DNA from: Clostridia bacterium
GTDB lineage: Bacteria > Bacillota > Clostridia > Christensenellales > Aristaeellaceae
NCBI GenBank assembly: GCA_017404985.1
Contig: JAFRBK010000009.1
Span: forward strand, 1-64,000
DNA length: 64,000 nt
Reading direction: 5' to 3'
The first letter of the stretch is position 1, and each line of letters begins with the position of its first letter. Below, piece by piece: positions 1 through 64,000 of the stretch. The translations under genes were made by a program, and so were the position numbers. A model generated the notes under the pieces. It saw nothing but the letters and a program-made list of their open reading frames with translations. It ran no database searches and was not told where the DNA came from.

Positions 1-201
1 CAGATGCTTTGCGCTGTCCTTGATCATCTGCTGAAACTCAGGCCGATTATCCGTCTTTGCGGAATAAGCACGGTCAATATAATGGCGAAGAATCGTGATA
101 TCGTTCTTATCGGCAAAGGCCGTGCACTCCCTGATCTGACCCTCGATGCTTTCCTCTCGCTGATTATCTGAGGAATACCGGGCATAGATAACAGCATTCA
201 C
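1..201 (-). CDS. Large serine recombinase, N-terminal part (cut by window edge)
   Basis: Reading leftward from a GTG at 201 the frame stays open to base 1 and gives 67 residues. They match the catalytic domain of resolvase/large serine recombinases: the YARYSSDNQ motif carries the nucleophile Ser10, followed by the SIEGQIRECTAFA helix typical of the family. The GTG overlaps the stop of the KilA-N gene by four bases (GTGA), so translation is probably coupled and this is the last gene of a four-gene operon. Such enzymes cut and rejoin DNA at attachment sites and most likely move the element that occupies 1-7.6 kb. The recombinase and zinc-ribbon domains lie outside the window, so completeness cannot be judged. 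Confidence 0.85.
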   Translation of the reverse strand, partial: MNAVIYARYSSDNQREESIEGQIRECTAFADKNDITILRHYIDRAYSAKTDNRPEFQQMIKDSAKHL

Positions 202-1058
202 TTCTCTGCACCACCCTCCGGCAGTCCTTTGATGCTTTCCGCTTCAGTCAGCACCCGCATCTGATAGCGAGCAATCTCACGCAAGGTCTTGAAACGCTCC
301 GCCTTTGGCATTCCGCTTTTGATCAATTCTGCATTATGCGTTTCCAGATTTGAAAGCACTGTCAGTTCTGCAATAGAGGCATAATCCCGGACATTTCCCG
401 TTTTCGCCAATTCGGGATTGGCTTCCCTCCATGCTTTTGCTGTAAAGCCAAACATTGCAACATTCAGAAGGTCAGCTTCATCCGCATATGCCAGCCATTC
501 CATGCTGGCGGTAAAATCCGCTTTAGGCAAAATATAATGCTTGATGGCATCGGTATGGATCAGATAATTGCTCTTGGACAGGAAACGCTTTGCGTCCCAT
601 TCGAGTTTCAGTCGATCGTTTTCTTCGTCCTTCAGTCTCTGGTATTCTTTCAGCAGGTACAGTTTGAATACAGGGCTGATTGCCGAACCGAATTCAAAGG
701 CAATATCCTTATGGGCATAAGTGCCGCCATATCGGCCCGCCTGGACATACATTCCAATCGCATTGGTTTTTTCGATCCATTCCTTAGTGCTGAGCGTAAA
801 GGTATGCAGACCGGCTTCTGCCTTAAAGTGGTCGAATTCGACCACTTTGAAATCCGGGTTATACATAACTTCCCATGTGCCCAGGAATTCCAGCGTTGTC
901 CGTGAACGCAGCCAGTTTTTGATCACATCTGCGGCACGGGCAGCATCTGTGCGTGCCTTTGCCATGTCAGTTAGGCAGATAAAGTCCTCTCGATCAATCC
1001 GCATAACGGTGATCGGAGTATCCTGTACTGTGATCAGAGAAGCTTTCTTTCCGCTCAT
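198..1058 (-). CDS. KilA-N domain protein
   Basis: This 286-residue protein fits the KilA-N family of phage and mobile-element DNA-binding proteins: the first half carries ITVMRIDREDFICLTDMAK, then WLRSRTTLEFLGTWE and GRYGGTYAHKDIAFEFGSA, in the order seen in KilA-N proteins. The C-terminal half is helical and charged. The ATG at 1058 is chosen because GGAGAAGGA lies just upstream and it overlaps the XRE stop as ATGA; longer starts would run into the XRE gene. The gene sits between a repressor-like XRE gene and a serine recombinase. A regulatory role in excision or element control is an inference; the DNA target is unknown. Confidence 0.85.
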   Translation of the reverse strand: MSGKKASLITVQDTPITVMRIDREDFICLTDMAKARTDAARAADVIKNWLRSRTTLEFLGTWEVMYNPDFKVVEFDHFKAEAGLHTFTLSTKEWIEKTNAIGMYVQAGRYGGTYAHKDIAFEFGSAISPVFKLYLLKEYQRLKDEENDRLKLEWDAKRFLSKSNYLIHTDAIKHYILPKADFTASMEWLAYADEADLLNVAMFGFTAKAWREANPELAKTGNVRDYASIAELTVLSNLETHNAELIKSGMPKAERFKTLREIARYQMRVLTEAESIKGLPEGGAEK

Positions 1059-1408
1059 TCCTTCTCCTCCATAATTCGATACAGGCTTTCCTTCAACTTT
1101 GTATTGGCAATAGAACCAGGCACAAAGCACATTTCAATGAATTTCTGCATCTCTTCCCTGTCCGGCGGGATCTTTGGCTGGAACTTATACATTTTCCCCT
1201 CCGGTGCGTCTGTTCTGGCAAAAATGTAATCCATTGATACATCAAACATATCCGCATATTTACGGAAAAGCTCAACCGGCGGCTCTGTTTGTCCATTCTC
1301 ATAGCGATTAATGCTGGACTGTGTTGTGCCCAGCATCTTCGCTAATTTCTCTTGTGATACACCGATTCCTTCCCGCAGATTTCTCAGCCGTTTCCCAATT
1401 TCTTTCAT
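1055..1408 (-). CDS. XRE-family transcriptional regulator
   Basis: A 117-residue protein with an N-terminal helix-turn-helix of the Cro/C1 type: residues 1-60 contain IGVSQEKLAKMLGTTQSSIN and RYENGQTEPP, the usual recognition-helix layout. The tail (about 55 residues) is not a recognised domain. It overlaps the KilA-N gene by four bases and follows the DUF6061-like gene by 30 bases, so the set is one operon read from the promoter at 1773-1801. The position before a KilA-N protein and a recombinase suggests it controls the element; the AT-rich inverted repeat at 1860-1906 is a candidate binding site, unproven. Confidence 0.85.
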   Translation of the reverse strand: MKEIGKRLRNLREGIGVSQEKLAKMLGTTQSSINRYENGQTEPPVELFRKYADMFDVSMDYIFARTDAPEGKMYKFQPKIPPDREEMQKFIEMCFVPGSIANTKLKESLYRIMEEKE

Positions 1409-1438
1409 GATGGCCTTCTTCGTTTCGTACGATAATCC

Positions 1439-1693
1439 TTATCTCAGATCACACAGGCGGGTATAATCCGTTGCAGTTTTCAGAAACAATTCAGGGCTTT
1501 CATCCCACACAAGTTCTGCGTAAGCTTTGGGATCATTATAGATCAGATAATCCAGTTCAGAACGCTGATACATATTATCCGCATAGGCTTTTTCCACTGC
1601 ATCACAATCAATCAAAATTAGATTACACTCTTCAGTCCATGCGTAAACACATCCGGAGTCCATATCAAACTTGGCGAAAACAATTCTATCCAT
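1439..1693 (-). CDS. Small DUF6061-like protein of mobile elements
   Basis: An 84-residue acidic protein beginning MDRIVFAKFDMDSG, with no signal peptide or membrane segment. It resembles the short DUF6061 proteins that accompany XRE regulators and serine recombinases in Clostridia elements; this is from memory of the family, and its function is unknown. It is first in the leftward operon. The start at 1693 has GAAGGAGGGAATCATCGC upstream, a good ribosome site. Codon use matches the neighbouring XRE gene. Confidence 0.7.
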   Translation of the reverse strand: MDRIVFAKFDMDSGCVYAWTEECNLILIDCDAVEKAYADNMYQRSELDYLIYNDPKAYAELVWDESPELFLKTATDYTRLCDLR

Positions 1694-1772
1694 GCGATGA
1701 TTCCCTCCTTCTGACTATCTGTGCAGCATGCAATTACCTTTCCGTGAATTACTTCACCCACGGTTCAAGATT

Positions 1773-1801
1773 ATTATAACCCGTTTTGCGGTTTTTATCA
1801 A
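1773..1801 (-). promoter_or_regulatory. Sigma-A type promoter of the recombinase operon
   Basis: On the minus strand TTGATA (1801-1796) and TATAAT (1778-1773) are separated by exactly 17 bases, about 80 bases upstream of the DUF6061-like start. This is a near-consensus housekeeping promoter for the DUF6061-XRE-KilA-N-recombinase operon. Confidence 0.75.
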
Positions 1802-1859
1802 CTGGATTCTCTGCATGAATTGCGAACCTTTTTCGAGACCTGTCGTATTATAGAAACAT

Positions 1860-1906
1860 ATACTATATATTGCATTTGTTAATTATTCAAATACAATATA
1901 TAGTAT
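1860..1906. repeat. AT-rich 19-bp inverted repeat, possible operator
   Basis: The arms at 1860-1878 and 1888-1906 (ATACTATATATTG core) are complementary at 18 of 19 positions around a 9-base loop. It lies 60-100 bases upstream of the operon promoter. It is too AT-rich for a good terminator and lacks a T-run; an operator for one of the XRE regulators or a recombination site are both possible. The rest of the gap 1694-2073 holds only the promoter and no further gene. Confidence 0.6.
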
Positions 1907-2073
1907 GTTAAATTGATCATTTTGATTCTAAAGGCCGGGAAAACCTTCGTGCGGGCAAATCGTCGCGTTCGGTATCATCAGAAGCTCTCAGAGCGAAATA
2001 TGATCGAAAGTCTATAGAAAACAAGCACAGCTTCATATATCATCCAGATTTGAGGCACTTTGCCCGTCTTTAC

Positions 2074-3534
2074 TTACTTTCCTGGCCTGTCATATGCTTC
2101 TCCCACCCCTTTCTGCATTTCCTGCTCGAAGTGGTCATATTCAGCTTCAAACTGAGCCCAGAGTTCCGATGCAGGACCAATATTCCGAAAAGAGTCCGCC
2201 GATGCAGTACAAACAGTTTCAACATTCAATTGAACCAACCAGTTTCCTTCAGGCTTCTCTCCAATAAGCCATACCAAGCATGTAGTATTTGTGAATTCAG
2301 CCAAATCAACATCATTCAGCACATGAACCAGATAATCCCTGTTACAGTCTTCCTCACTATGAGAGGGAAAACCGCAACGCACCGCTTCAATGTCCATACC
2401 GAAGGCAAGATCATCCTCTTCGAACCATCCAACCATGCCGTACTCCTCGCTACCAATCTGAAGCTGCACATAGCCGTTTTCATGCTGTATTATTCTGCCA
2501 GTCAGCCTGGCATAGCAGGTGGCAAGCAGTTTGCCATTTGGACTTTCCCACATAGGTGTACCATCTGATCGCACGCAAGCAAATTCTGAACTGTCGAGCA
2601 AAGGAATGACATCACGAATGTAGTCAGGGTAGGCAGTAAAATCAGCATTCGTCAGTTCCCTTTCAAGAGCAAACTCTCCATAATGGATCACATCATTGCT
2701 ATCATGGAGAGTTAGCGCAAACGCATCGGTAACGAAATCATCGTAAACCCGGTAAAGTGTCCAGTTGCCGTCTCCGATTCCAACGAAGAGCCAGCGACCA
2801 TCTGGTTGACGCGCAAATTGTGGATCACAGGCTCCACAGGAGACAGTAACGATGTTTCCGTTGGATTGCCAACCATTAATAGAAAGCCGTTCTTCCGAGA
2901 AAAAACGTGAACTAATCACGCTACAATACTGTTTGCCATCCCAGTGAGCAATACGGATACATTTTTGTCCTTCCGTGTTTATCACAATGCCTGCAAGGGT
3001 AGTCGGATATGAGTATAAGGCAATCCATGCTTCTCCTTCACTTAACAAAAATGTCGCACATTCAGATGTGATTCTCCACGATAACCTGCACGGTTCAGCG
3101 GTATATCCGTCCTGGTCCCTGTAAAGATCAGTCGGCTCCATATCCAGCAACGTGTTTACGGCCGCCTCTGTCAGCGGAATCGGCGCATAGTCCGTAATCT
3201 CCCACGGCACATGTTCCCCCTTCCGTAGCGAATTGACTATAACAGACAGCTTTTTCTGATAAAGGGTGCTGTCCTTCACTTGCATTAGGAGAATATCAAT
3301 CCAGCAAGCAGTCTCATCATTCCAGCTTCCGGCCCAGTATCGTTCTCTGTTAACGAGATACCAATCCGGAAAATCCACTTTGGAAATAGCAATTAGATCA
3401 TCTTCGGAAATATCGTAGTCTTTTTGTGGGTAGTCATAGTCTGCCCATCCGCTCAACGGTATTAGGCAGAAGATTGTTAACAGTACAACAATCAGCAGAA
3501 TCCCTCTTCGAGAAGCATTTCTCCTGTTCTTCAT
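2074..3534 (-). CDS. Secreted protein of unknown function with SH3-like segment
   Basis: A 486-residue protein starting MKNRRNASRRG followed by a hydrophobic stretch (about residues 11-28) ending GWADYDY, a classical signal peptide. The start at 3534 has AGAAGGAGCC upstream; a longer frame exists but lacks a ribosome site. Residues about 315-375 (GTPMWESPNGKLLATCYARL, then VGWFEEDDL) resemble a bacterial SH3-like domain, which often binds cell wall. Several Cys are scattered through the protein. No enzyme motif is recognised. It is cargo of the mobilizable element and lies next to oriT; a surface role is inferred from secretion only. Confidence 0.7.
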   Translation of the reverse strand: MKNRRNASRRGILLIVVLLTIFCLIPLSGWADYDYPQKDYDISEDDLIAISKVDFPDWYLVNRERYWAGSWNDETACWIDILLMQVKDSTLYQKKLSVIVNSLRKGEHVPWEITDYAPIPLTEAAVNTLLDMEPTDLYRDQDGYTAEPCRLSWRITSECATFLLSEGEAWIALYSYPTTLAGIVINTEGQKCIRIAHWDGKQYCSVISSRFFSEERLSINGWQSNGNIVTVSCGACDPQFARQPDGRWLFVGIGDGNWTLYRVYDDFVTDAFALTLHDSNDVIHYGEFALERELTNADFTAYPDYIRDVIPLLDSSEFACVRSDGTPMWESPNGKLLATCYARLTGRIIQHENGYVQLQIGSEEYGMVGWFEEDDLAFGMDIEAVRCGFPSHSEEDCNRDYLVHVLNDVDLAEFTNTTCLVWLIGEKPEGNWLVQLNVETVCTASADSFRNIGPASELWAQFEAEYDHFEQEMQKGVGEAYDRPGK

Positions 3535-3641
3535 GCCTATGGCTCCTTCTGTTCTGATGCAGATTGATGCAGCTGCATCAAAATGATGCATACACCAAAT
3601 GACTGCAATCACTTTCGGTAAAAATCGTTCCACCGTCGTCC

Positions 3642-3701
3642 TGATGACACCGAAATAACAATAATGCTTTCATCATGATCAGCACTTTGCCGGTGTCATC
3701 A
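3642..3701. repeat. 11-bp inverted repeat upstream of secreted-protein gene
   Basis: TGATGACACCG at 3642-3652 is perfectly repeated in inverted form at 3691-3701, with 38 bases between. The same stretch holds repeated ATGATCATG motifs up to 3760. It could be an operator for the gene starting at 3534 or the outermost structure of the oriT region. Confidence 0.5.
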
Positions 3702-3770
3702 TCTGGCATTCGATCATAATGATCATGTGCCCAGTCACATTTTACCATGATCATGTGGAGGATGTCAGTA

Positions 3771-3868
3771 CTGAACTTTGACAAAAAACCGGATAGGTTT
3801 TTCTGTCAAAGTTCAGAAAAGCAGAACGGGATGTGCCGCCGGAGTTGGCACATTCTGTTTCTGCTTTT
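3771..3868. repeat. Two long adjacent hairpins at the left end of the oriT region
   Basis: Hairpin 1: CTGAACTTTGACA (3771-3783) pairs perfectly with 3804-3816, with a further AAAACC/GGTTTT inner stem. Hairpin 2: AAAAGCAGAA (3817-3826) pairs with 3859-3868, with an inner ATGTGCC/GGCACAT stem. The two abut with no spacer. They are not followed by typical terminator T-runs and no gene ends into them, so a structural role in transfer or replication is more likely than termination. Confidence 0.7.
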
Positions 3869-3878
3869 GGGGTAGATT

Positions 3879-4014
3879 CCAAAGGAGGGCGAACGCCTTC
3901 CTTTGGCGCAGGGTCATCCAATAGGGAGCGCGCAGCATCCCTGTTGGCAGGGGAATCCAAAGGGGACAGCGTCCCCTTGGCGGGAAGAATCCAAAGAAAC
4001 CGGAGGTTTCGTGG
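3879..4014. repeat. Tandem array of four CCAA...TTGG hairpins with covarying stems
   Basis: Four hairpins follow one another at 3879-3906, 3918-3947, 3957-3980 and 3991-4014. Each opens with CCAA after an (A/C)AT(T)-like spacer and closes with (T)TGG. The inner stems differ in sequence but keep pairing: GGAGGGC/GCCTTCC, GGGAGC/GCATCCC, GGGGAC/GTCCCC, GAAACC/GGTTTC. Compensatory change of this kind implies that the folded form, single-stranded DNA or RNA, is what is selected. The array ends directly at the oriT. Similar palindromes occur between genes of gut Clostridia in my recollection, but their function is not known to me. Confidence 0.75.
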
Positions 4015-4062
4015 CACACGGACTTTCGCAGAAAGTCTAGTGTGTTATACCTTTGCGAAAGG
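4013..4062 (+). other. oriT: Origin of transfer (oriT), MobV/pMV158 type
   Basis: GACTTTC-gca-GAAAGTC forms a hairpin (4021-4037), bracketed by CACAC (4015-4019) and GTGTG (4040-4044), and followed by TAGTGTG/TTATAC and a second hairpin CCTTT-gcg-AAAGG (4050-4062). The pMV158 oriT has the same plan: an ACTTT...AAAGT hairpin, then TAGTGTGTTATAC, with the relaxase MobM cutting after GTGTG. The predicted nick is therefore between 4044 and 4045 on the plus strand, in the same orientation as the MobV gene at 6327. In pMV158-like plasmids oriT adjoins mob; here two leftward genes intervene. Confidence 0.85.
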
Positions 4063-4067
4063 GATGG

Positions 4068-4164
4068 CCCGCAAGCGGGTTGATTTGCCCTCCACATCGG
4101 AGATGGCAAGTCAAGCCGATTGCGCTGTGGCTGCGGAGCGGTCACAGCATCAGACGGCAGTCTG
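4068..4164. repeat. Hairpin series on the leading side of oriT
   Basis: Consecutive stems follow the nick site. CCCG/CGGG is at 4068-4079. A long interrupted stem runs from TTGA-TTGCC (4080-4089) to GGCAA-TCAA (4105-4114). GCTGTG/CACAGC spans 4124-4148, with an inner GCTGC/GCGGT-like stem. CAGAC/GTCTG spans 4151-4164. These would be the first folded structures to enter a recipient. The remainder of the gap up to 4335 shows no gene or strong structure. Confidence 0.6.
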
Positions 4165-4335
4165 AGCCATTCCTTTCGCAGAGGTATACAGCGTAACTGC
4201 CCCCGTATCGCCTCTGGAAAATACAGCCTTCTGTGCAAAACGCGAAATAAATAATGCGAGAAAAAGCAGTTCTACTTCTCCCTGATTTTGCAGCCAATCT
4301 GCTCAGAGTCAGTGAGAGAAGAAACGGCAATCATG

Positions 4336-4375
4336 AAAAAGTGGCTGCATTTGTCATCTGGATTGAAGCCACTTT
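4336..4375 (-). terminator. Terminator of the 4415-5065 gene
   Basis: On the minus strand AAAGTGGC (4375-4368) pairs with GCCACTTT (4345-4338) and is followed by a T-run (4340-4336). It lies 40 bases past the stop codon of the leftward secreted-protein gene. Confidence 0.6.
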
Positions 4376-4414
4376 GGCAGCTGCTTTTATACTATAAACC
4401 TATTTCACACAGCC

Positions 4415-5065
4415 TCACTCGAAAATAATTCTCGCATCGTTTAAGTGCGCTCGCTCAAGATATTTTTGTGCTAATTTTTCAGTGTCTCCAGTATAATTAT
4501 TCTCATTCATTTTTTCTATCATTTCATCTGATACGCCGTTCATTCCCTGTGTTCCAATTCCCCAACCTGGTATTAGTTTCTCATCCTTTTGTGGAATGGA
4601 AATTGAATCCACTGTCCATCTTCCTTTACAGGAAACAAAATCAACAGTAAATGCCTGATACATGTTCCATCCCAAGCAAAGATAGTTTTGCATTTTGCTA
4701 TCCGAATATAGCCAATACTCGTCAAAGTTGCACACACAATATACTCTCTTGTGCTGCTGGGAACTGTTCACTTTAAAGATGTAGGGATTGACAATCAAAA
4801 CATATCGGCCTTCAAGAAATAGTTCTTCTCTTTTGGTATCTTCATAATACCAGTTTCTTAACGCCTTCATCAGAAGTAACATGTCGGTATCTTCCATAAG
4901 CCAAGAATCATCAATCGGCGGACAAACTTCTCTTGTACTTCCCTCTGGCAATAATTGTTCAGCATAGTCTTCATTTTGCATATCCTGGGTTTCTGTTTCC
5001 GCTGTCGAGCAAACGTAAAACATGATCGCAATCAAGATAGTCAGTATCAGAATTGCCTTTTTCAT
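4415..5065 (-). CDS. Secreted or membrane-anchored hypothetical protein
   Basis: A 216-residue protein starting MKKAILILTILIAIMFYVC, a signal peptide or N-terminal anchor; the Cys at residue 19 falls where a lipobox Cys would be, but FYVC is a poor lipobox. The rest is acidic and soluble, with no known motif. The start at 5065 is preferred because GGGGAAAT precedes it; an in-frame ATG four codons earlier lies too close to GGAGAA. It follows the XRE gene by 53 bases on the same strand. It is in the predicted leading region of transfer and is transcribed using the transferred strand as template. Confidence 0.65.
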   Translation of the reverse strand: MKKAILILTILIAIMFYVCSTAETETQDMQNEDYAEQLLPEGSTREVCPPIDDSWLMEDTDMLLLMKALRNWYYEDTKREELFLEGRYVLIVNPYIFKVNSSQQHKRVYCVCNFDEYWLYSDSKMQNYLCLGWNMYQAFTVDFVSCKGRWTVDSISIPQKDEKLIPGWGIGTQGMNGVSDEMIEKMNENNYTGDTEKLAQKYLERAHLNDARIIFE

Positions 5066-5117
5066 ATATTTCCCCATTTCTCCGAAAGTGTCAGAACATA
5101 TCTGGCTTGTTATAATG

Positions 5118-5972
5118 CTATCTTTTCTTTTTCCGTTTTCCCTGTCCATGCGGCTGCTGTGTCATTTTGCCCCGTCTGCTTTGAGGGCTTGTCATCTGAG
5201 GAGATTTTCCGAGCAGGTTGATCAGCGTCATCATTTCGTTTTCGGTAACTTTCTCTCTGGGAATCTGAAACGCATCGCAAAACTGTTTCACAAAGAATTC
5301 TTCTCTGCTTTTGCTGTCCATTGCCATCTGAATCTGTTCACGAATGTCTTCTGTTGTGGGTATACTCCCTTCGTCAGCAGTCATGGAATCTGTTTTGTGT
5401 GCTTCCCGGATATCATGCACGATCGCGTCCAGATCTTCATGCATAACATGCCCAAAGAAGCTTTCTTCATCCAGCTGCAGAGCCAGTTCCATTGTACGCA
5501 AATGCAAATCATTCTCATCGGGATTATAACGGGCGATTACTTCCTGGCGCGTTGCGTCCAGCATGTTATTCATGCTTTTAACCCGCATTTCCGCAATGCG
5601 ATCCACAACGATTTCCATATCAGTCATCAGCCGGGGGAAACCATTATGCGTGATCATTTCGCTCAGAAGCCGATGATTGAATTTGCCTTTTCGAAGCGTA
5701 TCCAGCGCTTCATCGCTCAGATGCAGTTCCGCAATATCGCCGCCCTCCCGGGCTTTGTTTTCTGTCAATCCAAGCAGATAATCCGTTGACACGCCGTAAA
5801 ACTCGGACAACTTTACAATGGCAAAGGGACTGATATCCTTAAAGTCATTCGATTCATAATTCCCCAGCGCGGATTTGGACAAGCCGGTTTTCTCCGCCAG
5901 CTGTTCCAGCGTCAGTCCCTGACCATTCCGCAAATCCTTCAGTCTTTCCTGAATCGTCAGTTTTATCTGCAT
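5118..5972 (-). CDS. XRE-family regulator with long helical C-terminus
   Basis: A 284-residue protein. Residues 6-65 form a Cro/C1 helix-turn-helix (LTLEQLAEKTGLSKSALGNY, then FYGVSTDYLLGLTEN). About 180 residues of charged helical sequence follow, and the tail is strongly basic (GKRKKKR). GGAGGATTATTCA before the ATG at 5972 is a strong ribosome site. It diverges from the relaxase gene, sharing the 354-base interval 5973-6326, so it probably represses itself and mob. Related long XRE proteins are common beside relaxases in Clostridia elements; the exact regulon is inferred. Confidence 0.8.
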   Translation of the reverse strand: MQIKLTIQERLKDLRNGQGLTLEQLAEKTGLSKSALGNYESNDFKDISPFAIVKLSEFYGVSTDYLLGLTENKAREGGDIAELHLSDEALDTLRKGKFNHRLLSEMITHNGFPRLMTDMEIVVDRIAEMRVKSMNNMLDATRQEVIARYNPDENDLHLRTMELALQLDEESFFGHVMHEDLDAIVHDIREAHKTDSMTADEGSIPTTEDIREQIQMAMDSKSREEFFVKQFCDAFQIPREKVTENEMMTLINLLGKSPQMTSPQSRRGKMTQQPHGQGKRKKKR

Positions 5973-6004
5973 TGAATAATCCTCCGGAGCCTTATTTCAC
6001 CGCT

Positions 6005-6033
6005 ATTGTACCATTTTTCCAAGAGCGTGGAAA
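6005..6033 (-). promoter_or_regulatory. Probable promoter of the XRE gene at 5972
   Basis: On the minus strand TTTCCA (6033-6028) and TACAAT (6010-6005) are 17 bases apart, about 33 bases before the start codon. The remaining interval to 6326 contains a TGCAT/ATGCA hairpin (6112-6125 area) and the mob ribosome site but no other recognisable feature. Confidence 0.5.
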
Positions 6034-6326
6034 GAGGCTCCTTTTATCATGCTTTTCCAACGTCTGGGATATACGCAAAAAGAGCTTTAAAAACAGTAGA
6101 CTTCATAGTGTCCGGTGCATTCCGATGCATCCCGGGCAGGTGAACCTTCCCAGCTGAACAGCCGTCCCGAACCTCTCGAAACCGCGATGATCCCTCCCGC
6201 TTAGGAGTGGAGCGCCCCACTGGGGCCGGTACCGAGCCAACCAAGGTGTCCTGCCGGAGAGAGCAAGGGATACGGCGACCAAGAACCCGGGCAATCAATG
6301 AGAAGCGAAAGGAGGATTGATATAGA

Positions 6327-7307
6327 TTGAAAGCCCAGTTCGGAATCATGAGATTCCAAAAGTATAAGGGGCCCGCGATCAGCAGTATCGAGGCCCACAA
6401 CGAGCGGAAGAAGGAGAAGTACGCCAGCAATCCGGATGTGGATACCAGTCGGAGTCATCTGAACTTCCATCTGGTCACTCCGAATGGACGCTACAGGGCA
6501 GAAGCGGAAAGGCAAATCGCGGAAGCAGAGTGCCGGACCCGCACTGACAGCATCAGGCTGGTGGAAACCCTGTTTACCGGAAGTCCCGAATTCTTTAGAG
6601 GGAAAACCGATAAACAGATCCGCGCGTATTTCGAGCATGTGCTCGTTTTCCTGAAAAAGCACATCCGTCCGGAAACCATCGTTTCCGCGGTCGTGCATAT
6701 GGATGAGAAGACGCCGCACATGCATGTCTGCTTCGTCCCGCTGACCAAGGACAACCGGCTTTGCGCCAAAGAGATCATCGGGAACAAGAAGCGGCTGATC
6801 CAGTGGCAGGATGATTTCTGGAAGCATATCGTCCAGAAGTATCCGGAACTGGAACGTGGCGAAAGCGCCAGTAAAACCGGCCGGGATCATGTCCCGCCCC
6901 GCGTTCTCAAGGAAATGGTTCGGTTGGAAAAGAAACGCGGGAAGATTGAGGAAACGCTGGAAAGCGTCAACCTTCTCAACGGGAAAGCCAAGGCCCAGGA
7001 AGTCAGTGAGATGCTGGACGGCTACATCCCCGGGGTAGAAAAGATGGCGACTCAGCTGAAAAAGTACAAGAGTGCCTTTACAGACACCAAGGCTGAGAAC
7101 GAATCGCTCCGTGCTGAGAATGAGGAGCTGAAATCCCAGTTGGATGACGAGCATCGCGTCTCGATTGATGAAGAGATCGAGAATCTGCGGATTCGGGATG
7201 AGCACAAGAAAATGAAATCCGTGCTTGACCGGATTCCGAAGGAAATTCTCGAACAGTACATCCCTTCCAGGAACAGGACGCCCAGAAGGGATCGGGAAGG
7301 CAGGTGA
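6327..7307 (+). CDS. MobV-family relaxase (Mob_Pre)
   Basis: A 326-residue relaxase that should nick oriT and pilot the strand into a recipient using a helper conjugation system. The N-terminus matches pMV158 MobM: IMRFQKYKG, then AHNER, where His24 aligns with the MobM catalytic His22, then SRSHLNFHL. The metal-binding motif HMDEKTPHMH lies at about residues 131-140. Residues 230-300 form a coiled coil. The length is within the family range, although many MobV proteins are longer. The start is a TTG at 6327 with GGAGG eleven bases upstream; the first ATG (6348) would cut the conserved N-terminus. The gene is followed five bases later by a 66-residue ORF. Confidence 0.93.
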   Translation: MKAQFGIMRFQKYKGPAISSIEAHNERKKEKYASNPDVDTSRSHLNFHLVTPNGRYRAEAERQIAEAECRTRTDSIRLVETLFTGSPEFFRGKTDKQIRAYFEHVLVFLKKHIRPETIVSAVVHMDEKTPHMHVCFVPLTKDNRLCAKEIIGNKKRLIQWQDDFWKHIVQKYPELERGESASKTGRDHVPPRVLKEMVRLEKKRGKIEETLESVNLLNGKAKAQEVSEMLDGYIPGVEKMATQLKKYKSAFTDTKAENESLRAENEELKSQLDDEHRVSIDEEIENLRIRDEHKKMKSVLDRIPKEILEQYIPSRNRTPRRDREGR

Positions 7308-7311
7308 TGAT

Positions 7312-7512
7312 ATGGCGCGGAAAAAGAAACCTGTCAACAAGTCCCCTTATCCGGATCACGTGATTGAGACCATTGCCCGCTGTCTGTGGCCGGATATTCA
7401 GGCCTTCTTCGAAAGTGAAGAAGGGCAGCGGGAATTTGCCAAGTGGAAAGCCGAACAGGCTGACCAGGAGGCAGGCGATCCGGATAAACCGACCGGGTAT
7501 AAAGCCGCCTGA
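7312..7512 (+). CDS. Small conserved mobilization-element protein
   Basis: A 66-residue hydrophilic protein beginning MARKKKPVNKSPYPDHVIE, basic at the N-terminus and acidic toward the end. Its ATG lies four bases past the relaxase stop, with GGCAGGTGATGAT upstream, so it is co-translated with mob. Small proteins of this type often follow relaxase genes in mobilizable elements; I do not recognise a defined family and assign no function. A strong terminator follows at once, so this is the last gene of the mob operon. Confidence 0.65.
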   Translation: MARKKKPVNKSPYPDHVIETIARCLWPDIQAFFESEEGQREFAKWKAEQADQEAGDPDKPTGYKAA

Positions 7513-7517
7513 TAGTT

Positions 7518-7560
7518 GCAGGGTGTCACCGATCATGGTGACACCCTGCCTTTTAATTTT
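7518..7560 (+). terminator. Rho-independent terminator of the mob operon
   Basis: GCAGGGTGTCACC (7518-7530) pairs perfectly with 7537-7549 around a six-base loop, followed by CTTTTAATTTT. It lies six bases past the last mob-operon stop codon. Confidence 0.9.
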
Positions 7561-7615
7561 CTCTTGGGCTTTCTTCCGCGGGCAGCTTTTATCTGCTGCT
7601 CTGTGAAGAAAAAGA

Positions 7616-7660
7616 ATAATCCGAACCCTTCTCCGATCTGGAAAAATTGGTTCGGATTAT
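7616..7660 (-). terminator. 12-bp inverted repeat, probable terminator of the surface-protein gene
   Basis: ATAATCCGAACC (7616-7627) is perfectly complementary to 7649-7660. Read leftward it is followed by TCTTTTTCTTC (7615-7605), so it can end transcription of the giant gene that stops at 7742. Its 21-base loop is long for a terminator. It also lies beside the tRNA-Val fragment and could instead be an element-end structure. Confidence 0.6.
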
Positions 7661-7669
7661 ACGTGTTTG

Positions 7670-7704
7670 GTGGTGACAGTTGGACTCGAACCAACGACCC
7701 CATC
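7670..7704 (-). other. Displaced tRNA-Val 3' end (attachment-site-like direct repeat)
   Basis: These 35 bases are identical to 28468-28502, which is the 3' part of the intact tRNA-Val(CAC) plus one flanking base, in the same orientation. Identity ends sharply on both sides. It covers the T arm and acceptor strand but no 5' half, so it cannot be a functional tRNA. This is what a tRNA-targeting element leaves at its far end, with the region 7705-28467 as the inserted block. Confidence 0.8.
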
Positions 7705-7741
7705 CGCTGGTACTGTCCATCGTTTTTGCGCAAATTGCTTC

Positions 7742-10700
7742 TTATTCCACCGGAACGAAGATGCAGTTGTGGTTCAGGAGACTGCTGCACCAGGCTTCCG
7801 CGCTGCTGCCCGGGGCGCCGTAGATGTACACCGTGCCGCAGCCGTCGAAGACTTCTTCGCCCAGCTCGCAACCCGCGGGAATGCGGATCTGGGTCAGGCT
7901 GCGGCAGTTCCGGAAGGCATAGTCGCCGAGGCTGCGGCAGGAGGCGGGAACGTCCACGACGCTTGCCGAGATGCCCTCAAAGGCTTCCATTTCCACCGCG
8001 GTCAGGCTGGCCGGCAGGGTGAAGTCCGGGGTGCCAAAGGCCGGCGGAAGGACCGTCACCGAAGCCTCGCGGGAGGCGGTGCTCGCGGCGCCGTTCCCCA
8101 CCCGGCGCGTCACAAGGCAGTAATACTGATATTCGCCGGCATCCGTATTCTCAGGGATGGTATAGGCGCTTTGCCGGCCGTCGGCGAGGGGGAGTTTCCA
8201 GCTGCCTTCCGTGCGATACCACTGGTATTCCAGACCGTCCTGGTTTTCGTCGGTCACCGTCACGGTCAGGGTTCTGCTTTCCGCGCTGCCCTCCCCTTTG
8301 GTCCAGGAGGTATCGGCCGGGGCGTTTTCCGCCAGGGACGGCAGGGGAATCTCCTCCCACGCGGCGGCGAGGGTCATATCCTGCGTGACAACGGCGCCGA
8401 AATCCCACGGGGTATCCTCCAGGTACCAGCCCTGGAAGGCATAGCCGTCCTTCATCCGGGGACCCGGATTGGCGATGGGGCAGTTGGATTCATAGGTCCG
8501 GGTGAAGAGGGTGCGATCCCCGTCCACGAAGGTCACCGAGACCGTCTCGGGAACCACGGGCCTGACCCCGATCACCACGTGGGCGGCCTCCGCGCCGGAG
8601 GCGTCAGAGACGGTGGGATCGCCGTTCTGGAAGGGGCTGTTTTCCGGCGCGGTGACGGCGTGGGTCGGGGGAAGGTAAATGCCGCCCTCCGCGAGGATTG
8701 CCCTGCCGCCCTCCGCAGTGGCCGCCACGTCCCAGGTGCCCGCGCTCATGTTGACGCTGCCCTGCATTTCCAGGCCCGCGCGGGCGGCGCTGATCCCGAC
8801 GTCGCCGCCGACGGTCAGATCTCCGCCAGCCCACAGGCCGTAGCCGGTTTCACTGGTGTTTGTGCCGGTGACGCTTCCGTCCACGCTGAGGCCGGCCGCG
8901 GCCTTGATCAGGGCTTCTCCCTGCACCGTCAGGTCCACATCGCCGCCGACGCTGACGGAACCGTTTTCCGCCACCAGGCCGCTGCCGCCGCAGGTACCGG
9001 TGAGGCTGCCGGTGAGCCGGACCGAGCCCTCCGCGCGGATCGCCGTGGACGAGACATTCGCTTCGACATCGCCGCGGATTTCCAGGCTGGCGCCGTTCAG
9101 CGCGACCGCGCCGAAGGCGGCGTCCGTGCCGGTGAGACGGAGCCCGCCCTGCGGGGCGACGATTGTCAGATTCTCCTCGGCGGCGATCAGCATGCCGCCA
9201 TAGGTGCCCGCGAAGGTCGGATTATTGTGGAAGGTCAGCGTATGGCTGGCTCTGTCATAGGAAACTGCGCCGTCGCCCAGAACATCGGCGGCGTTCGCGT
9301 CGGACACCTGCGTGCCGCCTACCCACAGCGGATAGGGGACCGCCCGGCCGATCTCCGCCTTCATCACCGGATTGCCGTCGGCATCCAGGACTTTGTGGCT
9401 TTCGCTGTCGTAACGACCGCCCTCGGGAAGGATGAATTTGTTGCCATCCAGATCCATGCTGACGATGATTCCGAGGGGCGTCGTCCCCTCCGCCGGATCA
9501 CACTCCGCGGTGAGGCTGCTGTCGCCTGATACCTGGAGGGAATCGGCATATACACCGATCTGCGTCGCCGCCGCGCTGACGCTGCTGCCCGAGATATTCA
9601 GCTGATCGTGAGTGAAAAGGCCGTACACTTCGCCCTGCGCGGTGACCTGGGAGCCGCTGATGGAGAGGGGGCCGCTGAGCGCAAAAAGGCCGCCGTCCCG
9701 GCCCTTCGCCGTCAGCGCGGAACCGCCCTGGATCGAGAGCCCGCGCTCCGAGAAGACGCCGTACTTTGCCCCGGCGTCGATGACGCTGTTCCCCGATACG
9801 CGGATGGTCAGATCCAGATTCTCCCCGGCATAAATCCCTGCCGTGGCGGCCGTCCCACCCGAGGTAAAAGCATGCTTTGAGAGGATTCGGGCGCCCTTCA
9901 GGGTCAGGGTGCCGCCGGACTCGTTTCCATCATAGGCGGCGGTGCCGTCCCTCAGAATATCCTCCTGGTTTGCGACCGTGACCTGGGTGCTGCCCACCCA
10001 CAGGGGATAGGGCTGCGACCAGGACGCGACCGCGATGACGGAATCCGCGTCCACAGAAATCACATCCCCGGCGGGATGCAGCTGACCGGAGATTTCCCAT
10101 CCGGCGAAGACCAGGCCTTCCGGCGGGGTGAAGGCACATTCCGGCAGCTCGAAGCTGCTGCCCGGGGAAACTCGGACAAAATTCATCGTGCCGCTGCCTT
10201 CGCCGGCCTCAAACGAAACGGTATTCATGTCGCTGCCGTAGCCGCAGACCGTGCACCGGTGGTTTTCATCCCATGTATGCGCCTCCAGAGCCAGCGCCGT
10301 GGCGCAATATTTGCAGGAGCGCAGGTGGTTATCCTCGGAAGAGGTGTAGACATTGTCCGGATGACTGCAGGGGGAGATCCGGACTTTGCCATAATTCTGA
10401 CAGTACGCCACCCGGTTGTCGGCTTCGATGAACACCGTGCCCCCCTGCTCCGCCTGGTTTTCCCCCTGCACCATCATGTGGTCCCCGAGGTTCAAATTAC
10501 CCGTATGCCAGTCGGAGATGGTGCTGGAGTAGCTGCCGGGGCCGATGGCGTGATAATCCGCTTCGATGGTGACGTTGGCGGTTCCGCTGATTTCCACGTC
10601 GTCGCAGCCACTGCCTCCCCAGCCGGTGATGTTCTCCGCGCCGCCGCCGATCCCCGCCGCGCAATAGCCGCCGACGGCCGTCACATTGCCGCCGGTGATT

Positions 10701-12019
10701 CTGATATGGCCTTTATCGGCATGTTGGGCGCAGCCCGCGCCGATCCCGGCGCCGCCGGGATAGTCGCCGTCTCTGCCGGAAGCATACACCGTGCCGCCCG
10801 TGATCCGGACGGTTCCTTGAAAGACGCCGGCCCATCCGCTGCCGATCCCCGCGCCGCAGCCTGTCGTCAGGACGTCCCGCGCATGCTTGCTTGTGGCATT
10901 GACCGTGCCCCCGGAGATATCGATGAAGCCATCGAAAAAGCTCTCCTCGGTGCCGCCAATTCCCGCGCCGCCAATGCCGATGGCTACCACGGTACCTCCC
11001 GTGATTTGCACACGGTTCTCGGTCACATTCGAATGCGAGTTACCGATCCCGGGGGCGCCAACTCCGCCGCTGGCGCGAAGAAATCCGTCCGTGACAACCA
11101 CCCGGTCGGCCTCGACACCCGCGCCGCCGGTAACGGAAAACAGGGCCATGTGAGAATCGCCGCCATAGGCATTCACATGGCCGCCCTCGATGCGAACTGT
11201 GGTTGCGGTCCCAGCGTTTTCGTATCCGTAGCCCAGGCCGGCGGCGCCTTCGCCGCCCTGCGCCTCCACAAAGCCGCCATAGACTTCGATCGCCTGGAAT
11301 CCGCTGTTCGAACCATCCGCGCCGCCGATCCCCGCGGCTAAGGTGTCGCCCGTGGCGATCACTGTGCCGCCCCGGATTTCGACCACGCCGCCCTGTGCAC
11401 CGCTGTTCGAGCCGATGGCGGCGTTATACTCCGTGGCGTTGGCTTTGAGCGTTCCGGAGCCTTCGATGACCAGTTTGCAGAATTCCGGAACGAAGATGCC
11501 CTTGGGGGCGGTGAGCGTGCGGTCTTTGCGCAGCATCAGGTGCACCGTGCCCTCCACCGTGATGCGCTCGTTGATCGTCACGTCGTCCAGCAGGTAATAG
11601 GTCTGGTCGCGTTCCCAGTAGATGCTGTCGCTGGTGACAGCCTTCGCGGTCGTCACATAGATGGTGTATTCCTTGCCAGAGCGCGTCACCTTGATCCACT
11701 CTCTGTCGGTAAATTCTGCGAGGGGCTCCACATACCAGTCATCGTGGTCGTCCCTCGTAACCCGCAGCAGGCTTTCATCACTGACGCGCACATCATCGAA
11801 GGCAAGGTAGTCAACCTCTCCCTGGATGGAAAGACCCCTCGTAATATTATTTACCTCGATGGCTGTGCCGCCCGGTAAAAAGTGCTGCTTGAAGTCGTAG
11901 GAGAAGACCAGCGCGTAGGGCGCCGGGGAAGTTTCCGCGAAGGCGGGCAGGGACAAGGTTCCCAGCACCAGCAGCAGCACGGTCAGCATGGCCAGCATTC
12001 TTTTGACGGGATGGTTCAT
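7742..12019 (-). CDS. Giant secreted multi-repeat surface protein
   Basis: A 1425-residue protein with a signal peptide (MNHPVKRMLAMLTVLLLVLG...FAETS). Residues about 140-500 are glycine-rich repeats (GAGIGG, EISGT, ITGGTV) suggesting a right-handed beta-helix. A Cys-rich segment near 530-580 has CKYC and CTVCGYG. Two Listeria-Bacteroides (InlB B-type) repeats follow, ending FAGWEI and FQGWYLED. Between and after them are more helix repeats, an Ig-like segment with YQWYRTE, and a short BspA-type leucine-rich piece (LGDYAFRNCRSLTQIRIPAG). No sortase signal is seen at the C-terminus. The start at 12019 has GGAGGCAAAACC. The gene is visibly more GC-rich than both flanks, which suggests recent transfer. 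Adhesion or glycan binding is inferred. Confidence 0.85.
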   Translation of the reverse strand: MNHPVKRMLAMLTVLLLVLGTLSLPAFAETSPAPYALVFSYDFKQHFLPGGTAIEVNNITRGLSIQGEVDYLAFDDVRVSDESLLRVTRDDHDDWYVEPLAEFTDREWIKVTRSGKEYTIYVTTAKAVTSDSIYWERDQTYYLLDDVTINERITVEGTVHLMLRKDRTLTAPKGIFVPEFCKLVIEGSGTLKANATEYNAAIGSNSGAQGGVVEIRGGTVIATGDTLAAGIGGADGSNSGFQAIEVYGGFVEAQGGEGAAGLGYGYENAGTATTVRIEGGHVNAYGGDSHMALFSVTGGAGVEADRVVVTDGFLRASGGVGAPGIGNSHSNVTENRVQITGGTVVAIGIGGAGIGGTEESFFDGFIDISGGTVNATSKHARDVLTTGCGAGIGSGWAGVFQGTVRITGGTVYASGRDGDYPGGAGIGAGCAQHADKGHIRITGGNVTAVGGYCAAGIGGGAENITGWGGSGCDDVEISGTANVTIEADYHAIGPGSYSSTISDWHTGNLNLGDHMMVQGENQAEQGGTVFIEADNRVAYCQNYGKVRISPCSHPDNVYTSSEDNHLRSCKYCATALALEAHTWDENHRCTVCGYGSDMNTVSFEAGEGSGTMNFVRVSPGSSFELPECAFTPPEGLVFAGWEISGQLHPAGDVISVDADSVIAVASWSQPYPLWVGSTQVTVANQEDILRDGTAAYDGNESGGTLTLKGARILSKHAFTSGGTAATAGIYAGENLDLTIRVSGNSVIDAGAKYGVFSERGLSIQGGSALTAKGRDGGLFALSGPLSISGSQVTAQGEVYGLFTHDQLNISGSSVSAAATQIGVYADSLQVSGDSSLTAECDPAEGTTPLGIIVSMDLDGNKFILPEGGRYDSESHKVLDADGNPVMKAEIGRAVPYPLWVGGTQVSDANAADVLGDGAVSYDRASHTLTFHNNPTFAGTYGGMLIAAEENLTIVAPQGGLRLTGTDAAFGAVALNGASLEIRGDVEANVSSTAIRAEGSVRLTGSLTGTCGGSGLVAENGSVSVGGDVDLTVQGEALIKAAAGLSVDGSVTGTNTSETGYGLWAGGDLTVGGDVGISAARAGLEMQGSVNMSAGTWDVAATAEGGRAILAEGGIYLPPTHAVTAPENSPFQNGDPTVSDASGAEAAHVVIGVRPVVPETVSVTFVDGDRTLFTRTYESNCPIANPGPRMKDGYAFQGWYLEDTPWDFGAVVTQDMTLAAAWEEIPLPSLAENAPADTSWTKGEGSAESRTLTVTVTDENQDGLEYQWYRTEGSWKLPLADGRQSAYTIPENTDAGEYQYYCLVTRRVGNGAASTASREASVTVLPPAFGTPDFTLPASLTAVEMEAFEGISASVVDVPASCRSLGDYAFRNCRSLTQIRIPAGCELGEEVFDGCGTVYIYGAPGSSAEAWCSSLLNHNCIFVPVE

Positions 12020-12200
12020 GGTTTTGCCTCCAATGGGTTTTCTCGCTCTCCCGCTTCGCGGGAGAGCTTTGATCAGCGTTTTCTTCAGTTGCGCCCGGGT
12101 TATACAATAACCCACGGTATTTTAGCATTTCCTCCGCCGGATGAAAAGACCTCTGTCATATTTTATCAAATATAAATCCGCGTTTCCCTTCTGTTTTTAC

Positions 12201-12230
12201 TTGACAGGGGGTGCCCTTTCGCATTAAAAT
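12201..12230 (+). promoter_or_regulatory. Promoter-like sequence without an obvious gene
   Basis: TTGACA (12201-12206) and TAAAAT (12225-12230) are 18 bases apart on the plus strand. No convincing ORF follows before the terminator at 12480; the interval 12020-12639 otherwise holds only a tRNA fragment and that terminator. It may drive a small RNA of about 270 bases or be a remnant. Confidence 0.4.
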
Positions 12231-12383
12231 GCCTGCAACGAACGGCCCATGTCACGTCTGGAAACGCGGTTCGCCGAGAAAAAAACCTTACTGTGCATTC
12301 CCATTACAACCCGATCGGAGGGATTAAGAAGAGAATACATAGTATATGCCACACTTACCAATTCCACCCCGACGATTCCGGCA

Positions 12384-12399
12384 ACTGAGCCATGCCACC
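12384..12399 (-). other. tRNA-Val 5'-end fragment
   Basis: The 16 bases ACTGAGCCATGCCACC are identical to 28526-28541, the first 16 positions of tRNA-Val(CAC), in the same orientation. Flanks are unrelated. A chance exact match of this length in the window is unlikely. It lies between the giant surface-protein gene and the GNAT/AzlCD block. Confidence 0.6.
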
Positions 12400-12479
12400 A
12401 TAAATAAAATGAAGATCTGGAAACCGGGCAAAACATGGTTGATGGCAGTAGGCTGGACGTCATGTTTTCATGACGGAAA

Positions 12480-12527
12480 GCCGCTGGCATTCTTCTGTTG
12501 ATGAATGCCAGCGGCGAAAATTTTTTT
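12480..12527 (+). terminator. Strong plus-strand terminator
   Basis: GCCGCTGGCATTC (12480-12492) pairs perfectly with 12503-12515 and is followed by GAAAA and seven T. No protein gene ends just upstream, so it terminates either a short transcript from the promoter-like site at 12201 or a lost gene. Confidence 0.8.
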
Positions 12528-12639
12528 GAAAGAAACCCCGTGAATATGCTATCATTGGAGCCGGGAAGCCTCCCCCGGGCTTTTCCAAAAAACTTTGAAG
12601 TTGCTGAAGCAAGACATACACAGCAAAGGCGGTAAAGAC

Positions 12640-13179
12640 ATGGCTGATATCGTATTACTTCCGTTGGAGGCATCGGATAGAAACCAGTTTGTTCTGGATA
12701 ACCAGGAAGCCTTCAACTATGGGGCTTTGGTGGAATTCGGACTCCGGGACGATCATTTTGAAGAGCCGGACGAAATCATTTCCCGGGAAACCATTGAAAA
12801 GTCCATTGACGGTGGTGAAGCCTACCGGATCATGCAGGACGGCAAGCCGGTTGGCGGAGTGATTATCAAAGTGGAAGGTGATCGCGGAGATCTGGATATC
12901 CTGTTCGTTTCCCCGAAAGTCCACAGTAAAGGCATCGGCTATACCGCATGGTGCGCTGTAGAAAAGCTGCACCCTGAAGTTAAAGTCTGGGAAACAGTTA
13001 CACCATATTTTGAGAAGCGGAACATCCATTTCTATGTGAACCGCTGCGGTTTCCATATTGTGGAGTTTTATAACAGTCATCACCCTGATCCAAATGATCC
13101 GGACATGGCGAAACAGATGGATGAACAGTTCCCGGAAGGTATGTTCAGGTTTGAGAAAGCCATAAAACAGGATTATTGA
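12640..13179 (+). CDS. GNAT-family N-acetyltransferase
   Basis: A 179-residue protein that transfers an acetyl group from acetyl-CoA to an unknown amine. The GNAT core is visible: GGVIIKV (strand 4), LDILFVSPKVHSKGIGYTAW (strand and acetyl-CoA-binding loop, with KGIG in place of the usual GxGxG/A), then the C-terminal YFEKRNIHFYVNRCGF. The start at 12640 is preferred because AAGGCGGTAAAGAC precedes it; an upstream in-frame ATG lacks a ribosome site. It stands at the head of a run of plus-strand single genes and may share a transcript with azlCD 46 bases downstream. Confidence 0.85.
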   Translation: MADIVLLPLEASDRNQFVLDNQEAFNYGALVEFGLRDDHFEEPDEIISRETIEKSIDGGEAYRIMQDGKPVGGVIIKVEGDRGDLDILFVSPKVHSKGIGYTAWCAVEKLHPEVKVWETVTPYFEKRNIHFYVNRCGFHIVEFYNSHHPDPNDPDMAKQMDEQFPEGMFRFEKAIKQDY

Positions 13180-13225
13180 ATTTGATGTTTTCTTTCCATC
13201 TGCGCTGAAAAGAGGGTAGCTATTC

Positions 13226-13921
13226 GTGAAAGAATTACGATTTGCAGTAAAAAACACGATTCCGATATTCTTTACTTATCTGTTCATAGGCATTGCCTTC
13301 GGCATTCTGATGAGTGATGCGGGATACAGTGTTCTGCTCACAACGGCTTCCAGCTTTTTCATCTTTGCCGGATCAATGCAGCTTGTCATGGTGCCTATGA
13401 TGACTTCCGGAGCCTCGCTTCTCTCCCTGGCAGTCATGGCGTTTTTTGTCAATGCACGGCACATTTTCTATGGAATCGGCTTTATCGATAAATTTCGCAG
13501 GATGGGCTGGAGATATCCATACATGATCCTGACCCTGACCGATGAAACCTATTCTGTTCTCTGCTCTGTAAAGTATGATGAAGGGCTTGATGAAGATAAA
13601 GCCGCTTTCCTCATTGCCATGCTTGATCATTTCTACTGGGTCTTCGGATGCTTTATCGGAGCATGCGCAGGCCGGTTTTTTCAGTTTGATATGCGTGGAA
13701 TCGAATTCTCCGCCACGGCATTTTTCCTTGTGGTTGTCGTTAACCAATGGCGTCAGTATCGTACGCGGCTTCCTTTTCTGACCGCTGCTGTATGTGCTTT
13801 GGGGTTTTATTTGTTGCTGGGAAAAGAATACTTCCTGATTCCAACGCTGGTTTCCTGCGTGGCGGCGTTGTTATTCCTTCGTAAGCCTGTTGAACAGCAG
13901 GAGGGCACGGCGGATGAATAA
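13226..13921 (+). CDS. azlC: AzlC-type branched-chain amino acid exporter subunit
   Basis: A 231-residue membrane protein matching AzlC: an N-terminal segment PIFFTYLFIGIAFGILM, the FFVNARHIFYG motif characteristic of the family, and further hydrophobic segments to the end. AzlC works with AzlD to export branched-chain amino acids or their analogues across the cytoplasmic membrane. The start is a GTG at 13226 with GAGGG nine bases upstream. The gene overlaps azlD by eight bases, so the two are translated together, as in other bacteria. Exact substrate is not visible from sequence. Confidence 0.92.
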   Translation: MKELRFAVKNTIPIFFTYLFIGIAFGILMSDAGYSVLLTTASSFFIFAGSMQLVMVPMMTSGASLLSLAVMAFFVNARHIFYGIGFIDKFRRMGWRYPYMILTLTDETYSVLCSVKYDEGLDEDKAAFLIAMLDHFYWVFGCFIGACAGRFFQFDMRGIEFSATAFFLVVVVNQWRQYRTRLPFLTAAVCALGFYLLLGKEYFLIPTLVSCVAALLFLRKPVEQQEGTADE

Positions 13922-14237
13922 TACAATGTATCCCATCGCGGTCATCGGGGTCATCGCAGTTGTTACCTGGGTTCTTCGCGCATTTCCATTTCTGCTGTTC
14001 GGAAACAGGCCTTTGCCGAAAGTGATCCGGTATCTCGGAAAAGCGCTCCCGCCCGCCATCATGACGGTACTTGTGATCTACTGTTTGCGTGATATTTCCT
14101 TCGGTCAGTCACCGTTCGGCATTCCGGAGCTCGCAGCCTGTGCGCTGGTTGTTATCCTTCAGGTTGTACGAAAAAACATGTATCTGTCGATTATTGCCGG
14201 AACCGTATGCTATATGGCCCTGATTCGCGTCATGTAA
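13914..14237 (+). CDS. azlD: AzlD-type branched-chain amino acid exporter small subunit
   Basis: A 107-residue protein with four hydrophobic segments. TWVLRAFPFLLFGNRPLPKV followed by LPPAIMTVLVIYCL is typical of AzlD. The start ATG at 13914 lies inside the last codons of azlC, with AGGAGGGCACGGCGG just before it. It completes the AzlCD exporter. The length is normal for the family, with no sign of damage. Confidence 0.92.
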   Translation: MNNTMYPIAVIGVIAVVTWVLRAFPFLLFGNRPLPKVIRYLGKALPPAIMTVLVIYCLRDISFGQSPFGIPELAACALVVILQVVRKNMYLSIIAGTVCYMALIRVM

Positions 14238-14272
14238 AACAAATCTGTTCAGGATTGCAAATGAAACGAAAA

Positions 14273-14292
14273 CTCGGAAAATATATTTTGAA
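14273..14292. repeat. CTCGGAA intergenic repeat, copy 1
   Basis: CTCGGAAAATATATTTTGAA lies 26 bases before the next start codon. It is the first of four related sequences found after successive genes (others at 15306, 16427 and 17117) and contains the palindrome AAAATATATTTT. Confidence 0.5.
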
Positions 14293-14317
14293 ATTGTCGA
14301 CTATACGGAGGCAGAAG

Positions 14318-14701
14318 ATGGAATACAAGATAGGCGATCAGGAGCTTTCTGCAGCAGCATTTATCGGGTTTGCCAATAAAGTCTGGCCCGGAAAATATGA
14401 CGAAGAAAAAACAGCTGCTGCATTATCCAAAACGCTGAATATCACCGCATATGACGGTGAGACGCTTGTCGGCTGCCTGCGCATCCTTACTGACGGTTAT
14501 TTCTTTGGCACGATTACGGAGATGCTTGTCCTTCCGGATTATCAAAGGCAGGGAATCGGCAGCAGGCTCCTTCAGTTGGCCAGGGAAAACACCCCGACCA
14601 TGCTGTATTTCGGAGCGCAACCGGATGCAGAGATTTTTTACGAGAAAAACGGATGTTCAAAAGGCTTTCAGTCCTATACTATACAGAAAAAGCGTATGTA
14701 A
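14318..14701 (+). CDS. GNAT-family N-acetyltransferase
   Basis: A short 127-residue acetyltransferase. The acetyl-CoA site is clear: ITEMLVLPDYQRQGIGSRLL (residues about 65-84) followed by FYEKNGC near the end. The start at 14318 has GGAGGCAGAAG upstream. The length is normal for compact GNATs of the YkkB/arylamine-like type. It is one of three GNATs in 2.7 kb, each with its own ribosome site and separated by short intergenic repeats. The substrate cannot be predicted. Confidence 0.88.
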   Translation: MEYKIGDQELSAAAFIGFANKVWPGKYDEEKTAAALSKTLNITAYDGETLVGCLRILTDGYFFGTITEMLVLPDYQRQGIGSRLLQLARENTPTMLYFGAQPDAEIFYEKNGCSKGFQSYTIQKKRM

Positions 14702-14769
14702 ACTCCCGGTTTTACGAAACGCCTGCAGCATTCAAACCTGGAGACTGCCATTTCAATGGAGGGAAAACA

Positions 14770-15300
14770 ATGCTGGAATTAAGAAGGCTGTCTGTGGATG
14801 ACGGACCCGAGATCTACCACATGCTTCAGGATATCCCCAAAGAGGAGAACGGGTTCGGAAACAATGCAAACGGTATGTCGTACGAGGCATATAAGGAATG
14901 GCTGGCCGCCAAACATCAGGAATCCCTCCGGGAAGGGATCCAGGACGGCTGGAAAGTGCCCTCAACGACCTACTGGCTCTATGCAGACGGCGTCCCTGTC
15001 GGCTTCGGCAAACTGAGGCATTGCCTGACAGACACGCTTCGCAAGGCAGGCGGCCATATCGGATATGCTGTTGCACCTGCTTATCGCGGAAAAGGATACG
15101 GGAAGGAACTCCTCAGGCTGCTGCTGCAAAAAGCAAATGAAATGGGAATAGAAAAAGTCCTTTTAACCATTCGCTTGAATAATGCGGCATCACAGGCCGT
15201 GGCATTCGCAAACGGCGGGGCTGTTACTGACAGGACGGACGAACGGCTCCTTATCTGGATTGACACAAAAATGTCGGGTTTTTCAGAATGTTCAATGTAA
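14770..15300 (+). CDS. GNAT-family N-acetyltransferase
   Basis: A 176-residue acetyltransferase. IGYAVAPAYRGKGYGKELL (about residues 98-116) is the acetyl-CoA-binding stretch, with the RGKGYG loop intact. The N-terminal LRRLSVDDGPEIYHML and the YWLYADGVPVGFGKLR strand pair are typical of YjdJ/YjcK-like proteins. GGAGGG lies just before the ATG at 14770. The final residues (KMSGFSECSM) look like read-through of a usual end and may be non-native. The target is unknown. Confidence 0.87.
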   Translation: MLELRRLSVDDGPEIYHMLQDIPKEENGFGNNANGMSYEAYKEWLAAKHQESLREGIQDGWKVPSTTYWLYADGVPVGFGKLRHCLTDTLRKAGGHIGYAVAPAYRGKGYGKELLRLLLQKANEMGIEKVLLTIRLNNAASQAVAFANGGAVTDRTDERLLIWIDTKMSGFSECSM

Positions 15301-15305
15301 AGAAA

Positions 15306-15324
15306 CTCGGAAGATATATTTGAA
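15306..15324. repeat. CTCGGAA intergenic repeat, copy 2
   Basis: CTCGGAAGATATATTTGAA follows the stop codon of the preceding GNAT by five bases. It differs from copy 1 by one substitution and one missing T. Confidence 0.5.
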
Positions 15325-15366
15325 GTAACTTTTGAAATAGCTTCCCATGTGAAAGGATGAATGATT

Positions 15367-16350
15367 GTGAAAAAGCTGCTGAGAACATGGTTCTGTCTGT
15401 TTCTTTACATACTGCTGGTTTTTTTCTGTATAACAGGCGCGGCAGAAGGACAGGATGAGAAAAAAGACTGGGTTGAACAGGCACTCAAAGCATATGATGC
15501 ACAGGATTATGAAACATCGCTGTATTATTTCACACTGCTTGCCGATGCGGGAGACCCGAACGCGCAGTACATGACTGCTTCCCATTATTTCTTCAGCAGG
15601 GGTACAGAGCAGGACTTCGACAAAGCCGCTGTATATGCCCGTATGTCGGCGGAACAGGGGATTCCTGCTTCGCAGTCATTGCTGGCCATTATGTATCTGG
15701 ACGGCCTTGGTGTGGAACAGAACGTTGCAAAGGCGGTGGAATTTAGTCAGCTGGCCGCTGATGGCGGAGATGCGCAGGCGCAGTTCCTGCTTGGCTGGTT
15801 TTATGATTATGGTATCGGCGTAGATCAGGATTTTGCAAAAGCCCGGGATTATTATCAGCTGGCTGCAGAGCAAGGGAACGCAGACGCGCAGACAAATCTC
15901 GGTGCGCTGTATGAGGATGGTGCAGGCGTACCTCAGTCCTATGAAGAAGCAGCAAGGTATTATCAGATGGCAGCTGATCAGGGTTTTGCTTATGGGCAGG
16001 CGCGCCTGGCACAGTTGTATGAATTTGGAGATGGCGTGGAACAATCCAATGAAACGTCCCTGAAATATTACCAACTGGCTGCGGATCAGGGAGACCCTAT
16101 GGGGCAATGGGGCATGGGTAAAGCCTATCAGTTTGGGGTAGGCGTAGATGTGGATTATGTGAAAGCGGCAGAATATTATCAACTGTCAGCGGATCAGGAA
16201 GATCCGGATGGACTGGAATGTCTCGGATATCTTTATCTCGAAGGATTGGGTGTGGAACAATCACGGGAGAAAGCGATCGAGCTTTATGAACTCGCTGCTG
16301 AGAGGGGAAGCGAAGAAGCGCAGCGGCAATTACTGATCCTGGGATGGTAA
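15367..16350 (+). CDS. Secreted Sel1-repeat protein
   Basis: A signal peptide (KKLLRTWFCLFLYILLVFFC) is followed by seven Sel1-like repeats of about 36 residues covering residues 70-325, each with the pattern LGxxYxxGxGVxQDxxKAxxYYxxAAxQG. Such repeats form alpha-solenoids for protein binding; secretion points to a role at the surface or membrane. Two starts are possible: ATG at 15361 is only three bases from AAAGGA, while GTG at 15367 has a nine-base spacing and is chosen. Nothing shows what it binds. The repeats are similar at the DNA level and could expand or contract. Confidence 0.85.
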   Translation: MKKLLRTWFCLFLYILLVFFCITGAAEGQDEKKDWVEQALKAYDAQDYETSLYYFTLLADAGDPNAQYMTASHYFFSRGTEQDFDKAAVYARMSAEQGIPASQSLLAIMYLDGLGVEQNVAKAVEFSQLAADGGDAQAQFLLGWFYDYGIGVDQDFAKARDYYQLAAEQGNADAQTNLGALYEDGAGVPQSYEEAARYYQMAADQGFAYGQARLAQLYEFGDGVEQSNETSLKYYQLAADQGDPMGQWGMGKAYQFGVGVDVDYVKAAEYYQLSADQEDPDGLECLGYLYLEGLGVEQSREKAIELYELAAERGSEEAQRQLLILGW

Positions 16351-16426
16351 GATCTTCCATTTTACGTTCTGAAAAACGGTCTTTGTCTTTCGTTTAAAAT
16401 CTTACAGAATCCTTAACGGCAAGAAA

Positions 16427-16447
16427 TTTCGGAAAATAGTTTTGAAC
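16427..16447. repeat. CTCGGAA intergenic repeat, copy 3
   Basis: TTTCGGAAAATAGTTTTGAAC, a diverged copy, lies in the 134-base gap between the Sel1 gene and the phosphatase gene, about 40 bases before the next start. The rest of that gap shows no gene or strong structure. Confidence 0.45.
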
Positions 16448-16484
16448 TGACGGAGCATCACAACCTGATCCGGAGGATTGTTTC

Positions 16485-17093
16485 ATGAAGAGAATTTACA
16501 CCGTTCAGCACACGCAGTCTGAGCATCATACTAATGGCATGGTGGGTTCATGGACAGACTGGAACCTGACTGATTTGGGGAAACAGCAAGCGGATCGAAT
16601 TGCGGAAAAGCTTAAGCAGGAGTTGGATGGTAAAGAAATCGTTTTATACACTTCTGACCTGAAACGAGCAAAACAAACTGCTGACAGCATCGCGTCCCTG
16701 TTTCAGGTTGAACCGATCGTGAAAAAGGAATTGAGGGAACGCAATCTCGGACGGTGCTGCGGAAAATCTGTGCAATGGTTGCGGGAAAACCTGGAATGCG
16801 ATGAAAAGACAATTGATGACCGTCTTTTCTCTGATGCAGAAAGCCGACGTGATGAATGGAACAGGCTGAAGCCCTTTTTTGACCAAGTGATGGCAGAAGA
16901 TGCTGAAAACATCATCATCGTTTCCCATGGCGATCTGTTGAGCGTTTTCAATTCAATGTTCCTTGGCCTTGAAGTCGAGTCACTGAACGCATGCGAAATG
17001 TTTGGTTTTGCAGGCGGGGTGTCTCAGTTGATTGTGAGAGACGACGGAAAAAGAATGATAAAGCGAGTCAGCGATATGTCTTTCACACTATAG
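16485..17093 (+). CDS. Histidine phosphatase superfamily protein with altered RHG motif
   Basis: A 202-residue protein of the phosphoglycerate-mutase-like branch. The fold is clear from LTDLGKQQADRIAEKL, VLYTSDLKRAKQTADSIASL, LRERNLGRCCGK and the second catalytic VSHGD. The first motif, usually RHG(E/Q), is replaced by QHTQS: the phosphohistidine His9 is kept but the flanking Arg is Gln and the Gly is Thr. This points to a subfamily with altered phosphate handling rather than a standard phosphoglycerate mutase. GGAGGATTGTTTC precedes the ATG at 16485. The substrate is unknown. Confidence 0.85.
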   Translation: MKRIYTVQHTQSEHHTNGMVGSWTDWNLTDLGKQQADRIAEKLKQELDGKEIVLYTSDLKRAKQTADSIASLFQVEPIVKKELRERNLGRCCGKSVQWLRENLECDEKTIDDRLFSDAESRRDEWNRLKPFFDQVMAEDAENIIIVSHGDLLSVFNSMFLGLEVESLNACEMFGFAGGVSQLIVRDDGKRMIKRVSDMSFTL

Positions 17094-17116
17094 CCGTGAT
17101 GCTTTCTTGGTGAGCA

Positions 17117-17136
17117 ATCTCGGAAGTTATGCGGAC
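17117..17136. repeat. CTCGGAA intergenic repeat, copy 4
   Basis: ATCTCGGAAGTTATGCGGAC keeps the CTCGGAA start but little of the rest. It lies 24 bases past the phosphatase gene and 16 bases before a tRNA-Val fragment, closing the block of single-gene units. Confidence 0.4.
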
Positions 17137-17151
17137 TAACGGTCATTGGTT

Positions 17152-17170
17152 GATGTGAACGATGTGCTCT
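17152..17170 (-). other. tRNA-Val anticodon-arm fragment
   Basis: GATGTGAACGATGTGCTCT is identical to 28503-28521 of the intact tRNA-Val(CAC), covering the anticodon arm and part of the D arm. It begins at exactly the tRNA position where the fragment at 7670-7704 ends. An inverted partial copy (CGTTCACATCGA) is at 17277-17288, so about 105 bases without genes lie between inverted anticodon-arm pieces. The interval 17094-17322 holds nothing else I can identify. Confidence 0.7.
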
Positions 17171-17322
17171 CACTATGTAGTATGTTTGCAGCAAAAAACT
17201 ACAAGATATAGTATATTGTTCCTTACAAATCGGAACACTTCCACAAGACAGAAGTCGATTTGCTGCTCCAGCAAACCGTTCACATCGACAACCACGAAAA
17301 ACAGTGTGTCTTTGTTCTTTGA

Positions 17323-17904
17323 TTATTCCTTCATCAAACCCGCGCCTGCGTTCCAGGCTTTGCCGACCTGTTCGCCGGAAACATAATAACCATGTTTGAA
17401 CTGATCGAAAATCAGAGCGTTCAGTCTGGCAGGATCAATCTTTCCTTTTTCATCCAGAACGGCTTCGTCTGCCGCTACATTGACGATTTTTCCAACAATC
17501 GCATACATGTTATCCGTGTTGATAACCTCTGCAAGCTCACATTCCATAACCACCGGAAATTCCTCAATAATGGGAGCGTTCACATGCTCACTCTTGATGG
17601 CATGATAGCCGGTGCGCTCAAACTTATCATCCATCTTGTTACCGGAAGCAATACCAAAGAAATCGGCAACATCCATATGCGCCTTGTCAGCCAGGGCGAC
17701 TGTAAGGGCTTTCGTTTTCAGAATGTTCTGCGTTGTCTTATGATCTTCATCAATAAACAACGCGATCTTATCCATGGCGCAGATCATGCCCCACGCGGCA
17801 TTCATGACATTTACCTTGCCTGTTTCATCATAGGCGGCTACCATCAGTACCGGCATCGGATAAACAGCCTGAATCAGTCCCAGGTTTTTCTTCAATTTCT
17901 TCAT
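17323..17904 (-). CDS. Flavin reductase family protein (flavoredoxin-like)
   Basis: A 193-residue protein with the FMN-binding split-barrel fold. Residues 12-45 (AVYPMPVLMVAAYDETGKVN then NAAWGMICAMDKIALFI) and the TTQNILKTKALTVALAD stretch are typical of flavoredoxin-like proteins, which bind FMN and transfer electrons or reduce flavin in the cytoplasm. It is divergent from an HxlR regulator with a shared operator, the usual arrangement for redox or aldehyde-responsive HxlR genes. AGGAGG directly abuts the annotated ATG at 17904; a TTG three codons later has better spacing and may be the true start. Confidence 0.88.
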   Translation of the reverse strand: MKKLKKNLGLIQAVYPMPVLMVAAYDETGKVNVMNAAWGMICAMDKIALFIDEDHKTTQNILKTKALTVALADKAHMDVADFFGIASGNKMDDKFERTGYHAIKSEHVNAPIIEEFPVVMECELAEVINTDNMYAIVGKIVNVAADEAVLDEKGKIDPARLNALIFDQFKHGYYVSGEQVGKAWNAGAGLMKE

Positions 17905-17961
17905 CCTCCTGTTCCTTGCCTGATCGGCAGTTTCATGCTATCATTCATCTGTCATTAATAC

Positions 17962-18001
17962 AAGTACCAACATGAATGTAAGGTACTTACCCGGAGGTAA
18001 G
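17962..18001. promoter_or_regulatory. HxlR operator and hairpin masking the ribosome site
   Basis: AAGTACC (17962-17968) and GGTACTT (17982-17988) form an inverted repeat with centres 20 bases apart, suited to a dimeric winged-helix regulator. Overlapping it, CTTACC (17986-17991) pairs with GGTAAG (17996-18001) and places the GGAGG ribosome site of hxlR within a stem-loop. Self-repression of the HxlR gene and control of the divergent flavin reductase gene are inferred. Confidence 0.6.
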
Positions 18002-18003
18002 TA

Positions 18004-18348
18004 ATGGAGAAGAAAAAAATTGAAGGGGCCAGCTTTGCCGACACAGGATACAGCTATACCCTATCGCTGATTTCCGGCAAATACAAGCCTGTTATCCTTT
18101 ATTGCCTGATGGAGTATGAGCCTGTTCGGTTTAATGAGATGCAGCGATATCTTGGCATGGTTGCGGATAAAACCCTGAGCCTTCATCTGAAGGAGCTTGA
18201 GCGCGATGGACTGATCCATCGAAAGATGTATCCCGAAATCCCTCCAAAGGTAGAGTATTCCCTGACAGAACGGGGCCGCTCCCTCATGAAAGTGCTGGAT
18301 CAGTTATGTACCTGGGGAAATGAAAACAGAAAGCTATGTTCTGAATGA
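18004..18348 (+). CDS. HxlR-family transcriptional regulator
   Basis: A 114-residue winged-helix protein. The family signature is complete: LISGKYKPVILYCLMEYEPVRFNEMQRYLG, then ADKTLSLHLKELERDGLIHRKMYPEIPPKVEYSLTERGRSL, all joined without gaps. (Only short parts are diagnostic: GKYKPVILYCL and PPKVEYSLTERG.) HxlR proteins sense electrophiles or redox state through a Cys; here Cys at residues about 40, 103 and 112 are candidates. It is divergent from the flavin reductase and 37 bases upstream of the UvrA-like gene, with which it may be co-transcribed. Confidence 0.92.
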   Translation: MEKKKIEGASFADTGYSYTLSLISGKYKPVILYCLMEYEPVRFNEMQRYLGMVADKTLSLHLKELERDGLIHRKMYPEIPPKVEYSLTERGRSLMKVLDQLCTWGNENRKLCSE

Positions 18349-18385
18349 GAACGAGTATTTCAGATCTTTACAGGAGCTTTGAATC

Positions 18386-20869
18386 ATGAATGAACCGAAG
18401 AATATTGAAGTCCGGGGCGCGCGTGTCCATAATCTGAAAAATGTTGATGTGAACATTCCGCTTCATGAAATTGTCGGAATTGCAGGGGTGTCCGGATCCG
18501 GAAAATCGTCTCTTGCCCTGGGCGTTCTCTACGCGGAAGGATCGCGAAGATACCTGGAATCCCTTTCAACCTATACGAGGAGACGGATGACGCAGGCTTC
18601 CCGGGCGGATGTGGATGAGGTGCTGTATGTTCCCGCTTCCCTTGCGCTGCATCAGAGGCCCGGTGTACCGGGAATACGCTCGACATTCGGAACAGGCACA
18701 GAACTGCTGAACAGTCTTCGGCTGATGTATTCACGTCTTTCATCCCACCGTTGTCCCAATGGACACTATGTGAAGCCCGGGTTTCAGGTGGCACTGATGC
18801 AGGAGATCGTATGCCCGGAATGCGGCAAACGCTTTTACGGTCCCGGGGCGGAAGAACTTGCGTTCAATTCGCAGGGGGCCTGCAAATGCTGCGGAGGGAC
18901 AGGCACAGTCCGGACAGTGGACCGCAGCACCCTGGTTCCGGATGAGAGCATCTCCATTGATGACGGCGCTGTCGCTCCCTGGAATTCCCTGATGTGGTCC
19001 CTGATGACAGACGTCTGCAGAGCCATGGGTGTACGGACGGATGTTCCGTTTAAAGACCTGACTGAGCGGGAAAAAGAGATCGTCTTTGACGGTCCCATGG
19101 AAAAGAAGCATATCTTCTACCGCCCGAAAAAGGCAGACACAGCGACCGCCGGCGAAATGGATTTTACCTATTACAGCGCAACAGCAACCGTTATGAACGC
19201 GCTGAGCAAGGTCAAGGACGAAAAGGGCATGAAGCGTGTGGAAAAGTTCCTGAAGGAGGATGTCTGCCCCGAATGCCATGGCACACGCTTGTCGGAGGAA
19301 GCAAGAGCACCGAAGCTGATGGGGATCTCGCTTGATCAGGCCTGTAAAATGACGCTGAAAAAATCGGTTGAATGGGTCAGACGTGTCCCGGATTCCCTGC
19401 CGGAAGAAATGCGCCCGATGGCACATAACATCTGCGAGTCCTATCTGGAAACTGCAGCCCGGCTGCTGGATCTGGGACTGGGGTATCTTTCTTTGGACAG
19501 AGCGTCCTCGACCCTGTCCACCGGAGAGCGGCAGCGGATGCAGCTGGCGCGGGCAGTCCGTAACCGGACAACCGGTGCTCTGTATGTCCTGGATGAGCCT
19601 TCCATCGGATTGCACCCAGCCAATATTGTCGGGCTGAGCGGGGTGATGCATGATCTGGTCCGGGACGGTAATTCCGTCCTGTTGGTTGATCACGACACAC
19701 AGCTTCTGAAAGAATCCGACTGGATTATCGAGATGGGGCCAGAAGCCGGAAGGAACGGTGGAACCGTCATTGCGGAAGGAACTGTTGAGCAGATTGAAGA
19801 AAACGAAGTCTCCGTTATCGGCAGGTATCTTTCCGGAAAGCAGGCTCCGGCCCGGAAGCGCACCGGAAAAGAACTGTTTGCAAGCGGAGAGATCCGCATG
19901 GACACAGAGCGGATCCATACGGTCAGGCCGCTGTCTGTTCGTATTCCGAAAAATGCGCTGACGGTGATCACCGGGGTTTCGGGTTCAGGGAAGACAACTC
20001 TGATTCTGGAAAGCCTTGTTCCGGCGCTGGAGACTCTTTGCAACGGCAAAAAAATGCCCGATCATGTCAGGAAGATCGAAGCGGATGGAATCCGGCACAT
20101 AAAACTCATTGACGCGACACCGATTGGGATCAATGTCCGTTCCACGATTGCCACCTACGCAAATGTCCATGACGAACTTCGGAAAATCTGCGCGGGAACC
20201 AAATCAGCAAAGCAGCTTGGATACAAGGCCGGGGATTTTTCCTACAATACAGGATCACTCCGATGCCCGGTTTGCGATGGCACAGGACAGATTGCGCTGG
20301 ACGTTCAGTTCCTTCCGGATGTGGAGATCATTTGCCCGGAATGCCGCGGGTCGCGATACAGGAAAGACGCAAAGAAAGTACGTTGTAAAAACAAGGCCGG
20401 AGAGGAGCGCTCGCTGCCTGAGCTGATGGAGATGGACGTTAGCACCGCGCTTGATTTTTGTCGGGAAATGAAAGCAGTGAAACCAAGGCTGCAAATCCTG
20501 CAGGATCTCGGACTCGGCTATCTGACGCTTGGTGAAGAAACGCCGGGATTGTCCGGAGGTGAAGCGCAGCGGCTGAAGCTTGCGTCTGAAATGGGAAGGC
20601 AACAGGATGATGCTGTTTTCGTTTTTGATGAGCCGACCATCGGACTGCATCCGAACGATGTGGAAACCCTGCTGAAGGTTTTCCAGACACTGATCGACCA
20701 TGGCGCAACGGTCATTGTGATTGAACATGACCTGGATGTCATCCGCTCTGCTGACTACATTGTTGACATGGGGCCTGAAGGCGGTGAAGACGGAGGGAGA
20801 ATCGTTGCGTGCGGGACACCAAAAGAAATCAGGTCCTGCAGAGAAAGCATCACCGGCAGATATATTTAA
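18386..20869 (+). CDS. UvrA paralogue (short class, probable resistance-type ABC protein)
   Basis: An 827-residue twin-ATPase of the UvrA family. The first Walker A GVSGSGKSS is near residue 33, with zinc-type CPECGKRF and CKCCGGTG motifs at 135-170, a LSTGERQRM signature and LDEPSIGLHP. The second half repeats this with GVSGSGKTT, CPVCDGTG, LSGGEAQRL and FDEPTIGLHP. Canonical UvrA is about 940 residues; the shorter form matches UvrA paralogues that lack the UvrB-contacting insert and are linked to resistance to DNA-binding drugs. CAGGAGCTTTGAATC precedes the ATG. It follows an HxlR regulator, which suggests induction by a toxic compound. Which compound is unknown. Confidence 0.88.
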   Translation: MNEPKNIEVRGARVHNLKNVDVNIPLHEIVGIAGVSGSGKSSLALGVLYAEGSRRYLESLSTYTRRRMTQASRADVDEVLYVPASLALHQRPGVPGIRSTFGTGTELLNSLRLMYSRLSSHRCPNGHYVKPGFQVALMQEIVCPECGKRFYGPGAEELAFNSQGACKCCGGTGTVRTVDRSTLVPDESISIDDGAVAPWNSLMWSLMTDVCRAMGVRTDVPFKDLTEREKEIVFDGPMEKKHIFYRPKKADTATAGEMDFTYYSATATVMNALSKVKDEKGMKRVEKFLKEDVCPECHGTRLSEEARAPKLMGISLDQACKMTLKKSVEWVRRVPDSLPEEMRPMAHNICESYLETAARLLDLGLGYLSLDRASSTLSTGERQRMQLARAVRNRTTGALYVLDEPSIGLHPANIVGLSGVMHDLVRDGNSVLLVDHDTQLLKESDWIIEMGPEAGRNGGTVIAEGTVEQIEENEVSVIGRYLSGKQAPARKRTGKELFASGEIRMDTERIHTVRPLSVRIPKNALTVITGVSGSGKTTLILESLVPALETLCNGKKMPDHVRKIEADGIRHIKLIDATPIGINVRSTIATYANVHDELRKICAGTKSAKQLGYKAGDFSYNTGSLRCPVCDGTGQIALDVQFLPDVEIICPECRGSRYRKDAKKVRCKNKAGEERSLPELMEMDVSTALDFCREMKAVKPRLQILQDLGLGYLTLGEETPGLSGGEAQRLKLASEMGRQQDDAVFVFDEPTIGLHPNDVETLLKVFQTLIDHGATVIVIEHDLDVIRSADYIVDMGPEGGEDGGRIVACGTPKEIRSCRESITGRYI

Positions 20870-20965
20870 GCAACGGGCTGAAAAAGATAAACCGGTCAGA
20901 AGGGGCTACAGCAGTCTGGAGCTATATCAGCGATGGTCCATATAAAACGTACGAATGGAACCATG

Positions 20966-21217
20966 TTAGACGAACACGTCGGCAGCAGCGGCGGGATCTT
21001 CCAGATAACGTGCACTGGCATCGGCAGTTCCGACAACGCCATACTGGAAGGTGTAGTTGTTTTCCGGATGCGCTGCAGCATATGCCTCGCACAGTTCCTT
21101 GAGCAGTTCCTGATCATCCTGACCGTCCCAGACCTTCAGGGTGATGTCATCTGCGAACGCGGCAAAAGCCGTGCAGCACAGGATCACTGCCAGCAATACA
21201 GCAACAAGCTTTTTCAT
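20966..21217 (-). pseudogene. Truncated 5' part of a sugar ABC substrate-binding protein gene
   Basis: An intact signal peptide (MKKLVAVLLAVILCCTAFA) is followed by ITLKVWDGQDDQELLKELCEAYAAAHPENNY, given here as two parts of the standard N-terminus of maltose-type extracellular binding proteins, and then by EDPAAAADVFV and a stop after 83 residues. Full proteins are about 400 residues, and no remainder lies to the left. GGAGGTAACACCCC and a LacI-type operator upstream are well preserved, so the truncation is probably recent. The junction near 20965 abuts the UvrA block and is probably an insertion or deletion scar. No transporter partner genes are present. Confidence 0.8.
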
Positions 21218-21309
21218 GGGGTGTTACCTCCTTGTTTTTTCAGCCATATCAGGCTGTTGTTTCTGGCTGCATTATGGAATTATATCGCAGAAAGGTCAAT
21301 GTAAATTAG

Positions 21310-21323
21310 CGTAAGCGCTTACA
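21310..21323. promoter_or_regulatory. LacI/CcpA-type operator
   Basis: GTAAGCGCTTAC at 21311-21322 is a perfect 12-base palindrome with the central CG of LacI-family and cre sites, about 95 bases upstream of the truncated binding-protein gene. It would have controlled the lost sugar transporter operon. Confidence 0.7.
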
Positions 21324-21366
21324 TTCTGCAAGGAGAAATAGAACGCCGCATAGTCTATCCAACGCC

Positions 21367-21648
21367 CTATCGGATTTCCCTCGTCTCCTCCAGAATCTCC
21401 GCCTCGCAGTTTTCTTCTACGAACAGGGAAATCTCTTCCATCAGGCTGTCCGCCATTGCGTTATGCGGGACGATAGCCGCGACACCGATTGCGATGATCT
21501 GATGAGTATCCTGTTCATCGATCTCAGCTGCAGAGACATGAAACTTGTTCTGTAGCTGCGCGGTCAGGCTTTTGACGATCATCCGTTTTTCCTTCAGGCT
21601 GTGCACCCACGATGCTCGTAGCCGGAAGGTCATCGCTGCTATGTTCAT
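21367..21648 (-). CDS. DUF503 (YlxP-like) protein
   Basis: A 93-residue protein with the DUF503 pattern: SWVHSLKEKRMIVKSLTAQL, QNKFHVSAAEIDEQD, and HQIIAIGVAAIV. The prototype YlxP (about 90 residues) is a small protein beside rbfA in ribosome-maturation operons of Firmicutes; its biochemistry is unsettled. Here it is instead coupled by a four-base ATGA overlap to a NUDIX-GNAT gene, so this is an extra copy outside its usual setting. No other notable features. Confidence 0.85.
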   Translation of the reverse strand: MNIAAMTFRLRASWVHSLKEKRMIVKSLTAQLQNKFHVSAAEIDEQDTHQIIAIGVAAIVPHNAMADSLMEEISLFVEENCEAEILEETREIR

Positions 21649-22538
21649 CCTTCTTCTCCTCTGATCCGCTTAAACAGCCGCGCACTCCAGAACGTCATAT
21701 CTAGCTCATCCAGATAGAAGTGAAAGATCGCTTTCCAGTTTTTCGTAGCTGTGCTCAGGGTGATGTATTCTGCTTCTTCCTGAACAGCATCAGAGGCAAA
21801 CTCGAACAGTGCTTTTCCGATGCCGGTCGAGCGCCTGGACGGTATGACATAAACCTCTTCTACTTCAAAGCAGGTGGAACCCTCTGGCATAATAGACCGC
21901 ATGTTTTCAGACTGAAAGCGTTTACCGAAAAGGTATCCTATAGTCCGGCCCTGTTCCCGAGCCAGGAAGATCCGGTTCCCCTCAATGTCCTCCCGCTGAT
22001 TGGCGCGATAGCCATAGCAGCTTTTTTCTGCTTCCCAGTCCTTTGACAGGGAAATCAGTTCTGCTAGCACTTCGTCCGTTAGGGATACTTCCTCTACCAC
22101 TACCGGTACAATCATAGTCCTCCGCTTCGACACTTCTTGCATCAGGTATGGCTGAATCTCAGGATATGTCCACGCGGTCGGCAGATCATCCTGTATGACA
22201 ATCCGTTCAATTTCACTGTGGAGTTCTTTTTCGAACGCCTTCACATCGGCATAGAACAGCATGCCGAAGGTTTCCTGCCCGTCGAAATTCCATGATGCGG
22301 TGACTGAGTATACACAAACCGGCTCAATGCTGAAATCAACAGCACCCGTCTCTTCATACAGTTCACGCCTCGCTGTAGCCAGGATATCTTCACCCGGCTC
22401 CCGGTGCCCTCCGGGGACTTCCAGCGTGTTGCGTTCCTTATGCTTGCAGAATACCCAGTGACCATTTGTCTTTGTGACAATTACAGCGAACTTGAGCTTC
22501 TGATCGTCAACGTTATCGTAAAACTGAACTTTGGTCAT
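21645..22538 (-). CDS. NUDIX hydrolase-GNAT acetyltransferase fusion
   Basis: The N-terminal half (residues 1-140) is a NUDIX domain with a complete box, GGHREPGEDILATARRELYE followed by ETGA, giving the metal-binding REXXEE core. The C-terminal half (about 145-297) is a GNAT domain with VEEVYVIPSRRSTGIGKALF as its acetyl-CoA site. NUDIX enzymes hydrolyse nucleoside diphosphates linked to another group; joining one to an acetyltransferase suggests sequential action on a single modified nucleotide or drug, which is inference. The start at 22538 (TAATG with the XRE stop) has a ten-base spacing to GGAGG; an ATG two codons earlier is also possible. Confidence 0.88.
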   Translation of the reverse strand: MTKVQFYDNVDDQKLKFAVIVTKTNGHWVFCKHKERNTLEVPGGHREPGEDILATARRELYEETGAVDFSIEPVCVYSVTASWNFDGQETFGMLFYADVKAFEKELHSEIERIVIQDDLPTAWTYPEIQPYLMQEVSKRRTMIVPVVVEEVSLTDEVLAELISLSKDWEAEKSCYGYRANQREDIEGNRIFLAREQGRTIGYLFGKRFQSENMRSIMPEGSTCFEVEEVYVIPSRRSTGIGKALFEFASDAVQEEAEYITLSTATKNWKAIFHFYLDELDMTFWSARLFKRIRGEEG

Positions 22539-23206
22539 TACCATTCTTCCTCCACATCTACATCCTGCATAGTCATATAAGGGAAAGTATTGTCCATTAA
22601 ATGTACAAGTGCTTCATTTATTTTATACCGATTTAGGCTTGCGCTTTCGTTACAGTCAATAACATACCCACGAGCTTCTTCTTCACATGGAAATACATCT
22701 GGAATACGTCCCGATACAGATGAACAGCTGTATAAGCCATGGAGATGTGCAAAGAACTCCTTGAAGTCTGGCGAAGAGAGGAAAAGGCACAACACATGAC
22801 GCATATCAAATCGCATTGGCATAGGATTTTTAATTTCAGGTTGTGTAATATCTCGTATGTTTGTTATAGCATCAGAGTCTAATCCGGTGAACGCGCAAGC
22901 CTTTTCCATGGAAAATGATTTCATATCTGTTTCGCCAAGAAGATAACCGATATCAACATCGAAGAAAGATGCAAGGCACATTATGGTTTCCATTTTCGGG
23001 AAGGACACAGTTCCATCCTTATTTTTAAGAGATGGTTTTACAGCTTTATTGCCTGTCGCTAACCAGCGTCTGACATCATTATGAGTATATCCTGTTCCAA
23101 AATGCTCATTCAGTTTTGCAGCCAAAGAAGATCGGGACAGCCCCTGCGATTTCATACATTCTTCTAATCTTTCACGAAACACACCCGCAACATCTGCATT
23201 ATGCAT
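22538..23206 (-). CDS. XRE-type regulator with unclassified C-terminal domain
   Basis: A 222-residue protein whose first 80 residues form a helix-turn-helix: FRERLEECMKSQGLSRSSLA, AKLNEHFGTGYTHNDVRRWL, then SFFDVDIGYLLGETD. The remaining 140 residues are unrecognised. It is first in a leftward operon with the NUDIX-GNAT and DUF503 genes, with one-base stop/start overlap, and is preceded by a consensus promoter. It diverges from the small plus-strand genes at 23323. Self-control and control of the NUDIX-GNAT operon are inferred. Confidence 0.82.
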   Translation of the reverse strand: MHNADVAGVFRERLEECMKSQGLSRSSLAAKLNEHFGTGYTHNDVRRWLATGNKAVKPSLKNKDGTVSFPKMETIMCLASFFDVDIGYLLGETDMKSFSMEKACAFTGLDSDAITNIRDITQPEIKNPMPMRFDMRHVLCLFLSSPDFKEFFAHLHGLYSCSSVSGRIPDVFPCEEEARGYVIDCNESASLNRYKINEALVHLMDNTFPYMTMQDVDVEEEW

Positions 23207-23244
23207 AATGCATGAACGCCTCCACAGAATGATATTATGCGTTG

Positions 23245-23274
23245 ATTATACATTATTGATAATTCACATGTCAA
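23245..23274 (-). promoter_or_regulatory. Consensus promoter of the XRE-NUDIX-GNAT operon
   Basis: On the minus strand TTGACA (23274-23269) and TATAAT (23250-23245) are separated by 18 bases, about 40 bases before the XRE start codon. Both hexamers are perfect. Confidence 0.85.
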
Positions 23275-23322
23275 TGTTTACAATTAAGGCGTCCAAAATA
23301 AGCGAAGGAAGGAGCGATTTGA

Positions 23323-23460
23323 ATGGACGAACGCAAAGCCAAGCTGAGTGATGAAGTACTGATCGCAATTGTGCACAGCATCAAGGACATTATTATTGAA
23401 CTGATTGACAGAGCATTTCCAAAGAACACCGCAAAATTGAATGGAGGCGAATTTGAATGA
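23323..23460 (+). CDS. 45-residue small protein
   Basis: An ORF of 45 codons starting MDERKAKLSDEVLIAIVHSI, with AAGGAGCGATTTGA upstream. It overlaps the next gene by four bases (ATGA), so it is probably translated and coupled. It is an amphipathic helical, mixed-charge peptide without a membrane segment. It belongs to a cluster of three tiny genes upstream of a serine recombinase; no family recognised. Confidence 0.6.
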   Translation: MDERKAKLSDEVLIAIVHSIKDIIIELIDRAFPKNTAKLNGGEFE

Positions 23461-23765
23461 GAAAAACTGCACGTCGTCTTGGGCAGATGGTCGGTTTGGA
23501 CGCGAAAGAAGTAAACAAGAAACTGGCGGCTCTCGGTTATCTCACAGGTCAGCCCGGCTGCTGGTCTATGACCGAAGAAGGCAAAAAACATGGAGAGGAA
23601 CGCTTCAAGGATAACGGATATGGCGGGTATGCGGCACGAAGTTGGAGCTATCCTGTATGGGACGAAGAAGTAGCTCGGCAGATAGGCGATCCTGATACAC
23701 ATCTTCAAGAAGTAAACCGAAATAGACGGTTAGCTGGTTTGCCACCAATTGAATCCTGGGATTAA
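23457..23765 (+). CDS. Small KilA-C/antirepressor-tail-like protein
   Basis: A 102-residue protein. [40 protein letters not shown] and [19 protein letters not shown] resemble the C-terminal domain of some phage antirepressors and stand-alone proteins common on Clostridia prophages and IMEs. The resemblance is from memory and partial. It overlaps the preceding 45-residue gene by four bases and precedes a 72-residue ORF by 22 bases, all in one probable operon. A DNA-binding role is plausible but unproven. Confidence 0.65.
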
Positions 23766-23787
23766 TCTGACAGAGGGGGAAGAAAAG

Positions 23788-24006
23788 ATGACAATTTACT
23801 CAACAAATGAATGGAAAGGTTACGGAAAACAGAACTACTATCACAACGAGTATCGTCTTGAAGGCGATTCCGTTGTGAAGTACAAATGCCATCGGCAGAA
23901 ATGCTTTGACGGCGATGAAAGCAATTGGGTAGAAGATGAGCATGTGGAGGAATCCTGGGCGCTTGATGATCCGACAATGCCGGATTGGATAAAACAGTAT
24001 CTATAA
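23788..24006 (+). CDS. Small acidic hypothetical protein
   Basis: A 72-residue protein starting [20 protein letters not shown], rich in Asp/Glu and Trp toward the C-terminus, with one CHRQKC pair. GGGGAAGAAAAG lies before the ATG at 23788. It is third in the small-gene group upstream of the convergent serine recombinase gene, which ends at 24059. I do not recognise a family. Confidence 0.6.
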
Positions 24007-24058
24007 TATTCTTATGGCTGCAAAAAGAGCGCCGTAGCGCTCACGATGGTTCCCAGGG

Positions 24059-25708
24059 TTATGCCCCAGCAACGTACCAGGTCTTGGACTCACTGATCTG
24101 AATGTTGGCAGCCCGGAAGGCCTCTGCCATCTTCTCCTGCGTGAAGAAGAACTGGATGTGGATCTTGTAATCCTTCTCAATGGTGATCCTTTCGATGATT
24201 TTCGCAAGGATCATCTTTTTCTGTTCAACATCCACCTGATCGAATTCCGCTGCCCACGCGGTAATGTTGCTGAACTGTTCGCACATGCTCTGAAGCTTGC
24301 TCTGTTCAATTTCCTTCTCCTGCCTGCAGGCGAGAAGCTGGCTTTCCGCTTCCTGAAGCGCGGCGCTGTTTTCCTGGAGCAGGCTCTTCAGCAGATCTGT
24401 ATCGAAGGTGCTGTTGCCGGTAACGGAGTCCACGACCTCCTGTCGCAGATGGGACTGCTGGTTTTGAAGCTTATCGACCTTCGCCTGCAGTTCCCGGATA
24501 CGCTGATCGTGCTGGTTCCTGATCTGCCTGCGCACCTGTTCCTTCCAGACCGATTCTGCTGTTGCGGTGAATGAAGCAAAGTAAGCCTTGACGATCGTGA
24601 GGACCGTTTCTTCAATGCGACCGGCAGAATAGCTGTACTGTTCATTCGGGGAACGCCGCGCTTTGATGGACCCTCTGTAGCAGCGATAAACCGGATAGTA
24701 GATTGTTCCGTCCGAACTCTTCTTCATGTTGTAGCAGCCAACCAGCTTCCCGCCGCAGGCCTTGCAGTAAAGCAGCCCGCAGAGCAGTTTGGCGCTGTAC
24801 TGGGACTTTTCCCATCGCGATTCCTCATAGTCGCCGTTCTCCTTTTTCGTCAGCCGTTCCTTTCGGGGAATCCGGTTCTGCATGGTGTAATGGACAAAGG
24901 AGAATTCTTTGTCAGAAACGATCCGCAGGCTTTCATTGGGTTCGGACTGAATATCATTCATATGGAGGCGTCCGATGTAGGTGGGATTCTTCACCATGCC
25001 CCGGATCGTTTGAGCTGTCCAAACCTTTCCCGAGTTTGGATACTTCTCGTTGACCGCGTTGGCCACGCGCAGCGATCCCATGCCTTCTTCACCGATCATG
25101 TGGAAAATGTCCTGAACGATGACTGCTTGCTCCGGATCAATCTCCAGGTCATACAACTGACGGTTCTTTTTCCCCATCCGCCCATTGTGAACCAGTCGGT
25201 ATCCGAAGGGCACCTTCCCGCCGCGCCAGACTCCGTCCTCGGTCATCTGGCTGTGGGCTGCTTTCACGCGGAGGGACGTCTTTTCGGATTCGCCGCCCGC
25301 CATCCAGTAGCGGATGTAGTTCATCAGCTTGTCGCCCCGGTTGTCGATGCGCTGCTGACCTTCCCGGGTACTCCAGACCTCAATGCCGTGGTTCACGAAC
25401 CACTCCACCAGAAACGGAGTTTCATCTTCCCGGCGGCCCAGCCGGTCAAACATGAAGACCAGCAGAACATCGAATTCGTCTCGCTCTGCCATCTGGCGGA
25501 TTTCCTGAATGGCATCACGCTTGCTGGCGGATACTTTGAATCCGGACACGCCTTTTTCCAGCTTCTCACCGACGAATTCCCATTCAGGCATCCGGCTGAT
25601 GAAGTCCATGCATTCCCGGCGCTGAACAGGGATATCGTCTTCCGCGTTAACCTGCTGTTTCGTGGAAACCCTGTACAGACACAATACGCGCTTTTTCACG
25701 CTCTGCAC
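24059..25708 (-). CDS. Large serine recombinase (integrase)
   Basis: A 549-residue recombinase with the standard three-part plan. The catalytic domain at residues 5-150 has YRVSTKQQ with nucleophile Ser15, then FMFDRLGRRED and MNYIRYWMAGGESEKTS. The recombinase domain follows (GGKVPFGYRLV to NPTYIGRLH). A zinc ribbon has CGLLYCKACGGKLVGC plus a later Cys, and a coiled coil spans about 400-480. The length is normal and no damage is visible. It catalyses site-specific integration and excision. Its start overlaps a 70-residue gene by 13 bases. It probably moves part of the 17-28 kb block, although the 35-bp tRNA repeat would be long for a serine-integrase core. Confidence 0.93.
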   Translation of the reverse strand: MQSVKKRVLCLYRVSTKQQVNAEDDIPVQRRECMDFISRMPEWEFVGEKLEKGVSGFKVSASKRDAIQEIRQMAERDEFDVLLVFMFDRLGRREDETPFLVEWFVNHGIEVWSTREGQQRIDNRGDKLMNYIRYWMAGGESEKTSLRVKAAHSQMTEDGVWRGGKVPFGYRLVHNGRMGKKNRQLYDLEIDPEQAVIVQDIFHMIGEEGMGSLRVANAVNEKYPNSGKVWTAQTIRGMVKNPTYIGRLHMNDIQSEPNESLRIVSDKEFSFVHYTMQNRIPRKERLTKKENGDYEESRWEKSQYSAKLLCGLLYCKACGGKLVGCYNMKKSSDGTIYYPVYRCYRGSIKARRSPNEQYSYSAGRIEETVLTIVKAYFASFTATAESVWKEQVRRQIRNQHDQRIRELQAKVDKLQNQQSHLRQEVVDSVTGNSTFDTDLLKSLLQENSAALQEAESQLLACRQEKEIEQSKLQSMCEQFSNITAWAAEFDQVDVEQKKMILAKIIERITIEKDYKIHIQFFFTQEKMAEAFRAANIQISESKTWYVAGA

Positions 25709-25908
25709 CTCCTCATGTAGGAGTCGATCAGCATCTCCACAACAGCCTGATCGATCCCGGGATCTTCTTCCTCAGCGAATGACATCGTGACGATGCAGCC
25801 GTTGATTTCCAAAGGTCCCCTGACGGACATTACCTCTGGTCTGGAAGCGCAGCAAGCAACGTTATCCTTATCTTTCTGTGACGAAAGTGCGTCATAGATT
25901 CCGGCCAT
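25696..25908 (-). CDS. Small protein coupled to the serine recombinase
   Basis: A 70-residue protein beginning MAGIYDALSSQKDKDNVACC and ending LIDSYMRRCRA. The gene overlaps the recombinase by 13 bases and has GGAAGAA at its start, so the two are co-translated. Small partners are often found directly before large serine recombinases and may include directionality factors, but this one matches nothing I can name. The next 200 bases (25909-26109) hold no gene. Confidence 0.6.
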   Translation of the reverse strand: MAGIYDALSSQKDKDNVACCASRPEVMSVRGPLEINGCIVTMSFAEEEDPGIDQAVVEMLIDSYMRRCRA

Positions 25909-26109
25909 TTCTTCCGACTCCCTTCCGGAGGAAAAAACTTCCTCTCACTGAAAGCCGAAAAACACAACCCCCCACCAAACAAGCCCGAAAAATGCAGGAT
26001 TTCCCCCTTGCGCAGGCAGGTTGCATAGGGTATTCTCAGAGAGACGCATGGCGCGTCAGTTTGAAGAAAGAAAAACTGCCCGCCGATGGCAGGCATAGAG
26101 ATAAAGACC

Positions 26110-26352
26110 ATGGAAAACAGAATACCCGAGGTGTCCTTTTACAAGCCCCGGCTCGAAGATCTCTGGTTCCGGGAAGCCATGATGGCTGACCCGGAAACCA
26201 TGAGCTACAACAACGCATGGGGTGGCACGATCCCATTTCCGCGTGAAAAGTGGGCAGATTGGTACGATTTCTGGATTGCGAATCCCAATAAACGCTTCTA
26301 TCGGTACATTACAACAGGCAAAAGCAGATCCTTTGTGGGGGAAGCAGCCTAG
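26110..26352 (+). pseudogene. Truncated GNAT acetyltransferase (N-terminal half)
   Basis: The 80 codons from ATG 26110 give VSFYKPRLEDLWFREAMMAD, NNAWGGTIPFP and FVGEAA, the N-terminal half of a GNAT of about 160-180 residues. The frame stops where strand 4 would lead into the acetyl-CoA site, so the protein cannot be active. The stop TAG overlaps the AGGAGG of the macro-domain gene, suggesting that gene's acquisition removed the 3' half. The ribosome site is weak. Confidence 0.65.
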
Positions 26353-26364
26353 GAGGAAACCTCA

Positions 26365-27342
26365 ATGAGTACGATTCGAATTCAGAAAATCGGGATTACG
26401 GATCTGGACGTGGATGTCATCGTCAACGCTGCTAATTCCGGCCTCCAGGCTGGAGGAGGTGTTTGTGGCGCGATCTTCAGATCAGCTGGCTATCACGAAC
26501 TGCAGGATGCTTGCGACAAGATTGGCCATTGTGATACAGGTAAGGCTGTGATTACGCCCGGGTTCAAATCGAAAGCAAAGTACATCATCCATGCTGTTGG
26601 CCCGATCTGGAACGGCGGTGCCAGTGGCGAGCCGCAAATGCTGTACAGCTGCTATCGAGAATCATTGCGGCTTGCTGCGAAGAGTAATTGCCGCACGATT
26701 GCCTTCCCTCTGATTTCTTCCGGAATCTATGGTTATCCCAAAGACGGTGCATGGCGTAAAGCCATTCAGTCTTGCCATGATTTTATTCATCAAAATCCGG
26801 ATGCTGATCTGGAGATCATTTTTACGGTACTGGATGATGACACGCTGCAGCTGGGCAGAAAGACTCTCCACGAGATTGCTCCGGAAGATGAATATGTGAT
26901 TGTTCTGGAACGACCTGAACCTACTGAAAAAACAGTCATGGCGAAAAAAACTGACTGGCAGACATCCGACATGCCAGATCAGCATGACACATTCACGCTC
27001 CACAGAGAGCTTTCGGAGAAAGATGTCGCGGTGCTCCGTATGGGTAATATCCCCCAGGAGATGGAAGACAAGTGGTTCTGGTACTGTGAAGGAAATACTC
27101 TTTATGCGCATCGCAGCTGGACAGGCTTCTGCATCTACGTGATCCAAATGAACCCTGGAAGAAGCGAACATCAGGTTACGGTAAACAGATATCCAGAACA
27201 GTACGGATGCACGGATAATGCAGAAGATGAAAAAAAACTGAATATGTTGCTAAACTGGTGGACAAAGCCGAAGTATGATTATTATCACGAATGGCTGGAG
27301 GAAACAGTCGCCACGCTGAAGAAAAGTGGCCAAATCCAGTGA
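26365..27342 (+). CDS. Macro-domain protein with extra C-terminal domain
   Basis: A 325-residue protein. Residues 1-170 form a macro domain: VDVIVNAANSGLQAGGGVCG contains the ADP-ribose-binding NAAN and GGGVCGAI loop, and FPLISSGIYGYPKDGAW the second phosphate loop. Macro domains bind or remove ADP-ribose. Residues 195-320 form a separate domain with a WFWYCEGNTLYAHRSWTGFC stretch; similar tails occur on some bacterial macro proteins, with function unknown to me. GGAGGAAACCTCA precedes the ATG. A zinc-ribbon gene overlaps its end by one base (TGATG). The neighbours suggest a role in nucleotide or protein ADP-ribosylation tied to element defence; this is inference. Confidence 0.88.
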   Translation: MSTIRIQKIGITDLDVDVIVNAANSGLQAGGGVCGAIFRSAGYHELQDACDKIGHCDTGKAVITPGFKSKAKYIIHAVGPIWNGGASGEPQMLYSCYRESLRLAAKSNCRTIAFPLISSGIYGYPKDGAWRKAIQSCHDFIHQNPDADLEIIFTVLDDDTLQLGRKTLHEIAPEDEYVIVLERPEPTEKTVMAKKTDWQTSDMPDQHDTFTLHRELSEKDVAVLRMGNIPQEMEDKWFWYCEGNTLYAHRSWTGFCIYVIQMNPGRSEHQVTVNRYPEQYGCTDNAEDEKKLNMLLNWWTKPKYDYYHEWLEETVATLKKSGQIQ

Positions 27343-27545
27343 TGAGAAGGATCAGAGAGCCGCACTGGATCAAGCATTCTCATCTGTTTGATTCGGATGA
27401 ATATGAATGCTCACGTTGTGGAGCATTGTTCAGGAAGAAACCGGCAGTCTGCCCAAATTGCGGAATCCACCCAAGTCTGGAAAAAGAGGAACAGGACTGG
27501 GTAGACGAGGCCGAGGAGATCAGCTGGATTTTGGATGACGATTGA
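27342..27545 (+). CDS. Small zinc-ribbon protein
   Basis: A 67-residue protein with a CSRCG...CPNCG zinc ribbon (residues 24-42) and an acidic C-terminal helix (EEQDWVDEAEEISWILDDD). The start overlaps the macro-gene stop as TGATG, which indicates coupled translation. Such single-ribbon proteins are frequent on prophages and mobile elements and probably bind a protein or nucleic acid partner. No specific role can be given. Confidence 0.7.
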   Translation: MRRIREPHWIKHSHLFDSDEYECSRCGALFRKKPAVCPNCGIHPSLEKEEQDWVDEAEEISWILDDD

Positions 27546-27582
27546 CTACAGATTTCTGTAACTCAAGCAATCAGGAGGCATT

Positions 27583-28290
27583 ATGAAACTTAATGCAATT
27601 GATACTGAATATAAAGGCTATCGCTTCCGTTCAAGATTAGAAGCGCGATGGGCTGTTTTCTTTGATGCTCTTCATATAAAATATGAGTATGAACCAGAAG
27701 GATTCCGGGTAGGAGAAGCAAAAGCATATCTTCCAGATTTCTTTTTGCCTGAGCTGTCGACATATGTTGAGATCAAACCAATAAACAGTTTTGAATTCTC
27801 AATTGATGACGAGAAAAATGAGTTCTCCATGAGTGGCGAAAATGTCGAGAAATATGCGCAAGCATGCAATTGCTTTGCCGAAGCCGGTTATATGTATATG
27901 CTTCTCTGCGGCGATCCTATTGACGTATTGTTGAAGAATCATGGTGGGAATGGATCTGGTTGGATATTTGAACGCTTGCAGTGTCTAATTCAAGCATCAA
28001 AGGAATTGGACATAGATATTCCTTGGGAGAACACTGAATGTAATCCTGAAAAATGTGCTGCCTGTGACCATTATGCTGTTATGACCGCTCTTCCTTTTCT
28101 TGGTTTTGGCGCGAATTCCGAATTTTTGGTTGTACTCGATAATAATGGTCTTTTTCCCACACACTGGCAGCATTTTATGATCGTCAAGCCCGAAAAAATT
28201 GATTCTGATCAAAAAGCCATGATTGGTAACAACCTACAGGCAGCAAAAAAGGCACGACAGGCACGCTTTGAGTTCGATGAGAAAGGGTAG
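27583..28290 (+). CDS. PD-(D/E)XK nuclease-like protein
   Basis: A 235-residue protein whose N-terminal 70 residues carry the elements of a restriction-like nuclease: FRSRLEARWAVFFDAL (Glu20), YLPDFFLP (Asp51) and TYVEIKP (E-x-K at 63-65). The order and spacing fit the VSR/phage-type PD-(D/E)XK fold, so DNA cleavage is plausible. The C-terminal half contains CNPEKCAACDHY, a possible metal site, and a basic tail. GGAGGCATT lies before the ATG. It lies 37 bases after the zinc-ribbon gene and is the last gene before the tRNA. Cleavage activity and target are not shown. Confidence 0.75.
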   Translation: MKLNAIDTEYKGYRFRSRLEARWAVFFDALHIKYEYEPEGFRVGEAKAYLPDFFLPELSTYVEIKPINSFEFSIDDEKNEFSMSGENVEKYAQACNCFAEAGYMYMLLCGDPIDVLLKNHGGNGSGWIFERLQCLIQASKELDIDIPWENTECNPEKCAACDHYAVMTALPFLGFGANSEFLVVLDNNGLFPTHWQHFMIVKPEKIDSDQKAMIGNNLQAAKKARQARFEFDEKG

Positions 28291-28437
28291 GCTGAATTGA
28301 CAGACCGCTTCGTATTGCCACGCTGTTGGCTCGTTTGTTGCCCGATTTCGGGCCGGAACCGCTCAGAGCAAGGAACTGGGCGGTTTTCAGCGTCAGGCCG
28401 GTTTCTGGGCCACACAGGGGTAAATAGCGAAAAGGGT

Positions 28438-28466
28438 AAAAAAAAGCCCTCCCGATCCCGGGAGGG
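28438..28466 (-). terminator. Terminator of the tRNA-Val transcript
   Basis: On the minus strand CCCTCCCG (28466-28459) pairs with CGGGAGGG (28454-28447) around a four-base loop, followed by eight T. It lies two bases past the tRNA 3' end. The interval 28291-28437 holds nothing else. Confidence 0.9.
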
Positions 28467-28468
28467 AG

Positions 28469-28541
28469 TGGTGACAGTTGGACTCGAACCAACGACCCCA
28501 TCGATGTGAACGATGTGCTCTACCGACTGAGCCATGCCACC
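28469..28541 (-). tRNA. tRNA-Val (anticodon CAC)
   Basis: The 73 bases fold completely. The acceptor stem is GGTGGCA/TGTCACC, the D arm GCTC/GAGC, the anticodon stem CATCG/CGATG with loop TTCACAT (anticodon CAC, codon GUG), and the T stem GTTGG/CCAAC with loop TTCGAGT. The discriminator is A and CCA is not encoded. It is read from a consensus promoter about 300 bases upstream, across two tRNA-like 5' remnants, and ends at a strong terminator. Its 3' 34 bases recur at 7671-7704, marking it as an integration site. Confidence 0.97.
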
Positions 28542-28622
28542 TTATATGTCAACCGACTTTTGAACTTGGTTGTCCGTGTCACATTCGCGGACGTTCATCG
28601 CGTCGGATAAGCGATTCCTTTA
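28542..28622 (-). repeat. tRNA leader repeat, copy B
   Basis: This stretch directly before the intact tRNA matches 28752-28830, which directly precedes the most upstream tRNA-like remnant. Shared blocks include ATATGTCAACCGA next to the tRNA, then CCGTGTCACATTCGCGGACG and a TCGGATA-GCG block. Read leftward it includes GTCCG/CGGAC, a possible hairpin. Confidence 0.75.
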
Positions 28623-28675
28623 GTTTCCGTGGATTTTGCCTTCCGATGATCGTGGCACAGTACGATTGCTTTGCC

Positions 28676-28697
28676 CTACCGACTGAGCCATGCCACC
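28676..28697 (-). other. tRNA-Val 5' remnant 1
   Basis: These 22 bases are identical to the first 22 positions of the intact tRNA-Val (28520-28541). The following sequence (leftward) does not supply an anticodon or T arm, so it is a truncated gene in the same transcript. Confidence 0.75.
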
Positions 28698-28729
28698 ACG
28701 CTACCGTTTGTAGTTCCTAGCGGTTCGGA

Positions 28730-28751
28730 CTACCTACTGAGCCAACAGACC
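28730..28751 (-). other. tRNA-like 5' remnant 2 (diverged)
   Basis: It matches the tRNA-Val 5' end at 17 of 22 positions, keeping the GGCTCAGTAGGTAG D-arm core. No 3' half follows. It sits directly downstream of leader copy A, in the same relation as the intact tRNA to copy B. Confidence 0.55.
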
Positions 28752-28830
28752 ATATATGTCAACCGATTTTAGGGCTTTTTGCCCGTGTCACATTCGCGGA
28801 CGCCCTGCGCATCGGATACGCGCTGTTCCG
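28752..28830 (-). repeat. tRNA leader repeat, copy A
   Basis: This copy partners 28542-28622 and precedes remnant 2. The pair shows that a unit of leader plus tRNA was once duplicated in tandem, after which the upstream tRNA copy decayed. Confidence 0.75.
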
Positions 28831-28845
28831 TGTGGAACAGAAGAT

Positions 28846-28874
28846 AGTATAACACAGTTCAAACAGGAGGTCAA
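28846..28874 (-). promoter_or_regulatory. Promoter of the tRNA-Val region
   Basis: On the minus strand TTGACC (28874-28869) and TATACT (28851-28846) are separated by exactly 17 bases, a near-consensus promoter pointing at the tRNA cluster. The remaining interval to 28982 holds nothing recognisable. Confidence 0.85.
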
Positions 28875-28982
28875 GTAGTATTTTTCGGAGATTTTACTGA
28901 TTTTTGGGGTTTTGGGGGTTTGGAAAGTTTTTGCCGGCTGATTCAAATTCCACATATGCGCAACGGTTCACTGCGGAGGACT

Positions 28983-29492
28983 TCACAACCGATTCCTGCC
29001 GATGACCGTATATTTCATTCCGTTCTCCCCGCGGTCGGAGCGGTAAAGACAAACATCTGTTACGGTCATCAGTGTTGAAGGAACGGATATCTCTGAAAGG
29101 TTCAGGCCATTCGGAACAGAAGGCTTTCTCGCCAGCGTAATATGCGGGACGAATGGCTTTGGATCAAAGGGAATCCCTGATGCAGACAGATTGTTCCGAA
29201 CCCGTCGTGCCAAAAGGTTCAATTCGGCGGAAGGCTTCACCCCTGCCCAGAGGACCTTTGCTTCCGGGAAAATGCCGGGATGGGTCAGCCGGAGAGGGAA
29301 CGGTTTTTCCACTCCCGGAAGAAGATGCGTGATATCATCCGGCCATTCTCCTATGAAGGCAAGCGTCATATGCAAATTGTCCGGTTCAAGAAATCTTCCG
29401 GTCACTCCGGCGTCCCGTAGCTGGTTTTGAAGCGTAAACAGTGCATTTCGAAAGGAATCCGAAGGCTGCAGGCCGACAAATATCCGCATCAT
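28983..29492 (-). CDS. thpR: RNA 2',3'-cyclic phosphodiesterase
   Basis: A 169-residue member of the 2H phosphoesterase family with both catalytic motifs: HMTL at residues 41-44 and HITL near 116-119, about 75 apart as expected. The N-terminal MRIFVGLQPSD is typical of ThpR. These enzymes open 2',3'-cyclic phosphates on RNA. GGAAGGAAATAT precedes the ATG. It is a single gene whose 3' end faces the tRNA promoter region. No anomalies seen. Confidence 0.9.
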   Translation of the reverse strand: MMRIFVGLQPSDSFRNALFTLQNQLRDAGVTGRFLEPDNLHMTLAFIGEWPDDITHLLPGVEKPFPLRLTHPGIFPEAKVLWAGVKPSAELNLLARRVRNNLSASGIPFDPKPFVPHITLARKPSVPNGLNLSEISVPSTLMTVTDVCLYRSDRGENGMKYTVIGRNRL

Positions 29493-29731
29493 ATATTTCC
29501 TTCCTGGGTGGAGTTCCTTTTCTGAAACATGCGCAGGTTAGCAGGGGTTGCCCGTTCAGTCCGTTCCATCCGCGTCCCCTCGTTTGTCGGCTTTCGCCGG
29601 AAATCTTTCCCAATCATACCATACCGGAGAAGCCACAGTCAAAGAAAAGCAAACGCTTGCAGCGTTTCACCGCCCATGATACAGCCCGTACCTTCTGAGC
29701 CGGATTTTTTAAAGTAGATCGGGAATTTGAT

Positions 29732-29761
29732 TTGATTTATGAAGCAAAAATGAGGTATGAT
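29732..29761 (+). promoter_or_regulatory. Promoter of the NUDIX/aldo-keto reductase genes
   Basis: TTGATT (29732-29737) and TATGAT (29756-29761) are 18 bases apart, about 78 bases upstream of the NUDIX start. The rest of the interval 29493-29823 shows no gene. Confidence 0.6.
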
Positions 29762-29838
29762 TGTTTTGTATGGCTGAACTCCGGTTTTGCGATTGGTCGC
29801 GTGATGATGGAAATAAAATCTGAGTGAGGGAATGGAAA

Positions 29839-30336
29839 ATGGATTATATTCACGATCTGCGGAAGATTATCGGCCCCCGGAAGATCATTCTGAACTGTGC
29901 CGGAGCGCTGATCATCAGAGATAACAAAATTCTGTTTCAGCGCCGGACAGATAATGGCCAGTGGGGGCTGATCGGCGGGCTGCTGGAAATGAATGAAACC
30001 TATGAGCAGGCAGCCCTTCGGGAAATCCGGGAGGAAACGGGGCTTGAAGTAACGCTGGACAGTTTCCTTGGAATCTTCCATAATCATCATATGGTCTGGA
30101 GCAACGGAGACGCTGCACACGTGCTTTCAGCCATGTTCACGGCCCACATTGTCAGCGGAGAACCCAGAGTCGACGAGGAATCCTATGAGCTGCGATTCTT
30201 CGGAAAGGATGAGCTTCCGGCATTGTTTGCGGAAGACCACATCGCGGCATTGGATGCTTATTTCCGCGGCGTGAGATATCCGCTTTTGCAGGAAAATGCC
30301 TTCATCGCACAAGACGAAAAGTGTATCAGAAAGTGA
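29839..30336 (+). CDS. NUDIX hydrolase
   Basis: A 165-residue NUDIX protein with a full box, GLLEMNETYEQAALREIREE followed by TG, holding the metal-binding REXXEE. The preceding FQRRTDNGQWGLIGG strand is typical of the ADP-ribose/MutT-like group. It should hydrolyse a nucleoside diphosphate derivative; the substrate cannot be fixed. ATG 29839 is chosen because GAGGGAATGGAAA gives proper spacing; a GTG five codons earlier is possible. It precedes the aldo/keto reductase by 10 bases, so the two are one operon. Confidence 0.9.
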   Translation: MDYIHDLRKIIGPRKIILNCAGALIIRDNKILFQRRTDNGQWGLIGGLLEMNETYEQAALREIREETGLEVTLDSFLGIFHNHHMVWSNGDAAHVLSAMFTAHIVSGEPRVDEESYELRFFGKDELPALFAEDHIAALDAYFRGVRYPLLQENAFIAQDEKCIRK

Positions 30337-30346
30337 GGAAAGCAGG

Positions 30347-31474
30347 ATGGAACCAAAGAAACTCGGATTCGGCCTGATGAGGCTGCCCACCCTTGACCCG
30401 AAGAATGCCGCCAGTGTGGATATCGAACAGCTCAAGCGGATGGTGGATCTCTTTATGAGCAAGGGCTTCACCTACTTTGACACGGCGATCATGTACAATG
30501 GCTTCGCCAGCCAGCGTGCGGCAAAGGAAGCACTGGTGGACCGGTATCCCCGGGACAGCTTTACGCTGGCAACGAAGCTGCACAATGCGTTCTTCCATTC
30601 CAGGGAAGAACGGGATAAGGTTTTCAATGAGCAGCTGGAGCAGACCGGCGCGGGATACTTCGATTATTATCTGATCCACGGCATTGAGGCTGGCAGCTGG
30701 CCGAAATATGAGAAGTATGACTGCTTCAACTGGTTGCTGGAAAAGAAAAAGCAGGGGCTGGTCAAGCACGCCGGCTTTTCCTTCCATGATACTCCGGAGC
30801 TGCTGGACACGATTCTGACAAAGTATCCGGAAATGGAGTTTGTCCAGCTCCAGATCAATTATCTGGACTGGGAAAGCGAATGGGTTCAGTCCCGGGCAGT
30901 CTATGAAACAGCCTGCCGGCATCATAAGCCTGTGATCGTCATGGAGCCGGTCAAGGGCGGGACCCTGGCCAATGTGCCTGCCGAAGCGGAAAAGCTGCTG
31001 AAAGACGCGGAACCGGGCATGTCCGTCCCGTCCTGGGCCATCCGCTTTGCCGCTTCCCTGCCCAATGTGATGATGGTGCTCTCCGGGATGACCACCCTGG
31101 AGCAGGTGGAGGACAATACAGGCTTCATGGAAAACTTCAAGCCGCTGACGGACGAAGAAATCCGGCTTACCCACCGGGTTGCGGAGATCATCAACGCGCA
31201 GATTGCCGTGCCCTGTACCGGATGCGCTTACTGCACGGAAGGCTGTCCGATGAATATCCCGATTCCGAAATACTTCTCCCTGTATAACGAGGATATGCGG
31301 GAAGACCTGGCTCAGAAGGGGTGGACCGTGAACTATTCCAATTACGGAAACCTGGCGGAGAGCTTCGGGAAAGCAGCGGACTGTATCGCCTGCGGCCAGT
31401 GTGAAGGCGTCTGCCCCCAGCATCTGCCAATCATTGATCTGATGAAAAAAGTTTCTGCGCATTTTGATCATTGA
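30347..31474 (+). CDS. Aldo/keto reductase with C-terminal ferredoxin domain
   Basis: A 375-residue protein. Residues 1-280 are an aldo/keto reductase barrel: LGFGLMRLP, FDTAIMYNGFASQRAAKEAL (Asp and Tyr of the active site), LATKL, DYYLIHGI. Residues 285-365 carry two [4Fe-4S] motifs, CTGCAYCTEGCP and CIACGQCEGVCP. This architecture is common in anaerobes and implies electron transfer from or to ferredoxin in place of, or besides, NAD(P)H. GAGGAAAGCAGG precedes ATG 30347. The substrate is unknown. Confidence 0.92.
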   Translation: MEPKKLGFGLMRLPTLDPKNAASVDIEQLKRMVDLFMSKGFTYFDTAIMYNGFASQRAAKEALVDRYPRDSFTLATKLHNAFFHSREERDKVFNEQLEQTGAGYFDYYLIHGIEAGSWPKYEKYDCFNWLLEKKKQGLVKHAGFSFHDTPELLDTILTKYPEMEFVQLQINYLDWESEWVQSRAVYETACRHHKPVIVMEPVKGGTLANVPAEAEKLLKDAEPGMSVPSWAIRFAASLPNVMMVLSGMTTLEQVEDNTGFMENFKPLTDEEIRLTHRVAEIINAQIAVPCTGCAYCTEGCPMNIPIPKYFSLYNEDMREDLAQKGWTVNYSNYGNLAESFGKAADCIACGQCEGVCPQHLPIIDLMKKVSAHFDH

Positions 31475-31601
31475 TACATCGCGGATGTTGAATACGGAAT
31501 ACAGATTTCTTGGGGAAACCGGCCTGCGGGTCAGCGAAATCGCTGAAGGGAAAAGCATTTTGATTCGGTGAATTGATGCTTGCCAACAGGGAGGAACTAC
31601 T

Positions 31602-32791
31602 GTGCAAAAGAATTACCAGAAGACACTGAAAGCCTGTTACCTGGGCTTTATCACCCAGGCCATCGTGGCGAATTTCGCTCCGCTGCTGTTCCTGAAATTC
31701 CACGCCGATTACGGCATCTCTCTGGGCAGAATCGCCCTGATCTCCACCGCGTTTTACTTCACCCAGCTGGTGGTGGATATATTCTGCGCCCGGTTTGTGG
31801 ATAAGATCGGTTATCGAAAGAGTGTAGTTGCATCAGAGGTAGCGTCTGTCCTCGGCCTGGTCGGACTGGCTTTCATCCCGGATCTGTGCGCCGATCCCTT
31901 TATGGGCATCATTGCCTGTGTTATTGTGTACGCCATTGGCAGCGGATTGATCGAGGTGCTGTGCAGCCCCATTGTGGAAGCCTGTCCTTTTGACCATAAG
32001 GAAGCGGTCATGAGCCTGCTGCACTCCTTCTACTGCTGGGGATCTGTCGGCGTCATCCTCCTGTCATCACTCTTTTTCACAGTTTTCGGTATTGGCAGCT
32101 GGCGGATTCTTGCATGTGTGTGGGCGCTGGTCCCGCTGTACAACATATTCAATTTTGCCACATGCCCGATTGAGCATCTGACGGAAGACGGCAAAGGAAT
32201 GACCATCGGGCAACTGTTCAGGAAACCGCTGTTCTGGGTGGCGATTCTGCTGATGGTCTGCGCGGGAGCGTCGGAAATATCCATGGCGCAGTGGGCTTCG
32301 GCCTATACGGAGGCGGCGCTTGGCTTTTCAAAAGCCGTAGGCGATCTGGTCGGCCCCTGTATGTTTGCGGTGACCATGGGGATCAGCCGGGTGATTTACG
32401 GAAAATACGGCGCAAAGATTCATCTGAATCATTATATGATCGGTTCCGGCATCCTGTGTTTGTGCTGCTATCTGCTGGCGTCCCTGTCTTCCGGTCCTGT
32501 GTTGGGTCTGATCGGCTGCATTTTCTGCGGGTTTTCCGTGGGCATCATGTGGCCGGGCACGATCAGCATTACATCGCCGCGCCTGCCTCAGGGCGGTACT
32601 GCGCTGTTTGCTTTTCTGGCCATGGCGGCGACCTGGGCGGCGCGTTCGGGCCAAGCCTGGTCGGCGCGGTTTCCCAACAGGCAGGCGACAGCCTGCAATC
32701 CGGTATGCTGGCCGGAAGCGTATTTCCGCTGGTGATGATTGTTTCGTTGATTCTGCTTGGCAGGAACGCCGCAAAGAAGAAGGGCAATTAA
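31602..32791 (+). pseudogene. MFS transporter gene with a single-base frameshift
   Basis: From GTG 31602 (GGGAGGAACTACT upstream) the frame encodes a 12-segment MFS protein to about residue 345 (FAFLAMA), then switches to an unrelated tail ending at 32735. The +1 frame continues the family sequence as GDLGGAFGPSLVGAVSQQAG and on to LILLGRNAAKKKGN, ending at 32791. Adding one G in the GGCGGCGACC stretch near 32626-32635 restores a full protein of about 396 residues. It resembles sugar/fucose-type MFS permeases. The fault may be a real mutation or a sequencing error. Confidence 0.85.
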
Positions 32792-32841
32792 CCGATGCCA
32801 AAGCATGCTTTGGTTCCTGCGGCTTCCCGGCAGCAGGAACC

Positions 32842-32887
32842 GGGCAGGCAAGGCTCTGGCCGGAGCCCTGCGGGGGCCCTTTTTTTG
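32842..32887 (+). terminator. Terminator region after the MFS gene
   Basis: GCAGG..GGCTC pairs with GGAGCC..CTGC, followed by GGGGGCCC and seven T (32881-32887 area). Just before it, GGTTCCTGC (32812-32820) pairs perfectly with 32833-32841. Confidence 0.7.
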
Positions 32888-32989
32888 TTTTCAGGGATCT
32901 GGTATAATGTGCAAGTGATGGCCGGATGGTCCTCACTCCGGTTTGGGTAGTTTCCGGAGCAGGAAAACGAAGTCCTTTGGAGGAACCGA

Positions 32990-33286
32990 ATGAATTATTC
33001 CAGCGCGGCATTATTGGCCCTGTTAGTCCATATTATCATCCATTTCAGCGTGATCCGCAACACGCACTACCAGAAGGAACTCCCTGCGTCAAAAGCCTAT
33101 CGGTGGATGATTCTGAGCGTCGGCGGGTTTTATGTCTTTGACGCGGCATGGGGCGTCCTGTACGCGGCGCGCCTGACACAGGCAGTGGCTTTTGACACGA
33201 TGCTCTATTTCCTGTCCATGGGTGCCACAATGTTTTCTGGATACGGTTTGTTGTCCTTTATCTGGGAGAAAACAATCGGTTCATGA
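32990..33286 (+). CDS. Membrane protein, N-terminal part of a split GGDEF protein
   Basis: The 98 residues contain three hydrophobic segments (LLALLVHIIIHFSVI, GGFYVFDAAWGVLYAA, YFLSMGATMFSGYGLLSFI). This is the first half of a membrane-sensor region that homologous diguanylate cyclases carry in one chain. It ends with an ATGA overlap to the next frame. Adding one A to the AAAA run at about 33271 would fuse both frames as WEKNNRFMKLLSFIGWF, which reads naturally. GGAGGAACCGA precedes the ATG. Either two coupled proteins or one gene broken by a single-base loss. Confidence 0.7.
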   Translation: MNYSSAALLALLVHIIIHFSVIRNTHYQKELPASKAYRWMILSVGGFYVFDAAWGVLYAARLTQAVAFDTMLYFLSMGATMFSGYGLLSFIWEKTIGS

Positions 33287-34197
33287 AGCTTTTGTCCTTC
33301 ATCGGCTGGTTCCTGGTCAGTATGATCGCGGTTGTTCTGATAATCAACCTGTTCACTCCGGTGATGTTCTGGTTTGATGATACGGGAACGTATCATGCGG
33401 GCAACCTGCGGTATGCAATCCTGCTGGTCCAGGTGCTGTTGTTTATGCTGACTTCTGTCTATCTGATGGCAACCCTCCGGGGAACCGAGCTAAAAACCCG
33501 CAAGCACCATATTGCCATCGGGATCTCGGGGTTTACCGTAGCGCTGCTGGATGTCCTGCAGGTCCTTTTCCCGCTGCAGCCTTTCTATAGCATTGGCTGC
33601 CTGCTGGGCACCTGCATCATCCACACCTTCGTCGTCAGCGATATGCAGGATGACCGGCGAATTGAGCTGGAGGAAATGCTCCGCAGGGAGGCACAGCAGG
33701 AAAAGGAACTCGGATCCGCAAAGAAGCTGGCTTATACGGATTCCCTCACGGGAGTCAAAAGCTCCCATGCTTATGTGGAAATGATCAAAAAGGTGGATCA
33801 GCGGATTGCCGCCGGGGAGATCCGGGAGTTCGGCGTGGTGGTCTTTGACCTGAATGGGCTGAAGACCGTCAACGATACGAAAGGCCATGATGCGGGAGAC
33901 CAGTATATCCAGGGTGCCTGCCGGATGATCTGTGAGCAGTTCAAGCACAGTCCCGTATTCCGGATCGGCGGGGATGAGTTTACAGCGTTTCTGGAAGGGG
34001 AAGATTTCCGGAACCGGAAAATCCTCCTGGCGGCTTTTGAAACGCAGATGGATGAGAACGTTCGACAGGGAAAGCCTGTTGTTGCCAGTGGGATGGCGGT
34101 TTTCCGTCACGGGCATGATAACAGCTACCGGCGGGTGTTTGAACGGGCCGACCAACGTATGTACGATCGCAAAGGCGCGCTGAAAGCCATGGAATGA
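33283..34197 (+). CDS. GGDEF diguanylate cyclase, C-terminal part of a split gene
   Basis: A 304-residue protein: four hydrophobic segments to residue 120, a short coiled coil (RRIELEEMLRREAQQEKELG), then a GGDEF domain with YTDSLTGVKS, VVVFDLNGLKTVND and the active-site FRIGGDEFTAFL. All catalytic residues are present, so synthesis of cyclic di-GMP is expected. The RxxD inhibitory site is not obvious. The start ATG overlaps the stop of the preceding frame. If the upstream half is lost, membrane sensing would be altered. Confidence 0.85.
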   Translation: MKLLSFIGWFLVSMIAVVLIINLFTPVMFWFDDTGTYHAGNLRYAILLVQVLLFMLTSVYLMATLRGTELKTRKHHIAIGISGFTVALLDVLQVLFPLQPFYSIGCLLGTCIIHTFVVSDMQDDRRIELEEMLRREAQQEKELGSAKKLAYTDSLTGVKSSHAYVEMIKKVDQRIAAGEIREFGVVVFDLNGLKTVNDTKGHDAGDQYIQGACRMICEQFKHSPVFRIGGDEFTAFLEGEDFRNRKILLAAFETQMDENVRQGKPVVASGMAVFRHGHDNSYRRVFERADQRMYDRKGALKAME

Positions 34198-34255
34198 TGG
34201 ATGGCCCAATGTTCTTCTGTTACAGTTTCCGGGTACGCGGATGTGGAGGTGCGGC

Positions 34256-34330
34256 ATGTTTTACAGGCTGAAGGAAAGATATCTTCTTCGCGGCTGGGAG
34301 AAACTGCCCTGTTTCACTGGAAACCAATGA
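34256..34330 (+). pseudogene. N-terminal stub of a radical SAM peptide maturase
   Basis: GTGGAGGTGCGGC leads to an ATG and 24 codons, MFYRLKERYLLRGWEKLPC and five more. The RYLLRGWEKLP start is the opening found on radical SAM/SPASM peptide maturases of Clostridia in my recollection. The frame then stops, and the next frame over is the leader of a RiPP precursor, so a deletion appears to have joined the maturase start to the precursor body. The identification rests on a short stretch. Confidence 0.5.
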
Positions 34331-34337
34331 AGAGGTA

Positions 34338-34661
34338 TTGAAGTTTGCCAAAGAGTGCGGGTACGAACTGACTGCCGAAGATCTTTCCACCGAAGTGTCT
34401 GACAAAACCAAGCTCGACCGCGAGGAACTCGAAACGGTAGCCGGCGGCGGAGTCTGCGTTTGCGTGATAGGCGGCGGCGGAAGAGCAACAAAGGAAGGCC
34501 AGAATGTCTGCGCCTGCGTTGCTGCCGGCGCCGGCACGACAACGCTCTGGTGCTCCGATACCGGAAATGGAGTAGCGCAGGCATTTCGCTGCATATGCAC
34601 CGGCGGAGGCGGCGGTAAGGATAAGAGCGCTGAGGATTACTGGCGTGAAGACCACGGCTGA
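34338..34661 (+). CDS. RiPP precursor peptide with Nif11-type leader and Cys-rich core
   Basis: The frame, open from 34272, encodes ETNEEVLKFAKECGYELTAE, the second helix of a Nif11-like leader, then LDREELETVAGGG, the usual double-glycine cleavage site. The core is Gly-rich with seven Cys: three CxC pairs (CVC, CAC, CIC) and one single Cys after Trp, separated by GGGG and GAG runs. Nif11 leaders direct peptides to modifying enzymes and to an export protease. Only a TTG at 34338 offers a start, without a usable ribosome site, and the first leader helix is missing. It is therefore probably a broken gene, although the core frame is intact. Confidence 0.75.
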   Translation: MKFAKECGYELTAEDLSTEVSDKTKLDREELETVAGGGVCVCVIGGGGRATKEGQNVCACVAAGAGTTTLWCSDTGNGVAQAFRCICTGGGGGKDKSAEDYWREDHG

Positions 34662-34691
34662 TCGATACTATTGATGATTTTTGAGTAAATG

Positions 34692-34745
34692 AAAAGGAGC
34701 TGTCTCTTATGATCCACTCGGATCATTTTGAGACAGCTCCTTTTT
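34692..34745. terminator. Bidirectional terminator
   Basis: GGAGCTGTCTC (34696-34706) pairs perfectly with 34730-34740, with an inner GATCC/GGATC stem. It is flanked by AAAA on the left and TTTTT on the right, so it works for both the plus-strand RiPP region and the minus-strand zinc-ribbon gene. Confidence 0.9.
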
Positions 34746-34754
34746 GGACACATC

Positions 34755-34928
34755 TTACGATTCGTTGTTCCAGATTTTCGTATTGACCCACTGACCGCAG
34801 GCGGGGCAGCTGTAACCGTTTGCGGCCTCGAAATTATTCACTTTGATCCTCTGTCCGCATCTCTTGCAGGTGATGGTGACAATCTGTTCGCTCCACGGGA
34901 TTTCCTTTTTTTCTTCATCCGATGACAT
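34755..34928 (-). CDS. Small double-CxxC zinc-ribbon protein
   Basis: A 57-residue protein with TCKRCGQRIKVNNFEAANG and SCPACGQWV, a single zinc ribbon, preceded by an acidic start (MSSDEEKKEIPW). AAAGGAGGAATCAGCC lies before the ATG at 34928; a longer frame without a ribosome site was rejected. It stands alone, convergent to the RiPP remnant. No function is assigned. Confidence 0.75.
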   Translation of the reverse strand: MSSDEEKKEIPWSEQIVTITCKRCGQRIKVNNFEAANGYSCPACGQWVNTKIWNNES

Positions 34929-35052
34929 GGCTGATTCCTCCTTTTGACTGGCGTGTGATGAAAGCATACAGTAGAACAGGCTCCTTGTCAAGTCCGTTTC
35001 ATCCTGACGGGAAGAGCGCCGATGAGATATTCTGTACCCGCAACCACAGGAT

Positions 35053-36240
35053 CTATATTGTTTGAACATGCTTGTTCGCCAGCATCAGAACAGCTGCTGC
35101 TGTGAAACCAACTGCGCAGATGGCCAGCAGGATGGAGCTGCCGAATGCCTGAAGCGCCGCGCCCGCCAGTACGGAAGCAATCGGGATCAGCCCCTGTGAG
35201 CAGACGCTCAGGAAACTGCCCACTTTGCTGAGTTTGTTTCTTTCCACCCTGCTTTGGATCGTTGTATTGAGCGGAATGTTGATAAACGAGAGAAGAAAGC
35301 CCACCGCCAGGCACCCGGCACAGAACAGCAACAGGAATCCGTTGATTGAGACCCCCTGGTTGACGAGCCGCCAGTATCCGGCCGCCAGCACAACCATGAC
35401 GCCTGCAAACACGCAAAGCCGTACAGCGACCTTGTGCCCGCATTTTTCTTCCTGCTTTCTTGCACTCAGAACCGCGGCTCCGATCAGGGAACTGGCTCCC
35501 ATACAGACGCTGAACACAGACGACCACAGTTCGGGCTTCAGAAAGCCGTCGAAAAGATAAGACGGAGCCGCCGCCAGATCGGTCTTGATAAAGTATGGAA
35601 TAAAATTGCTCATGACCGGCGTGATGAAGAAATTGATGAACAGGGCGGAACCCATGATGGCCAGGACTGCCTTTTGGCCTTTCAGATACTGAAAGCCGTC
35701 CTTCATATCCGAAACAGCGAGCCTGAGTGTAATGGGCTCCGGAGAGGGCGTATGCTCATAGCGGATCATCATTTCCGAGATGCCGGAGATGATAAAGCAG
35801 ATACCGACAGCCAGGAAGAGCACATTCAGCGGCAGCGTCGCATACAAAAGGCCTGCCAGCACAACGCCAAGGATGGTTTCCATGGAGCTCTTGATGGAAA
35901 AATAAGCGTTTGCCTGTTGCAGCTGTTCGGGATTCACGATGTTTGGCAGCATCGCCCCCGCGGCCGGGGTGAAGATGCCGCTGATGATATTCCCCAGAAT
36001 GCCAAGGACAAACAGGATCACGATATGCGCTGTCGGCGACGGAAGAACCATCATCAATACGGTTGCCAGAAGGATCATCCCGCCCTTGATATAATCGCAG
36101 GCATACATGATTTTTGCTTTGTTGACACGATCTCCCAGAACGCCGCCGATCGGCGTGAACAACAGCAGCGCTGCTCCGCACAGGGCCAGATACAATCCCT
36201 GCAGGAAGGCTTCCGGAAGGATAGTACGGCCTGGATCCAT
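35053..36240 (-). CDS. MFS efflux transporter, N-terminally truncated
   Basis: A 395-residue frame of the MFS drug-efflux (MFS_3/EntS-like) family. GVLGDRVNKAKIMYACDYIK is the conserved loop after the second membrane segment, and the rest runs to a natural end. The usual first segment (with a LWLGQ-type motif) is absent: the frame enters the family at its second helix. The nominal ATG at 36240 abuts GGGAGGA with no spacing and lies inside the GNAT gene. A deletion probably fused the two genes out of frame, and the transporter is likely non-functional. Confidence 0.8.
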   Translation of the reverse strand: MDPGRTILPEAFLQGLYLALCGAALLLFTPIGGVLGDRVNKAKIMYACDYIKGGMILLATVLMMVLPSPTAHIVILFVLGILGNIISGIFTPAAGAMLPNIVNPEQLQQANAYFSIKSSMETILGVVLAGLLYATLPLNVLFLAVGICFIISGISEMMIRYEHTPSPEPITLRLAVSDMKDGFQYLKGQKAVLAIMGSALFINFFITPVMSNFIPYFIKTDLAAAPSYLFDGFLKPELWSSVFSVCMGASSLIGAAVLSARKQEEKCGHKVAVRLCVFAGVMVVLAAGYWRLVNQGVSINGFLLLFCAGCLAVGFLLSFINIPLNTTIQSRVERNKLSKVGSFLSVCSQGLIPIASVLAGAALQAFGSSILLAICAVGFTAAAVLMLANKHVQTI

Positions 36241-36740
36241 TCCTCCCTCGTGATGGAGAAGGCATAGGAAATTGTGTTCTTCGGATCGGGATATTCCTTT
36301 ACCTTTTTCATGCCGTTGGCCATGGCCGTGCGCCAGGAGCCTTCATTGGTATATTTCATATAGGAATACAGCGCGTCATATTCTGTGTTCAGGAACGCCC
36401 AGTCCCGCACAGCCCGGGCGGCTTCCTTCGCGAAGCCCTGCCGCCAGTATTTCTTATGGATGTGATACCCGATTTCCGGCAGCATCTCCCCGTCGATCTT
36501 CTGAAGGGTGATGCCGCAGTCCCCGATGAATTCTCCGGTCTCCTTCAGCACAACGGCCCACAGGCCAAAGCCATATTGCGCATAGTTTTCCAGGTTCCAG
36601 TCGATCCAGCGCCTGGTACGGGGTTCGTCAAAAGGCATGGGATAGTGCGCCATCGTTTCCGGATCGGATACAATTTCATAGAGGGCGTCAAAATCATCCG
36701 GCGTGTATTCCCGCAGAAGCAGGCGTTCGGTTTCGATCAT
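36075..36740 (-). CDS. GNAT (RimJ/RimL-type) acetyltransferase with foreign tail
   Basis: Residues 1-170 match the RimJ/RimL group: MIETERLLLREYTPDDFDAL, GDCGITLQKIDGEMLPEIGY, then KYWRQGFAKEAARAV as the acetyl-CoA site (QGFA replacing QGYA). From about residue 171 the frame reads an out-of-frame stretch of the downstream MFS gene, giving a 51-residue Cys/Arg-rich tail that is not native. AGAAAGGACCATC precedes ATG 36740. The catalytic fold is nearly complete, so it may still function. Confidence 0.85.
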   Translation of the reverse strand: MIETERLLLREYTPDDFDALYEIVSDPETMAHYPMPFDEPRTRRWIDWNLENYAQYGFGLWAVVLKETGEFIGDCGITLQKIDGEMLPEIGYHIHKKYWRQGFAKEAARAVRDWAFLNTEYDALYSYMKYTNEGSWRTAMANGMKKVKEYPDPKNTISYAFSITREEWIQAVLSFRKPSCRDCIWPCAEQRCCCSRRSAAFWEIVSTKQKSCMPAIISRAG

Positions 36741-36922
36741 GATGGTCCTTTCTGTTTCAAATTCCGCCGTTGCCCCTTGGGAAGCGGCGGAACGGTTTTT
36801 TGCTGCGTCGGTTCCTGCCAAACGGAAATGCCAGCGCGCAATGCGAAGGTCGATGAGGACATTGTAACATACCAGGCGTTAAAAGCGTAACACAAAATCC
36901 TAAACCGTATCATCGCTCGTCT

Positions 36923-37246
36923 GTGTTCAGGTACAATATATTGCTGAATACCCTGTTTTCCGCGAAAGGGGAAACCCTGAGCGTTGAAGGGATGGTCCGC
37001 AATCTGTCATTGTTTGCGGCAAATATCGGGCGAGTAGGCCCCTCCCACTATGTCCAGGTTGACCTTGCCTGGGCGAAAGCGCGGCGGGCCAAAGGAATCT
37101 GGGACCATGCTCCCGTGACACCCTCCAAAACGCCGCCCAAGACCGGTGATGCTGCCCAGCCGCTGCTGTGGCTGCTGCTGATGCTGGCCGGCCTGTGCAT
37201 GTGCGCGCTGGTTGTGAGGATCCCGGCACGGCGAAAGAGAAAATAA
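36923..37246 (+). pseudogene. C-terminal fragment of a sortase-anchored surface protein
   Basis: The last 40 residues are a cell-wall sorting signal: TPPKTGD (a variant of LPKTGD), a hydrophobic span LLWLLLMLAGLCMCALVV, and RIPARRKRK. The 65 residues before it have no recognised domain, and there is no signal peptide or ribosome site, so only the 3' end of a larger gene remains. The frame is uninterrupted. The interval 36741-36922 shows no further coding remnant. Confidence 0.65.
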
Positions 37247-37304
37247 GGCAAGAGTGTCCATCGCGAGATGGAATCGGAAGGAAGCCGGATGCGGGAGCAG
37301 ACGA

Positions 37305-37928
37305 TCATTTCCTGAAATCATGATCTTCTGCTTTGCTGAAATGCCTGTATGCCAGCACACCGATTGGAATGAAATAGATACACCAGAAGAGCAGGGCGAT
37401 CCCTCCGCCGTGCCCGCTGCTGCCCTCAGCCATATGGGTGAACATCCCGGTCATCGGCATAAAGAAACAGCTGAGGAAGAAAACCCCGTGGAGAATCATC
37501 AGCCACTTCAGCCAGTGATCCAGCTTGTTTTCCGCGTGAATCGACAGGCCGATGAAAAAAGTGGAAAGCGCCATCATGCCGTACCCAAGCAGGTCATAAT
37601 TGAACAGCAGCCCGCCCTTCTGGTAGTTCAGAACCCTGGCAGCCTGATCGTTCAGGTCCTCCAGCCGGACGGTGGTCGTCTGCGCATAATAGACCAGCAG
37701 GATCAGGACGGCATAGACAGCCGCCAGGATCAGCCCGATATTGGCGGAGACTTTCGCTTTTTCAGCGCACTCATGCTGGAATCCAGCGGCCATCATGATA
37801 TAGCCGATCGGCAGAAACATGCAGACCAGGTAGGAACCGAAGTGAAAGCTGAAGAGGATGAATACCGCGAAAAGGAATGTTGTGGCCGTCACCACCGCTG
37901 CGCCGATTTTTGATAATATACGATTCAT
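37305..37928 (-). CDS. Multi-pass membrane protein co-transcribed with TetR
   Basis: A 207-residue protein with six hydrophobic segments (for example VTATTFLFAVFILFSFHFG, ANIGLILAAVYAVLILLVYY, IALLFWCIYFIPIGVLAY). It overlaps the TetR gene by four bases (ATGA), which makes it the probable target of that regulator. I do not recognise a named family; it has no transporter signature motif. Control by an unknown ligand of TetR is inferred. Confidence 0.75.
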   Translation of the reverse strand: MNRILSKIGAAVVTATTFLFAVFILFSFHFGSYLVCMFLPIGYIMMAAGFQHECAEKAKVSANIGLILAAVYAVLILLVYYAQTTTVRLEDLNDQAARVLNYQKGGLLFNYDLLGYGMMALSTFFIGLSIHAENKLDHWLKWLMILHGVFFLSCFFMPMTGMFTHMAEGSSGHGGGIALLFWCIYFIPIGVLAYRHFSKAEDHDFRK

Positions 37929-38542
37929 ACTGTCCTCCCGTAAAGTTTATTGAATTGCAGGATATGTTCTTTCAGAATCCGAATGGATTCGGGTTCTCTT
38001 TCCGGATCACGGTCACAGACCGTCATCAGCAGATAGAAGGGGGCATAAAACTGAAGCGTCATCACCTCGACGTTGTCCGTTTGCAGAACGCCCTGGTCCA
38101 CCGCCTGATTCAGAAGTGACATGAAGTAAAACATCGGATCGTCCATGTACTGGCGCATGTAGGTGTCAGCCAGATCCTTGTGATGGAACTGCTCAATTGT
38201 CAGCATTTTTCGGGTACGCCTTGTGTAGTCATCATGAAGCTGGTACAGAAAGAGATTGATTCCCAACCCGACCAGTTCTTCTTCTGACAGCCGCTTATAT
38301 ATCTCAGCATCGGCTTTCGGATTGTTTCCCTGAATGTTCAGAAGCTTGGCCTGCTCCAGAAAGCGCCGGTGCATTTCCTCAATGATGGCGTCGAAGATGG
38401 CCTGTTTACTCTTAAAATGCTTATACAGGGACGGGGCTTTGATGCCGACCCGATCGGCAATCTCACCAACGAACACATTGGCATAGCCTTTTTCGGAAAA
38501 CAGCGTCAGTGCTTCATCCAGGATTCTTTGCTTCGTATCCAT
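37925..38542 (-). CDS. TetR-family transcriptional regulator
   Basis: A 205-residue regulator. Residues 5-52 form the TetR helix-turn-helix: RILDEALTLFSEKGYANVFV, then IADRVGIKAPSLYKHFKSKQ. The C-terminal ligand-binding part is diverged and helical. GAGGAGGATGT precedes the ATG. Two identical-type palindromes overlap its promoter, so it should repress itself and the co-transcribed membrane protein. The ligand is unknown. Confidence 0.93.
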   Translation of the reverse strand: MDTKQRILDEALTLFSEKGYANVFVGEIADRVGIKAPSLYKHFKSKQAIFDAIIEEMHRRFLEQAKLLNIQGNNPKADAEIYKRLSEEELVGLGINLFLYQLHDDYTRRTRKMLTIEQFHHKDLADTYMRQYMDDPMFYFMSLLNQAVDQGVLQTDNVEVMTLQFYAPFYLLMTVCDRDPEREPESIRILKEHILQFNKLYGRTV

Positions 38543-38559
38543 ACATCCTCCTCGCAGAA

Positions 38560-38607
38560 GCTAATTTGAATTAGCCATATAATAAGCTAATTTCAATTAG
38601 CTGTCAA
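38560..38607 (-). promoter_or_regulatory. TetR operon promoter with two operators
   Basis: On the minus strand TTGACA (38607-38602) and TATTAT (38584-38579) are 17 bases apart, and the spacer is itself the palindrome GCTAATTGAAATTAGC (38601-38586). A second palindrome, GCTAATTCAAATTAGC, covers 38575-38560 near the start of transcription. Their centres are 26 bases apart. A bound TetR dimer at either site would block RNA polymerase. Confidence 0.9.
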
Positions 38608-38617
38608 GACATAAACA

Positions 38618-38660
38618 GAAAAAAAAGACGAAAGCGTTTCCTATCCTGGTCGTTTTTTTC
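38618..38660 (-). terminator. Possible terminator of the ABC exporter operon
   Basis: Read leftward, a weak stem (ACGA...TCGT with GAAA/TTTC) is followed by eight T. It lies about 55-95 bases past the exporter stop and just upstream of the TetR promoter. Confidence 0.4.
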
Positions 38661-38714
38661 GCGGGAACGGTTTGAATGAAAAGAGAAAAGGTGCTGTCAG
38701 GCATCCATGGGAGC

Positions 38715-40481
38715 CTATTCGAACTGTGCAGCGTAGAGGTGGTGATAGAAGCCTTTCCGGTCCATCAGCTGGCGGTGGCTGCCCTGTTCGACGACATCGC
38801 CGTCCCGGAGGACCAGGATCTGGTCCGCGTTTTCGATGGTGGAGAGGCGGTGGGCGATGACGAAGCAGGTTTTCTGTTTCATCAGCTCGCGCATGGCTTT
38901 CTGGATTTCCCGCTCGGTGGCGGTGTCGACGTTCGAGGTGGCCTCGTCCAGGATTAGCATCGGCGCGTCATAGAGCATGGCCCGGGCGATGGTCAGCAGC
39001 TGCTTCTGCCCCTTGGAGATATTGCCGCCGTCCTCGCTGATGACGGTATCGTAGCCCTGGGGCAGGCGCATGATGAACGGATGGATGCGGGCGGCTTTCG
39101 CGGCGGCGACCACCTCGTCCATGGTGGCGTTTTCCTTGCCGTAGGCGATGTTTTCAAAGATGGTGCCCTGGAAGACCCAGGTATCCTGCAGCACCATGGC
39201 ATAGGCGCCGCGGACGCTGGACCGGACGGAGGTGCGGATATCGTGGCCGTCGATGCGGATGACGCCGCTGTCCGGGTCGTAAAAGCGCATGAGAAGGTTG
39301 ATGATCGTGGTTTTGCCGGCGCCGGTGGGGCCCACGATGGCGGTCAGCTTTCCGGCGGGCGCGTCCAGGTTCAGGTCGTGGAGGATGGTCTTGCCGGGAT
39401 CGTAGCCGAAGGCCACATGCTCCGCGCGGACATCCCCGCGGACGTTGATGAGCAGGTGCGCGCCTTCCACATCGGCGGTTTCCTCCGGCTCGTCCAGCAG
39501 CGTGAAGACGCGCTCGGCGGCGGCCAGCGCGGAAAACAGCTCGTTGAAGACTTCGGCCACCGCGTTGATCGGCCCGGCGAACTTGCGGCTGTATAGCACA
39601 AAGGAGGAGATGCGGCCCAGGTCGATCTGCCCGTTGAGGAACAGTACGCCGCCCAGCAGGGCGATCAGGCTGAGGCCCAGGTTGTTGATGGCGGTCATGG
39701 TGGGGCCGAGGGTCACGCCGTAGTGTTCCGCGTCGGAGAAGGCGGTGGCGGCGTCCTGGTTGATGCCGTCGAAGCGCTCCTCCACCCGGTTTTCATAGGC
39801 ATAGGCCTGGATGGTCTTCTGGCCGGAGAGCATTTCCTCCACAAAGCCGTTCATGACGCCGTAGCTTTTGGAGCGCCGGGCATACCGCGGCTGGGTTTTG
39901 CGGCGCATGAACACCGTGTAGCAGATGGAAACGGGCACGGTGACCAGCGTCAGCGCGGAGAGGGGGAGGGAAATGACCATCATCATGACCAGGGAACCGA
40001 CGACCGTGACCAGGCTGGAGAGGATCTGGACGATGTCCGTGGCCAGGCTGGTGGAGATGACGTCAATATCATAACTGACGCGGCTGATGATGTCCCCGGC
40101 CTGGTGCCGGTCAAAATAGCTCACGGGAAGCCTCATCAGTTTGTTGAAGACATCCTGGCGCATCCGGCGGGCCACGCGCTTGCTGACCATGGTCATCATC
40201 AGGGTAATGCCGAAGCCCAGCAGGGCGGCGGACACATAGCACACGAGCATCAGAAGGGCGTCGTGGGTGACCGCGTCAAAATTCACTTTTCCCGGGCCGG
40301 CGGAGGCTTCGCGGATGGCGGACCCGGCCAGGGACGGCCCCCAGAGGTTCAGCAGGTTGCTGAGGAGGCAGAGGACGGCGACCCCGAGGATCACATATTT
40401 CCAGGGCCCCAGGTAGCGGAGGATCCGGCGGAGGGCGCCGCGCGTGTCCTTCGGCTTTTTCATTACGGTATCGCGGGCCAC
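38715..40481 (-). CDS. ABC exporter subunit with canonical ATP site
   Basis: A 588-residue half-exporter: six membrane segments in residues 20-320, then an ATPase domain with GPTGAGKTT (Walker A), VLQDTWVF (Q loop), NISKGQKQLL (signature, degenerate from LSGGQ), LILDEATSNVD (Walker B with catalytic Glu) and VIAHRLSTI (switch His). It pairs with the upstream gene, whose Walker B and switch are altered; this reciprocal layout is that of heterodimeric multidrug-type exporters such as TM287/288. The start is a GTG directly after the upstream stop, with GGTGGAG before it; an ATG six codons later is possible. The substrate is unknown. Confidence 0.9.
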   Translation of the reverse strand: MARDTVMKKPKDTRGALRRILRYLGPWKYVILGVAVLCLLSNLLNLWGPSLAGSAIREASAGPGKVNFDAVTHDALLMLVCYVSAALLGFGITLMMTMVSKRVARRMRQDVFNKLMRLPVSYFDRHQAGDIISRVSYDIDVISTSLATDIVQILSSLVTVVGSLVMMMVISLPLSALTLVTVPVSICYTVFMRRKTQPRYARRSKSYGVMNGFVEEMLSGQKTIQAYAYENRVEERFDGINQDAATAFSDAEHYGVTLGPTMTAINNLGLSLIALLGGVLFLNGQIDLGRISSFVLYSRKFAGPINAVAEVFNELFSALAAAERVFTLLDEPEETADVEGAHLLINVRGDVRAEHVAFGYDPGKTILHDLNLDAPAGKLTAIVGPTGAGKTTIINLLMRFYDPDSGVIRIDGHDIRTSVRSSVRGAYAMVLQDTWVFQGTIFENIAYGKENATMDEVVAAAKAARIHPFIMRLPQGYDTVISEDGGNISKGQKQLLTIARAMLYDAPMLILDEATSNVDTATEREIQKAMRELMKQKTCFVIAHRLSTIENADQILVLRDGDVVEQGSHRQLMDRKGFYHHLYAAQFE

Positions 40482-42251
40482 TCACTCCACCTCCCTTTCA
40501 TTCATCTGGGTGCGGCAGATGTCCCGGTATTCAGGGCAGGTTTCCATCAGCTCGGCATGGGTGCCCCGGCCGATCATTTCCCCTTCGTGCAGGACGATGA
40601 TCTCGTCCATGGACAGGATGGAGGAGACCCGCTGCGCGATGACAACCATCGTGGCGCTGCCGTGGTGTTCCCGGATGGCCCGGCGCAGCTCCGCGTCCGT
40701 CCGGTAGTCCAGGGCGGAGGAGGCGTCATCGAGGATCAGGATTTCCGGTCCGGCGGCCAGGGCACGGGCGATCAGCAGCCGCTGTTTCTGCCCGCCGGAG
40801 AAGTTGGCGCCGCGGATGGCCGCCTCATGGTCGTAGGCATCCTCATAGGATTCGACGAAGCCCTGGGCCATGGCGTCCTTTGCCGCGTCTGCAAGCATGA
40901 GGTCGCTGACCTCGCGGCCGAACACCACATTCTCGCGGATCGTGTCGGCGAAAATGACGTCGTTCTGGAACACGACGCCGAATTTCCGGTGCAGGTCGTC
41001 CCGGCCGTAGCCGCGGACGTCCATGCCGTCGACGAAAACATGGCCCTGCTGGGGGTCATAGAAGCGCATGAGCAGGTTGATGATGCTGGTTTTGCCGCTG
41101 CCGGTGGCGCCGATGATGCCGAGGCTGCCGCCCTTCCGGACCCGGAAGGAGATATCCTTCAGGCACTGCTGCCGCTCCTCGCCCAGGAACTGGCCGTGCA
41201 GCACCCCGGGATCGTCCGCGTCATAGTTGAAGGTGACATGGTCGAAGATCAGGGCCTCGTCCCCCGGCGCGGGGGCCAGCTGGTCCGCGGGCAGGGGCGT
41301 CAGCTCCTCCGGCAGGCTGATGATTTCGCCGATCCGGTTGGCGGAGGCGTTGGCCTTGGACATCATCATAAAAATCCGGTTCAGGCCCATGACGCCCATC
41401 AGGATCATATTGAAATAAGTCAGAAAGGCAAGGATAACGCCCGGGGCGGTCTGGCCGTCGTTCACCCTCCGGGCGCCGACGAGGACCACCAGGGTCAGGC
41501 CCACATTCAGGAAGAGGGTGACGATGGGCCCTGGCAGGCTCATGATCATGCCGGCCTTGATTTCCTGGCGCGCCATGCGGGCGTTCGCCTCGGCAAAGCG
41601 GCCTTCCTCGAAGGCTTCCTTGCTGAGGGCCCGGACCACGCGGATGCCGGTGATGCTTTCCCGCATGCGCCGCACGAGCACGTCCATCCGGCGCTGGACT
41701 TCGTTGTACAGCGGAATGCCCTTCCAGGACACGAAGGAGACCAGGACGATCATGATCGGCGCCATGATGCAGAGGATGGCGGCGAGCCCCGTGTCCATCG
41801 TCAGGGTGATGGCGATGCCGCCCAGCAGCATGATCGGCGCGCGGATGCCCATGGTCTGGATCATGCGGACGAAGCTCTGGACGTTATAGGTATCGCTGGT
41901 CATCCGGGAGATCAGGGAGGGAAGGCCGACCTTGTCCATCTGGCGGCCGGACAGGTTCAGCGCCGTATGGAACAGGTCCCGGCGGATCGCGTAGGTGCTG
42001 TTTTTTGCCACCCGGACGCTCATCCGGTTGGCGGTGATGTTCAGGATCCGGGTCAGAAGGGTCAGCAGCAGCATGACGCCGCCCCAGGCAGCGACGGGCC
42101 ACGCGTTATCGGCGTTTGGAATCACGTGGTCAAGGAGGTGCTCCAGGACATACGGAAGCAAAAGGTCGGTTCCTGTGCCGACCAGCTTGATGGCCATGAC
42201 CGCCAGGATAAAGCGGCGGTATGGGCGAACGTAGTGCCAGATCAGTTTCAT
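40482..42251 (-). CDS. ABC exporter subunit with degenerate ATP site
   Basis: A 589-residue half-exporter, first gene of the pair. After six membrane segments come GATGSGKTS (Walker A), FSGGQKQRL (normal signature), LILDDASSALD (Asp in place of the catalytic Glu) and VIAQRVSSI (Gln in place of the switch His). These two changes mark the non-hydrolysing site of heterodimeric exporters. Its normal signature completes the active site of the partner encoded directly downstream. The ribosome site before the ATG (GGGAAAAA) is weak. No regulator gene is adjacent on this strand. Confidence 0.92.
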   Translation of the reverse strand: MKLIWHYVRPYRRFILAVMAIKLVGTGTDLLLPYVLEHLLDHVIPNADNAWPVAAWGGVMLLLTLLTRILNITANRMSVRVAKNSTYAIRRDLFHTALNLSGRQMDKVGLPSLISRMTSDTYNVQSFVRMIQTMGIRAPIMLLGGIAITLTMDTGLAAILCIMAPIMIVLVSFVSWKGIPLYNEVQRRMDVLVRRMRESITGIRVVRALSKEAFEEGRFAEANARMARQEIKAGMIMSLPGPIVTLFLNVGLTLVVLVGARRVNDGQTAPGVILAFLTYFNMILMGVMGLNRIFMMMSKANASANRIGEIISLPEELTPLPADQLAPAPGDEALIFDHVTFNYDADDPGVLHGQFLGEERQQCLKDISFRVRKGGSLGIIGATGSGKTSIINLLMRFYDPQQGHVFVDGMDVRGYGRDDLHRKFGVVFQNDVIFADTIRENVVFGREVSDLMLADAAKDAMAQGFVESYEDAYDHEAAIRGANFSGGQKQRLLIARALAAGPEILILDDASSALDYRTDAELRRAIREHHGSATMVVIAQRVSSILSMDEIIVLHEGEMIGRGTHAELMETCPEYRDICRTQMNEREVE

Positions 42252-42377
42252 TTTTTCCCAGCCGTGGCTGCCAGCCTCCGGAACCCTTTCCTCCTGCCCT
42301 TTCCGCGAAGGAAAGCCATGCTGTGCATCGGGAGCATGGTGCGGGGCGGGGAATGAATCAGCTGTCTGCCGGGATGC

Positions 42378-42425
42378 AAAAATCCCGGACAGGCTGTGAA
42401 ATATTCTATCACAGGCATCCGGGAT
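42378..42425 (-). terminator. Terminator of the glgA operon
   Basis: On the minus strand ATCCCGGA (42425-42418) pairs with TCCGGGAT (42389-42382), with an inner CTGTGA/TCACAG stem, followed by TTTTT. It lies 60 bases past the glycogen synthase stop. The rest of 42252-42485 holds no gene or clear promoter. Confidence 0.85.
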
Positions 42426-42485
42426 AAGCTACAGGTAACTTTTGGAAGAATATCAGGAACCGTTGGAAGAAAACCGGGTTTCGGC

Positions 42486-44297
42486 TCAGCGGGGGGAAAG
42501 CAGGTCCTTGATTTCAAAGCCCTTGGCCAAATTGCCGGTGATCTTCAGGCGGCCCTTCATGAACAGGCGCGGGGCCGTGGTCTCGCCGCGCATCATCCGC
42601 ATAAAGTGATAGTAGCTGCATTTGATATGGGCGTCCGCGTCGTGGTAGGACCAGGGCTCCACGGCGAAGCTGTCGCTGCCGATTTTGATATAGAGCCATC
42701 CGGCGCCTTCGCCGATGATTTCGATCTCGATGATCCGGCTGAAGCCTTCGGTGAACCATTCCGGATGGTTCCGGCGGTTGTGCTCGTCCACCTGCCGGTA
42801 GGTTTCCCGGATGTTCTCAAAGGCCTCCTGGAAGGTGAGGCCGGCGAAATGCTCGGTGACGTGGATTTCGTGGTACATCCGCCGGTACTGTTCCGCGCTG
42901 CGCTCCCAGGAGAAATCCTTGCGCATGCAGCGCAGGCGAAGCTCGTTGAAGGTCTCCGGGTCGGAGAGGTAGACCTTGATCGCCTGGAGCACCGCGAGAT
43001 AGAGGTCCTTGGCGGCGTATTCGGAGAAGGAGAAGCCCTCGCCGATGCCGTCAAAGGTGCTGTAGGAGCGGACGGAATCCCGCAGGCCGCCGGTTTCCCG
43101 GACGATGGGCACGGTGCCGAACCGCATGGCCATCATCTGGGACAGGCCGCAGGGCTCGAAGCGGGAAGGCATCAGATAGAAGTCCGCGCCGGCAAAGATC
43201 TCGCTGGCCACCGCTTCCGTATAGCGGTCGGAGAAGCCCATCTGGCTCGGCCAGTGCTCCGCGGCCCAGCGGAAATAGTCGGTGTACTGGGGATCCCCCT
43301 GGCCGAATACGACCAGCTGCACGCCCAGGTCCATCAGGCCGGGAAGCGCCTCCTTGATCAGGTCGAGGCCCTTCTGCTCCACCAGGCGGGCAACGACGGC
43401 CACCAGCGGCCATTCCGGTTCCGGGGTCAGGCCGAAGCGCTTCTGGACGGCTTCCTTGCAGACCGCCTTGCCCTCCAGATTGTCCACGGAGAACGGGGCG
43501 GGAAGGCGGGGATCCTTCATGGCGTCGTACTGGTCCACGTCGATGCCGTTCAGGATGCCGTACAGCTTGCCGTCCACATAGTCGATAACGCCCTGCAGCC
43601 CCTCGCCGAACTGGGGATGGTGCAGCTCCCGGGCATAGGTGGGAGAAACCGTGCTGACCGCGTCCGCCATCATCATGGCGGCCTTCATCAGGTTGATGTC
43701 CTCCCGGCCCTCATAGTTGAAGATCAGGGCCCGTTCATACCAGCTGGAATCGAAGCCGAAGACGGAATACATCTTCTCCCTTGCGTACTGGCCCTGGTAG
43801 GCGATGTTGTGAATGGTATAGACGGTGCGGATGCCGCCGAAGCGGGGGTCGTCCTGCTGCTTGTCTTTCAGGTACAGGATGGTGGCGGCGGTTTCCCAGT
43901 CGTTGCAGTGCAGGATGTCCGGGCAGGGGGAGAGCAGGCCCAGCAGGGAAACGATTGCCTTGCTGAAGAAGGCGAAACGCCAGGCATCGTCGTCGTACCC
44001 GTAGAGCCGGTCCCGCATGAAAAGCTGCTCCTCGCCGATGAACCAGACGGGGACGCCGGCCCGGCGGCCTTCATAGACCTGGGCGTTGATCTGCATGTCC
44101 CGGAGGATCACGGGATAGGTGCCGCGGAAGGTCAGCTCGTCATGAAAACGGTCCCAGACGCATTTGTAGAGCGGGGTGATGATTTCCACCTCGTCGCCGG
44201 TTGCCTGCAGCACAGGAGGAAGGGAGAAGGCCACGTCGGCCAGGCCGCCGGACTTGCTGAAGGGGGCGCATTCGCTGGACGCAAACCAGATTTTCAT
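42486..44297 (-). CDS. glgA: Glycogen synthase with C-terminal SCP2-like extension
   Basis: Residues 1-485 are a GT5 glycogen synthase: KSGGLADV is the ADP-glucose-binding loop, and DILHCNDWETA, TVYTIHNIAYQG, ARLVEQKGLDL and MPSRFEPCGLSQM (with the catalytic Glu) follow in order. Family members end near 480-490 residues; this one continues to 603. The extra part contains a WLYIKIGSDSFAV strand and FMKGRLKITGNLAKGFEIKD, which resembles an SCP2-type sterol-carrier fold. The start has AAAGGAGAAAGAAGC. GDPD is 18 bases upstream on the same strand. No other glycogen genes are in the window. Confidence 0.88.
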   Translation of the reverse strand: MKIWFASSECAPFSKSGGLADVAFSLPPVLQATGDEVEIITPLYKCVWDRFHDELTFRGTYPVILRDMQINAQVYEGRRAGVPVWFIGEEQLFMRDRLYGYDDDAWRFAFFSKAIVSLLGLLSPCPDILHCNDWETAATILYLKDKQQDDPRFGGIRTVYTIHNIAYQGQYAREKMYSVFGFDSSWYERALIFNYEGREDINLMKAAMMMADAVSTVSPTYARELHHPQFGEGLQGVIDYVDGKLYGILNGIDVDQYDAMKDPRLPAPFSVDNLEGKAVCKEAVQKRFGLTPEPEWPLVAVVARLVEQKGLDLIKEALPGLMDLGVQLVVFGQGDPQYTDYFRWAAEHWPSQMGFSDRYTEAVASEIFAGADFYLMPSRFEPCGLSQMMAMRFGTVPIVRETGGLRDSVRSYSTFDGIGEGFSFSEYAAKDLYLAVLQAIKVYLSDPETFNELRLRCMRKDFSWERSAEQYRRMYHEIHVTEHFAGLTFQEAFENIRETYRQVDEHNRRNHPEWFTEGFSRIIEIEIIGEGAGWLYIKIGSDSFAVEPWSYHDADAHIKCSYYHFMRMMRGETTAPRLFMKGRLKITGNLAKGFEIKDLLSPR

Positions 44298-44315
44298 TGC
44301 TTCTTTCTCCTTTTG

Positions 44316-45047
44316 TTATTGGGCTTCACGGAGGCATTTCAGGGCCACATCGGGATAGTTTGTGATGACGATGTCCGCGCCGCCGGCGAGCACCCGGCGG
44401 ATCAGCTCTTCGCTGTTGACGGTCCAGGGATGGACCCGGATGCCGGCCTTGTGGGCCTCCCGGCAGAGGTTGCCGGGCACGAGGACTTCGGTATACAGGG
44501 GATGGAGGGCGTCCATGCCCAGGGCGACGGCGTAGGCCCAGGAGCGGACCATGGTGGCGTCGTAGAGCAGGCCGCAGGTGATGGATGGGTCAATGGCCTT
44601 GACCCGCTGCATGCTGTAATGGTTGAAGGAGGAGAAGATCAGGCGTTCCTTCGGAAAGCGGCTGGCTGCCAGCTCGATGCAGCGCTTCTCCAGGTCCGGA
44701 TAATCGATGACGCTGTTTTTCAGCTCGATATTGATTTCCAGCCCGGTGGGGGCCAGCAGCTGAAAGACCTCCTCCAGCGTCGGGATCCGGGCGTCGGGGA
44801 ATTCTGGATGGGTTTTGTTGAAATGCAGGGCTTTCAGCTCCTGAAGCGTCATGTCGAGGATCCGGCCGGTTCCGTCGGAGACCCGGTCCACGGTCTCGTC
44901 ATGGGCGACGACGATCTCGCCGCTGCGGCAGAGGTGGACGTCCAGCTCCACGCCGTGGGCGCCCTGGTCCACAGCGAGCTGGAAGGCTTCCAGGGTATTT
45001 TCCGGGGCATAGGCGGAAGCGCCCCGGTGGGCGAAGATTGTAGCCAT
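44316..45047 (-). CDS. Glycerophosphodiester phosphodiesterase
   Basis: A 243-residue GDPD. IFAHRGASAYAPENTLEAF holds the catalytic HRG and the metal-binding Glu, VELDVHLC the second metal site, VVAHDETVDR the second catalytic His, and INIELK, HPWTVNS and ITNYPD complete the family motifs. It has no signal peptide, so it acts in the cytoplasm on glycerophosphodiesters from lipid turnover. CGGAGGAAACAGC precedes ATG 45047. It shares an operon and promoter with glgA; a functional link is not obvious. Confidence 0.93.
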   Translation of the reverse strand: MATIFAHRGASAYAPENTLEAFQLAVDQGAHGVELDVHLCRSGEIVVAHDETVDRVSDGTGRILDMTLQELKALHFNKTHPEFPDARIPTLEEVFQLLAPTGLEINIELKNSVIDYPDLEKRCIELAASRFPKERLIFSSFNHYSMQRVKAIDPSITCGLLYDATMVRSWAYAVALGMDALHPLYTEVLVPGNLCREAHKAGIRVHPWTVNSEELIRRVLAGGADIVITNYPDVALKCLREAQ

Positions 45048-45081
45048 GCTGTTTCCTCCGGCAGTTATATTGGATGAAATT

Positions 45082-45110
45082 ATCGTACCAGTTCGGGCGG
45101 GAGAAGTCAA
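45082..45110 (-). promoter_or_regulatory. Promoter of the GDPD-glgA operon
   Basis: On the minus strand TTGACT (45110-45105) and TACGAT (45087-45082) are separated by 17 bases, 35 bases before the GDPD start. Confidence 0.75.
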
Positions 45111-45143
45111 GAACGGCCTTGGGGGGCGGCGGCGGGAAAACAC

Positions 45144-45172
45144 TTGTGCGGGACGGGGGTTGCGCGTATAAT
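45144..45172 (+). promoter_or_regulatory. Promoter of the serine acetyltransferase operon
   Basis: TTGTGC (45144-45149) and TATAAT (45167-45172) are 17 bases apart on the plus strand, 64 bases before the start codon. A TCCGCGGA repeat (45183-45204 area) can form a hairpin in the leader. Confidence 0.75.
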
Positions 45173-45235
45173 GGAAAAGCTGATCCGCGGAGGGCATCCG
45201 CGGAAATCCATTGGCGAAAGACGGAGGGAACCGCC

Positions 45236-46078
45236 TTGACGGAGCTGGTTCGCAAAACCATTCAGGCATTGCAGGAAACAAACGGAAACCAGGGGACGGG
45301 GAGGATGCACCATTGTCCGCCGCCGGACCGCCGGAAGGTGATCCGGGTGGTGAAGGACCTGCAGGCGCTGCTGTTTCCGATGAGCTTCCGGCGGGAGGTT
45401 CCGGACATGCCGGATGAAGCGCTGCTGGAGAAGGCGCTGGGTCTGTTGAAGGCGGAGCTGGCGTCTGCCTTGCGCTTCCGGGATGAAAAGGATCCCGAAA
45501 AGGCGGCCGGCGCCGTGTGCGAGGCCTTTGCCGGCACGCTGCCGCGCATCCGGGAGCTTTTGCTGAAGGATGTGGAGGCGTTGTATGAGGGCGACCCGGC
45601 CGCGGTCAGCCGGGAAGAGGTCATGATCTGCTATCCCGGGTTTTACGCGATTTCCATTTACCGGCTGGCTCATGAGCTGTACCTGCTGGACGCGCCGCTG
45701 ATTCCTCGGATTATGACGGAGTTCGCCCATGAAAAGACCGGAATTGATATCCATCCGGGCGCTACGGTGGGAGAATACTTCTTTATCGACCATGGAACAG
45801 GCATTGTAGTGGGAGAAACTACTACTATCGGGGACCATGTGAAGCTTTACCAGGGCGTGACGCTGGGCGCCCGCAGCTTTGAGCTGGACGAGAACGGGAA
45901 TCCGGTGAAGAAGATCAAGCGGCATCCGGATATCGGGAACCATGTGGTGATTTACGCCAACGCCACCATTCTCGGCGGGGATACCGTGATCGGGGACCGC
46001 TGCGTAATCGGCGGCAACACCTGGCTGACCAGATCCGTGGCGGTCGGCAGTGTGGTAACCTACAGGGAGGAATGCTGA
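45236..46078 (+). CDS. cysE: Serine O-acetyltransferase
   Basis: A 280-residue protein that acetylates serine for cysteine synthesis. The C-terminal half is a left-handed hexapeptide-repeat helix: GIDIHPGATVGEYFFIDHGT (catalytic His), GIVVGETTTIGDHVKLYQGV, TLGARSF and RHPDIGNHVVIYANATILGG. The N-terminal 130 residues are a helical domain, longer than in CysE and similar to the EpsC/SAT-like proteins of Clostridia. The start is a TTG at 45236 with GGAGGGAACCGCC upstream; earlier in-frame codons lie in the leader. It heads an operon with a deacetylase and a transporter. Confidence 0.92.
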   Translation: MTELVRKTIQALQETNGNQGTGRMHHCPPPDRRKVIRVVKDLQALLFPMSFRREVPDMPDEALLEKALGLLKAELASALRFRDEKDPEKAAGAVCEAFAGTLPRIRELLLKDVEALYEGDPAAVSREEVMICYPGFYAISIYRLAHELYLLDAPLIPRIMTEFAHEKTGIDIHPGATVGEYFFIDHGTGIVVGETTTIGDHVKLYQGVTLGARSFELDENGNPVKKIKRHPDIGNHVVIYANATILGGDTVIGDRCVIGGNTWLTRSVAVGSVVTYREEC

Positions 46079-46080
46079 CC

Positions 46081-46848
46081 ATGGCGCGGAAATGGACAGG
46101 GATGCTCGCCCTGCTGCTCTGCCTGTGCCTGATGCTGCAGGCGGCGGCGGAGGACGAGGACCCGCTCAGCCAGTTTGTGATCCATCACGGGGACCGGAAT
46201 GTCAACAAGATCGCGATCACGGTGGACGACTGTTATAAAACAGCCCGGGAGTGGATCGCGCGGGATGTGGAGCTGTGCCTGGAATACGGCATTCAGATGA
46301 CGTTTTTCCCGGTGGTGCATACGGGGTGCCTGGAGGAAAAATACCGGGATCTGTGGCAGTCCGTGGTGGACAGCGGCTGTGAGATCGGGACGCATACCTA
46401 CGCCCATATGAAGCTGGGCAACCGGGACGCCTGGGATATCGTCCGGGTGCTGGGCCAGGCGCAGGAGGCGCTGGACAAAACCCTGGGATACCATTACCAG
46501 GTCCGGTGGCTGCGGCCGCCTTACGGCTCGGTGGCAAGCGGAAAGGTGTCGACCGAGAAGCGCGTGATTGCCATGATTAAGAAATACGGGTTTGACCATA
46601 TCATTCATTGGGATGTCAGCGAAACCAAGGACCTGAAAAAGGCGCTGAAGAATATCCAGAACGGCAGCATTCTGCTGTTCCACGCCAAGGAAAAGGATAC
46701 GAAATTCCTGGAAAAGCTGATTCCGGAGCTGAAGGAGCGGGGCTTTGAGATGGTTACGGTCAGCGAGCTGCTGGGCTTCGGCCCGCCGGAAACCGGGGAT
46801 GAACTGTATGTTTATAACAAGGCGGATTATCAGAATCAGGAGAGTTAA
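46081..46848 (+). CDS. Secreted polysaccharide deacetylase (NodB domain)
   Basis: A 255-residue protein with a signal peptide (MARKWTGMLALLLCLCLMLQ). The NodB motifs are present: ITVDD (catalytic Asp pair), GTHTYAH (metal-binding H-x3-H, here THTYAH), RPPYG, and a late LLFHAKE. It should remove acetyl groups from peptidoglycan or another polysaccharide outside the cell. Of two ATGs, 46081 has correct spacing to GGGAGGAATGC; 46072 is too close. It lies two bases after the cysE stop and six before the EamA gene. Confidence 0.9.
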   Translation: MARKWTGMLALLLCLCLMLQAAAEDEDPLSQFVIHHGDRNVNKIAITVDDCYKTAREWIARDVELCLEYGIQMTFFPVVHTGCLEEKYRDLWQSVVDSGCEIGTHTYAHMKLGNRDAWDIVRVLGQAQEALDKTLGYHYQVRWLRPPYGSVASGKVSTEKRVIAMIKKYGFDHIIHWDVSETKDLKKALKNIQNGSILLFHAKEKDTKFLEKLIPELKERGFEMVTVSELLGFGPPETGDELYVYNKADYQNQES

Positions 46849-46854
46849 CCGGAT

Positions 46855-47808
46855 ATGAATCAGAAATCCCTGCGGGGCAGCCTGCTGCTCCTGCTGGGTG
46901 CCATGGTCTGGGGCGCGGCCTTTGCGGCGCAGCGCGTCGGAATGGATCATATGGGACCCTGGGCATTCAACGGCATCCGGATGCTGCTGGGCGGCATCGT
47001 GCTGTCCGCGGTGTCCGCCGTATTGGAAAGAAACCAAAAGAAGGAAGGAAAGCCGAATAAAGAGGCTGTGCCCGCACCGGACCCGAAGGACCAGCGGCGG
47101 GCCGGCCTTCTGTGCGGGCTGCTGTTGTTTGCGGCCTCCTCCCTGCAGCAGATCGGGCTTGTGACTACCACAGCCGGTAAGGCGGGGTTCATTACGGCCC
47201 TGTACGTGGTGCTGGTGCCGGTGGCCGGTTGGCTCGTTTTCCGGAAGAACCCGGGCAGGATTATCTGGATCGGCGTGGCGGTGGCCGTGGCAGCGCTGTA
47301 TCTGCTGTGCATGCCCGCCGACGGGTTTGAGCTGCAGCAGGGGGACCTGCTGATGCTGGGCTGCGCGGTCTGCTTCACCGCCCAGATCCTCTGCGTGGAT
47401 TATTACGCGCCCCGGGTGAATGGGGTGAAAACCGTCCGGGACGAAGCCCTGGTGACCGGGATTCTGTCCCTGGCGGTGGCTCTGGTGGTGGAAACCATCA
47501 CCTGGGAAGGCATCCGGGCGGCCATGGTTCCGATCCTGTATGCCGGCATCATGTCCGGCGCGGTGGGCTACACGCTGCAGATTCTCGGCCAGCGGGATAC
47601 GGATCCCACGGTGGCATCCCTGCTGATGTGCCTGGAGGCGGTGTTCGCGGTGCTCACCGGTGCCATCGTGATCGGGGAGCGGCTGACCGTGCGGGAAACC
47701 TGGGGCTGCGTGCTGATGTTCTCAGCGGTGGTGCTGGCCCAGCTGTCGCCGGTGATTGACAAGTGGCGGGCAGCCCGAAAAGAGCATCAGAAAACGGCTG
47801 CCTTATAA
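46855..47808 (+). CDS. EamA/DMT-family transporter
   Basis: A 317-residue protein of ten hydrophobic segments in two EamA repeats. The first begins LLLLGAMVWGAAFAAQRVGM and AFNGIRMLLG; the second begins GDLLMLGCAVCFTAQIL and ends with VASLLMCLEAVFAVLTGAIV and GERLT. Members export amino acids, nucleotides or other metabolites. A charged loop (RNQKKEGKPNKEAV) interrupts the first repeat. GGAGAGTTAACCGGAT precedes the ATG. As the third gene after cysE it may export a cysteine-pathway product, which is only a suggestion. Confidence 0.9.
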   Translation: MNQKSLRGSLLLLLGAMVWGAAFAAQRVGMDHMGPWAFNGIRMLLGGIVLSAVSAVLERNQKKEGKPNKEAVPAPDPKDQRRAGLLCGLLLFAASSLQQIGLVTTTAGKAGFITALYVVLVPVAGWLVFRKNPGRIIWIGVAVAVAALYLLCMPADGFELQQGDLLMLGCAVCFTAQILCVDYYAPRVNGVKTVRDEALVTGILSLAVALVVETITWEGIRAAMVPILYAGIMSGAVGYTLQILGQRDTDPTVASLLMCLEAVFAVLTGAIVIGERLTVRETWGCVLMFSAVVLAQLSPVIDKWRAARKEHQKTAAL

Positions 47809-48525
47809 CCAGCAGCCGTCCAGGCGAACGATTTGTCCGTTGAAGTATTCCGGCATTTCCAGCAGCTTCAGGATGGCCTGGGCTGCTTCCTCGGGAGAGG
47901 CGATATACCCGGCGGGGATCTGGTCACGGATCTCCGCCGTTTCCGTTTCCGTCAGGTGCCCGTTCATTGCGGTATCCACCATGCCCGGCGCCACGGCGTT
48001 CACCTGGATGTGGCTGGGCGCCAGTTCCTTTGCCAGTGCCCGGGTGAAGGCGTCCACCCCGCCCTTGGAGGCGCTGTAGGCCACCTCGCAGGAGGCGCCC
48101 GCCTGGCCCCAGACGGAGGAAACATTCAGGATTTTTCCCTTCTGCGCCCGGACCATGTCCGGCACATAGGCGTGGCAGGTGTTGAAGAGGGACGTGAGGT
48201 TGGAGCGGATCACCTCGTCCCATTCCTCCGGCGCCATGTCGGTCAGAAGCCCGGTGCGGGAGATGCCCGCGTTGTTGACCAGCACCTCCACGGGACCGTA
48301 ATCCCGGCGGAGCCTGTTTACCGCGGCCGCGTCTCCCGCGTCACAGAGGACGGGGATGCACAGGGGAACGCCCGCTTCCGCCGCCTGCCGGGCAGTGTCC
48401 TCCAGGCCGTCCCGGTCCCGCCGGCAGGTGATGATGATGCGGCCGTACTGCCCGCTCCGGGCGCAGGCGATCGCCAGGGCCCGGCCGATGCCCCGGGAGG
48501 CGCCGGTAATCAGAATGCTGCTCAT
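47803..48525 (-). CDS. Short-chain dehydrogenase/reductase
   Basis: A 240-residue Rossmann-fold enzyme. ILITGASRGIGRALA is the NAD(P)-binding loop, VLVNNAGIS the structural motif, VSSVWGQAG supplies the active-site Ser, and YSASKGG the Tyr-x3-Lys pair. Arg residues after strand 2 (CRRDRDG) favour NADP. It is closest in style to FabG-type 3-oxoacyl reductases, but no fatty-acid genes are adjacent. AAAGGAGCGAA precedes ATG 48525. It is convergent with the EamA gene, overlapping by six bases. Confidence 0.92.
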   Translation of the reverse strand: MSSILITGASRGIGRALAIACARSGQYGRIIITCRRDRDGLEDTARQAAEAGVPLCIPVLCDAGDAAAVNRLRRDYGPVEVLVNNAGISRTGLLTDMAPEEWDEVIRSNLTSLFNTCHAYVPDMVRAQKGKILNVSSVWGQAGASCEVAYSASKGGVDAFTRALAKELAPSHIQVNAVAPGMVDTAMNGHLTETETAEIRDQIPAGYIASPEEAAQAILKLLEMPEYFNGQIVRLDGCWL

Positions 48526-48554
48526 TTCGCTCCTTTCCCCCATACATGGGAAAC

Positions 48555-48577
48555 GCCCTGCAGGATAGCTGCAGGGC
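48555..48577 (-). terminator. Hairpin after the VanY-like gene
   Basis: GCCCTGCAG (48555-48563) pairs perfectly with 48569-48577, followed leftward by GTTTCCC. The T-run is poor. It lies 18 bases past the stop of the gene at 48595. Confidence 0.55.
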
Positions 48578-48594
48578 GGTCCATTTGTTGGGGA

Positions 48595-49740
48595 TCAGTA
48601 TTCGAACACGGTGATGATGCCGCCCATATTGTCCAGGGAGGAAAGATGGGACCGGGCGTTCCGGGTCAGCTGCACGTCGAAGGAGGCGCTGTCGCCCACG
48701 TACTGGCGGTAGATCTCGTATTTCAGCGTTCCGTCCTCAAACAGGGCGATATGCGGATGTTCCTGCAGGTATTCGATGTACTCCTCAAGGCACATGTCCA
48801 GATAATGCATGACCGCGGCATTGCCCTTGCCCACATAGCGGTACAGGTTCATTTTCAGGGAAACGCCGGTCTTGAAGCTCTTGTCCATCGTGCCTTCCAG
48901 CGGCCAGTCCGCCTGGGGGAAGCGGAAGACGATGCCGTACTTCCAGCAGTTGGTATTCATCCATTTTCCCTGCTCCGTGGTGGAGTACTTGGGATTGGCG
49001 ACCTCGGGGTCGTTCCGGTCGTAGAGGCGGAGCCGGAAGGACAGGCCGGAGTTGTACTCGCTGGTGCCGGGATAGTTGACTTCCTTCTTGGCGGCGGCAA
49101 TCAGGGCGTCGCCGGTGTACTTGCCGGAAAGCTTGGTCAGCTTGTTCTGGAACAGGTTGTTCTGGGTGTCCCAGCTGCGGTAGGCTTCATCCACCATGTA
49201 GTGGGACAGGTTTTCTGCCGCGGCAGCGTCCAGCGCTTCCTTCAGGGCGTCGGCGGCGATGGAGAACATGCTCACGTTGGAGTCGGACGCCTGCACCTTG
49301 CGGTCGAAATACTTGTTGATGCTGACGAGGCCTTCCTCGCTGAAGTCATCCGGCCGGGAATGCCACTCGTTGATCAGCAGCATGCCGTTGTTCATGATGT
49401 CCGTCCGGGAGCGGGTTTCCGCGGTGGGGTTCTCCAGCGGGAAATTGGTCAGGTCCAGAATGTCCCAGCCCTCGTTTTTATGGTCCGGCCAGGCGGTGTT
49501 GACCTGCACGGCCTGCTGGTTTTCCAGCTCGGCCAGGGTAGCCTGGTATTCCGCCATGATCTTCCGGTTCCGCTCCTCCACCTCGGCGGCCGCCTTCTGG
49601 TTCGCTTCCGCCACGGCGGCCCGCTTGGGGTCAATCACCAGCGGCTTGACCAGGAAACAGCCGGCGCACAGCGCTGCGACCAGGATGGTGAGAATGATCA
49701 CGACCGGGACGGCTTTGCTCTTCTTTCTTTTCCTACTCAC
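48595..49740 (-). CDS. VanY-like (M15) membrane protein lacking the zinc ligands
   Basis: A 381-residue protein with an N-terminal membrane anchor (VVIILTILVAALCAGCFLV), a coiled-coil stretch (residues 40-75), and a C-terminal D,D-carboxypeptidase-type domain. The domain is recognisable from EAYRSWDTQNNLFQNKL, YPGTSEYNSGLSFRLRLYD, NCWKYGIVFRFP and LYRYVG. In active VanY/DacB enzymes these read SEHxxGxAxD and WHxRYVG; here the first His is Tyr, the Asp is not at its usual place and the final WH is MN. All three zinc ligands appear to be missing, so it is probably a non-catalytic peptidoglycan-binding protein. Its start directly follows GGAAGGTGTTCTGCAGTG-like sequence. Confidence 0.78.
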   Translation of the reverse strand: MSRKRKKSKAVPVVIILTILVAALCAGCFLVKPLVIDPKRAAVAEANQKAAAEVEERNRKIMAEYQATLAELENQQAVQVNTAWPDHKNEGWDILDLTNFPLENPTAETRSRTDIMNNGMLLINEWHSRPDDFSEEGLVSINKYFDRKVQASDSNVSMFSIAADALKEALDAAAAENLSHYMVDEAYRSWDTQNNLFQNKLTKLSGKYTGDALIAAAKKEVNYPGTSEYNSGLSFRLRLYDRNDPEVANPKYSTTEQGKWMNTNCWKYGIVFRFPQADWPLEGTMDKSFKTGVSLKMNLYRYVGKGNAAVMHYLDMCLEEYIEYLQEHPHIALFEDGTLKYEIYRQYVGDSASFDVQLTRNARSHLSSLDNMGGIITVFEY

Positions 49741-49888
49741 TGCAGAACACCTTCCTTTTGGTTCATCAAAGCTTCAGAAAAAGGCTTCGGTTTCACTGAA
49801 AAAAGGGAAAATCTCCATGAAACGAAAATGAATCTTTTAAAATTTCGTCACACAAATTTAAAATTCCTTCTTTTTCGGACAAAATTCT

Positions 49889-51604
49889 TTACATTTTTTC
49901 CGGAGCTTCGACGCCGATCAGGTACAGGCCGGTTTTGATCACCCGGCGCACGGCGTCGGTCAGGGCGATCCGGGCGGCGGCCTGGGCCGGCTCCCCGTCC
50001 AGAATCCGATGCTCGTAGTAATACTTGTTGAAGGCCTGGGCGATATCGGTCACGGCCCGGGTGACCATGCTCGGCTCATATTTGTCCGCGGCTTCCCGGA
50101 TCACGTCGGGGAAGCGGGACAGGAGCCGCAGCAGGGACTGGGCCTCATCGTCCGTCAGGGCGGACCAGTCCGGCTCGGCGGAAACGTCCCCGGCCTTGCG
50201 CAGCACGCTGCAGGCCCGGGCATGGGTATACTGGACATAGGGGCCGCTTTCCCCGTCGAAATTCAGGGCCCGGTCCCACCGGAAATCGATATCCTTGATC
50301 CGGTTGTTGGACAGGTCCGCGTAGACCACCGCGCCGATGCCGACCTGGCGGGCGACCTCCTCCTTGTTTTCCAGGTTCGGGGATTTATCCTCAATGATCT
50401 CCCGGGCTTTGGCCACGGCCTGGTCCAGCAGGTCCTCCAGCAGGACCACGTTGCCGGTCCGGGTTTTCAGCGCGGCGCCCTCCAGGCTGACCATGCCGAA
50501 GGAAACGTGGACGCAGTCCTTCGCCCAGGGATAGCCCATCTTTTCCAGCACGCGGAACACCTGCCGGAAGTGCAGGTCCTGCTGGTAGGCCACCACGTAA
50601 AGGCATTTGTCAAAATGGTAGGTATTCTGGCGGTAGATGGCCGCGGTAATGTCCCGGGTGGCATAGATGGTGGCGCCGTCTGATTTCAGGATCAGGCAGG
50701 GGGGCATGTTGTCCTCGCTCAGGTCCACCACCCAGGCGCCTTCGCTCTGGGTCAGCAGGTGCTTGTCCCGCAGCTCCTGGATCACCGGCTCCATCTTGTC
50801 GTTGTAGAAGCTTTCCCCGGCATAGCTGTCGAAGGTGACGCCCAGCTGCTCATAGACCTTGGCGGCGTCCCGCAGGGTGACTTCCTTGAACCAGGTGAAG
50901 ATTTCCATGGCTTCGGGGTCGCCGTCCTCGATCTTCTTGAACCAGGCGCGCCCCTGGTCCTCCAGGGAGGGATCCTTTTCCGCCTCTTCGTGGAAGCGGA
51001 CATACAGCCGGGTCATGGCGTCCACGCCGTCCCGCTCCACCTCTTCCTTCGATCCCCACAGCTTATAGGCGCAGATCATCTTGCCGAACTGGGTGCCCCA
51101 GTCGCCGAGGTGGTTGATGCCCACGGTTTCGTAGCCCAGGAAATCAAAGATCCGCTTCAGGCTGTGGCCGATCATGGTGGTGGACAGGTGGCCGATATGG
51201 AAGCGCTTGGCAATATTAATGGAAGAATAATCGAGGCAGATGGTTTTTCCCTTGCCAATGTCCGAGGAGCCGAACCGGTCTCCCTGCGCCTGCAGGGCCA
51301 CCATGGTTTCGGCGGCGAAGTTGGCCCGGTTCAGGAAGAAGTTCATATATCCGTTGACCGGCTTCACGGAGGCCACATCCTCCCGGGTCCATGCGCCGCA
51401 GAGCGCCTCCGCGATCTTCGGCGGGGCCATGCGCAGGGGCTTGGCCAGCCGGAAGCAGGGGAAGGCGTAGTCGCCCAGGGCGGGATCCGGGGGAACCGCC
51501 AGCAGGCCGCGCAGGTCTTCCGCGCCGGGCAGGCCTTCCGCGTCGGGCCAGAGGTTTTTTATGCATTCTGCCGCCAGGGCGGCGATTTGGCTCATGGTAT
51601 CCAT
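49889..51604 (-). CDS. argS: Arginyl-tRNA synthetase
   Basis: A 571-residue class I synthetase that charges tRNA-Arg. The catalytic signature is FHIGHLSTTMIG (HIGH), preceded by the family SSINIAKRFH stretch. NHLGDWGTQFGKMI, ATRDITAAIYR, HVSFGMVSLEGAALKTRTGN (in place of a KMSKS loop) and LNFDGESGPYVQYTHARA follow. The C-terminal anticodon domain ends GLYLIGVEAPEKM. The start at 51604 has GGAGGAACGATTGCG; a longer frame without a ribosome site was rejected. It is divergent from nifJ. Confidence 0.97.
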   Translation of the reverse strand: MDTMSQIAALAAECIKNLWPDAEGLPGAEDLRGLLAVPPDPALGDYAFPCFRLAKPLRMAPPKIAEALCGAWTREDVASVKPVNGYMNFFLNRANFAAETMVALQAQGDRFGSSDIGKGKTICLDYSSINIAKRFHIGHLSTTMIGHSLKRIFDFLGYETVGINHLGDWGTQFGKMICAYKLWGSKEEVERDGVDAMTRLYVRFHEEAEKDPSLEDQGRAWFKKIEDGDPEAMEIFTWFKEVTLRDAAKVYEQLGVTFDSYAGESFYNDKMEPVIQELRDKHLLTQSEGAWVVDLSEDNMPPCLILKSDGATIYATRDITAAIYRQNTYHFDKCLYVVAYQQDLHFRQVFRVLEKMGYPWAKDCVHVSFGMVSLEGAALKTRTGNVVLLEDLLDQAVAKAREIIEDKSPNLENKEEVARQVGIGAVVYADLSNNRIKDIDFRWDRALNFDGESGPYVQYTHARACSVLRKAGDVSAEPDWSALTDDEAQSLLRLLSRFPDVIREAADKYEPSMVTRAVTDIAQAFNKYYYEHRILDGEPAQAAARIALTDAVRRVIKTGLYLIGVEAPEKM

Positions 51605-51640
51605 CGCAATCGTTCCTCCAATGCAGATTTCTACATCATA

Positions 51641-51670
51641 ATGATAGCACAGAAAGTTGAAAATTGGCAA
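51641..51670 (-). promoter_or_regulatory. argS promoter
   Basis: On the minus strand TTGCCA (51670-51665) and TATCAT (51646-51641) are 18 bases apart, 37 bases before the argS start. Confidence 0.6.
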
Positions 51671-51679
51671 CAGAGTCGA

Positions 51680-51708
51680 TTGACATTGCATGGGGGGATG
51701 CTTATAAT
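51680..51708 (+). promoter_or_regulatory. nifJ promoter
   Basis: TTGACA (51680-51685) and TATAAT (51703-51708) are separated by exactly 17 bases. Both hexamers are perfect, which fits a very highly expressed gene; the leader would be about 100 bases. Confidence 0.92.
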
Positions 51709-51719
51709 GAAATAATAAA

Positions 51720-51791
51720 GAGGTGAACCGCTTTTTTCGTGCGCTTTCGTGCGGAAACGGCTGTCCGGCAAAGCGGTTCCTCCGCTTTGCC
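51720..51791 (+). promoter_or_regulatory. nifJ leader with two mutually exclusive hairpins
   Basis: Structure 1 pairs 51720-51734 (GAACCGCTTT core) with 51770-51782 (AAAGCGGTTCCTC). Structure 2 pairs GGCAAAGCG (51767-51775) with CGCTTTGCC (51783-51791) around a seven-base loop. Both need bases 51770-51775, so only one can form at a time. The second ends 11 bases before the CAGGAGG ribosome site. No T-run follows, so any switch would act on translation or mRNA stability. It does not match a riboswitch class I know. Confidence 0.55.
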
Positions 51792-51814
51792 ATATCAAGT
51801 CAGGAGGTAACATC

Positions 51815-54800
51815 ATGTCCGTAAAACTGACCATCGACGGCAATACCGCCGTCAGCCATGTCGCGTACGCATTCAGCGATGTGGCCGCCATCTACCCCAT
51901 TACTCCCTCTTCTCCCATGGCGGAAGTGGCCGATGAGTGGGCCGCCCATGACAGGAAAAACCTGTTTGGGCAGACCGTGCGGATCGCGGAAATGCAGTCC
52001 GAAGCCGGCGCCGCCGGCGCTGTGCACGGCTCTCTGTCCGCCGGCGCTCTGACCACCACGTTCACCGCGTCCCAGGGCCTCTTGCTGATGATCCCCAATA
52101 TGTACAAGATCGCCGGCGAGCTGACCCCCGCGGTGTTCCATGTCAGCGCCCGCGCTCTGGCGTACCATGCGCTGAACATCTTTGGTGACCACAGCGACGT
52201 CATGGCCTGCCGGCAGACCGGGTTTGCCATGCTGGCCAGCAACTCCGTTCAGGAAGCGCACGATATGGCCCTGGTGGCCCATCTGGCAACCCTGAAGAGC
52301 TCCGTGCCGTTCCTGCATTTCTTCGACGGTTTCCGCACCAGCCATGAAATCCAGAAGATCGACGCGATCGACACCAAGAACTGCTACGAAGAGATCAAGA
52401 GCCTGGTTCCGTGGGACAAGATTGAGGAGTTCCGCGCCCGCGCGCTGAATCCGGAACATCCCCACCAGGCCGGTACCGCCCAGAACAGCGATATCTACTT
52501 CCAGGGCCGTGAAGCCGCCAACAACTTCTACAAGGCCGTTCCCGCCATCGTGGAAGAGTGCATGGACGAAGTGGCCAAGCTGACCGGTCGGGCCTACAAG
52601 CCCTTCCAGTATGAAGGTGCTCCGGATGCCGAAAAGGTCATCATCTCCATGGGCTCCAGCTGCGACGTGGCGCACGAGACCGTGAACAAGCTGCTGGAAA
52701 GCGGCGAAAAGGTCGGCGTGGTGAAGTGCCACCTGTACCGCCCCTTCTCCGTGGAATACCTGATGAAGGTGCTCCCGAAGACCGTGAAGAAGATCGCCGT
52801 GCTGGACCGGACGAAGGAATCCGGCTCCCTGGGCGAGCCTCTGTACCTGGATGTCGTGTCCGCCCTGGCGGAAGCCGGACGCGGGGACGTCAAGGTGGTC
52901 GGCGGCCGCTACGGCCTGGGCAGCAAGGAATTCACGCCCACCATGGTCAAGGCTGTGTTTGACAACCTGGACGGCGAGATGAAGAACCACTTCACCGTAG
53001 GCATCGATGACGACGTGAGCAACACCAGTCTGAAGCTGGGCGAAACCTTCGCCGCGGCTCCCGCCGGCACCTCCGCCTGCATGTTCTACGGCCTCGGTTC
53101 CGATGGTACCGTCGGCGCCAACAAGAACAGCATCAAGATCATCGGCGACCATACCAACAAGTATGCGCAGGCTTACTTCTTCTATGATTCCAAGAAGTCC
53201 GGCGGCCTGACCGTCAGCCATCTGCGCTTCGGCGATACGCCGATCCAGAGCCCCTACCTGATCGACGTGGCGGACTTCATCAGCTGCTCCAACCCCGCGT
53301 ACGTGACCATGTACGACATGGTGACCCCCCTGCGGGACGGCGGTATCTTCCTGCTGAACTGCCAGTGGTCTCCCAAGGAACTGAACGAGCGCCTGCCTGC
53401 TTCCATGAAGAACAAGCTGGCCGCCAAGCACGCGAAGTTCTACATCATCAACGCCATTGACCTGGCCCGCAAGGTCGGCATGGGCGGACGCACCAACACC
53501 ACCATGCAGGCTGCCTTCTTCAAACTGGCCAGCATCATCCCCTACGACGATGCCGACAAGTATATGAAGGAAAAGGTCGTTGCCACCTACGCCAAGAAGG
53601 GCGAGGAAATCGTCAAGATGAACTTTGCCGCCATCGCCGCCGCTGTGACCGGCCTGGTGCATGTGAAGATTCCGGACGACTGGGCGACCACCACCGAAGG
53701 CGCCGTGCCCACCAAGGTGCCCGGAACCACGGAATACTACGATGAATTCATCGCTCCCGTGCTGGCCCAGGAAGGCAACAAGCTGCCCGTCAGCAAGCTG
53801 GATCCCCGCGGTATCGTGCCCACCGGCACCACCAAGTTCGAGAAGCGCGGCATCGCCGTCATGGTTCCCGAATGGCAGTCGGATCTCTGTATCGGCTGTG
53901 CGATGTGCTCCATCGTCTGCCCGCACGCTGCGATCCGTACGATCTACACGCCCGATGACATGAAGGTGCCGGAAGGCTATACCACCAGGAAGACGGCCGG
54001 CAAGGAATTCACCGGCATGCAGCTGCGCGTGCAGGTTTCCCCGCTGGATTGTACCGGCTGCGGAAACTGCGTGGACGTCTGCCTCGGCAAGAAGAAGGAC
54101 GATCCCACCCAGAAGGCCCTCGTGCTGAAGCCCCTGGATACCCAGCGGAAGGAAGAGGAGAACTGGGAGTTCGCCATGACCGTGCCGGAAATCGCGGACC
54201 GGATCGAAAACAAGGCCACCATCAAGAACAGCCAGGCCCTGAAGCCCCTGTTCGAGTTCTCCGGCGCCTGTGCCGGCTGCGGCGAGACGCCCTATGTCAA
54301 GCTGGTTACCCAGCTCTTCGGCGACCGGATGATGATCGCCAACGCGACGGGCTGCTCCTCCATCTACGGCGGATCCGCTCCGACCTGCCCCTACACCACC
54401 AACGAGAAGGGCTTCGGTCCTGCCTGGTCCAACAGCCTGTTCGAAGACAATGCTGAGTTCGGCTTCGGCATGAACCTGGCGACGACCCAGCGCCGCGCCA
54501 AGCTGGCCGATGTGATCGCGGAAGTGGCCGAGATCGGCAAGGTCGAAGAAGTGGTTGCGGCCGCGAAAGAATGGCTCGAGAACAAGGACGACGCGGAAGG
54601 TTCCCGCAAGGCCGGCGAAAAGCTGGTGGCGGCCCTCGAAGCGCAGGCTGACAAGAAGGGCTGCGAACGCCGTGAGTTCATCCTGGCCAATAAGGACCTG
54701 CTGACCAAGAAGTCCATCTGGATCTTCGGCGGCGACGGCTGGGCCTACGACATCGGATACGGCGGCGTGGACCATGTGCTGGCCCAGAACCAGGATGTCA

Positions 54801-55348
54801 ACATCCTCGTGCTGGATACCGAAGTGTACTCCAACACCGGCGGCCAGGCCTCCAAGGCGACGCCCACCGGCTCCGTGGCGAAGTTCGCCGCTGCCGGCAA
54901 GCGGACCAAGAAGAAGGACCTGGGCATGATGGCCATGAGCTACGGCTACGTCTACGTGGCGCAGGTCGCCATGAGCAACCCGCAGCAGGTCGTCAAGGCC
55001 ATGCTGGAAGCGGAAGCTTATCATGGACCGTCCCTGATCATCGCTTACGCGCCCTGCATCAACCACGGCCTGAAGGCCAAGGGCGGTATGGGCAAGGCTC
55101 AGGCGGAGATCAAGAAGGCTGTGGACTGCGGCTACTGGCAGCTGTACCGCTACAACCCCGAACTGGAGCATCCGATGACCGTCGACAGCAAGGATCCCAC
55201 CGGCGATTATCAGGAATTCCTGAAGGGCGAAGTGCGTTACACCTCCCTGGCACAGCAGTTCCCGGAAGCTGCCGCGAAGCTCTTCGTGCAGCAGGAAGAG
55301 GACGCCAAGGTGCGCCGCGAAAGCTACAAGAAGCTGGCCGAGCAGTAA
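51815..55348 (+). CDS. nifJ: Pyruvate:ferredoxin (flavodoxin) oxidoreductase
   Basis: A 1177-residue single-chain enzyme that converts pyruvate and CoA to acetyl-CoA and CO2 and reduces ferredoxin, the central step of fermentation in anaerobes. In order: the pyruvate-binding domain (AAIYPITPSSPMAE), the CoA/transketolase-like region, the gamma domain (FYGLGSDGTVGANKNSIKII), two [4Fe-4S] clusters (CIGCAMCSIVCP and CTGCGNCVDVC, the latter with Leu instead of Pro after the last Cys), CAGCGETPY for the proximal cluster, and GDGWAYDIGYGG plus TEVYSNTGGQ for thiamine diphosphate. Length is standard. The gene shows strongly biased codon use. AGGAGGTAACATC precedes ATG 51815. Confidence 0.98.
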   Translation: MSVKLTIDGNTAVSHVAYAFSDVAAIYPITPSSPMAEVADEWAAHDRKNLFGQTVRIAEMQSEAGAAGAVHGSLSAGALTTTFTASQGLLLMIPNMYKIAGELTPAVFHVSARALAYHALNIFGDHSDVMACRQTGFAMLASNSVQEAHDMALVAHLATLKSSVPFLHFFDGFRTSHEIQKIDAIDTKNCYEEIKSLVPWDKIEEFRARALNPEHPHQAGTAQNSDIYFQGREAANNFYKAVPAIVEECMDEVAKLTGRAYKPFQYEGAPDAEKVIISMGSSCDVAHETVNKLLESGEKVGVVKCHLYRPFSVEYLMKVLPKTVKKIAVLDRTKESGSLGEPLYLDVVSALAEAGRGDVKVVGGRYGLGSKEFTPTMVKAVFDNLDGEMKNHFTVGIDDDVSNTSLKLGETFAAAPAGTSACMFYGLGSDGTVGANKNSIKIIGDHTNKYAQAYFFYDSKKSGGLTVSHLRFGDTPIQSPYLIDVADFISCSNPAYVTMYDMVTPLRDGGIFLLNCQWSPKELNERLPASMKNKLAAKHAKFYIINAIDLARKVGMGGRTNTTMQAAFFKLASIIPYDDADKYMKEKVVATYAKKGEEIVKMNFAAIAAAVTGLVHVKIPDDWATTTEGAVPTKVPGTTEYYDEFIAPVLAQEGNKLPVSKLDPRGIVPTGTTKFEKRGIAVMVPEWQSDLCIGCAMCSIVCPHAAIRTIYTPDDMKVPEGYTTRKTAGKEFTGMQLRVQVSPLDCTGCGNCVDVCLGKKKDDPTQKALVLKPLDTQRKEEENWEFAMTVPEIADRIENKATIKNSQALKPLFEFSGACAGCGETPYVKLVTQLFGDRMMIANATGCSSIYGGSAPTCPYTTNEKGFGPAWSNSLFEDNAEFGFGMNLATTQRRAKLADVIAEVAEIGKVEEVVAAAKEWLENKDDAEGSRKAGEKLVAALEAQADKKGCERREFILANKDLLTKKSIWIFGGDGWAYDIGYGGVDHVLAQNQDVNILVLDTEVYSNTGGQASKATPTGSVAKFAAAGKRTKKKDLGMMAMSYGYVYVAQVAMSNPQQVVKAMLEAEAYHGPSLIIAYAPCINHGLKAKGGMGKAQAEIKKAVDCGYWQLYRYNPELEHPMTVDSKDPTGDYQEFLKGEVRYTSLAQQFPEAAAKLFVQQEEDAKVRRESYKKLAEQ

Positions 55349-55364
55349 TTTTCCAGACACTAAG

Positions 55365-55393
55365 GGACTGGCGCGAAAGCGCCAGTCCTTTTA
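55365..55393 (+). terminator. nifJ terminator
   Basis: GGACTGGCGC (55365-55374) pairs perfectly with 55379-55388 around a GAAA tetraloop, followed by TTTTATTT. It lies 16 bases past the nifJ stop. Confidence 0.95.
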
Positions 55394-55447
55394 TTTGCCG
55401 CTATTCTATGGTATACTGGGACAAGAGAGTTGGAGGAGGGCCGTTCC

Positions 55448-56296
55448 ATGAGCAAAACCAGGGACAGGATTCGCGAAAGCAGCCTGAGGTACAAGCAGTC
55501 TCTGGGGCAGAATTTTATTTATGATGACGGATTGCTCGCCGCGCTGGTGGCGGAGGCCGGCGTCACACCGTCGGAGGACGTGCTGGAGATCGGCCCGGGC
55601 TGCGGCAGCCTGACAAAGCACCTGTGCGATGCCTCACACCATGTGATGTCCGTGGAGCTGGACGAGCGGCTGGTGCCGCTCCTGTCGGCCTTCATGGCGG
55701 AAAGGGATAATTTTACCCTGGTGCAGGGGGACGTGATGGCCCTGGACCTGCATCAGGTGACAGAAGGGCTGCGGAAGCCTTTCGCTGTGGTGGCGAATAT
55801 ACCTTATTATATTACGACGCCGCTGATCCAGCGGCTGCTGACGGCCGGCCTTCCCCTGAGCCGCCTGGCCCTGATGGTCCAGAAAGAGGTGGCGGAGAAG
55901 ATCCTGTCCGCGCCGGGGGAGGATGGCTGGGGCCCGCTGGCGATCCGCTGCCAGTACCAGTGCGAGCCGCGCCTGGCCATGGACGTGCCGGCGGCCTGCT
56001 TTACGCCGCCCCCGAAGGTGGACAGTGCCTTCATCGTAATGCCTTTCCGGGCAGAACCGGCGGTTGTGCCCCGGAATGAGGAGCTCTTTTTCCGGGTGGT
56101 GTCGGCGGCCTTCGCGCTCCGGCGGAAGACCATGCTGAATAACCTTTGCGCCACCTTCCGGGCGGATCGGAGCACGGCGCTTGCCTGGATGGAAAAGGCC
56201 GGGCTGGACGAGAAAGTCCGGGGGGAGAAGCTGTCGATGGAGGAGCTCTGCGCACTGGCGGACGCCATGGACGCGGACAGGGAGGAAAAAGCATGA
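55448..56296 (+). CDS. rsmA: 16S rRNA dimethyladenosine transferase
   Basis: A 282-residue RsmA/KsgA enzyme that dimethylates two adjacent adenosines near the 3' end of 16S rRNA. SLGQNFIYDD, VLEIGPGCGSLTKHL (SAM-binding loop), VELDERL, QGDVMALDL and the catalytic NIPYYITTP are all present, and the C-terminal RRKTMLNNL is typical. GGAGGGCCGTTCC precedes ATG 55448. A TATACT box lies 26 bases before the coding frame. It overlaps dut by four bases. Confidence 0.96.
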   Translation: MSKTRDRIRESSLRYKQSLGQNFIYDDGLLAALVAEAGVTPSEDVLEIGPGCGSLTKHLCDASHHVMSVELDERLVPLLSAFMAERDNFTLVQGDVMALDLHQVTEGLRKPFAVVANIPYYITTPLIQRLLTAGLPLSRLALMVQKEVAEKILSAPGEDGWGPLAIRCQYQCEPRLAMDVPAACFTPPPKVDSAFIVMPFRAEPAVVPRNEELFFRVVSAAFALRRKTMLNNLCATFRADRSTALAWMEKAGLDEKVRGEKLSMEELCALADAMDADREEKA

Positions 56297-56775
56297 CGGT
56301 TGCGAAATTCAGCCATGTATCGGAGAAACAGTATGCCGCGGCGATGGAAGGCAAGGAAGGCTTCCTGCTGGTGGGGGAGATTCCGCTGCCGAAGCGGGCG
56401 ACCGCCGGCAGCGCGGGATATGATTTTGTATCCCCGCTGGAAGTAACAGTGCCCGGCGGCGGGGCCGCGCTGATTCCCACGGGAATCCGGGCGGAGATGG
56501 ATCCGGGCTGGGTGCTGCTCCTGTTTCCCCGCAGCTCGCTGGGGTTCAGGCACGGGATCCGGCTCAGCAACACCGCGGGGGTGATCGACAGCGACTATGC
56601 TTTCGCGGAGAACGAGGGGCATATCATGGTAAAGCTCCGGAACCCCCTGCCGGAGCCGGTGACAATCGGAAAGGGAGAGCGCTTCTGCCAGGGCATTTTC
56701 CTGCCTTACGGCACGGCGGAGGAAGAGGAGATTCCCGGCGAACGCCGGGGTGGATTCGGGTCCACGGGAAAATAA
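56293..56775 (+). CDS. dut: dUTP diphosphatase
   Basis: A 160-residue trimeric-type dUTPase. The motifs are in order: SAGYDFVSP (motif 1, with Asp), PRSSLGFRHGI (motif 2), NTAGVIDSDY (motif 3, catalytic Asp), GERFCQGIF (motif 4) and the C-terminal RRGGFGSTGK (motif 5, which closes over the nucleotide). It hydrolyses dUTP to dUMP and keeps uracil out of DNA. The ATGA overlap with rsmA couples their translation, an unusual pairing. Length and motifs are complete. Confidence 0.95.
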   Translation: MTVAKFSHVSEKQYAAAMEGKEGFLLVGEIPLPKRATAGSAGYDFVSPLEVTVPGGGAALIPTGIRAEMDPGWVLLLFPRSSLGFRHGIRLSNTAGVIDSDYAFAENEGHIMVKLRNPLPEPVTIGKGERFCQGIFLPYGTAEEEEIPGERRGGFGSTGK

Positions 56776-56793
56776 CGGGGAGGAACGACGGCG

Positions 56794-58251
56794 ATGGAAC
56801 TGTTCAAAGCAACTGCGGAAAACCTCGAGGAGATTATCGGCCTGTACCAGCGGGTGGCCGCGGCCATGGAGGAAGAAGGCCTGGACTGCTGGGACTGGGG
56901 AATTTATCCGACGGAACAGATGGTCCGGGAGGACGTGGACCGGGGTCGGCTTTGGGTCCAGCAGGCGGACGGCCGGTTGGTGGCCGCCGTGACGGTGATG
57001 ACGGAGCAGAAGCCGGAATATGAAAAGCTGGAATGGACCTGCGGCATTCGGCCCGGGGTGTTCCAGCGGCTGGCGGTTAACCCGTCCATTCAGGGAGCCG
57101 GCTGGGGCGGCGGCGTGCTGGATGATGTCCAGCAGATTCTGCGCCGGGAGGGCTGCGACTGCATCCGCTGCGATGCGGACGCGCGGAACACCCGCGCCCT
57201 GCGCCTGTATGAAAAAATGGGCTTCCGGAACTGCGGGGACATGAAGCGGGAAGGCCTGGAATTTACCTTCCGCTGCTTTGACAAGCCCCTGAAGCGGGAA
57301 ACGCCGCTGCTGCCGATCCGGATGACGCCGGCCTTCCGCGGCGGGGCGCTGACGCCCTGGGGCGGGGAAAAGCTGAAAACGGCCTGGGGAAAGGACCTGA
57401 AGGAAATTCCCACCGGCGAGAGCCTGGAGGTCAGCTGCATTCCCGGTCTGGAGAGCCGGGATCCCATGGGTCGGACCCTGCCGGAGCTGGTGCGCGAATT
57501 CGGGGAGAAGCTGGTCGGCAAGTATGCGGACAAGCCGTTCCCGCTGCTTTTGAAGCTGATTGACGCAAGGGAAGCCCTGAGCGTGCAGGTACACCCCGGG
57601 GACGCCTACGCGGCGGAGAAGGAGCATGGCAAGCTGGGCAAGACGGAAGCCTGGATGATTCTGGATACGCCCCCCGGCGGCGGGGAGCTGGTCTACGGCA
57701 TCAAGCCCGGCACAAAGCTGAAGCAGCTGAAGGAGGCCTGCCAGCAGGGGAAGGCGGTGGAAGGCCTTCTGCGGAAGGTCCGGGTGCAGGCCGGCGACGT
57801 CTGCTATATTCCCTCGGGCTGCGTGCACGCTATCGGGGCGGGCATCACCCTGTACGAAATTCAGCAGTCCTCGGACCTGACGTACCGTTTCTATGACTGG
57901 GACCGGGTGGATAAAAACGGCAACCGCCGGGAGCTCCATCTGGAAAAGGCACTGGACGTGTCGGACCTGGCCCTGGCGCCGATGCCGGTGCGGGTGGAAA
58001 AGGCCTATGGCGGCAAAAGGATCCTGAAGGAAAAATACTTTATCCTGGATGTGATCCGGACGGACGATTCGGGCGTGCTGCCTCCGGTTCACGATTTTGG
58101 CATGGTCACGGTGTTGGAAGGCCAGATTACGCTGCGCTGGACCAACGGGCGGATGAAGCTGCGCAAGGGAGAAACCTGCTTCCTGCCCAGGTCGGTGCCG
58201 GAGATCACCCTGCGGGGGAACGGCGCTTTGGCGGTGGCGATGCCGGGCTGA
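56794..58251 (+). CDS. GNAT acetyltransferase-mannose-6-phosphate isomerase fusion
   Basis: Residues 1-170 form a GNAT domain: VFQRLAVNPSIQGAGWGGGV is the acetyl-CoA loop, followed by ARNTRALRLYEKMGF. Residues 175-485 form a class I phosphomannose isomerase of the short Firmicutes type, with zinc ligands in SVQVHPGD, GKTEAWMIL and CVHAIG, then YEIQQSSDLTYRFYDWDR. The isomerase interconverts mannose-6-phosphate and fructose-6-phosphate. Stand-alone forms are about 310-320 residues, so the fused GNAT is an addition in one frame without a linker gap. GGGGAGGAACGACGGCG precedes the ATG. Why the two are joined is not apparent. Confidence 0.9.
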   Translation: MELFKATAENLEEIIGLYQRVAAAMEEEGLDCWDWGIYPTEQMVREDVDRGRLWVQQADGRLVAAVTVMTEQKPEYEKLEWTCGIRPGVFQRLAVNPSIQGAGWGGGVLDDVQQILRREGCDCIRCDADARNTRALRLYEKMGFRNCGDMKREGLEFTFRCFDKPLKRETPLLPIRMTPAFRGGALTPWGGEKLKTAWGKDLKEIPTGESLEVSCIPGLESRDPMGRTLPELVREFGEKLVGKYADKPFPLLLKLIDAREALSVQVHPGDAYAAEKEHGKLGKTEAWMILDTPPGGGELVYGIKPGTKLKQLKEACQQGKAVEGLLRKVRVQAGDVCYIPSGCVHAIGAGITLYEIQQSSDLTYRFYDWDRVDKNGNRRELHLEKALDVSDLALAPMPVRVEKAYGGKRILKEKYFILDVIRTDDSGVLPPVHDFGMVTVLEGQITLRWTNGRMKLRKGETCFLPRSVPEITLRGNGALAVAMPG

Positions 58252-58284
58252 GGGAAAACAGAAAGGGATCGGAAAGAAAACGGA

Positions 58285-60048
58285 ATGAATGATCGGGTAA
58301 GCGGAAATACAGAGGGCGTCCGGGAGGCGATGCTGGCCCGGCTGGACAGCCTGATGAGCTTTGAAATCGGGGAGGATGAATTCCTGCCGCGGGAGCTGAT
58401 GAAGACCCTGGCGGAATGCTCCTGCGAGCTGAACCGTGAAATCGCGGTGTATATCACCCGGGACGGGGAGATCGTCAATGTGGCCATCGGCACGGACCGG
58501 GATGTGGAGCTGACGGACTACCGGCTTCGCAGGAACGCGCAGCGGCTGAGCCGGGTCCGCTGCGTGCATACCCATCCGGACGGGGACGGGCATCTGAGCG
58601 ATGTGGACCTGAGCGCCCTGAAGATCTTCCGGTATGACGCCATGACGGCGGTGGGCGTGAAGGACGGGGAACCGACCTGGGTGCAGGCCGCGTTTCTGGG
58701 AGAAAACGAGGAAATCATTCTGCCGCCCCCGGCGCGGTGGTACCGGCTGCCGGAAGCGGAATGGCTGGACCAGATCCTGAGGAGCGATGAAATTGTCGGC
58801 CGCGAGGAAACCCACGTTGTGGCGCGGGACCGGGAACGGGCTGTCCTGATGGGCATCGAAAGCACGGAATCGCTGGAGGAGCTGAAGCGGCTGGCGGAAA
58901 CCGCCGGCGCGGAGGTCGTCGGCATGTTCCTGCAGAAGCGTTCGAAGCCGGACAGCGCCCTGTTCATCGGCAGCGGGCGGGCGGAGGAACTGGCGCGGGA
59001 CTGCCAGGCCCTGGAGGCGGACGTCTGCATTTTTGATGAGGAACTGACCGGGGTCCAGACCCGGAACCTGGAGGAAATCCTTCGGGTGAAGGTCATCGAC
59101 CGGACTATGCTGATCCTGGATATTTTTGCCCAGCGGGCCGCCAGCTCGGAGGGCAAGCTGCAGGTGGAACTGGCCCAGCTGCAGTACCGGTCCTCCCGGC
59201 TGATCGGCCAGGGCCTGATCCTGAGCCGCCTGGCCGGCGGGATCGGCACCCGGGGCCCCGGCGAAAGCCAGCTCGAAATGAGCCGCCGCCGGATTCGGGA
59301 ACGGATGACCGAGCTGCGCCGGCGGCTGGATGAAGTGGAAAAACAGCGGAATATCCGCCGCAAGAGCCGGGAAAAGAATGAGATCCCGGTGGTGGCCCTG
59401 GTGGGCTATACCAACGCGGGCAAATCCACGCTGCTGAACGCGCTGACCGGGTCGGACGTTTATGCGGAGGACCAGCTCTTTGCCACGCTGGACGCGGTGT
59501 CCCGCCGGATGGTGACCCCGGAGAACACGCCGTACCTGCTGGTGGACACCGTCGGCTTTATCCGGAAGCTGCCCCATACCCTGGTCAGCGCTTTCCGCTC
59601 CACCCTGGAGGAGGCGGCCCTGGCGGATGTGCTGGTGATTGTGAACGACGGCGCCAGCGCGGAAATGATGAAGCAGCACGACACCGTGGAGGAAGTTCTG
59701 GAGGAACTGGGCGCCACGGAGCAGAAGCGGATTGAAGTCATCAACAAATGCGACATCGCGGACCCGCCCCCGGCCTTCCCGGGCGCGGTGATGGTGTCCG
59801 CGAAAACCGGACAGGGGCTGGAGGATCTGAAAGCAAAAATCGCGGAAGCCCTCCAGGAGTCCTATGCTCCGGTGACTTTCGCGATTCCTTTCAGCCAGTA
59901 TGGCATTTTGGCCCAGATCCGCCCCCTCGGGCGGGTGATTGCGGAAAACCATACCGATACCGGCACGGAACTGACCATGATGATCTCCCGGGAGGATACG
60001 GAACGGCTGGTCCGCAGATACGGGGCGGAGATTGTTATTCCGTCCTGA
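58285..60048 (+). CDS. hflX: GTPase HflX with JAMM-like N-terminal domain
   Basis: A 587-residue protein. Residues 190-587 are HflX, a ribosome-splitting and heat-response GTPase: a glycine-rich RGPGESQLEMSRRRIRERM segment, GYTNAGKST (G1), DTVGFIRKLPHTLVSAFRST (G3), NKCD (G4) and SAKTG (G5). The first 185 residues are extra and contain VRCVHTHPDGDGHLSDVDL, whose HTHP-x(7)-S-x2-D layout is that of JAMM/RadC-type metalloproteases; the upstream Glu of such sites could be one of those at 50-55. HflX is usually about 420-430 residues. Similar extended forms exist in Clostridia. It is convergent with rhaM, three bases apart. Confidence 0.94.
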   Translation: MNDRVSGNTEGVREAMLARLDSLMSFEIGEDEFLPRELMKTLAECSCELNREIAVYITRDGEIVNVAIGTDRDVELTDYRLRRNAQRLSRVRCVHTHPDGDGHLSDVDLSALKIFRYDAMTAVGVKDGEPTWVQAAFLGENEEIILPPPARWYRLPEAEWLDQILRSDEIVGREETHVVARDRERAVLMGIESTESLEELKRLAETAGAEVVGMFLQKRSKPDSALFIGSGRAEELARDCQALEADVCIFDEELTGVQTRNLEEILRVKVIDRTMLILDIFAQRAASSEGKLQVELAQLQYRSSRLIGQGLILSRLAGGIGTRGPGESQLEMSRRRIRERMTELRRRLDEVEKQRNIRRKSREKNEIPVVALVGYTNAGKSTLLNALTGSDVYAEDQLFATLDAVSRRMVTPENTPYLLVDTVGFIRKLPHTLVSAFRSTLEEAALADVLVIVNDGASAEMMKQHDTVEEVLEELGATEQKRIEVINKCDIADPPPAFPGAVMVSAKTGQGLEDLKAKIAEALQESYAPVTFAIPFSQYGILAQIRPLGRVIAENHTDTGTELTMMISREDTERLVRRYGAEIVIPS

Positions 60049-60051
60049 ACC

Positions 60052-60369
60052 TTATTCCATCATAAACATCTGCTTCAGCTTCGGCTGGGCGCCGGTTTCC
60101 GGATCCATTTCCAGGTCCAGCACATCCTGCATATAGTCGTTCCATTTGTCGACGATGGGGCTGCCCGCCTGGGTCTTTTCGGCAAAGGCGATGCCCTGTT
60201 CGCATTCATAATAGCCGAAAACATCCCGGCCGTCGCTCCAGATGCTGTAGTTCCGGATGCCGGCGGATTTCAGCAGCGCCAGCATCTCCGGCCAGATTTC
60301 GTCGTGGCGGCGTTTGTATTCCGCCTGCATTCCGGGTTTGATTCTTCCCTTCCAGGCAAAGCGTTCCAT
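60052..60369 (-). CDS. rhaM: L-rhamnose mutarotase
   Basis: A 105-residue protein with the RhaM/YiiL pattern: MERFAWKGRIKPGMQAEYKR, RRHDEIWPEML (with the active-site His), IRNYSIW, FGYYECE, and a C-terminal MDPETGAQPKLKQMF. It interconverts the alpha and beta anomers of L-rhamnose before isomerisation. AGAGGAGGAATCATTTTC precedes ATG 60369. It stands near a GH105 enzyme and a sulfatase, consistent with use of rhamnose released from pectin. The other rhamnose genes are outside the window. Confidence 0.93.
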   Translation of the reverse strand: MERFAWKGRIKPGMQAEYKRRHDEIWPEMLALLKSAGIRNYSIWSDGRDVFGYYECEQGIAFAEKTQAGSPIVDKWNDYMQDVLDLEMDPETGAQPKLKQMFMME

Positions 60370-60542
60370 GAAAATGATTCCTCCTCTTTCTGAAATGCGG
60401 CTTTTCCGCATGGTTTTGCGGGGTTTGGTGCTGCTTTCATCATAGCAGAAAGCGGGCGGAGGGACAAGCGGGGAAGGCCGGGACAAACGATGCATTTTTC
60501 ATGGAAAACCTGTCGCTTTTGACCATTTTTTTCAGTTCATGA

Positions 60543-60571
60543 TTGACAGATTTCCGGGGGCAGGATATCAT
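60543..60571 (+). promoter_or_regulatory. Promoter of the GH105 gene
   Basis: TTGACA (60543-60548) and TATCAT (60566-60571) are 17 bases apart, 72 bases upstream of the start at 60643. The remaining interval 60370-60542 has no gene. Confidence 0.8.
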
Positions 60572-60642
60572 TTCAGGTAAGAAAAGCAATAATGGAAAAC
60601 CGGAAACACGAAATACGGGGAAACAGGCGGGAGAGAAGCATC

Positions 60643-61698
60643 ATGGGTTATCAGGCAATTGCAAACAAAGTGCTGGGAATGCTGAAGCAGGCGGACGGGA
60701 ATGATCCCTCCAACGGCCACCTGACCATGGACAACTGGGAGTGGCCTACCGGCGTGGCCCTGTACGGGATCTATAAAACCTATCAGCAGAGCGGGGACAA
60801 AAGCATTCTGGATTACCTGACCGGCTGGTATGACGATATGCTGCACCGGGAAAAGCAGCCGCACCGGAACGTGAATACCGTGGCGCCGGTGCTGACGCTG
60901 GCCTGCCTGTACGGCGAGACGAAGAACCCTGAGTACCTGCCGGTGATCGAAAGCTGGATCGACTGGGTCATGAAGGAAATGCCCCGGACGGAGTACGAGG
61001 GCCTGCAGCACTGCACGGTGTGGAACCGGCATTATCAGCAGCTCTGGTGCGATACGCTGTTCATGGTGGGCCTCTTCCTGGCCAAGGCCGGCGTGGTGCT
61101 GAACCGGCCCGAGCTGATTGAGGAATCGGAGTACCAGTTCCTGATCCATGTCCGCTACCTGCAGGACAAGGTCACCGGCCTGTTCTACCACGGCTGGACC
61201 TTTGACCGGCGGCATAATTTCGCCGAGGCCTTCTGGGCCCGGGGCAATGCCTGGTTCACGGCGGCGGCCATTGAACTGTACGATATCACGAAGCGGGAAA
61301 ACGCTGCCATGCGGATGATCCGCAACGCCTGGAAGGACCAGGTGCTTGCCCTCTGGAAGTATCAGCGGGTGAACGGCCTGTATACCACGCTGATCAATGT
61401 GGAGGAGTGCTACTGCGAAACCAGCGCCACCGCGGCGATTGCCTACGGGGTGCTGAAGGGCATCCGGCTGGGCTGGCTGCCGCAGGAGCCCTACGCGGAG
61501 ATGGGCATGCTGAGCGCGAACGCCGTGCTGGGCCAGATTGACGAAACCGGCGCGGTGCAGGGCGTCTCCGGCGGAACCGGTATGGGCCATAACCTGCAGC
61601 ATTACAAAGACATTATCGTTACGCCCACGGCCTACGGCCAGGGGCTGACCTTCCTGATGCTCACGGAGCTGATGATTCAGGACCGGACACCGAACTAA
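60643..61698 (+). CDS. Unsaturated rhamnogalacturonyl hydrolase (GH105)
   Basis: A 351-residue (alpha/alpha)6-barrel enzyme of the YteR/YesR type. It hydrolyses the unsaturated galacturonyl residue left by rhamnogalacturonan lyase. Seen in sequence: NWEWPTGVALYGIY, QQLWCDTLFMVG (the catalytic Asp), FYHGWTFD, FWARGNAWF and the C-terminal GTGMGHNLQHYKD and TPTAYGQGL. There is no signal peptide, so it is cytoplasmic and acts on imported oligosaccharides. GGGAGAGAAGCATC precedes ATG 60643. With rhaM and the permease at the right edge it forms a rhamnogalacturonan-use locus. Confidence 0.93.
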   Translation: MGYQAIANKVLGMLKQADGNDPSNGHLTMDNWEWPTGVALYGIYKTYQQSGDKSILDYLTGWYDDMLHREKQPHRNVNTVAPVLTLACLYGETKNPEYLPVIESWIDWVMKEMPRTEYEGLQHCTVWNRHYQQLWCDTLFMVGLFLAKAGVVLNRPELIEESEYQFLIHVRYLQDKVTGLFYHGWTFDRRHNFAEAFWARGNAWFTAAAIELYDITKRENAAMRMIRNAWKDQVLALWKYQRVNGLYTTLINVEECYCETSATAAIAYGVLKGIRLGWLPQEPYAEMGMLSANAVLGQIDETGAVQGVSGGTGMGHNLQHYKDIIVTPTAYGQGLTFLMLTELMIQDRTPN

Positions 61699-61729
61699 GC
61701 TTCCGGTACGATGGATTCGGGACGCCGAA

Positions 61730-63244
61730 TTAAGCTTCCGGCGTGATCGGCTCCAGTCCCCGGTAATCCCCGAAGGCGGGTCCCTTGGCGAAGGCGGAGG
61801 CCATATGGGCCGTCAGGTCCATCATCAGCCGGTCGCGGATTTCCCGCAGGGCGGGGTCGTCAAACCGGTTATGCCATTCATGGGGGTCGTTCCGGAGGTC
61901 ATAGAGTTCCCCGCGGGGCGGCGTTTCCTCCAGGACCGTGCCCTCGCGGAACAGGATCAGCTTCCATTCCGGGGTCCGCCACATCCAGGCGGGCGCCGGC
62001 TGAACCCGCTCCGTTCCGCAGCCGTGGAATTCGCAGAAGGCGCCGGGGCGGGCCAGGGGAGACAGCAGGTCCTTTCCCGGCCAGCGGGGGTCCGGCACAG
62101 CGCCGGCAGCCCTGCACAGGGTCGGCATCAGGTCCGCCAGCATGGCGGGCCGGGAATCCCGGGTGCCCCGGAGGGCGGCGGGAACCGCGTCCCCGGCCAG
62201 GACCAGCGGCACGCGGACGCTGGATTCATACAGGCAGTATTTGCTGTAGCGCAGATCCCGTTCCCCGAGCATTTCCCCGTGGTCGCTCAGGAAGACGAAG
62301 AGCGTATTCCGGTCCAGCCCCTTTTCCCGGACCTTGTCCAGCACCCGTGAGATAAAGGAATCCATGAAGGTGCAGTTGGCCCAGTAGCGCAGCGTGATCC
62401 GCCGCCGCTCCTCGGGCGGCAGGGTTTCCAGCACGGCCTTCCGGTTGTAATGCACATCGTGCAGGGAAGGGCTCACGGCCATCATGGCCCGCATGTGGGT
62501 GTCCGGTTCTTCCGCCCAGGGCGGGGCCGGCAGGTCCGGAATGTCCTCCAGCCGGTACAGCTGCTCGTACTGCGGCGGGATATTGAAGCCGGCATGGGGC
62601 TTGATCAGCGAGAAGTAGAGGAAGAGCGGCTGTTCCGAAGGCTCGTAGCCGTCAAGGAACTCCATGCATTTCCGCCAGATGAAACCGTCCCGGTGATGCT
62701 CCTCCGGCAGCCGGCTGGGCTTGCCGATATAGCCCAGGGCGTTTTCCTCCCCGCTGCCGAATTCCGCGGTTTCCTCATAGTACGCTTTCAGCCCTTCCGG
62801 ATCCTCGTCGTCCATCATGGCGGCGCCTTCCTCGCAGAGGATGGAGGACCGGCTCTGGCCTTCCGCCCGGACATGGAATCCCCGGCGGGATCCCGGCTTT
62901 CCGGGCAGGGCATGGTTCCAGTGGGCTTTCCCGAAACCGGCGCAGAAATATCCCGCGTCCCGCATCAGCTGCGGCAGCGGAACGCCGGGCAGGCGGGATT
63001 CGTCCAGCAGGGCGCCCCGGTTGGTGCGCACGCCGGTCTGGGACGGATACAGGCCGAACATCAGGCTGTTCCGGCTCGGGACGCACATGGGCGCCTGGCA
63101 TACCGCCTGGTCGTAGAAGATGCCGTTCCGGACCAGGGAATCGATCCCCGGGGTCCGGACCAGCGGGTTTACGGTGCCGAGCGCGTCCCAGCGCTGCTGG
63201 TCGGTCATGATCATGATGATGTTCGGGCGGTCGGAGCGGCTCAT
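61730..63244 (-). CDS. Cysteine-type sulfatase
   Basis: A 504-residue sulfatase. PNIIMIMTDQQRWDALG gives the first metal-binding Asp pair, and CVPSRNSLMFG is the C-x-P-S-R motif whose Cys must be turned into formylglycine. HWNH, FLSDHGEMLGERD (second metal site) and a C-terminal YDLRNDPHEW follow. No signal peptide is visible, so it acts inside the cell, probably on sulfated sugars or glycosides. A maturase (anSME-type) must be encoded elsewhere. GGAGGTAAACCCCC precedes the ATG. It is divergent from the LplB-type permease. Confidence 0.94.
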   Translation of the reverse strand: MSRSDRPNIIMIMTDQQRWDALGTVNPLVRTPGIDSLVRNGIFYDQAVCQAPMCVPSRNSLMFGLYPSQTGVRTNRGALLDESRLPGVPLPQLMRDAGYFCAGFGKAHWNHALPGKPGSRRGFHVRAEGQSRSSILCEEGAAMMDDEDPEGLKAYYEETAEFGSGEENALGYIGKPSRLPEEHHRDGFIWRKCMEFLDGYEPSEQPLFLYFSLIKPHAGFNIPPQYEQLYRLEDIPDLPAPPWAEEPDTHMRAMMAVSPSLHDVHYNRKAVLETLPPEERRRITLRYWANCTFMDSFISRVLDKVREKGLDRNTLFVFLSDHGEMLGERDLRYSKYCLYESSVRVPLVLAGDAVPAALRGTRDSRPAMLADLMPTLCRAAGAVPDPRWPGKDLLSPLARPGAFCEFHGCGTERVQPAPAWMWRTPEWKLILFREGTVLEETPPRGELYDLRNDPHEWHNRFDDPALREIRDRLMMDLTAHMASAFAKGPAFGDYRGLEPITPEA

Positions 63245-63340
63245 GGGGGTTTACCTCCGAAAGTTTTTTCCGGCCCGTGCCGGATGCCCCTTATTATACG
63301 GGCGCGGACAGACGATTTCAAGAACGAAGGAGCGATGCGC

Positions 63341-64000
63341 GTGACAACCAAGGCTGTACAGAACCCGGCCAAACCCATGCCCGCCGGCAAGGGCGGATAC
63401 TGGCACAAGCTGGGCGTGGACCTGGGAAAGAACAAGTGGCTGTACGTCATGCTGATTCCCGGCCTGATTTATTTTCTGGTGTTCAAATACCTGCCAATGT
63501 GGGGCATCGTCATCGCCTTTGAGGACTATTCCCCCTTCCTGGGCCCCTTCCAGAGCCCGTGGAAAGGCTTCTACTGGTTCCAGCGCTTTTTCTCGACCAG
63601 CAAATGGGTCACCTACCTGAGCAACACGCTGATCCTGAGCCTCATGAGCATCGTGTTCACCTTCCCGGCGCCGATCATCCTGGCGTTGATGCTCAATGAA
63701 ATCCGGAACATGCACTATAAGAAGCTGACACAGACGCTGCTCTACATGCCCCACTTCATTTCCATCGTGATCGTGGTTTCCATTACTTACGTGGTCTTCG
63801 GCACGGACGGCATCATGTACAAGCTGACCACGCAGCTGCTGGGGCACTCCATTGATTATCTGGGAGATCCCGGGGTCTTCCGCTGGATGATTGTCGGCCA
63901 GGCCATCTGGAAGGAAACCGGCTGGGGCACGATCATCTTCCTGGCAGCCCTGACCAATGTGGACACCCAGCTGTACGAAGCCGCGATGATCGACGGCGCC
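63341..64000 (+). CDS. LplB-type sugar ABC transporter permease (cut by window edge)
   Basis: The frame is open from GTG 63341 to the end of the window, giving 220 residues. KNKWLYVMLIPGLIYFLVFK and YLPMWGIVIAFEDYSPF are the typical start of LplB/YtcP permeases of polygalacturonate-type importers, and further segments (TLILSLMSIVFTFPAPIILA, SIVIVVSITYVVF) follow. The frame reaches LTNVDTQLYEAAMIDGA, the EAA loop that contacts the ATPase. An ATG two codons earlier is only two bases from AAGGAG, so GTG is preferred. About 80 residues are missing on the right. It probably imports rhamnogalacturonan oligosaccharides for the GH105 enzyme. Confidence 0.92.
   Translation, partial: MTTKAVQNPAKPMPAGKGGYWHKLGVDLGKNKWLYVMLIPGLIYFLVFKYLPMWGIVIAFEDYSPFLGPFQSPWKGFYWFQRFFSTSKWVTYLSNTLILSLMSIVFTFPAPIILALMLNEIRNMHYKKLTQTLLYMPHFISIVIVVSITYVVFGTDGIMYKLTTQLLGHSIDYLGDPGVFRWMIVGQAIWKETGWGTIIFLAALTNVDTQLYEAAMIDGA

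Follow-up and report, generated by a model that had tools for sequence, protein, structure and literature searches.

What is so much DNA structure doing at an origin of transfer? In a stretch of 64,000 nucleotides from a Clostridia bacterium (contig JAFRBK010000009.1, positions 1 to 64,000; referred to below as the window), the predicted oriT of a MobV element is surrounded by about 400 bp of hairpins. These may belong to the oriT itself, may have accumulated beside it, or may act in an RNA, and the molecule on which they fold could be donor duplex DNA, the transferred strand (T-strand) or a transcript. To our knowledge, the recognition, protection and priming of incoming conjugative ssDNA in Firmicutes recipients are poorly known.

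A folded region in register with a pMV158-like nick

The relaxase gene of the element was identified by profile search (Mob_Pre, PF01076, E = 8.7e-48; 326 aa). By analogy with the pMV158 sequence 5'-TGTG/TTATAC-3', the nick is predicted at TAGTGTG^TTATACC, in the context CTAGTGTG^TTATACC at 4044^4045, which corrects its placement in the initial annotation of this DNA. The features of the region are listed below. Bit scores of modules refer to a covariance model, R1, that was built partly from modules of the window.

3771–3816, + strand: hairpin H1, 18-nt arms, 94% complementary; upstream border (inverted repeat, fold)
3817–3868, + strand: hairpin H2, terminator-like on the + strand (inverted repeats, fold, terminator-like scan)
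3879–3906, + strand: module of type D, CCAAAGGAG..CCTTTGG (R1 match 3873–3910, 27.8 bits)
3918–3947, + strand: module of type B, CCAATAGGG..CCCTGTTGG (R1 match 3912–3950, 30.3 bits)
3957–3980, + strand: module of type C, CCAAAGGGGAC AGC GTCCCCTTGG (R1 match 3951–3984, 42.6 bits)
3991–4014, + strand: module of type A, CCAAAGAAACCGGAGGTTTCGTGG, flush with the oriT hairpin (R1 match 3985–4018, 29.1 bits)
4015–4044, + strand: oriT hairpin, CACAC..GTGTG, ending at the nick; layout as IR3 of pMV158 in the accessible text of PMC5863519
4044–4045, + (transferred) strand: predicted nick
4046–4068, + strand: leader closing stem, 5' strand, from nick+2 (fold, stem search)
4071–4123, + strand: leader arm 1 (folds, A4 alignment)
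4124–4148, + strand: leader arm 2 (folds, A4 alignment)
4150–4165, + strand: leader arm 3 (folds, A4 alignment)
4166–4188, + strand: leader closing stem, 3' strand (..CCTTTCGCAGAGGTATA) (fold, stem search)
5118–5972, − strand: HTH regulator gene, between oriT and mobV and transcribed toward oriT
6327–7307, + strand: MobV relaxase gene

The first seven entries are hairpins that follow one another in series on the + strand. Hairpins 1 and 2 directly adjoin each other, as do the last module and the oriT hairpin; the other spacers measure 9–11 nt. Folded as DNA, the + strand of 3760–4200 reaches −132.8 kcal/mol against a mean of −65.5 for dinucleotide-shuffled sequences (z = −13.6; none of 100 shuffles as good). 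The corresponding z values are −13.1 for the − strand and −15.5 for RNA. As a whole, 3760–4200 is present in one copy in its own genome.

The description of a hairpin-rich stretch of about 400 bp around a MobV oriT, given by the initial annotation, is thereby confirmed for DNA and RNA folding. Two outcomes had been named beforehand that would have spoken against it: no excess of folding energy over dinucleotide-shuffled sequence, and no conservation of the hairpins in related elements. The excess is present, and the hairpins are conserved, with covariation, among the loci described below. The count of about eleven stem-loops stands in part: there are ten hairpins, and the remaining structure is one long closing stem. 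The structured stretch extends to 4188 instead of 4164, and the stem-loops downstream of the nick, described as separate units, are three arms of one domain, which a 23-bp stem closes. Two features had been overlooked: the downstream stem-loops make up a single nick-anchored domain, and the upstream modules are part of a wider palindrome family.

With the nick core TAGTGTG^TTATA, an inverted repeat ending at the nick and a MobV (Mob_Pre) gene in cis, the locus resembles an oriT of the pMV158 type. A position beside the mob promoter, as in that type, was not found in the window, where the nick is at 4044 and mobV starts at 6327. This distance of 2.3 kb compares with 0.6–5.6 kb upstream of mobV in 56 relatives.

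Relatives and extent of the structure

A search with the MobV protein yielded 331 relatives in genome contigs, the best 80 of which were used together with seven in viral contigs; record titles of the relatives point mostly to gut Clostridia. Within the DNA fetched, the nick motif (at most one mismatch) was present in 56 of these 87 loci. It was absent from the fetched DNA of the other 31, of which 24 have less than 5.9 kb of upstream DNA; those lacking it despite at least 5.9 kb are L004, L023, L035, L060, L072, L076 and L077. L098, a contig of the same length as that of L004, carries an oriT further upstream. A DNA search with the array gave matches in 49 of 300 genomes of the family. From 78 motif-bearing loci, 11 were dropped as redundant or too near a contig end. 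The 67 retained are the window, 49 loci found via the MobV protein and 17 found via array DNA, and the sample therefore favours arrays.

Sliding-window z values from these 67 loci, of which between 51 and 67 contribute at any one position, place the folding excess chiefly between about −320 and +200 of the nick. A weaker rise is seen at −520 to −400, and the rest of −1000 to +1040 is background. When the window is compared with L003 and L083, the block 3869–4222 is 94% identical and the mobV block 86%; the genes between the two blocks do not align.

The upstream array consists of modules of one family

R1 was built from 38 modules, one of 39 having been left out as a different hairpin. The array modules are members of one family, arranged head-to-tail, with CCAA..TTGG or TCAGA..TTTGA as closing sequences. 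Their stems fall into at least five types (A–E, labels coined here), in a number and order that vary among loci; five loci have no typed module and the others one to four. Covariation within the modules exceeds that of shuffled controls both in a MAFFT alignment (A1; 42 double-change cells against 15.9) and in an alignment fitted to the model (A2; 173 against 54).

About 1 Mb of MobV loci and three nick-pattern contigs were searched with R1. Among 143 matches with E up to 1, 135 lie at most 280 bases upstream of the nick and on the nick strand; the remaining eight are palindromes matched on both strands in L039, L051, L055 and L062. The flush junction TGG/C[AG]CAC between the last module and the oriT hairpin is found in 64 of 67 loci (exceptions L017, L105 and L108), and a typed module has its 3' end at −29 to −32 of the nick in 68 of 78 loci. 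The abutting hairpin is under −3 kcal/mol in 73 of 77 loci and under −5 in 56 of 77, compared with 14 of 275 control positions under −5.

Some variation was observed at this side of the nick. By eye, L105 and L108 appear to have an insert of about 90 bp in the left arm of the oriT hairpin (about −150 to −20 of the nick) and a TTGGCACACGAC copy further upstream of it. A hairpin related to H2 precedes the array in L006, as judged from sequence and alignment. Just upstream of the array, short palindromes are dense in the window (3540–3760) and in L083 (4020–4160), with the repeats TGATGCAT, ATGATCAT and TGACACCGG. These are possibly regulator sites or the left end of the element.

Modules also occur outside arrays, which ties the oriT hairpins to a family of dispersed palindromes. 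The module model has matches in 54 of 200 family genomes, with up to 28 places per genome among the matches listed. Thirty loci were fetched. The nick motif (at most one mismatch) is present in 15 of them, and L136 has a variant of it. In others, among them L147 and L167, modules of the same stem types and with the same G-rich linkers lie, one to three per locus, away from any nick motif. CCAA..TTGG modules off-nick in sister genera were seen in L134, L141, L142, L144, L147, L150, L154, L155, L157, L158 and L161–L180, some of them as tandem copies joined by G-rich linkers. From their sequences, the dispersed modules of sister genera look REP-like.

The array might accordingly consist of REP-like selfish palindromes that have accumulated beside the oriT and are irrelevant to transfer, and the dispersal of very similar modules off-nick, in sister genera and in up to 28 copies per genome among the matches listed, is what such palindromes would show. 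Several findings make this improbable. All 135 array matches point one way, the proximal hairpin abuts the oriT hairpin even in the 39%-identical Enterococcus faecalis relative, and the domain downstream of the nick would be left unexplained. In the window's own genome, the R1 matches at E ≤ 0.01 number four and all belong to the oriT array, and a single weaker one (E = 0.014) lies outside it; many dispersed copies within one genome, as in REP families, are thus a property of some sister genera and not of this genome. A Y1 (RAYT-type) transposase was considered as disperser of the modules and rejected: across 20 genomes its presence does not follow module abundance, it is lacking in five of 11 module-rich genomes, and G091, without a module match, has eight.

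In G043, module copies lie within long inverted-repeat elements. These are about 0.8–1.4 kb long and flanked by inverted modules (L170, ~677–1751; L171; L172), and a similar element is present in G031 (L178, ~713–2104). They look like elements of the MITE type.

A predicted closed leader domain begins just after the nick

Downstream of the nick, in what we call the leader, the T-strand begins with a closing stem. In the window it has 23 pairs (4046–4068 with 4166–4188), two of which are G.T. For the analysis of all loci, the first 22 nt of the T-strand were paired with +40 to +230, and shuffled partners were searched identically. By this test, 59 of 67 loci have a closing stem with z < −2, and 49 of 67 have one that is matched by none of 60 shuffles. 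In 60 of the 67 the first paired base is nick+2, and the partner lies between +83 and +217 (in the window, at +144). In 36 distinct pairs of stem strands, 101 cells have changed on both sides against 38 in shuffled controls; this count, like the closure of all 60 leader folds, is biased toward structure because the partner was chosen per locus as the best complement, and the fair control is the z test against shuffled partners. Shifting the partner by one column reduces pairing from 86% to about 40%.

The interior of the domain is conserved as well. Of the 60 terminally closed leader folds, 44 have three hairpin loops, 10 have four, five have two and one has one. Three loops are found in 41 of 55 leaders of 130–220 nt, compared with 290 of 1100 with shuffled interiors; the interior alone has a median z of −6.8, with z < −2 in 55 of 55. 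BLAST places the 60 leaders in 12 classes without links, six of them single sequences. Class A4, to which the window leader belongs (10 sequences), has compensatory double changes at 16 of 46 consensus pairs; in A5, the largest class (25 sequences), they affect 15 of 33. The window and L003 differ in 24 of 354 columns, 11 of them unpaired; the paired differences comprise one double compensation, five one-sided changes that keep the pair and six that break it. At the level of predicted folds, the comparison shows a leader that keeps its structure rather than its sequence across twelve classes unlinked by BLAST.

The closing-stem test was also applied to 11 new, dissimilar loci with enough downstream sequence and was passed by seven, L131 and L132 starting at +3; L119 and L120 had been left out as chance-like matches, and with them the result is 7 of 13. 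The automatic +2 test failed in L017, L019, L043, L044, L052, L105 and L110. A post hoc look in a longer window, which also took in L121 and L156, revealed an AGG[TG]ATA-like partner in five of these seven, not in L017 and L105.

About 10 nt past the leader end, a C-rich motif like CCCCCGT was seen by eye in several classes (L011, L030; window 4200–4206).

More distant oriTs delimit the architecture. The eight small-plasmid MobV oriTs L203, L204 and L206–L211 (MobV 28–33% identical), not all independent because L208 and L209 share one MobV protein, are without a closing stem (z −1.6 to +1.3), and z of 0 to +180 ranges from −2.1 to +0.9. L200, L201 and L202, the last from E. faecalis (MobV 39–52% identical; L200 and L201 51%, L202 39%), have an abutting module, an IR3-like hairpin and a closing stem with z values of −3.3, −2.2 and −6.5, respectively, together with altered bases on the nick side. 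Upstream, −200 to −32 is structured in all ten plasmid loci that have 200 bases (z −3.3 to −9.0), including seven classical plasmids (−3.3 to −5.8). Upstream structure is therefore not special; the flush module is. That this MobV oriT carries far more conserved structure than the pMV158 type, as initially proposed, is supported.

Other potential outgroups contributed less. The nick motif was not found in the stretches fetched for the C. jejuni relative L199 and for L205, and ten nick-pattern matches in viral contigs were chance-like by eye and not used. A plasmid collection contained no similarity to 3760–4200 at E 1e-5; among phage records, two unannotated human-faecal contigs matched with 17–24% coverage.

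Folding favours the transferred strand

When single sequences are folded, the transferred strand gives a more stable structure than the complement does for 58 of 60 leaders (mean −10.9 kcal/mol; shuffled −3.4) and for 58 of 66 arrays (shuffled −1.45); since shuffled leaders and arrays are biased too, composition explains part of the strand difference. Of two control stretches, that at +1000 is without significant bias (26 of 64) and that at +600 is biased in the opposite direction (17 of 66). With DNA parameters, the A4, A5 and A6 alignments give 49, 30 and 41 consensus pairs on the transferred strand and 17, 10 and 30 on the complement. With RNA parameters the strand difference is smaller (46, 33 and 44 on the top strand; 40, 17 and 32 on the bottom strand). 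At pairs common to both strands (DNA parameters), G.T events outnumber A.C events by 13 to 3 (p = 0.02); on modules alone the ratio of 25 to 17 (p = 0.28) is not decisive. Strand-specific folding of the displaced or transferred strand, as is typical of a single-strand origin (sso), is thus seen here.

The strand bias bears on the possibility that the flanking folds are relaxosome architecture only. They would form cruciforms in the supercoiled DNA of the donor, leave the nick exposed and guide rejoining, with no role in complementary-strand synthesis. The exact register with the nick on both sides is in line with this, as is the hairpin switching at the pMV158 nick on supercoiled DNA, described in the accessible part of PMC5863519. 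So is the pairing of CCTTTGC within the closing stem: in loci such as L003 this sequence is also the right arm of an IR2-like alternative. However, a symmetric cruciform predicts no strand bias, yet 58 of 60 leaders are biased; the eight plasmid MobV oriTs manage without a leader, and the conserved three-armed interior is unexplained. We consider this alternative rather unlikely.

The strand tests fit the T-strand and a top-strand RNA equally, because both have identical sequence. A structured RNA, regulatory or structural, made from the top strand around the oriT would also be consistent with the even stronger RNA folding (z = −15.5), with the excess of G.T (G.U) over A.C on the top strand and with one promoter-like match on the + strand upstream (3693–3720). 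Between this match and the array, however, lies a terminator-like hairpin (3824–3860), and the oriT hairpin itself is also terminator-like. The domain border coincides with the nick, and in 57 of 65 loci the 900 bases past the leader have their longest ORF on the opposite strand. No Rfam family matches at gathering scores, only a tRNA in the window passing, and a permissive search of 3500–4300 gave six sub-threshold matches, the lowest E (0.0073) at about half the gathering score. We give such an RNA a small probability. The proposal of a role on transferred ssDNA, or on RNA of identical sequence, is supported by strand-specific folding together with covariation.

The orientation of these ORFs would suit a third reading: an Frpo-like single-strand promoter from which recipient RNA polymerase transcribes leading-region genes, the T-strand being the template for the longest post-leader ORF in the same 57 of 65 loci. 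In the accessible text of PMC11541004, Frpo folds ssDNA into a duplex-like promoter. The post-leader ORFs, however, read toward the oriT, and their promoter should therefore be beyond them, outside the leader. Promoter-like matches on the bottom strand (11 against 2.8 in shuffled sequence) come from nine loci, seven of one sequence class and two of another, and there is none in the window leader; simple consensus scans found no −35/−10 in a T-strand stem of the Frpo kind. The single-strand promoter of sigma-70 type is unsupported, and we regard it as very improbable.

Borders of the element and neighbouring elements

Comparison with L003, L083 and L004 places the right end of the MobV element near 7660. 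In the window (7603–7704), this end has the palindrome AATCCGAACC..GGTTCGGATT, which is also found in L003, L083 and L004. It is followed by a tRNA-Val 3'-end fragment in the window and, by eye, by an apparent tRNA-Asn 3' end in L004. The left end was not found, and the ORFs scanned between oriT and right end include no integrase. A recombinase gene follows mobV in L016 (serine-recombinase-like, from the ORF) and in L199 and L201 (annotated).

The tRNA-Val 3' fragment (7663–7704) and an intact tRNA-Val gene (28468–28541) on the same strand bracket about 20.8 kb, and a serine recombinase gene (24059–25708) lies inside this stretch. It is likely that 7663–28541 is a second, separate integrated element. 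L016 of Faecalibacterium prausnitzii (1270–9432) is a larger relative with the oriT at its left. As read from its ORFs, it appears to be an element with sigma-factor-like and HTH genes on the minus strand that also encodes MobV, a serine recombinase, a helicase-like protein and a CHC2-type primase.

A proposed role for the folded T-strand

Sequence comparison alone points to selection for folding of the T-strand, in a domain aligned exactly with the predicted nick. That the region acts as a T-strand structure at all is highly probable. We put at about 50% the probability that a clade of MobV elements, mostly from gut Clostridia, has here an extended, composite oriT that works as folded ssDNA of the transferred strand. 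Against this reading speak the varying number of upstream modules and the occurrence of the same modules off-nick in sister genera.

The oriT hairpin ends at the nick and the closing stem starts one base later; the nick is therefore an unpaired hinge at which two helices meet. In the donor, these helices would stack and present the hinge to MobV. The closing stem, by taking up CCTTTGC, would occupy the right arm of an alternative IR2-type hairpin and so compete with a hairpin across the nick, a step modelled on the hairpin switch of pMV158 (accessible part of PMC5863519). In the recipient, the leader would enter first, already folded, and would most likely be a structure-read single-strand origin at which synthesis of the complementary strand is primed, comparable to the sso class with three stem-loops in ICEBs1. 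The array would enter last, marking the 3' end for the rejoining cut.

Of the four roles that the initial annotation named without a preference (priming site, single-strand promoter, nuclease shield, structured RNA), a priming site fits best, and sso-like priming, proposed by analogy, is the function that we tentatively favour. The CS-6 motif of ssoA is TAGCGW. It is not enriched in the leaders, and no known sso motif or similarity to plasmid ssos was found (no plasmid match at E 1e-5). A priming site would also not need a stem starting at nick+2, and conjugation of ICEBs1 is unchanged on deleting sso1 alone, according to the accessible text of PMC4595007. A function in nick presentation and termination only is possible but doubtful; protection or loading of ends is unlikely, and the same holds for any other function.

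At slightly less than even odds, the leader at the beginning of the T-strand and the flush hairpin array at its end would represent a new class of nick-anchored ssDNA element in a widespread gut MobV group. The T-strand itself would then be a folded functional object (second-strand start, cap or relaxase guide) whose structure has been maintained in no fewer than twelve sequence classes. We found no description of this architecture in the literature searched, which covers subscription papers to a limited extent. The region provides a concrete cis-element with clear predictions as to strand, register, arms and modules.

Comparison with known systems

As an integrated element with a MobV relaxase, the element resembles the MobV IMEs Tn4451, Tn6215 and IMESag-rpsI (accessible part of PMC5704250); the comparison covers these two properties, and no recombinase was found inside the window's short element. 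Like REP/BIME palindromes, the modules are short hairpins of one family that are scattered through sister genera as single copies or small clusters. They differ from them in that the copies of the oriT array are one-directional and abut the oriT hairpin, and in that a link to Y1 transposases was not seen in 20 genomes.

The Frpo/ssi elements of F-like plasmids are likewise a folded T-strand in the leading region (accessible text of PMC11541004), whereas the leader described here is without conserved −35/−10 sequences. Closer parallels are found in ICEBs1, where sso1 lies downstream of oriT, three stem-loops matter and structure can replace sequence, as stated in the accessible text of PMC4595007. 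Like sso1 and the ssos of the pBAA1/pTA1060 type covered by the same text, the leader has several stem-loops in about 200 nt and is strand-specific; in contrast to them, it is a closed domain in exact register with the nick, and its priming role is putative.

The pMV158 oriT (MOBV1; MobM) shares the nick core TAGTGTG/TTATAC, the MobV (Mob_Pre) relaxase, an IR1/IR3-type hairpin ending at the nick and an alternative IR2-type pairing across it, as far as described in the accessible part of PMC5863519. The leader is absent from the eight plasmid MobV oriTs compared, a set that does not include pMV158 itself. The pMV158 oriT is short and lies beside the mobM promoters, whereas the oriT described here combines an abutting module array with a leader, at a distance of 2.3 kb between nick and mobV.
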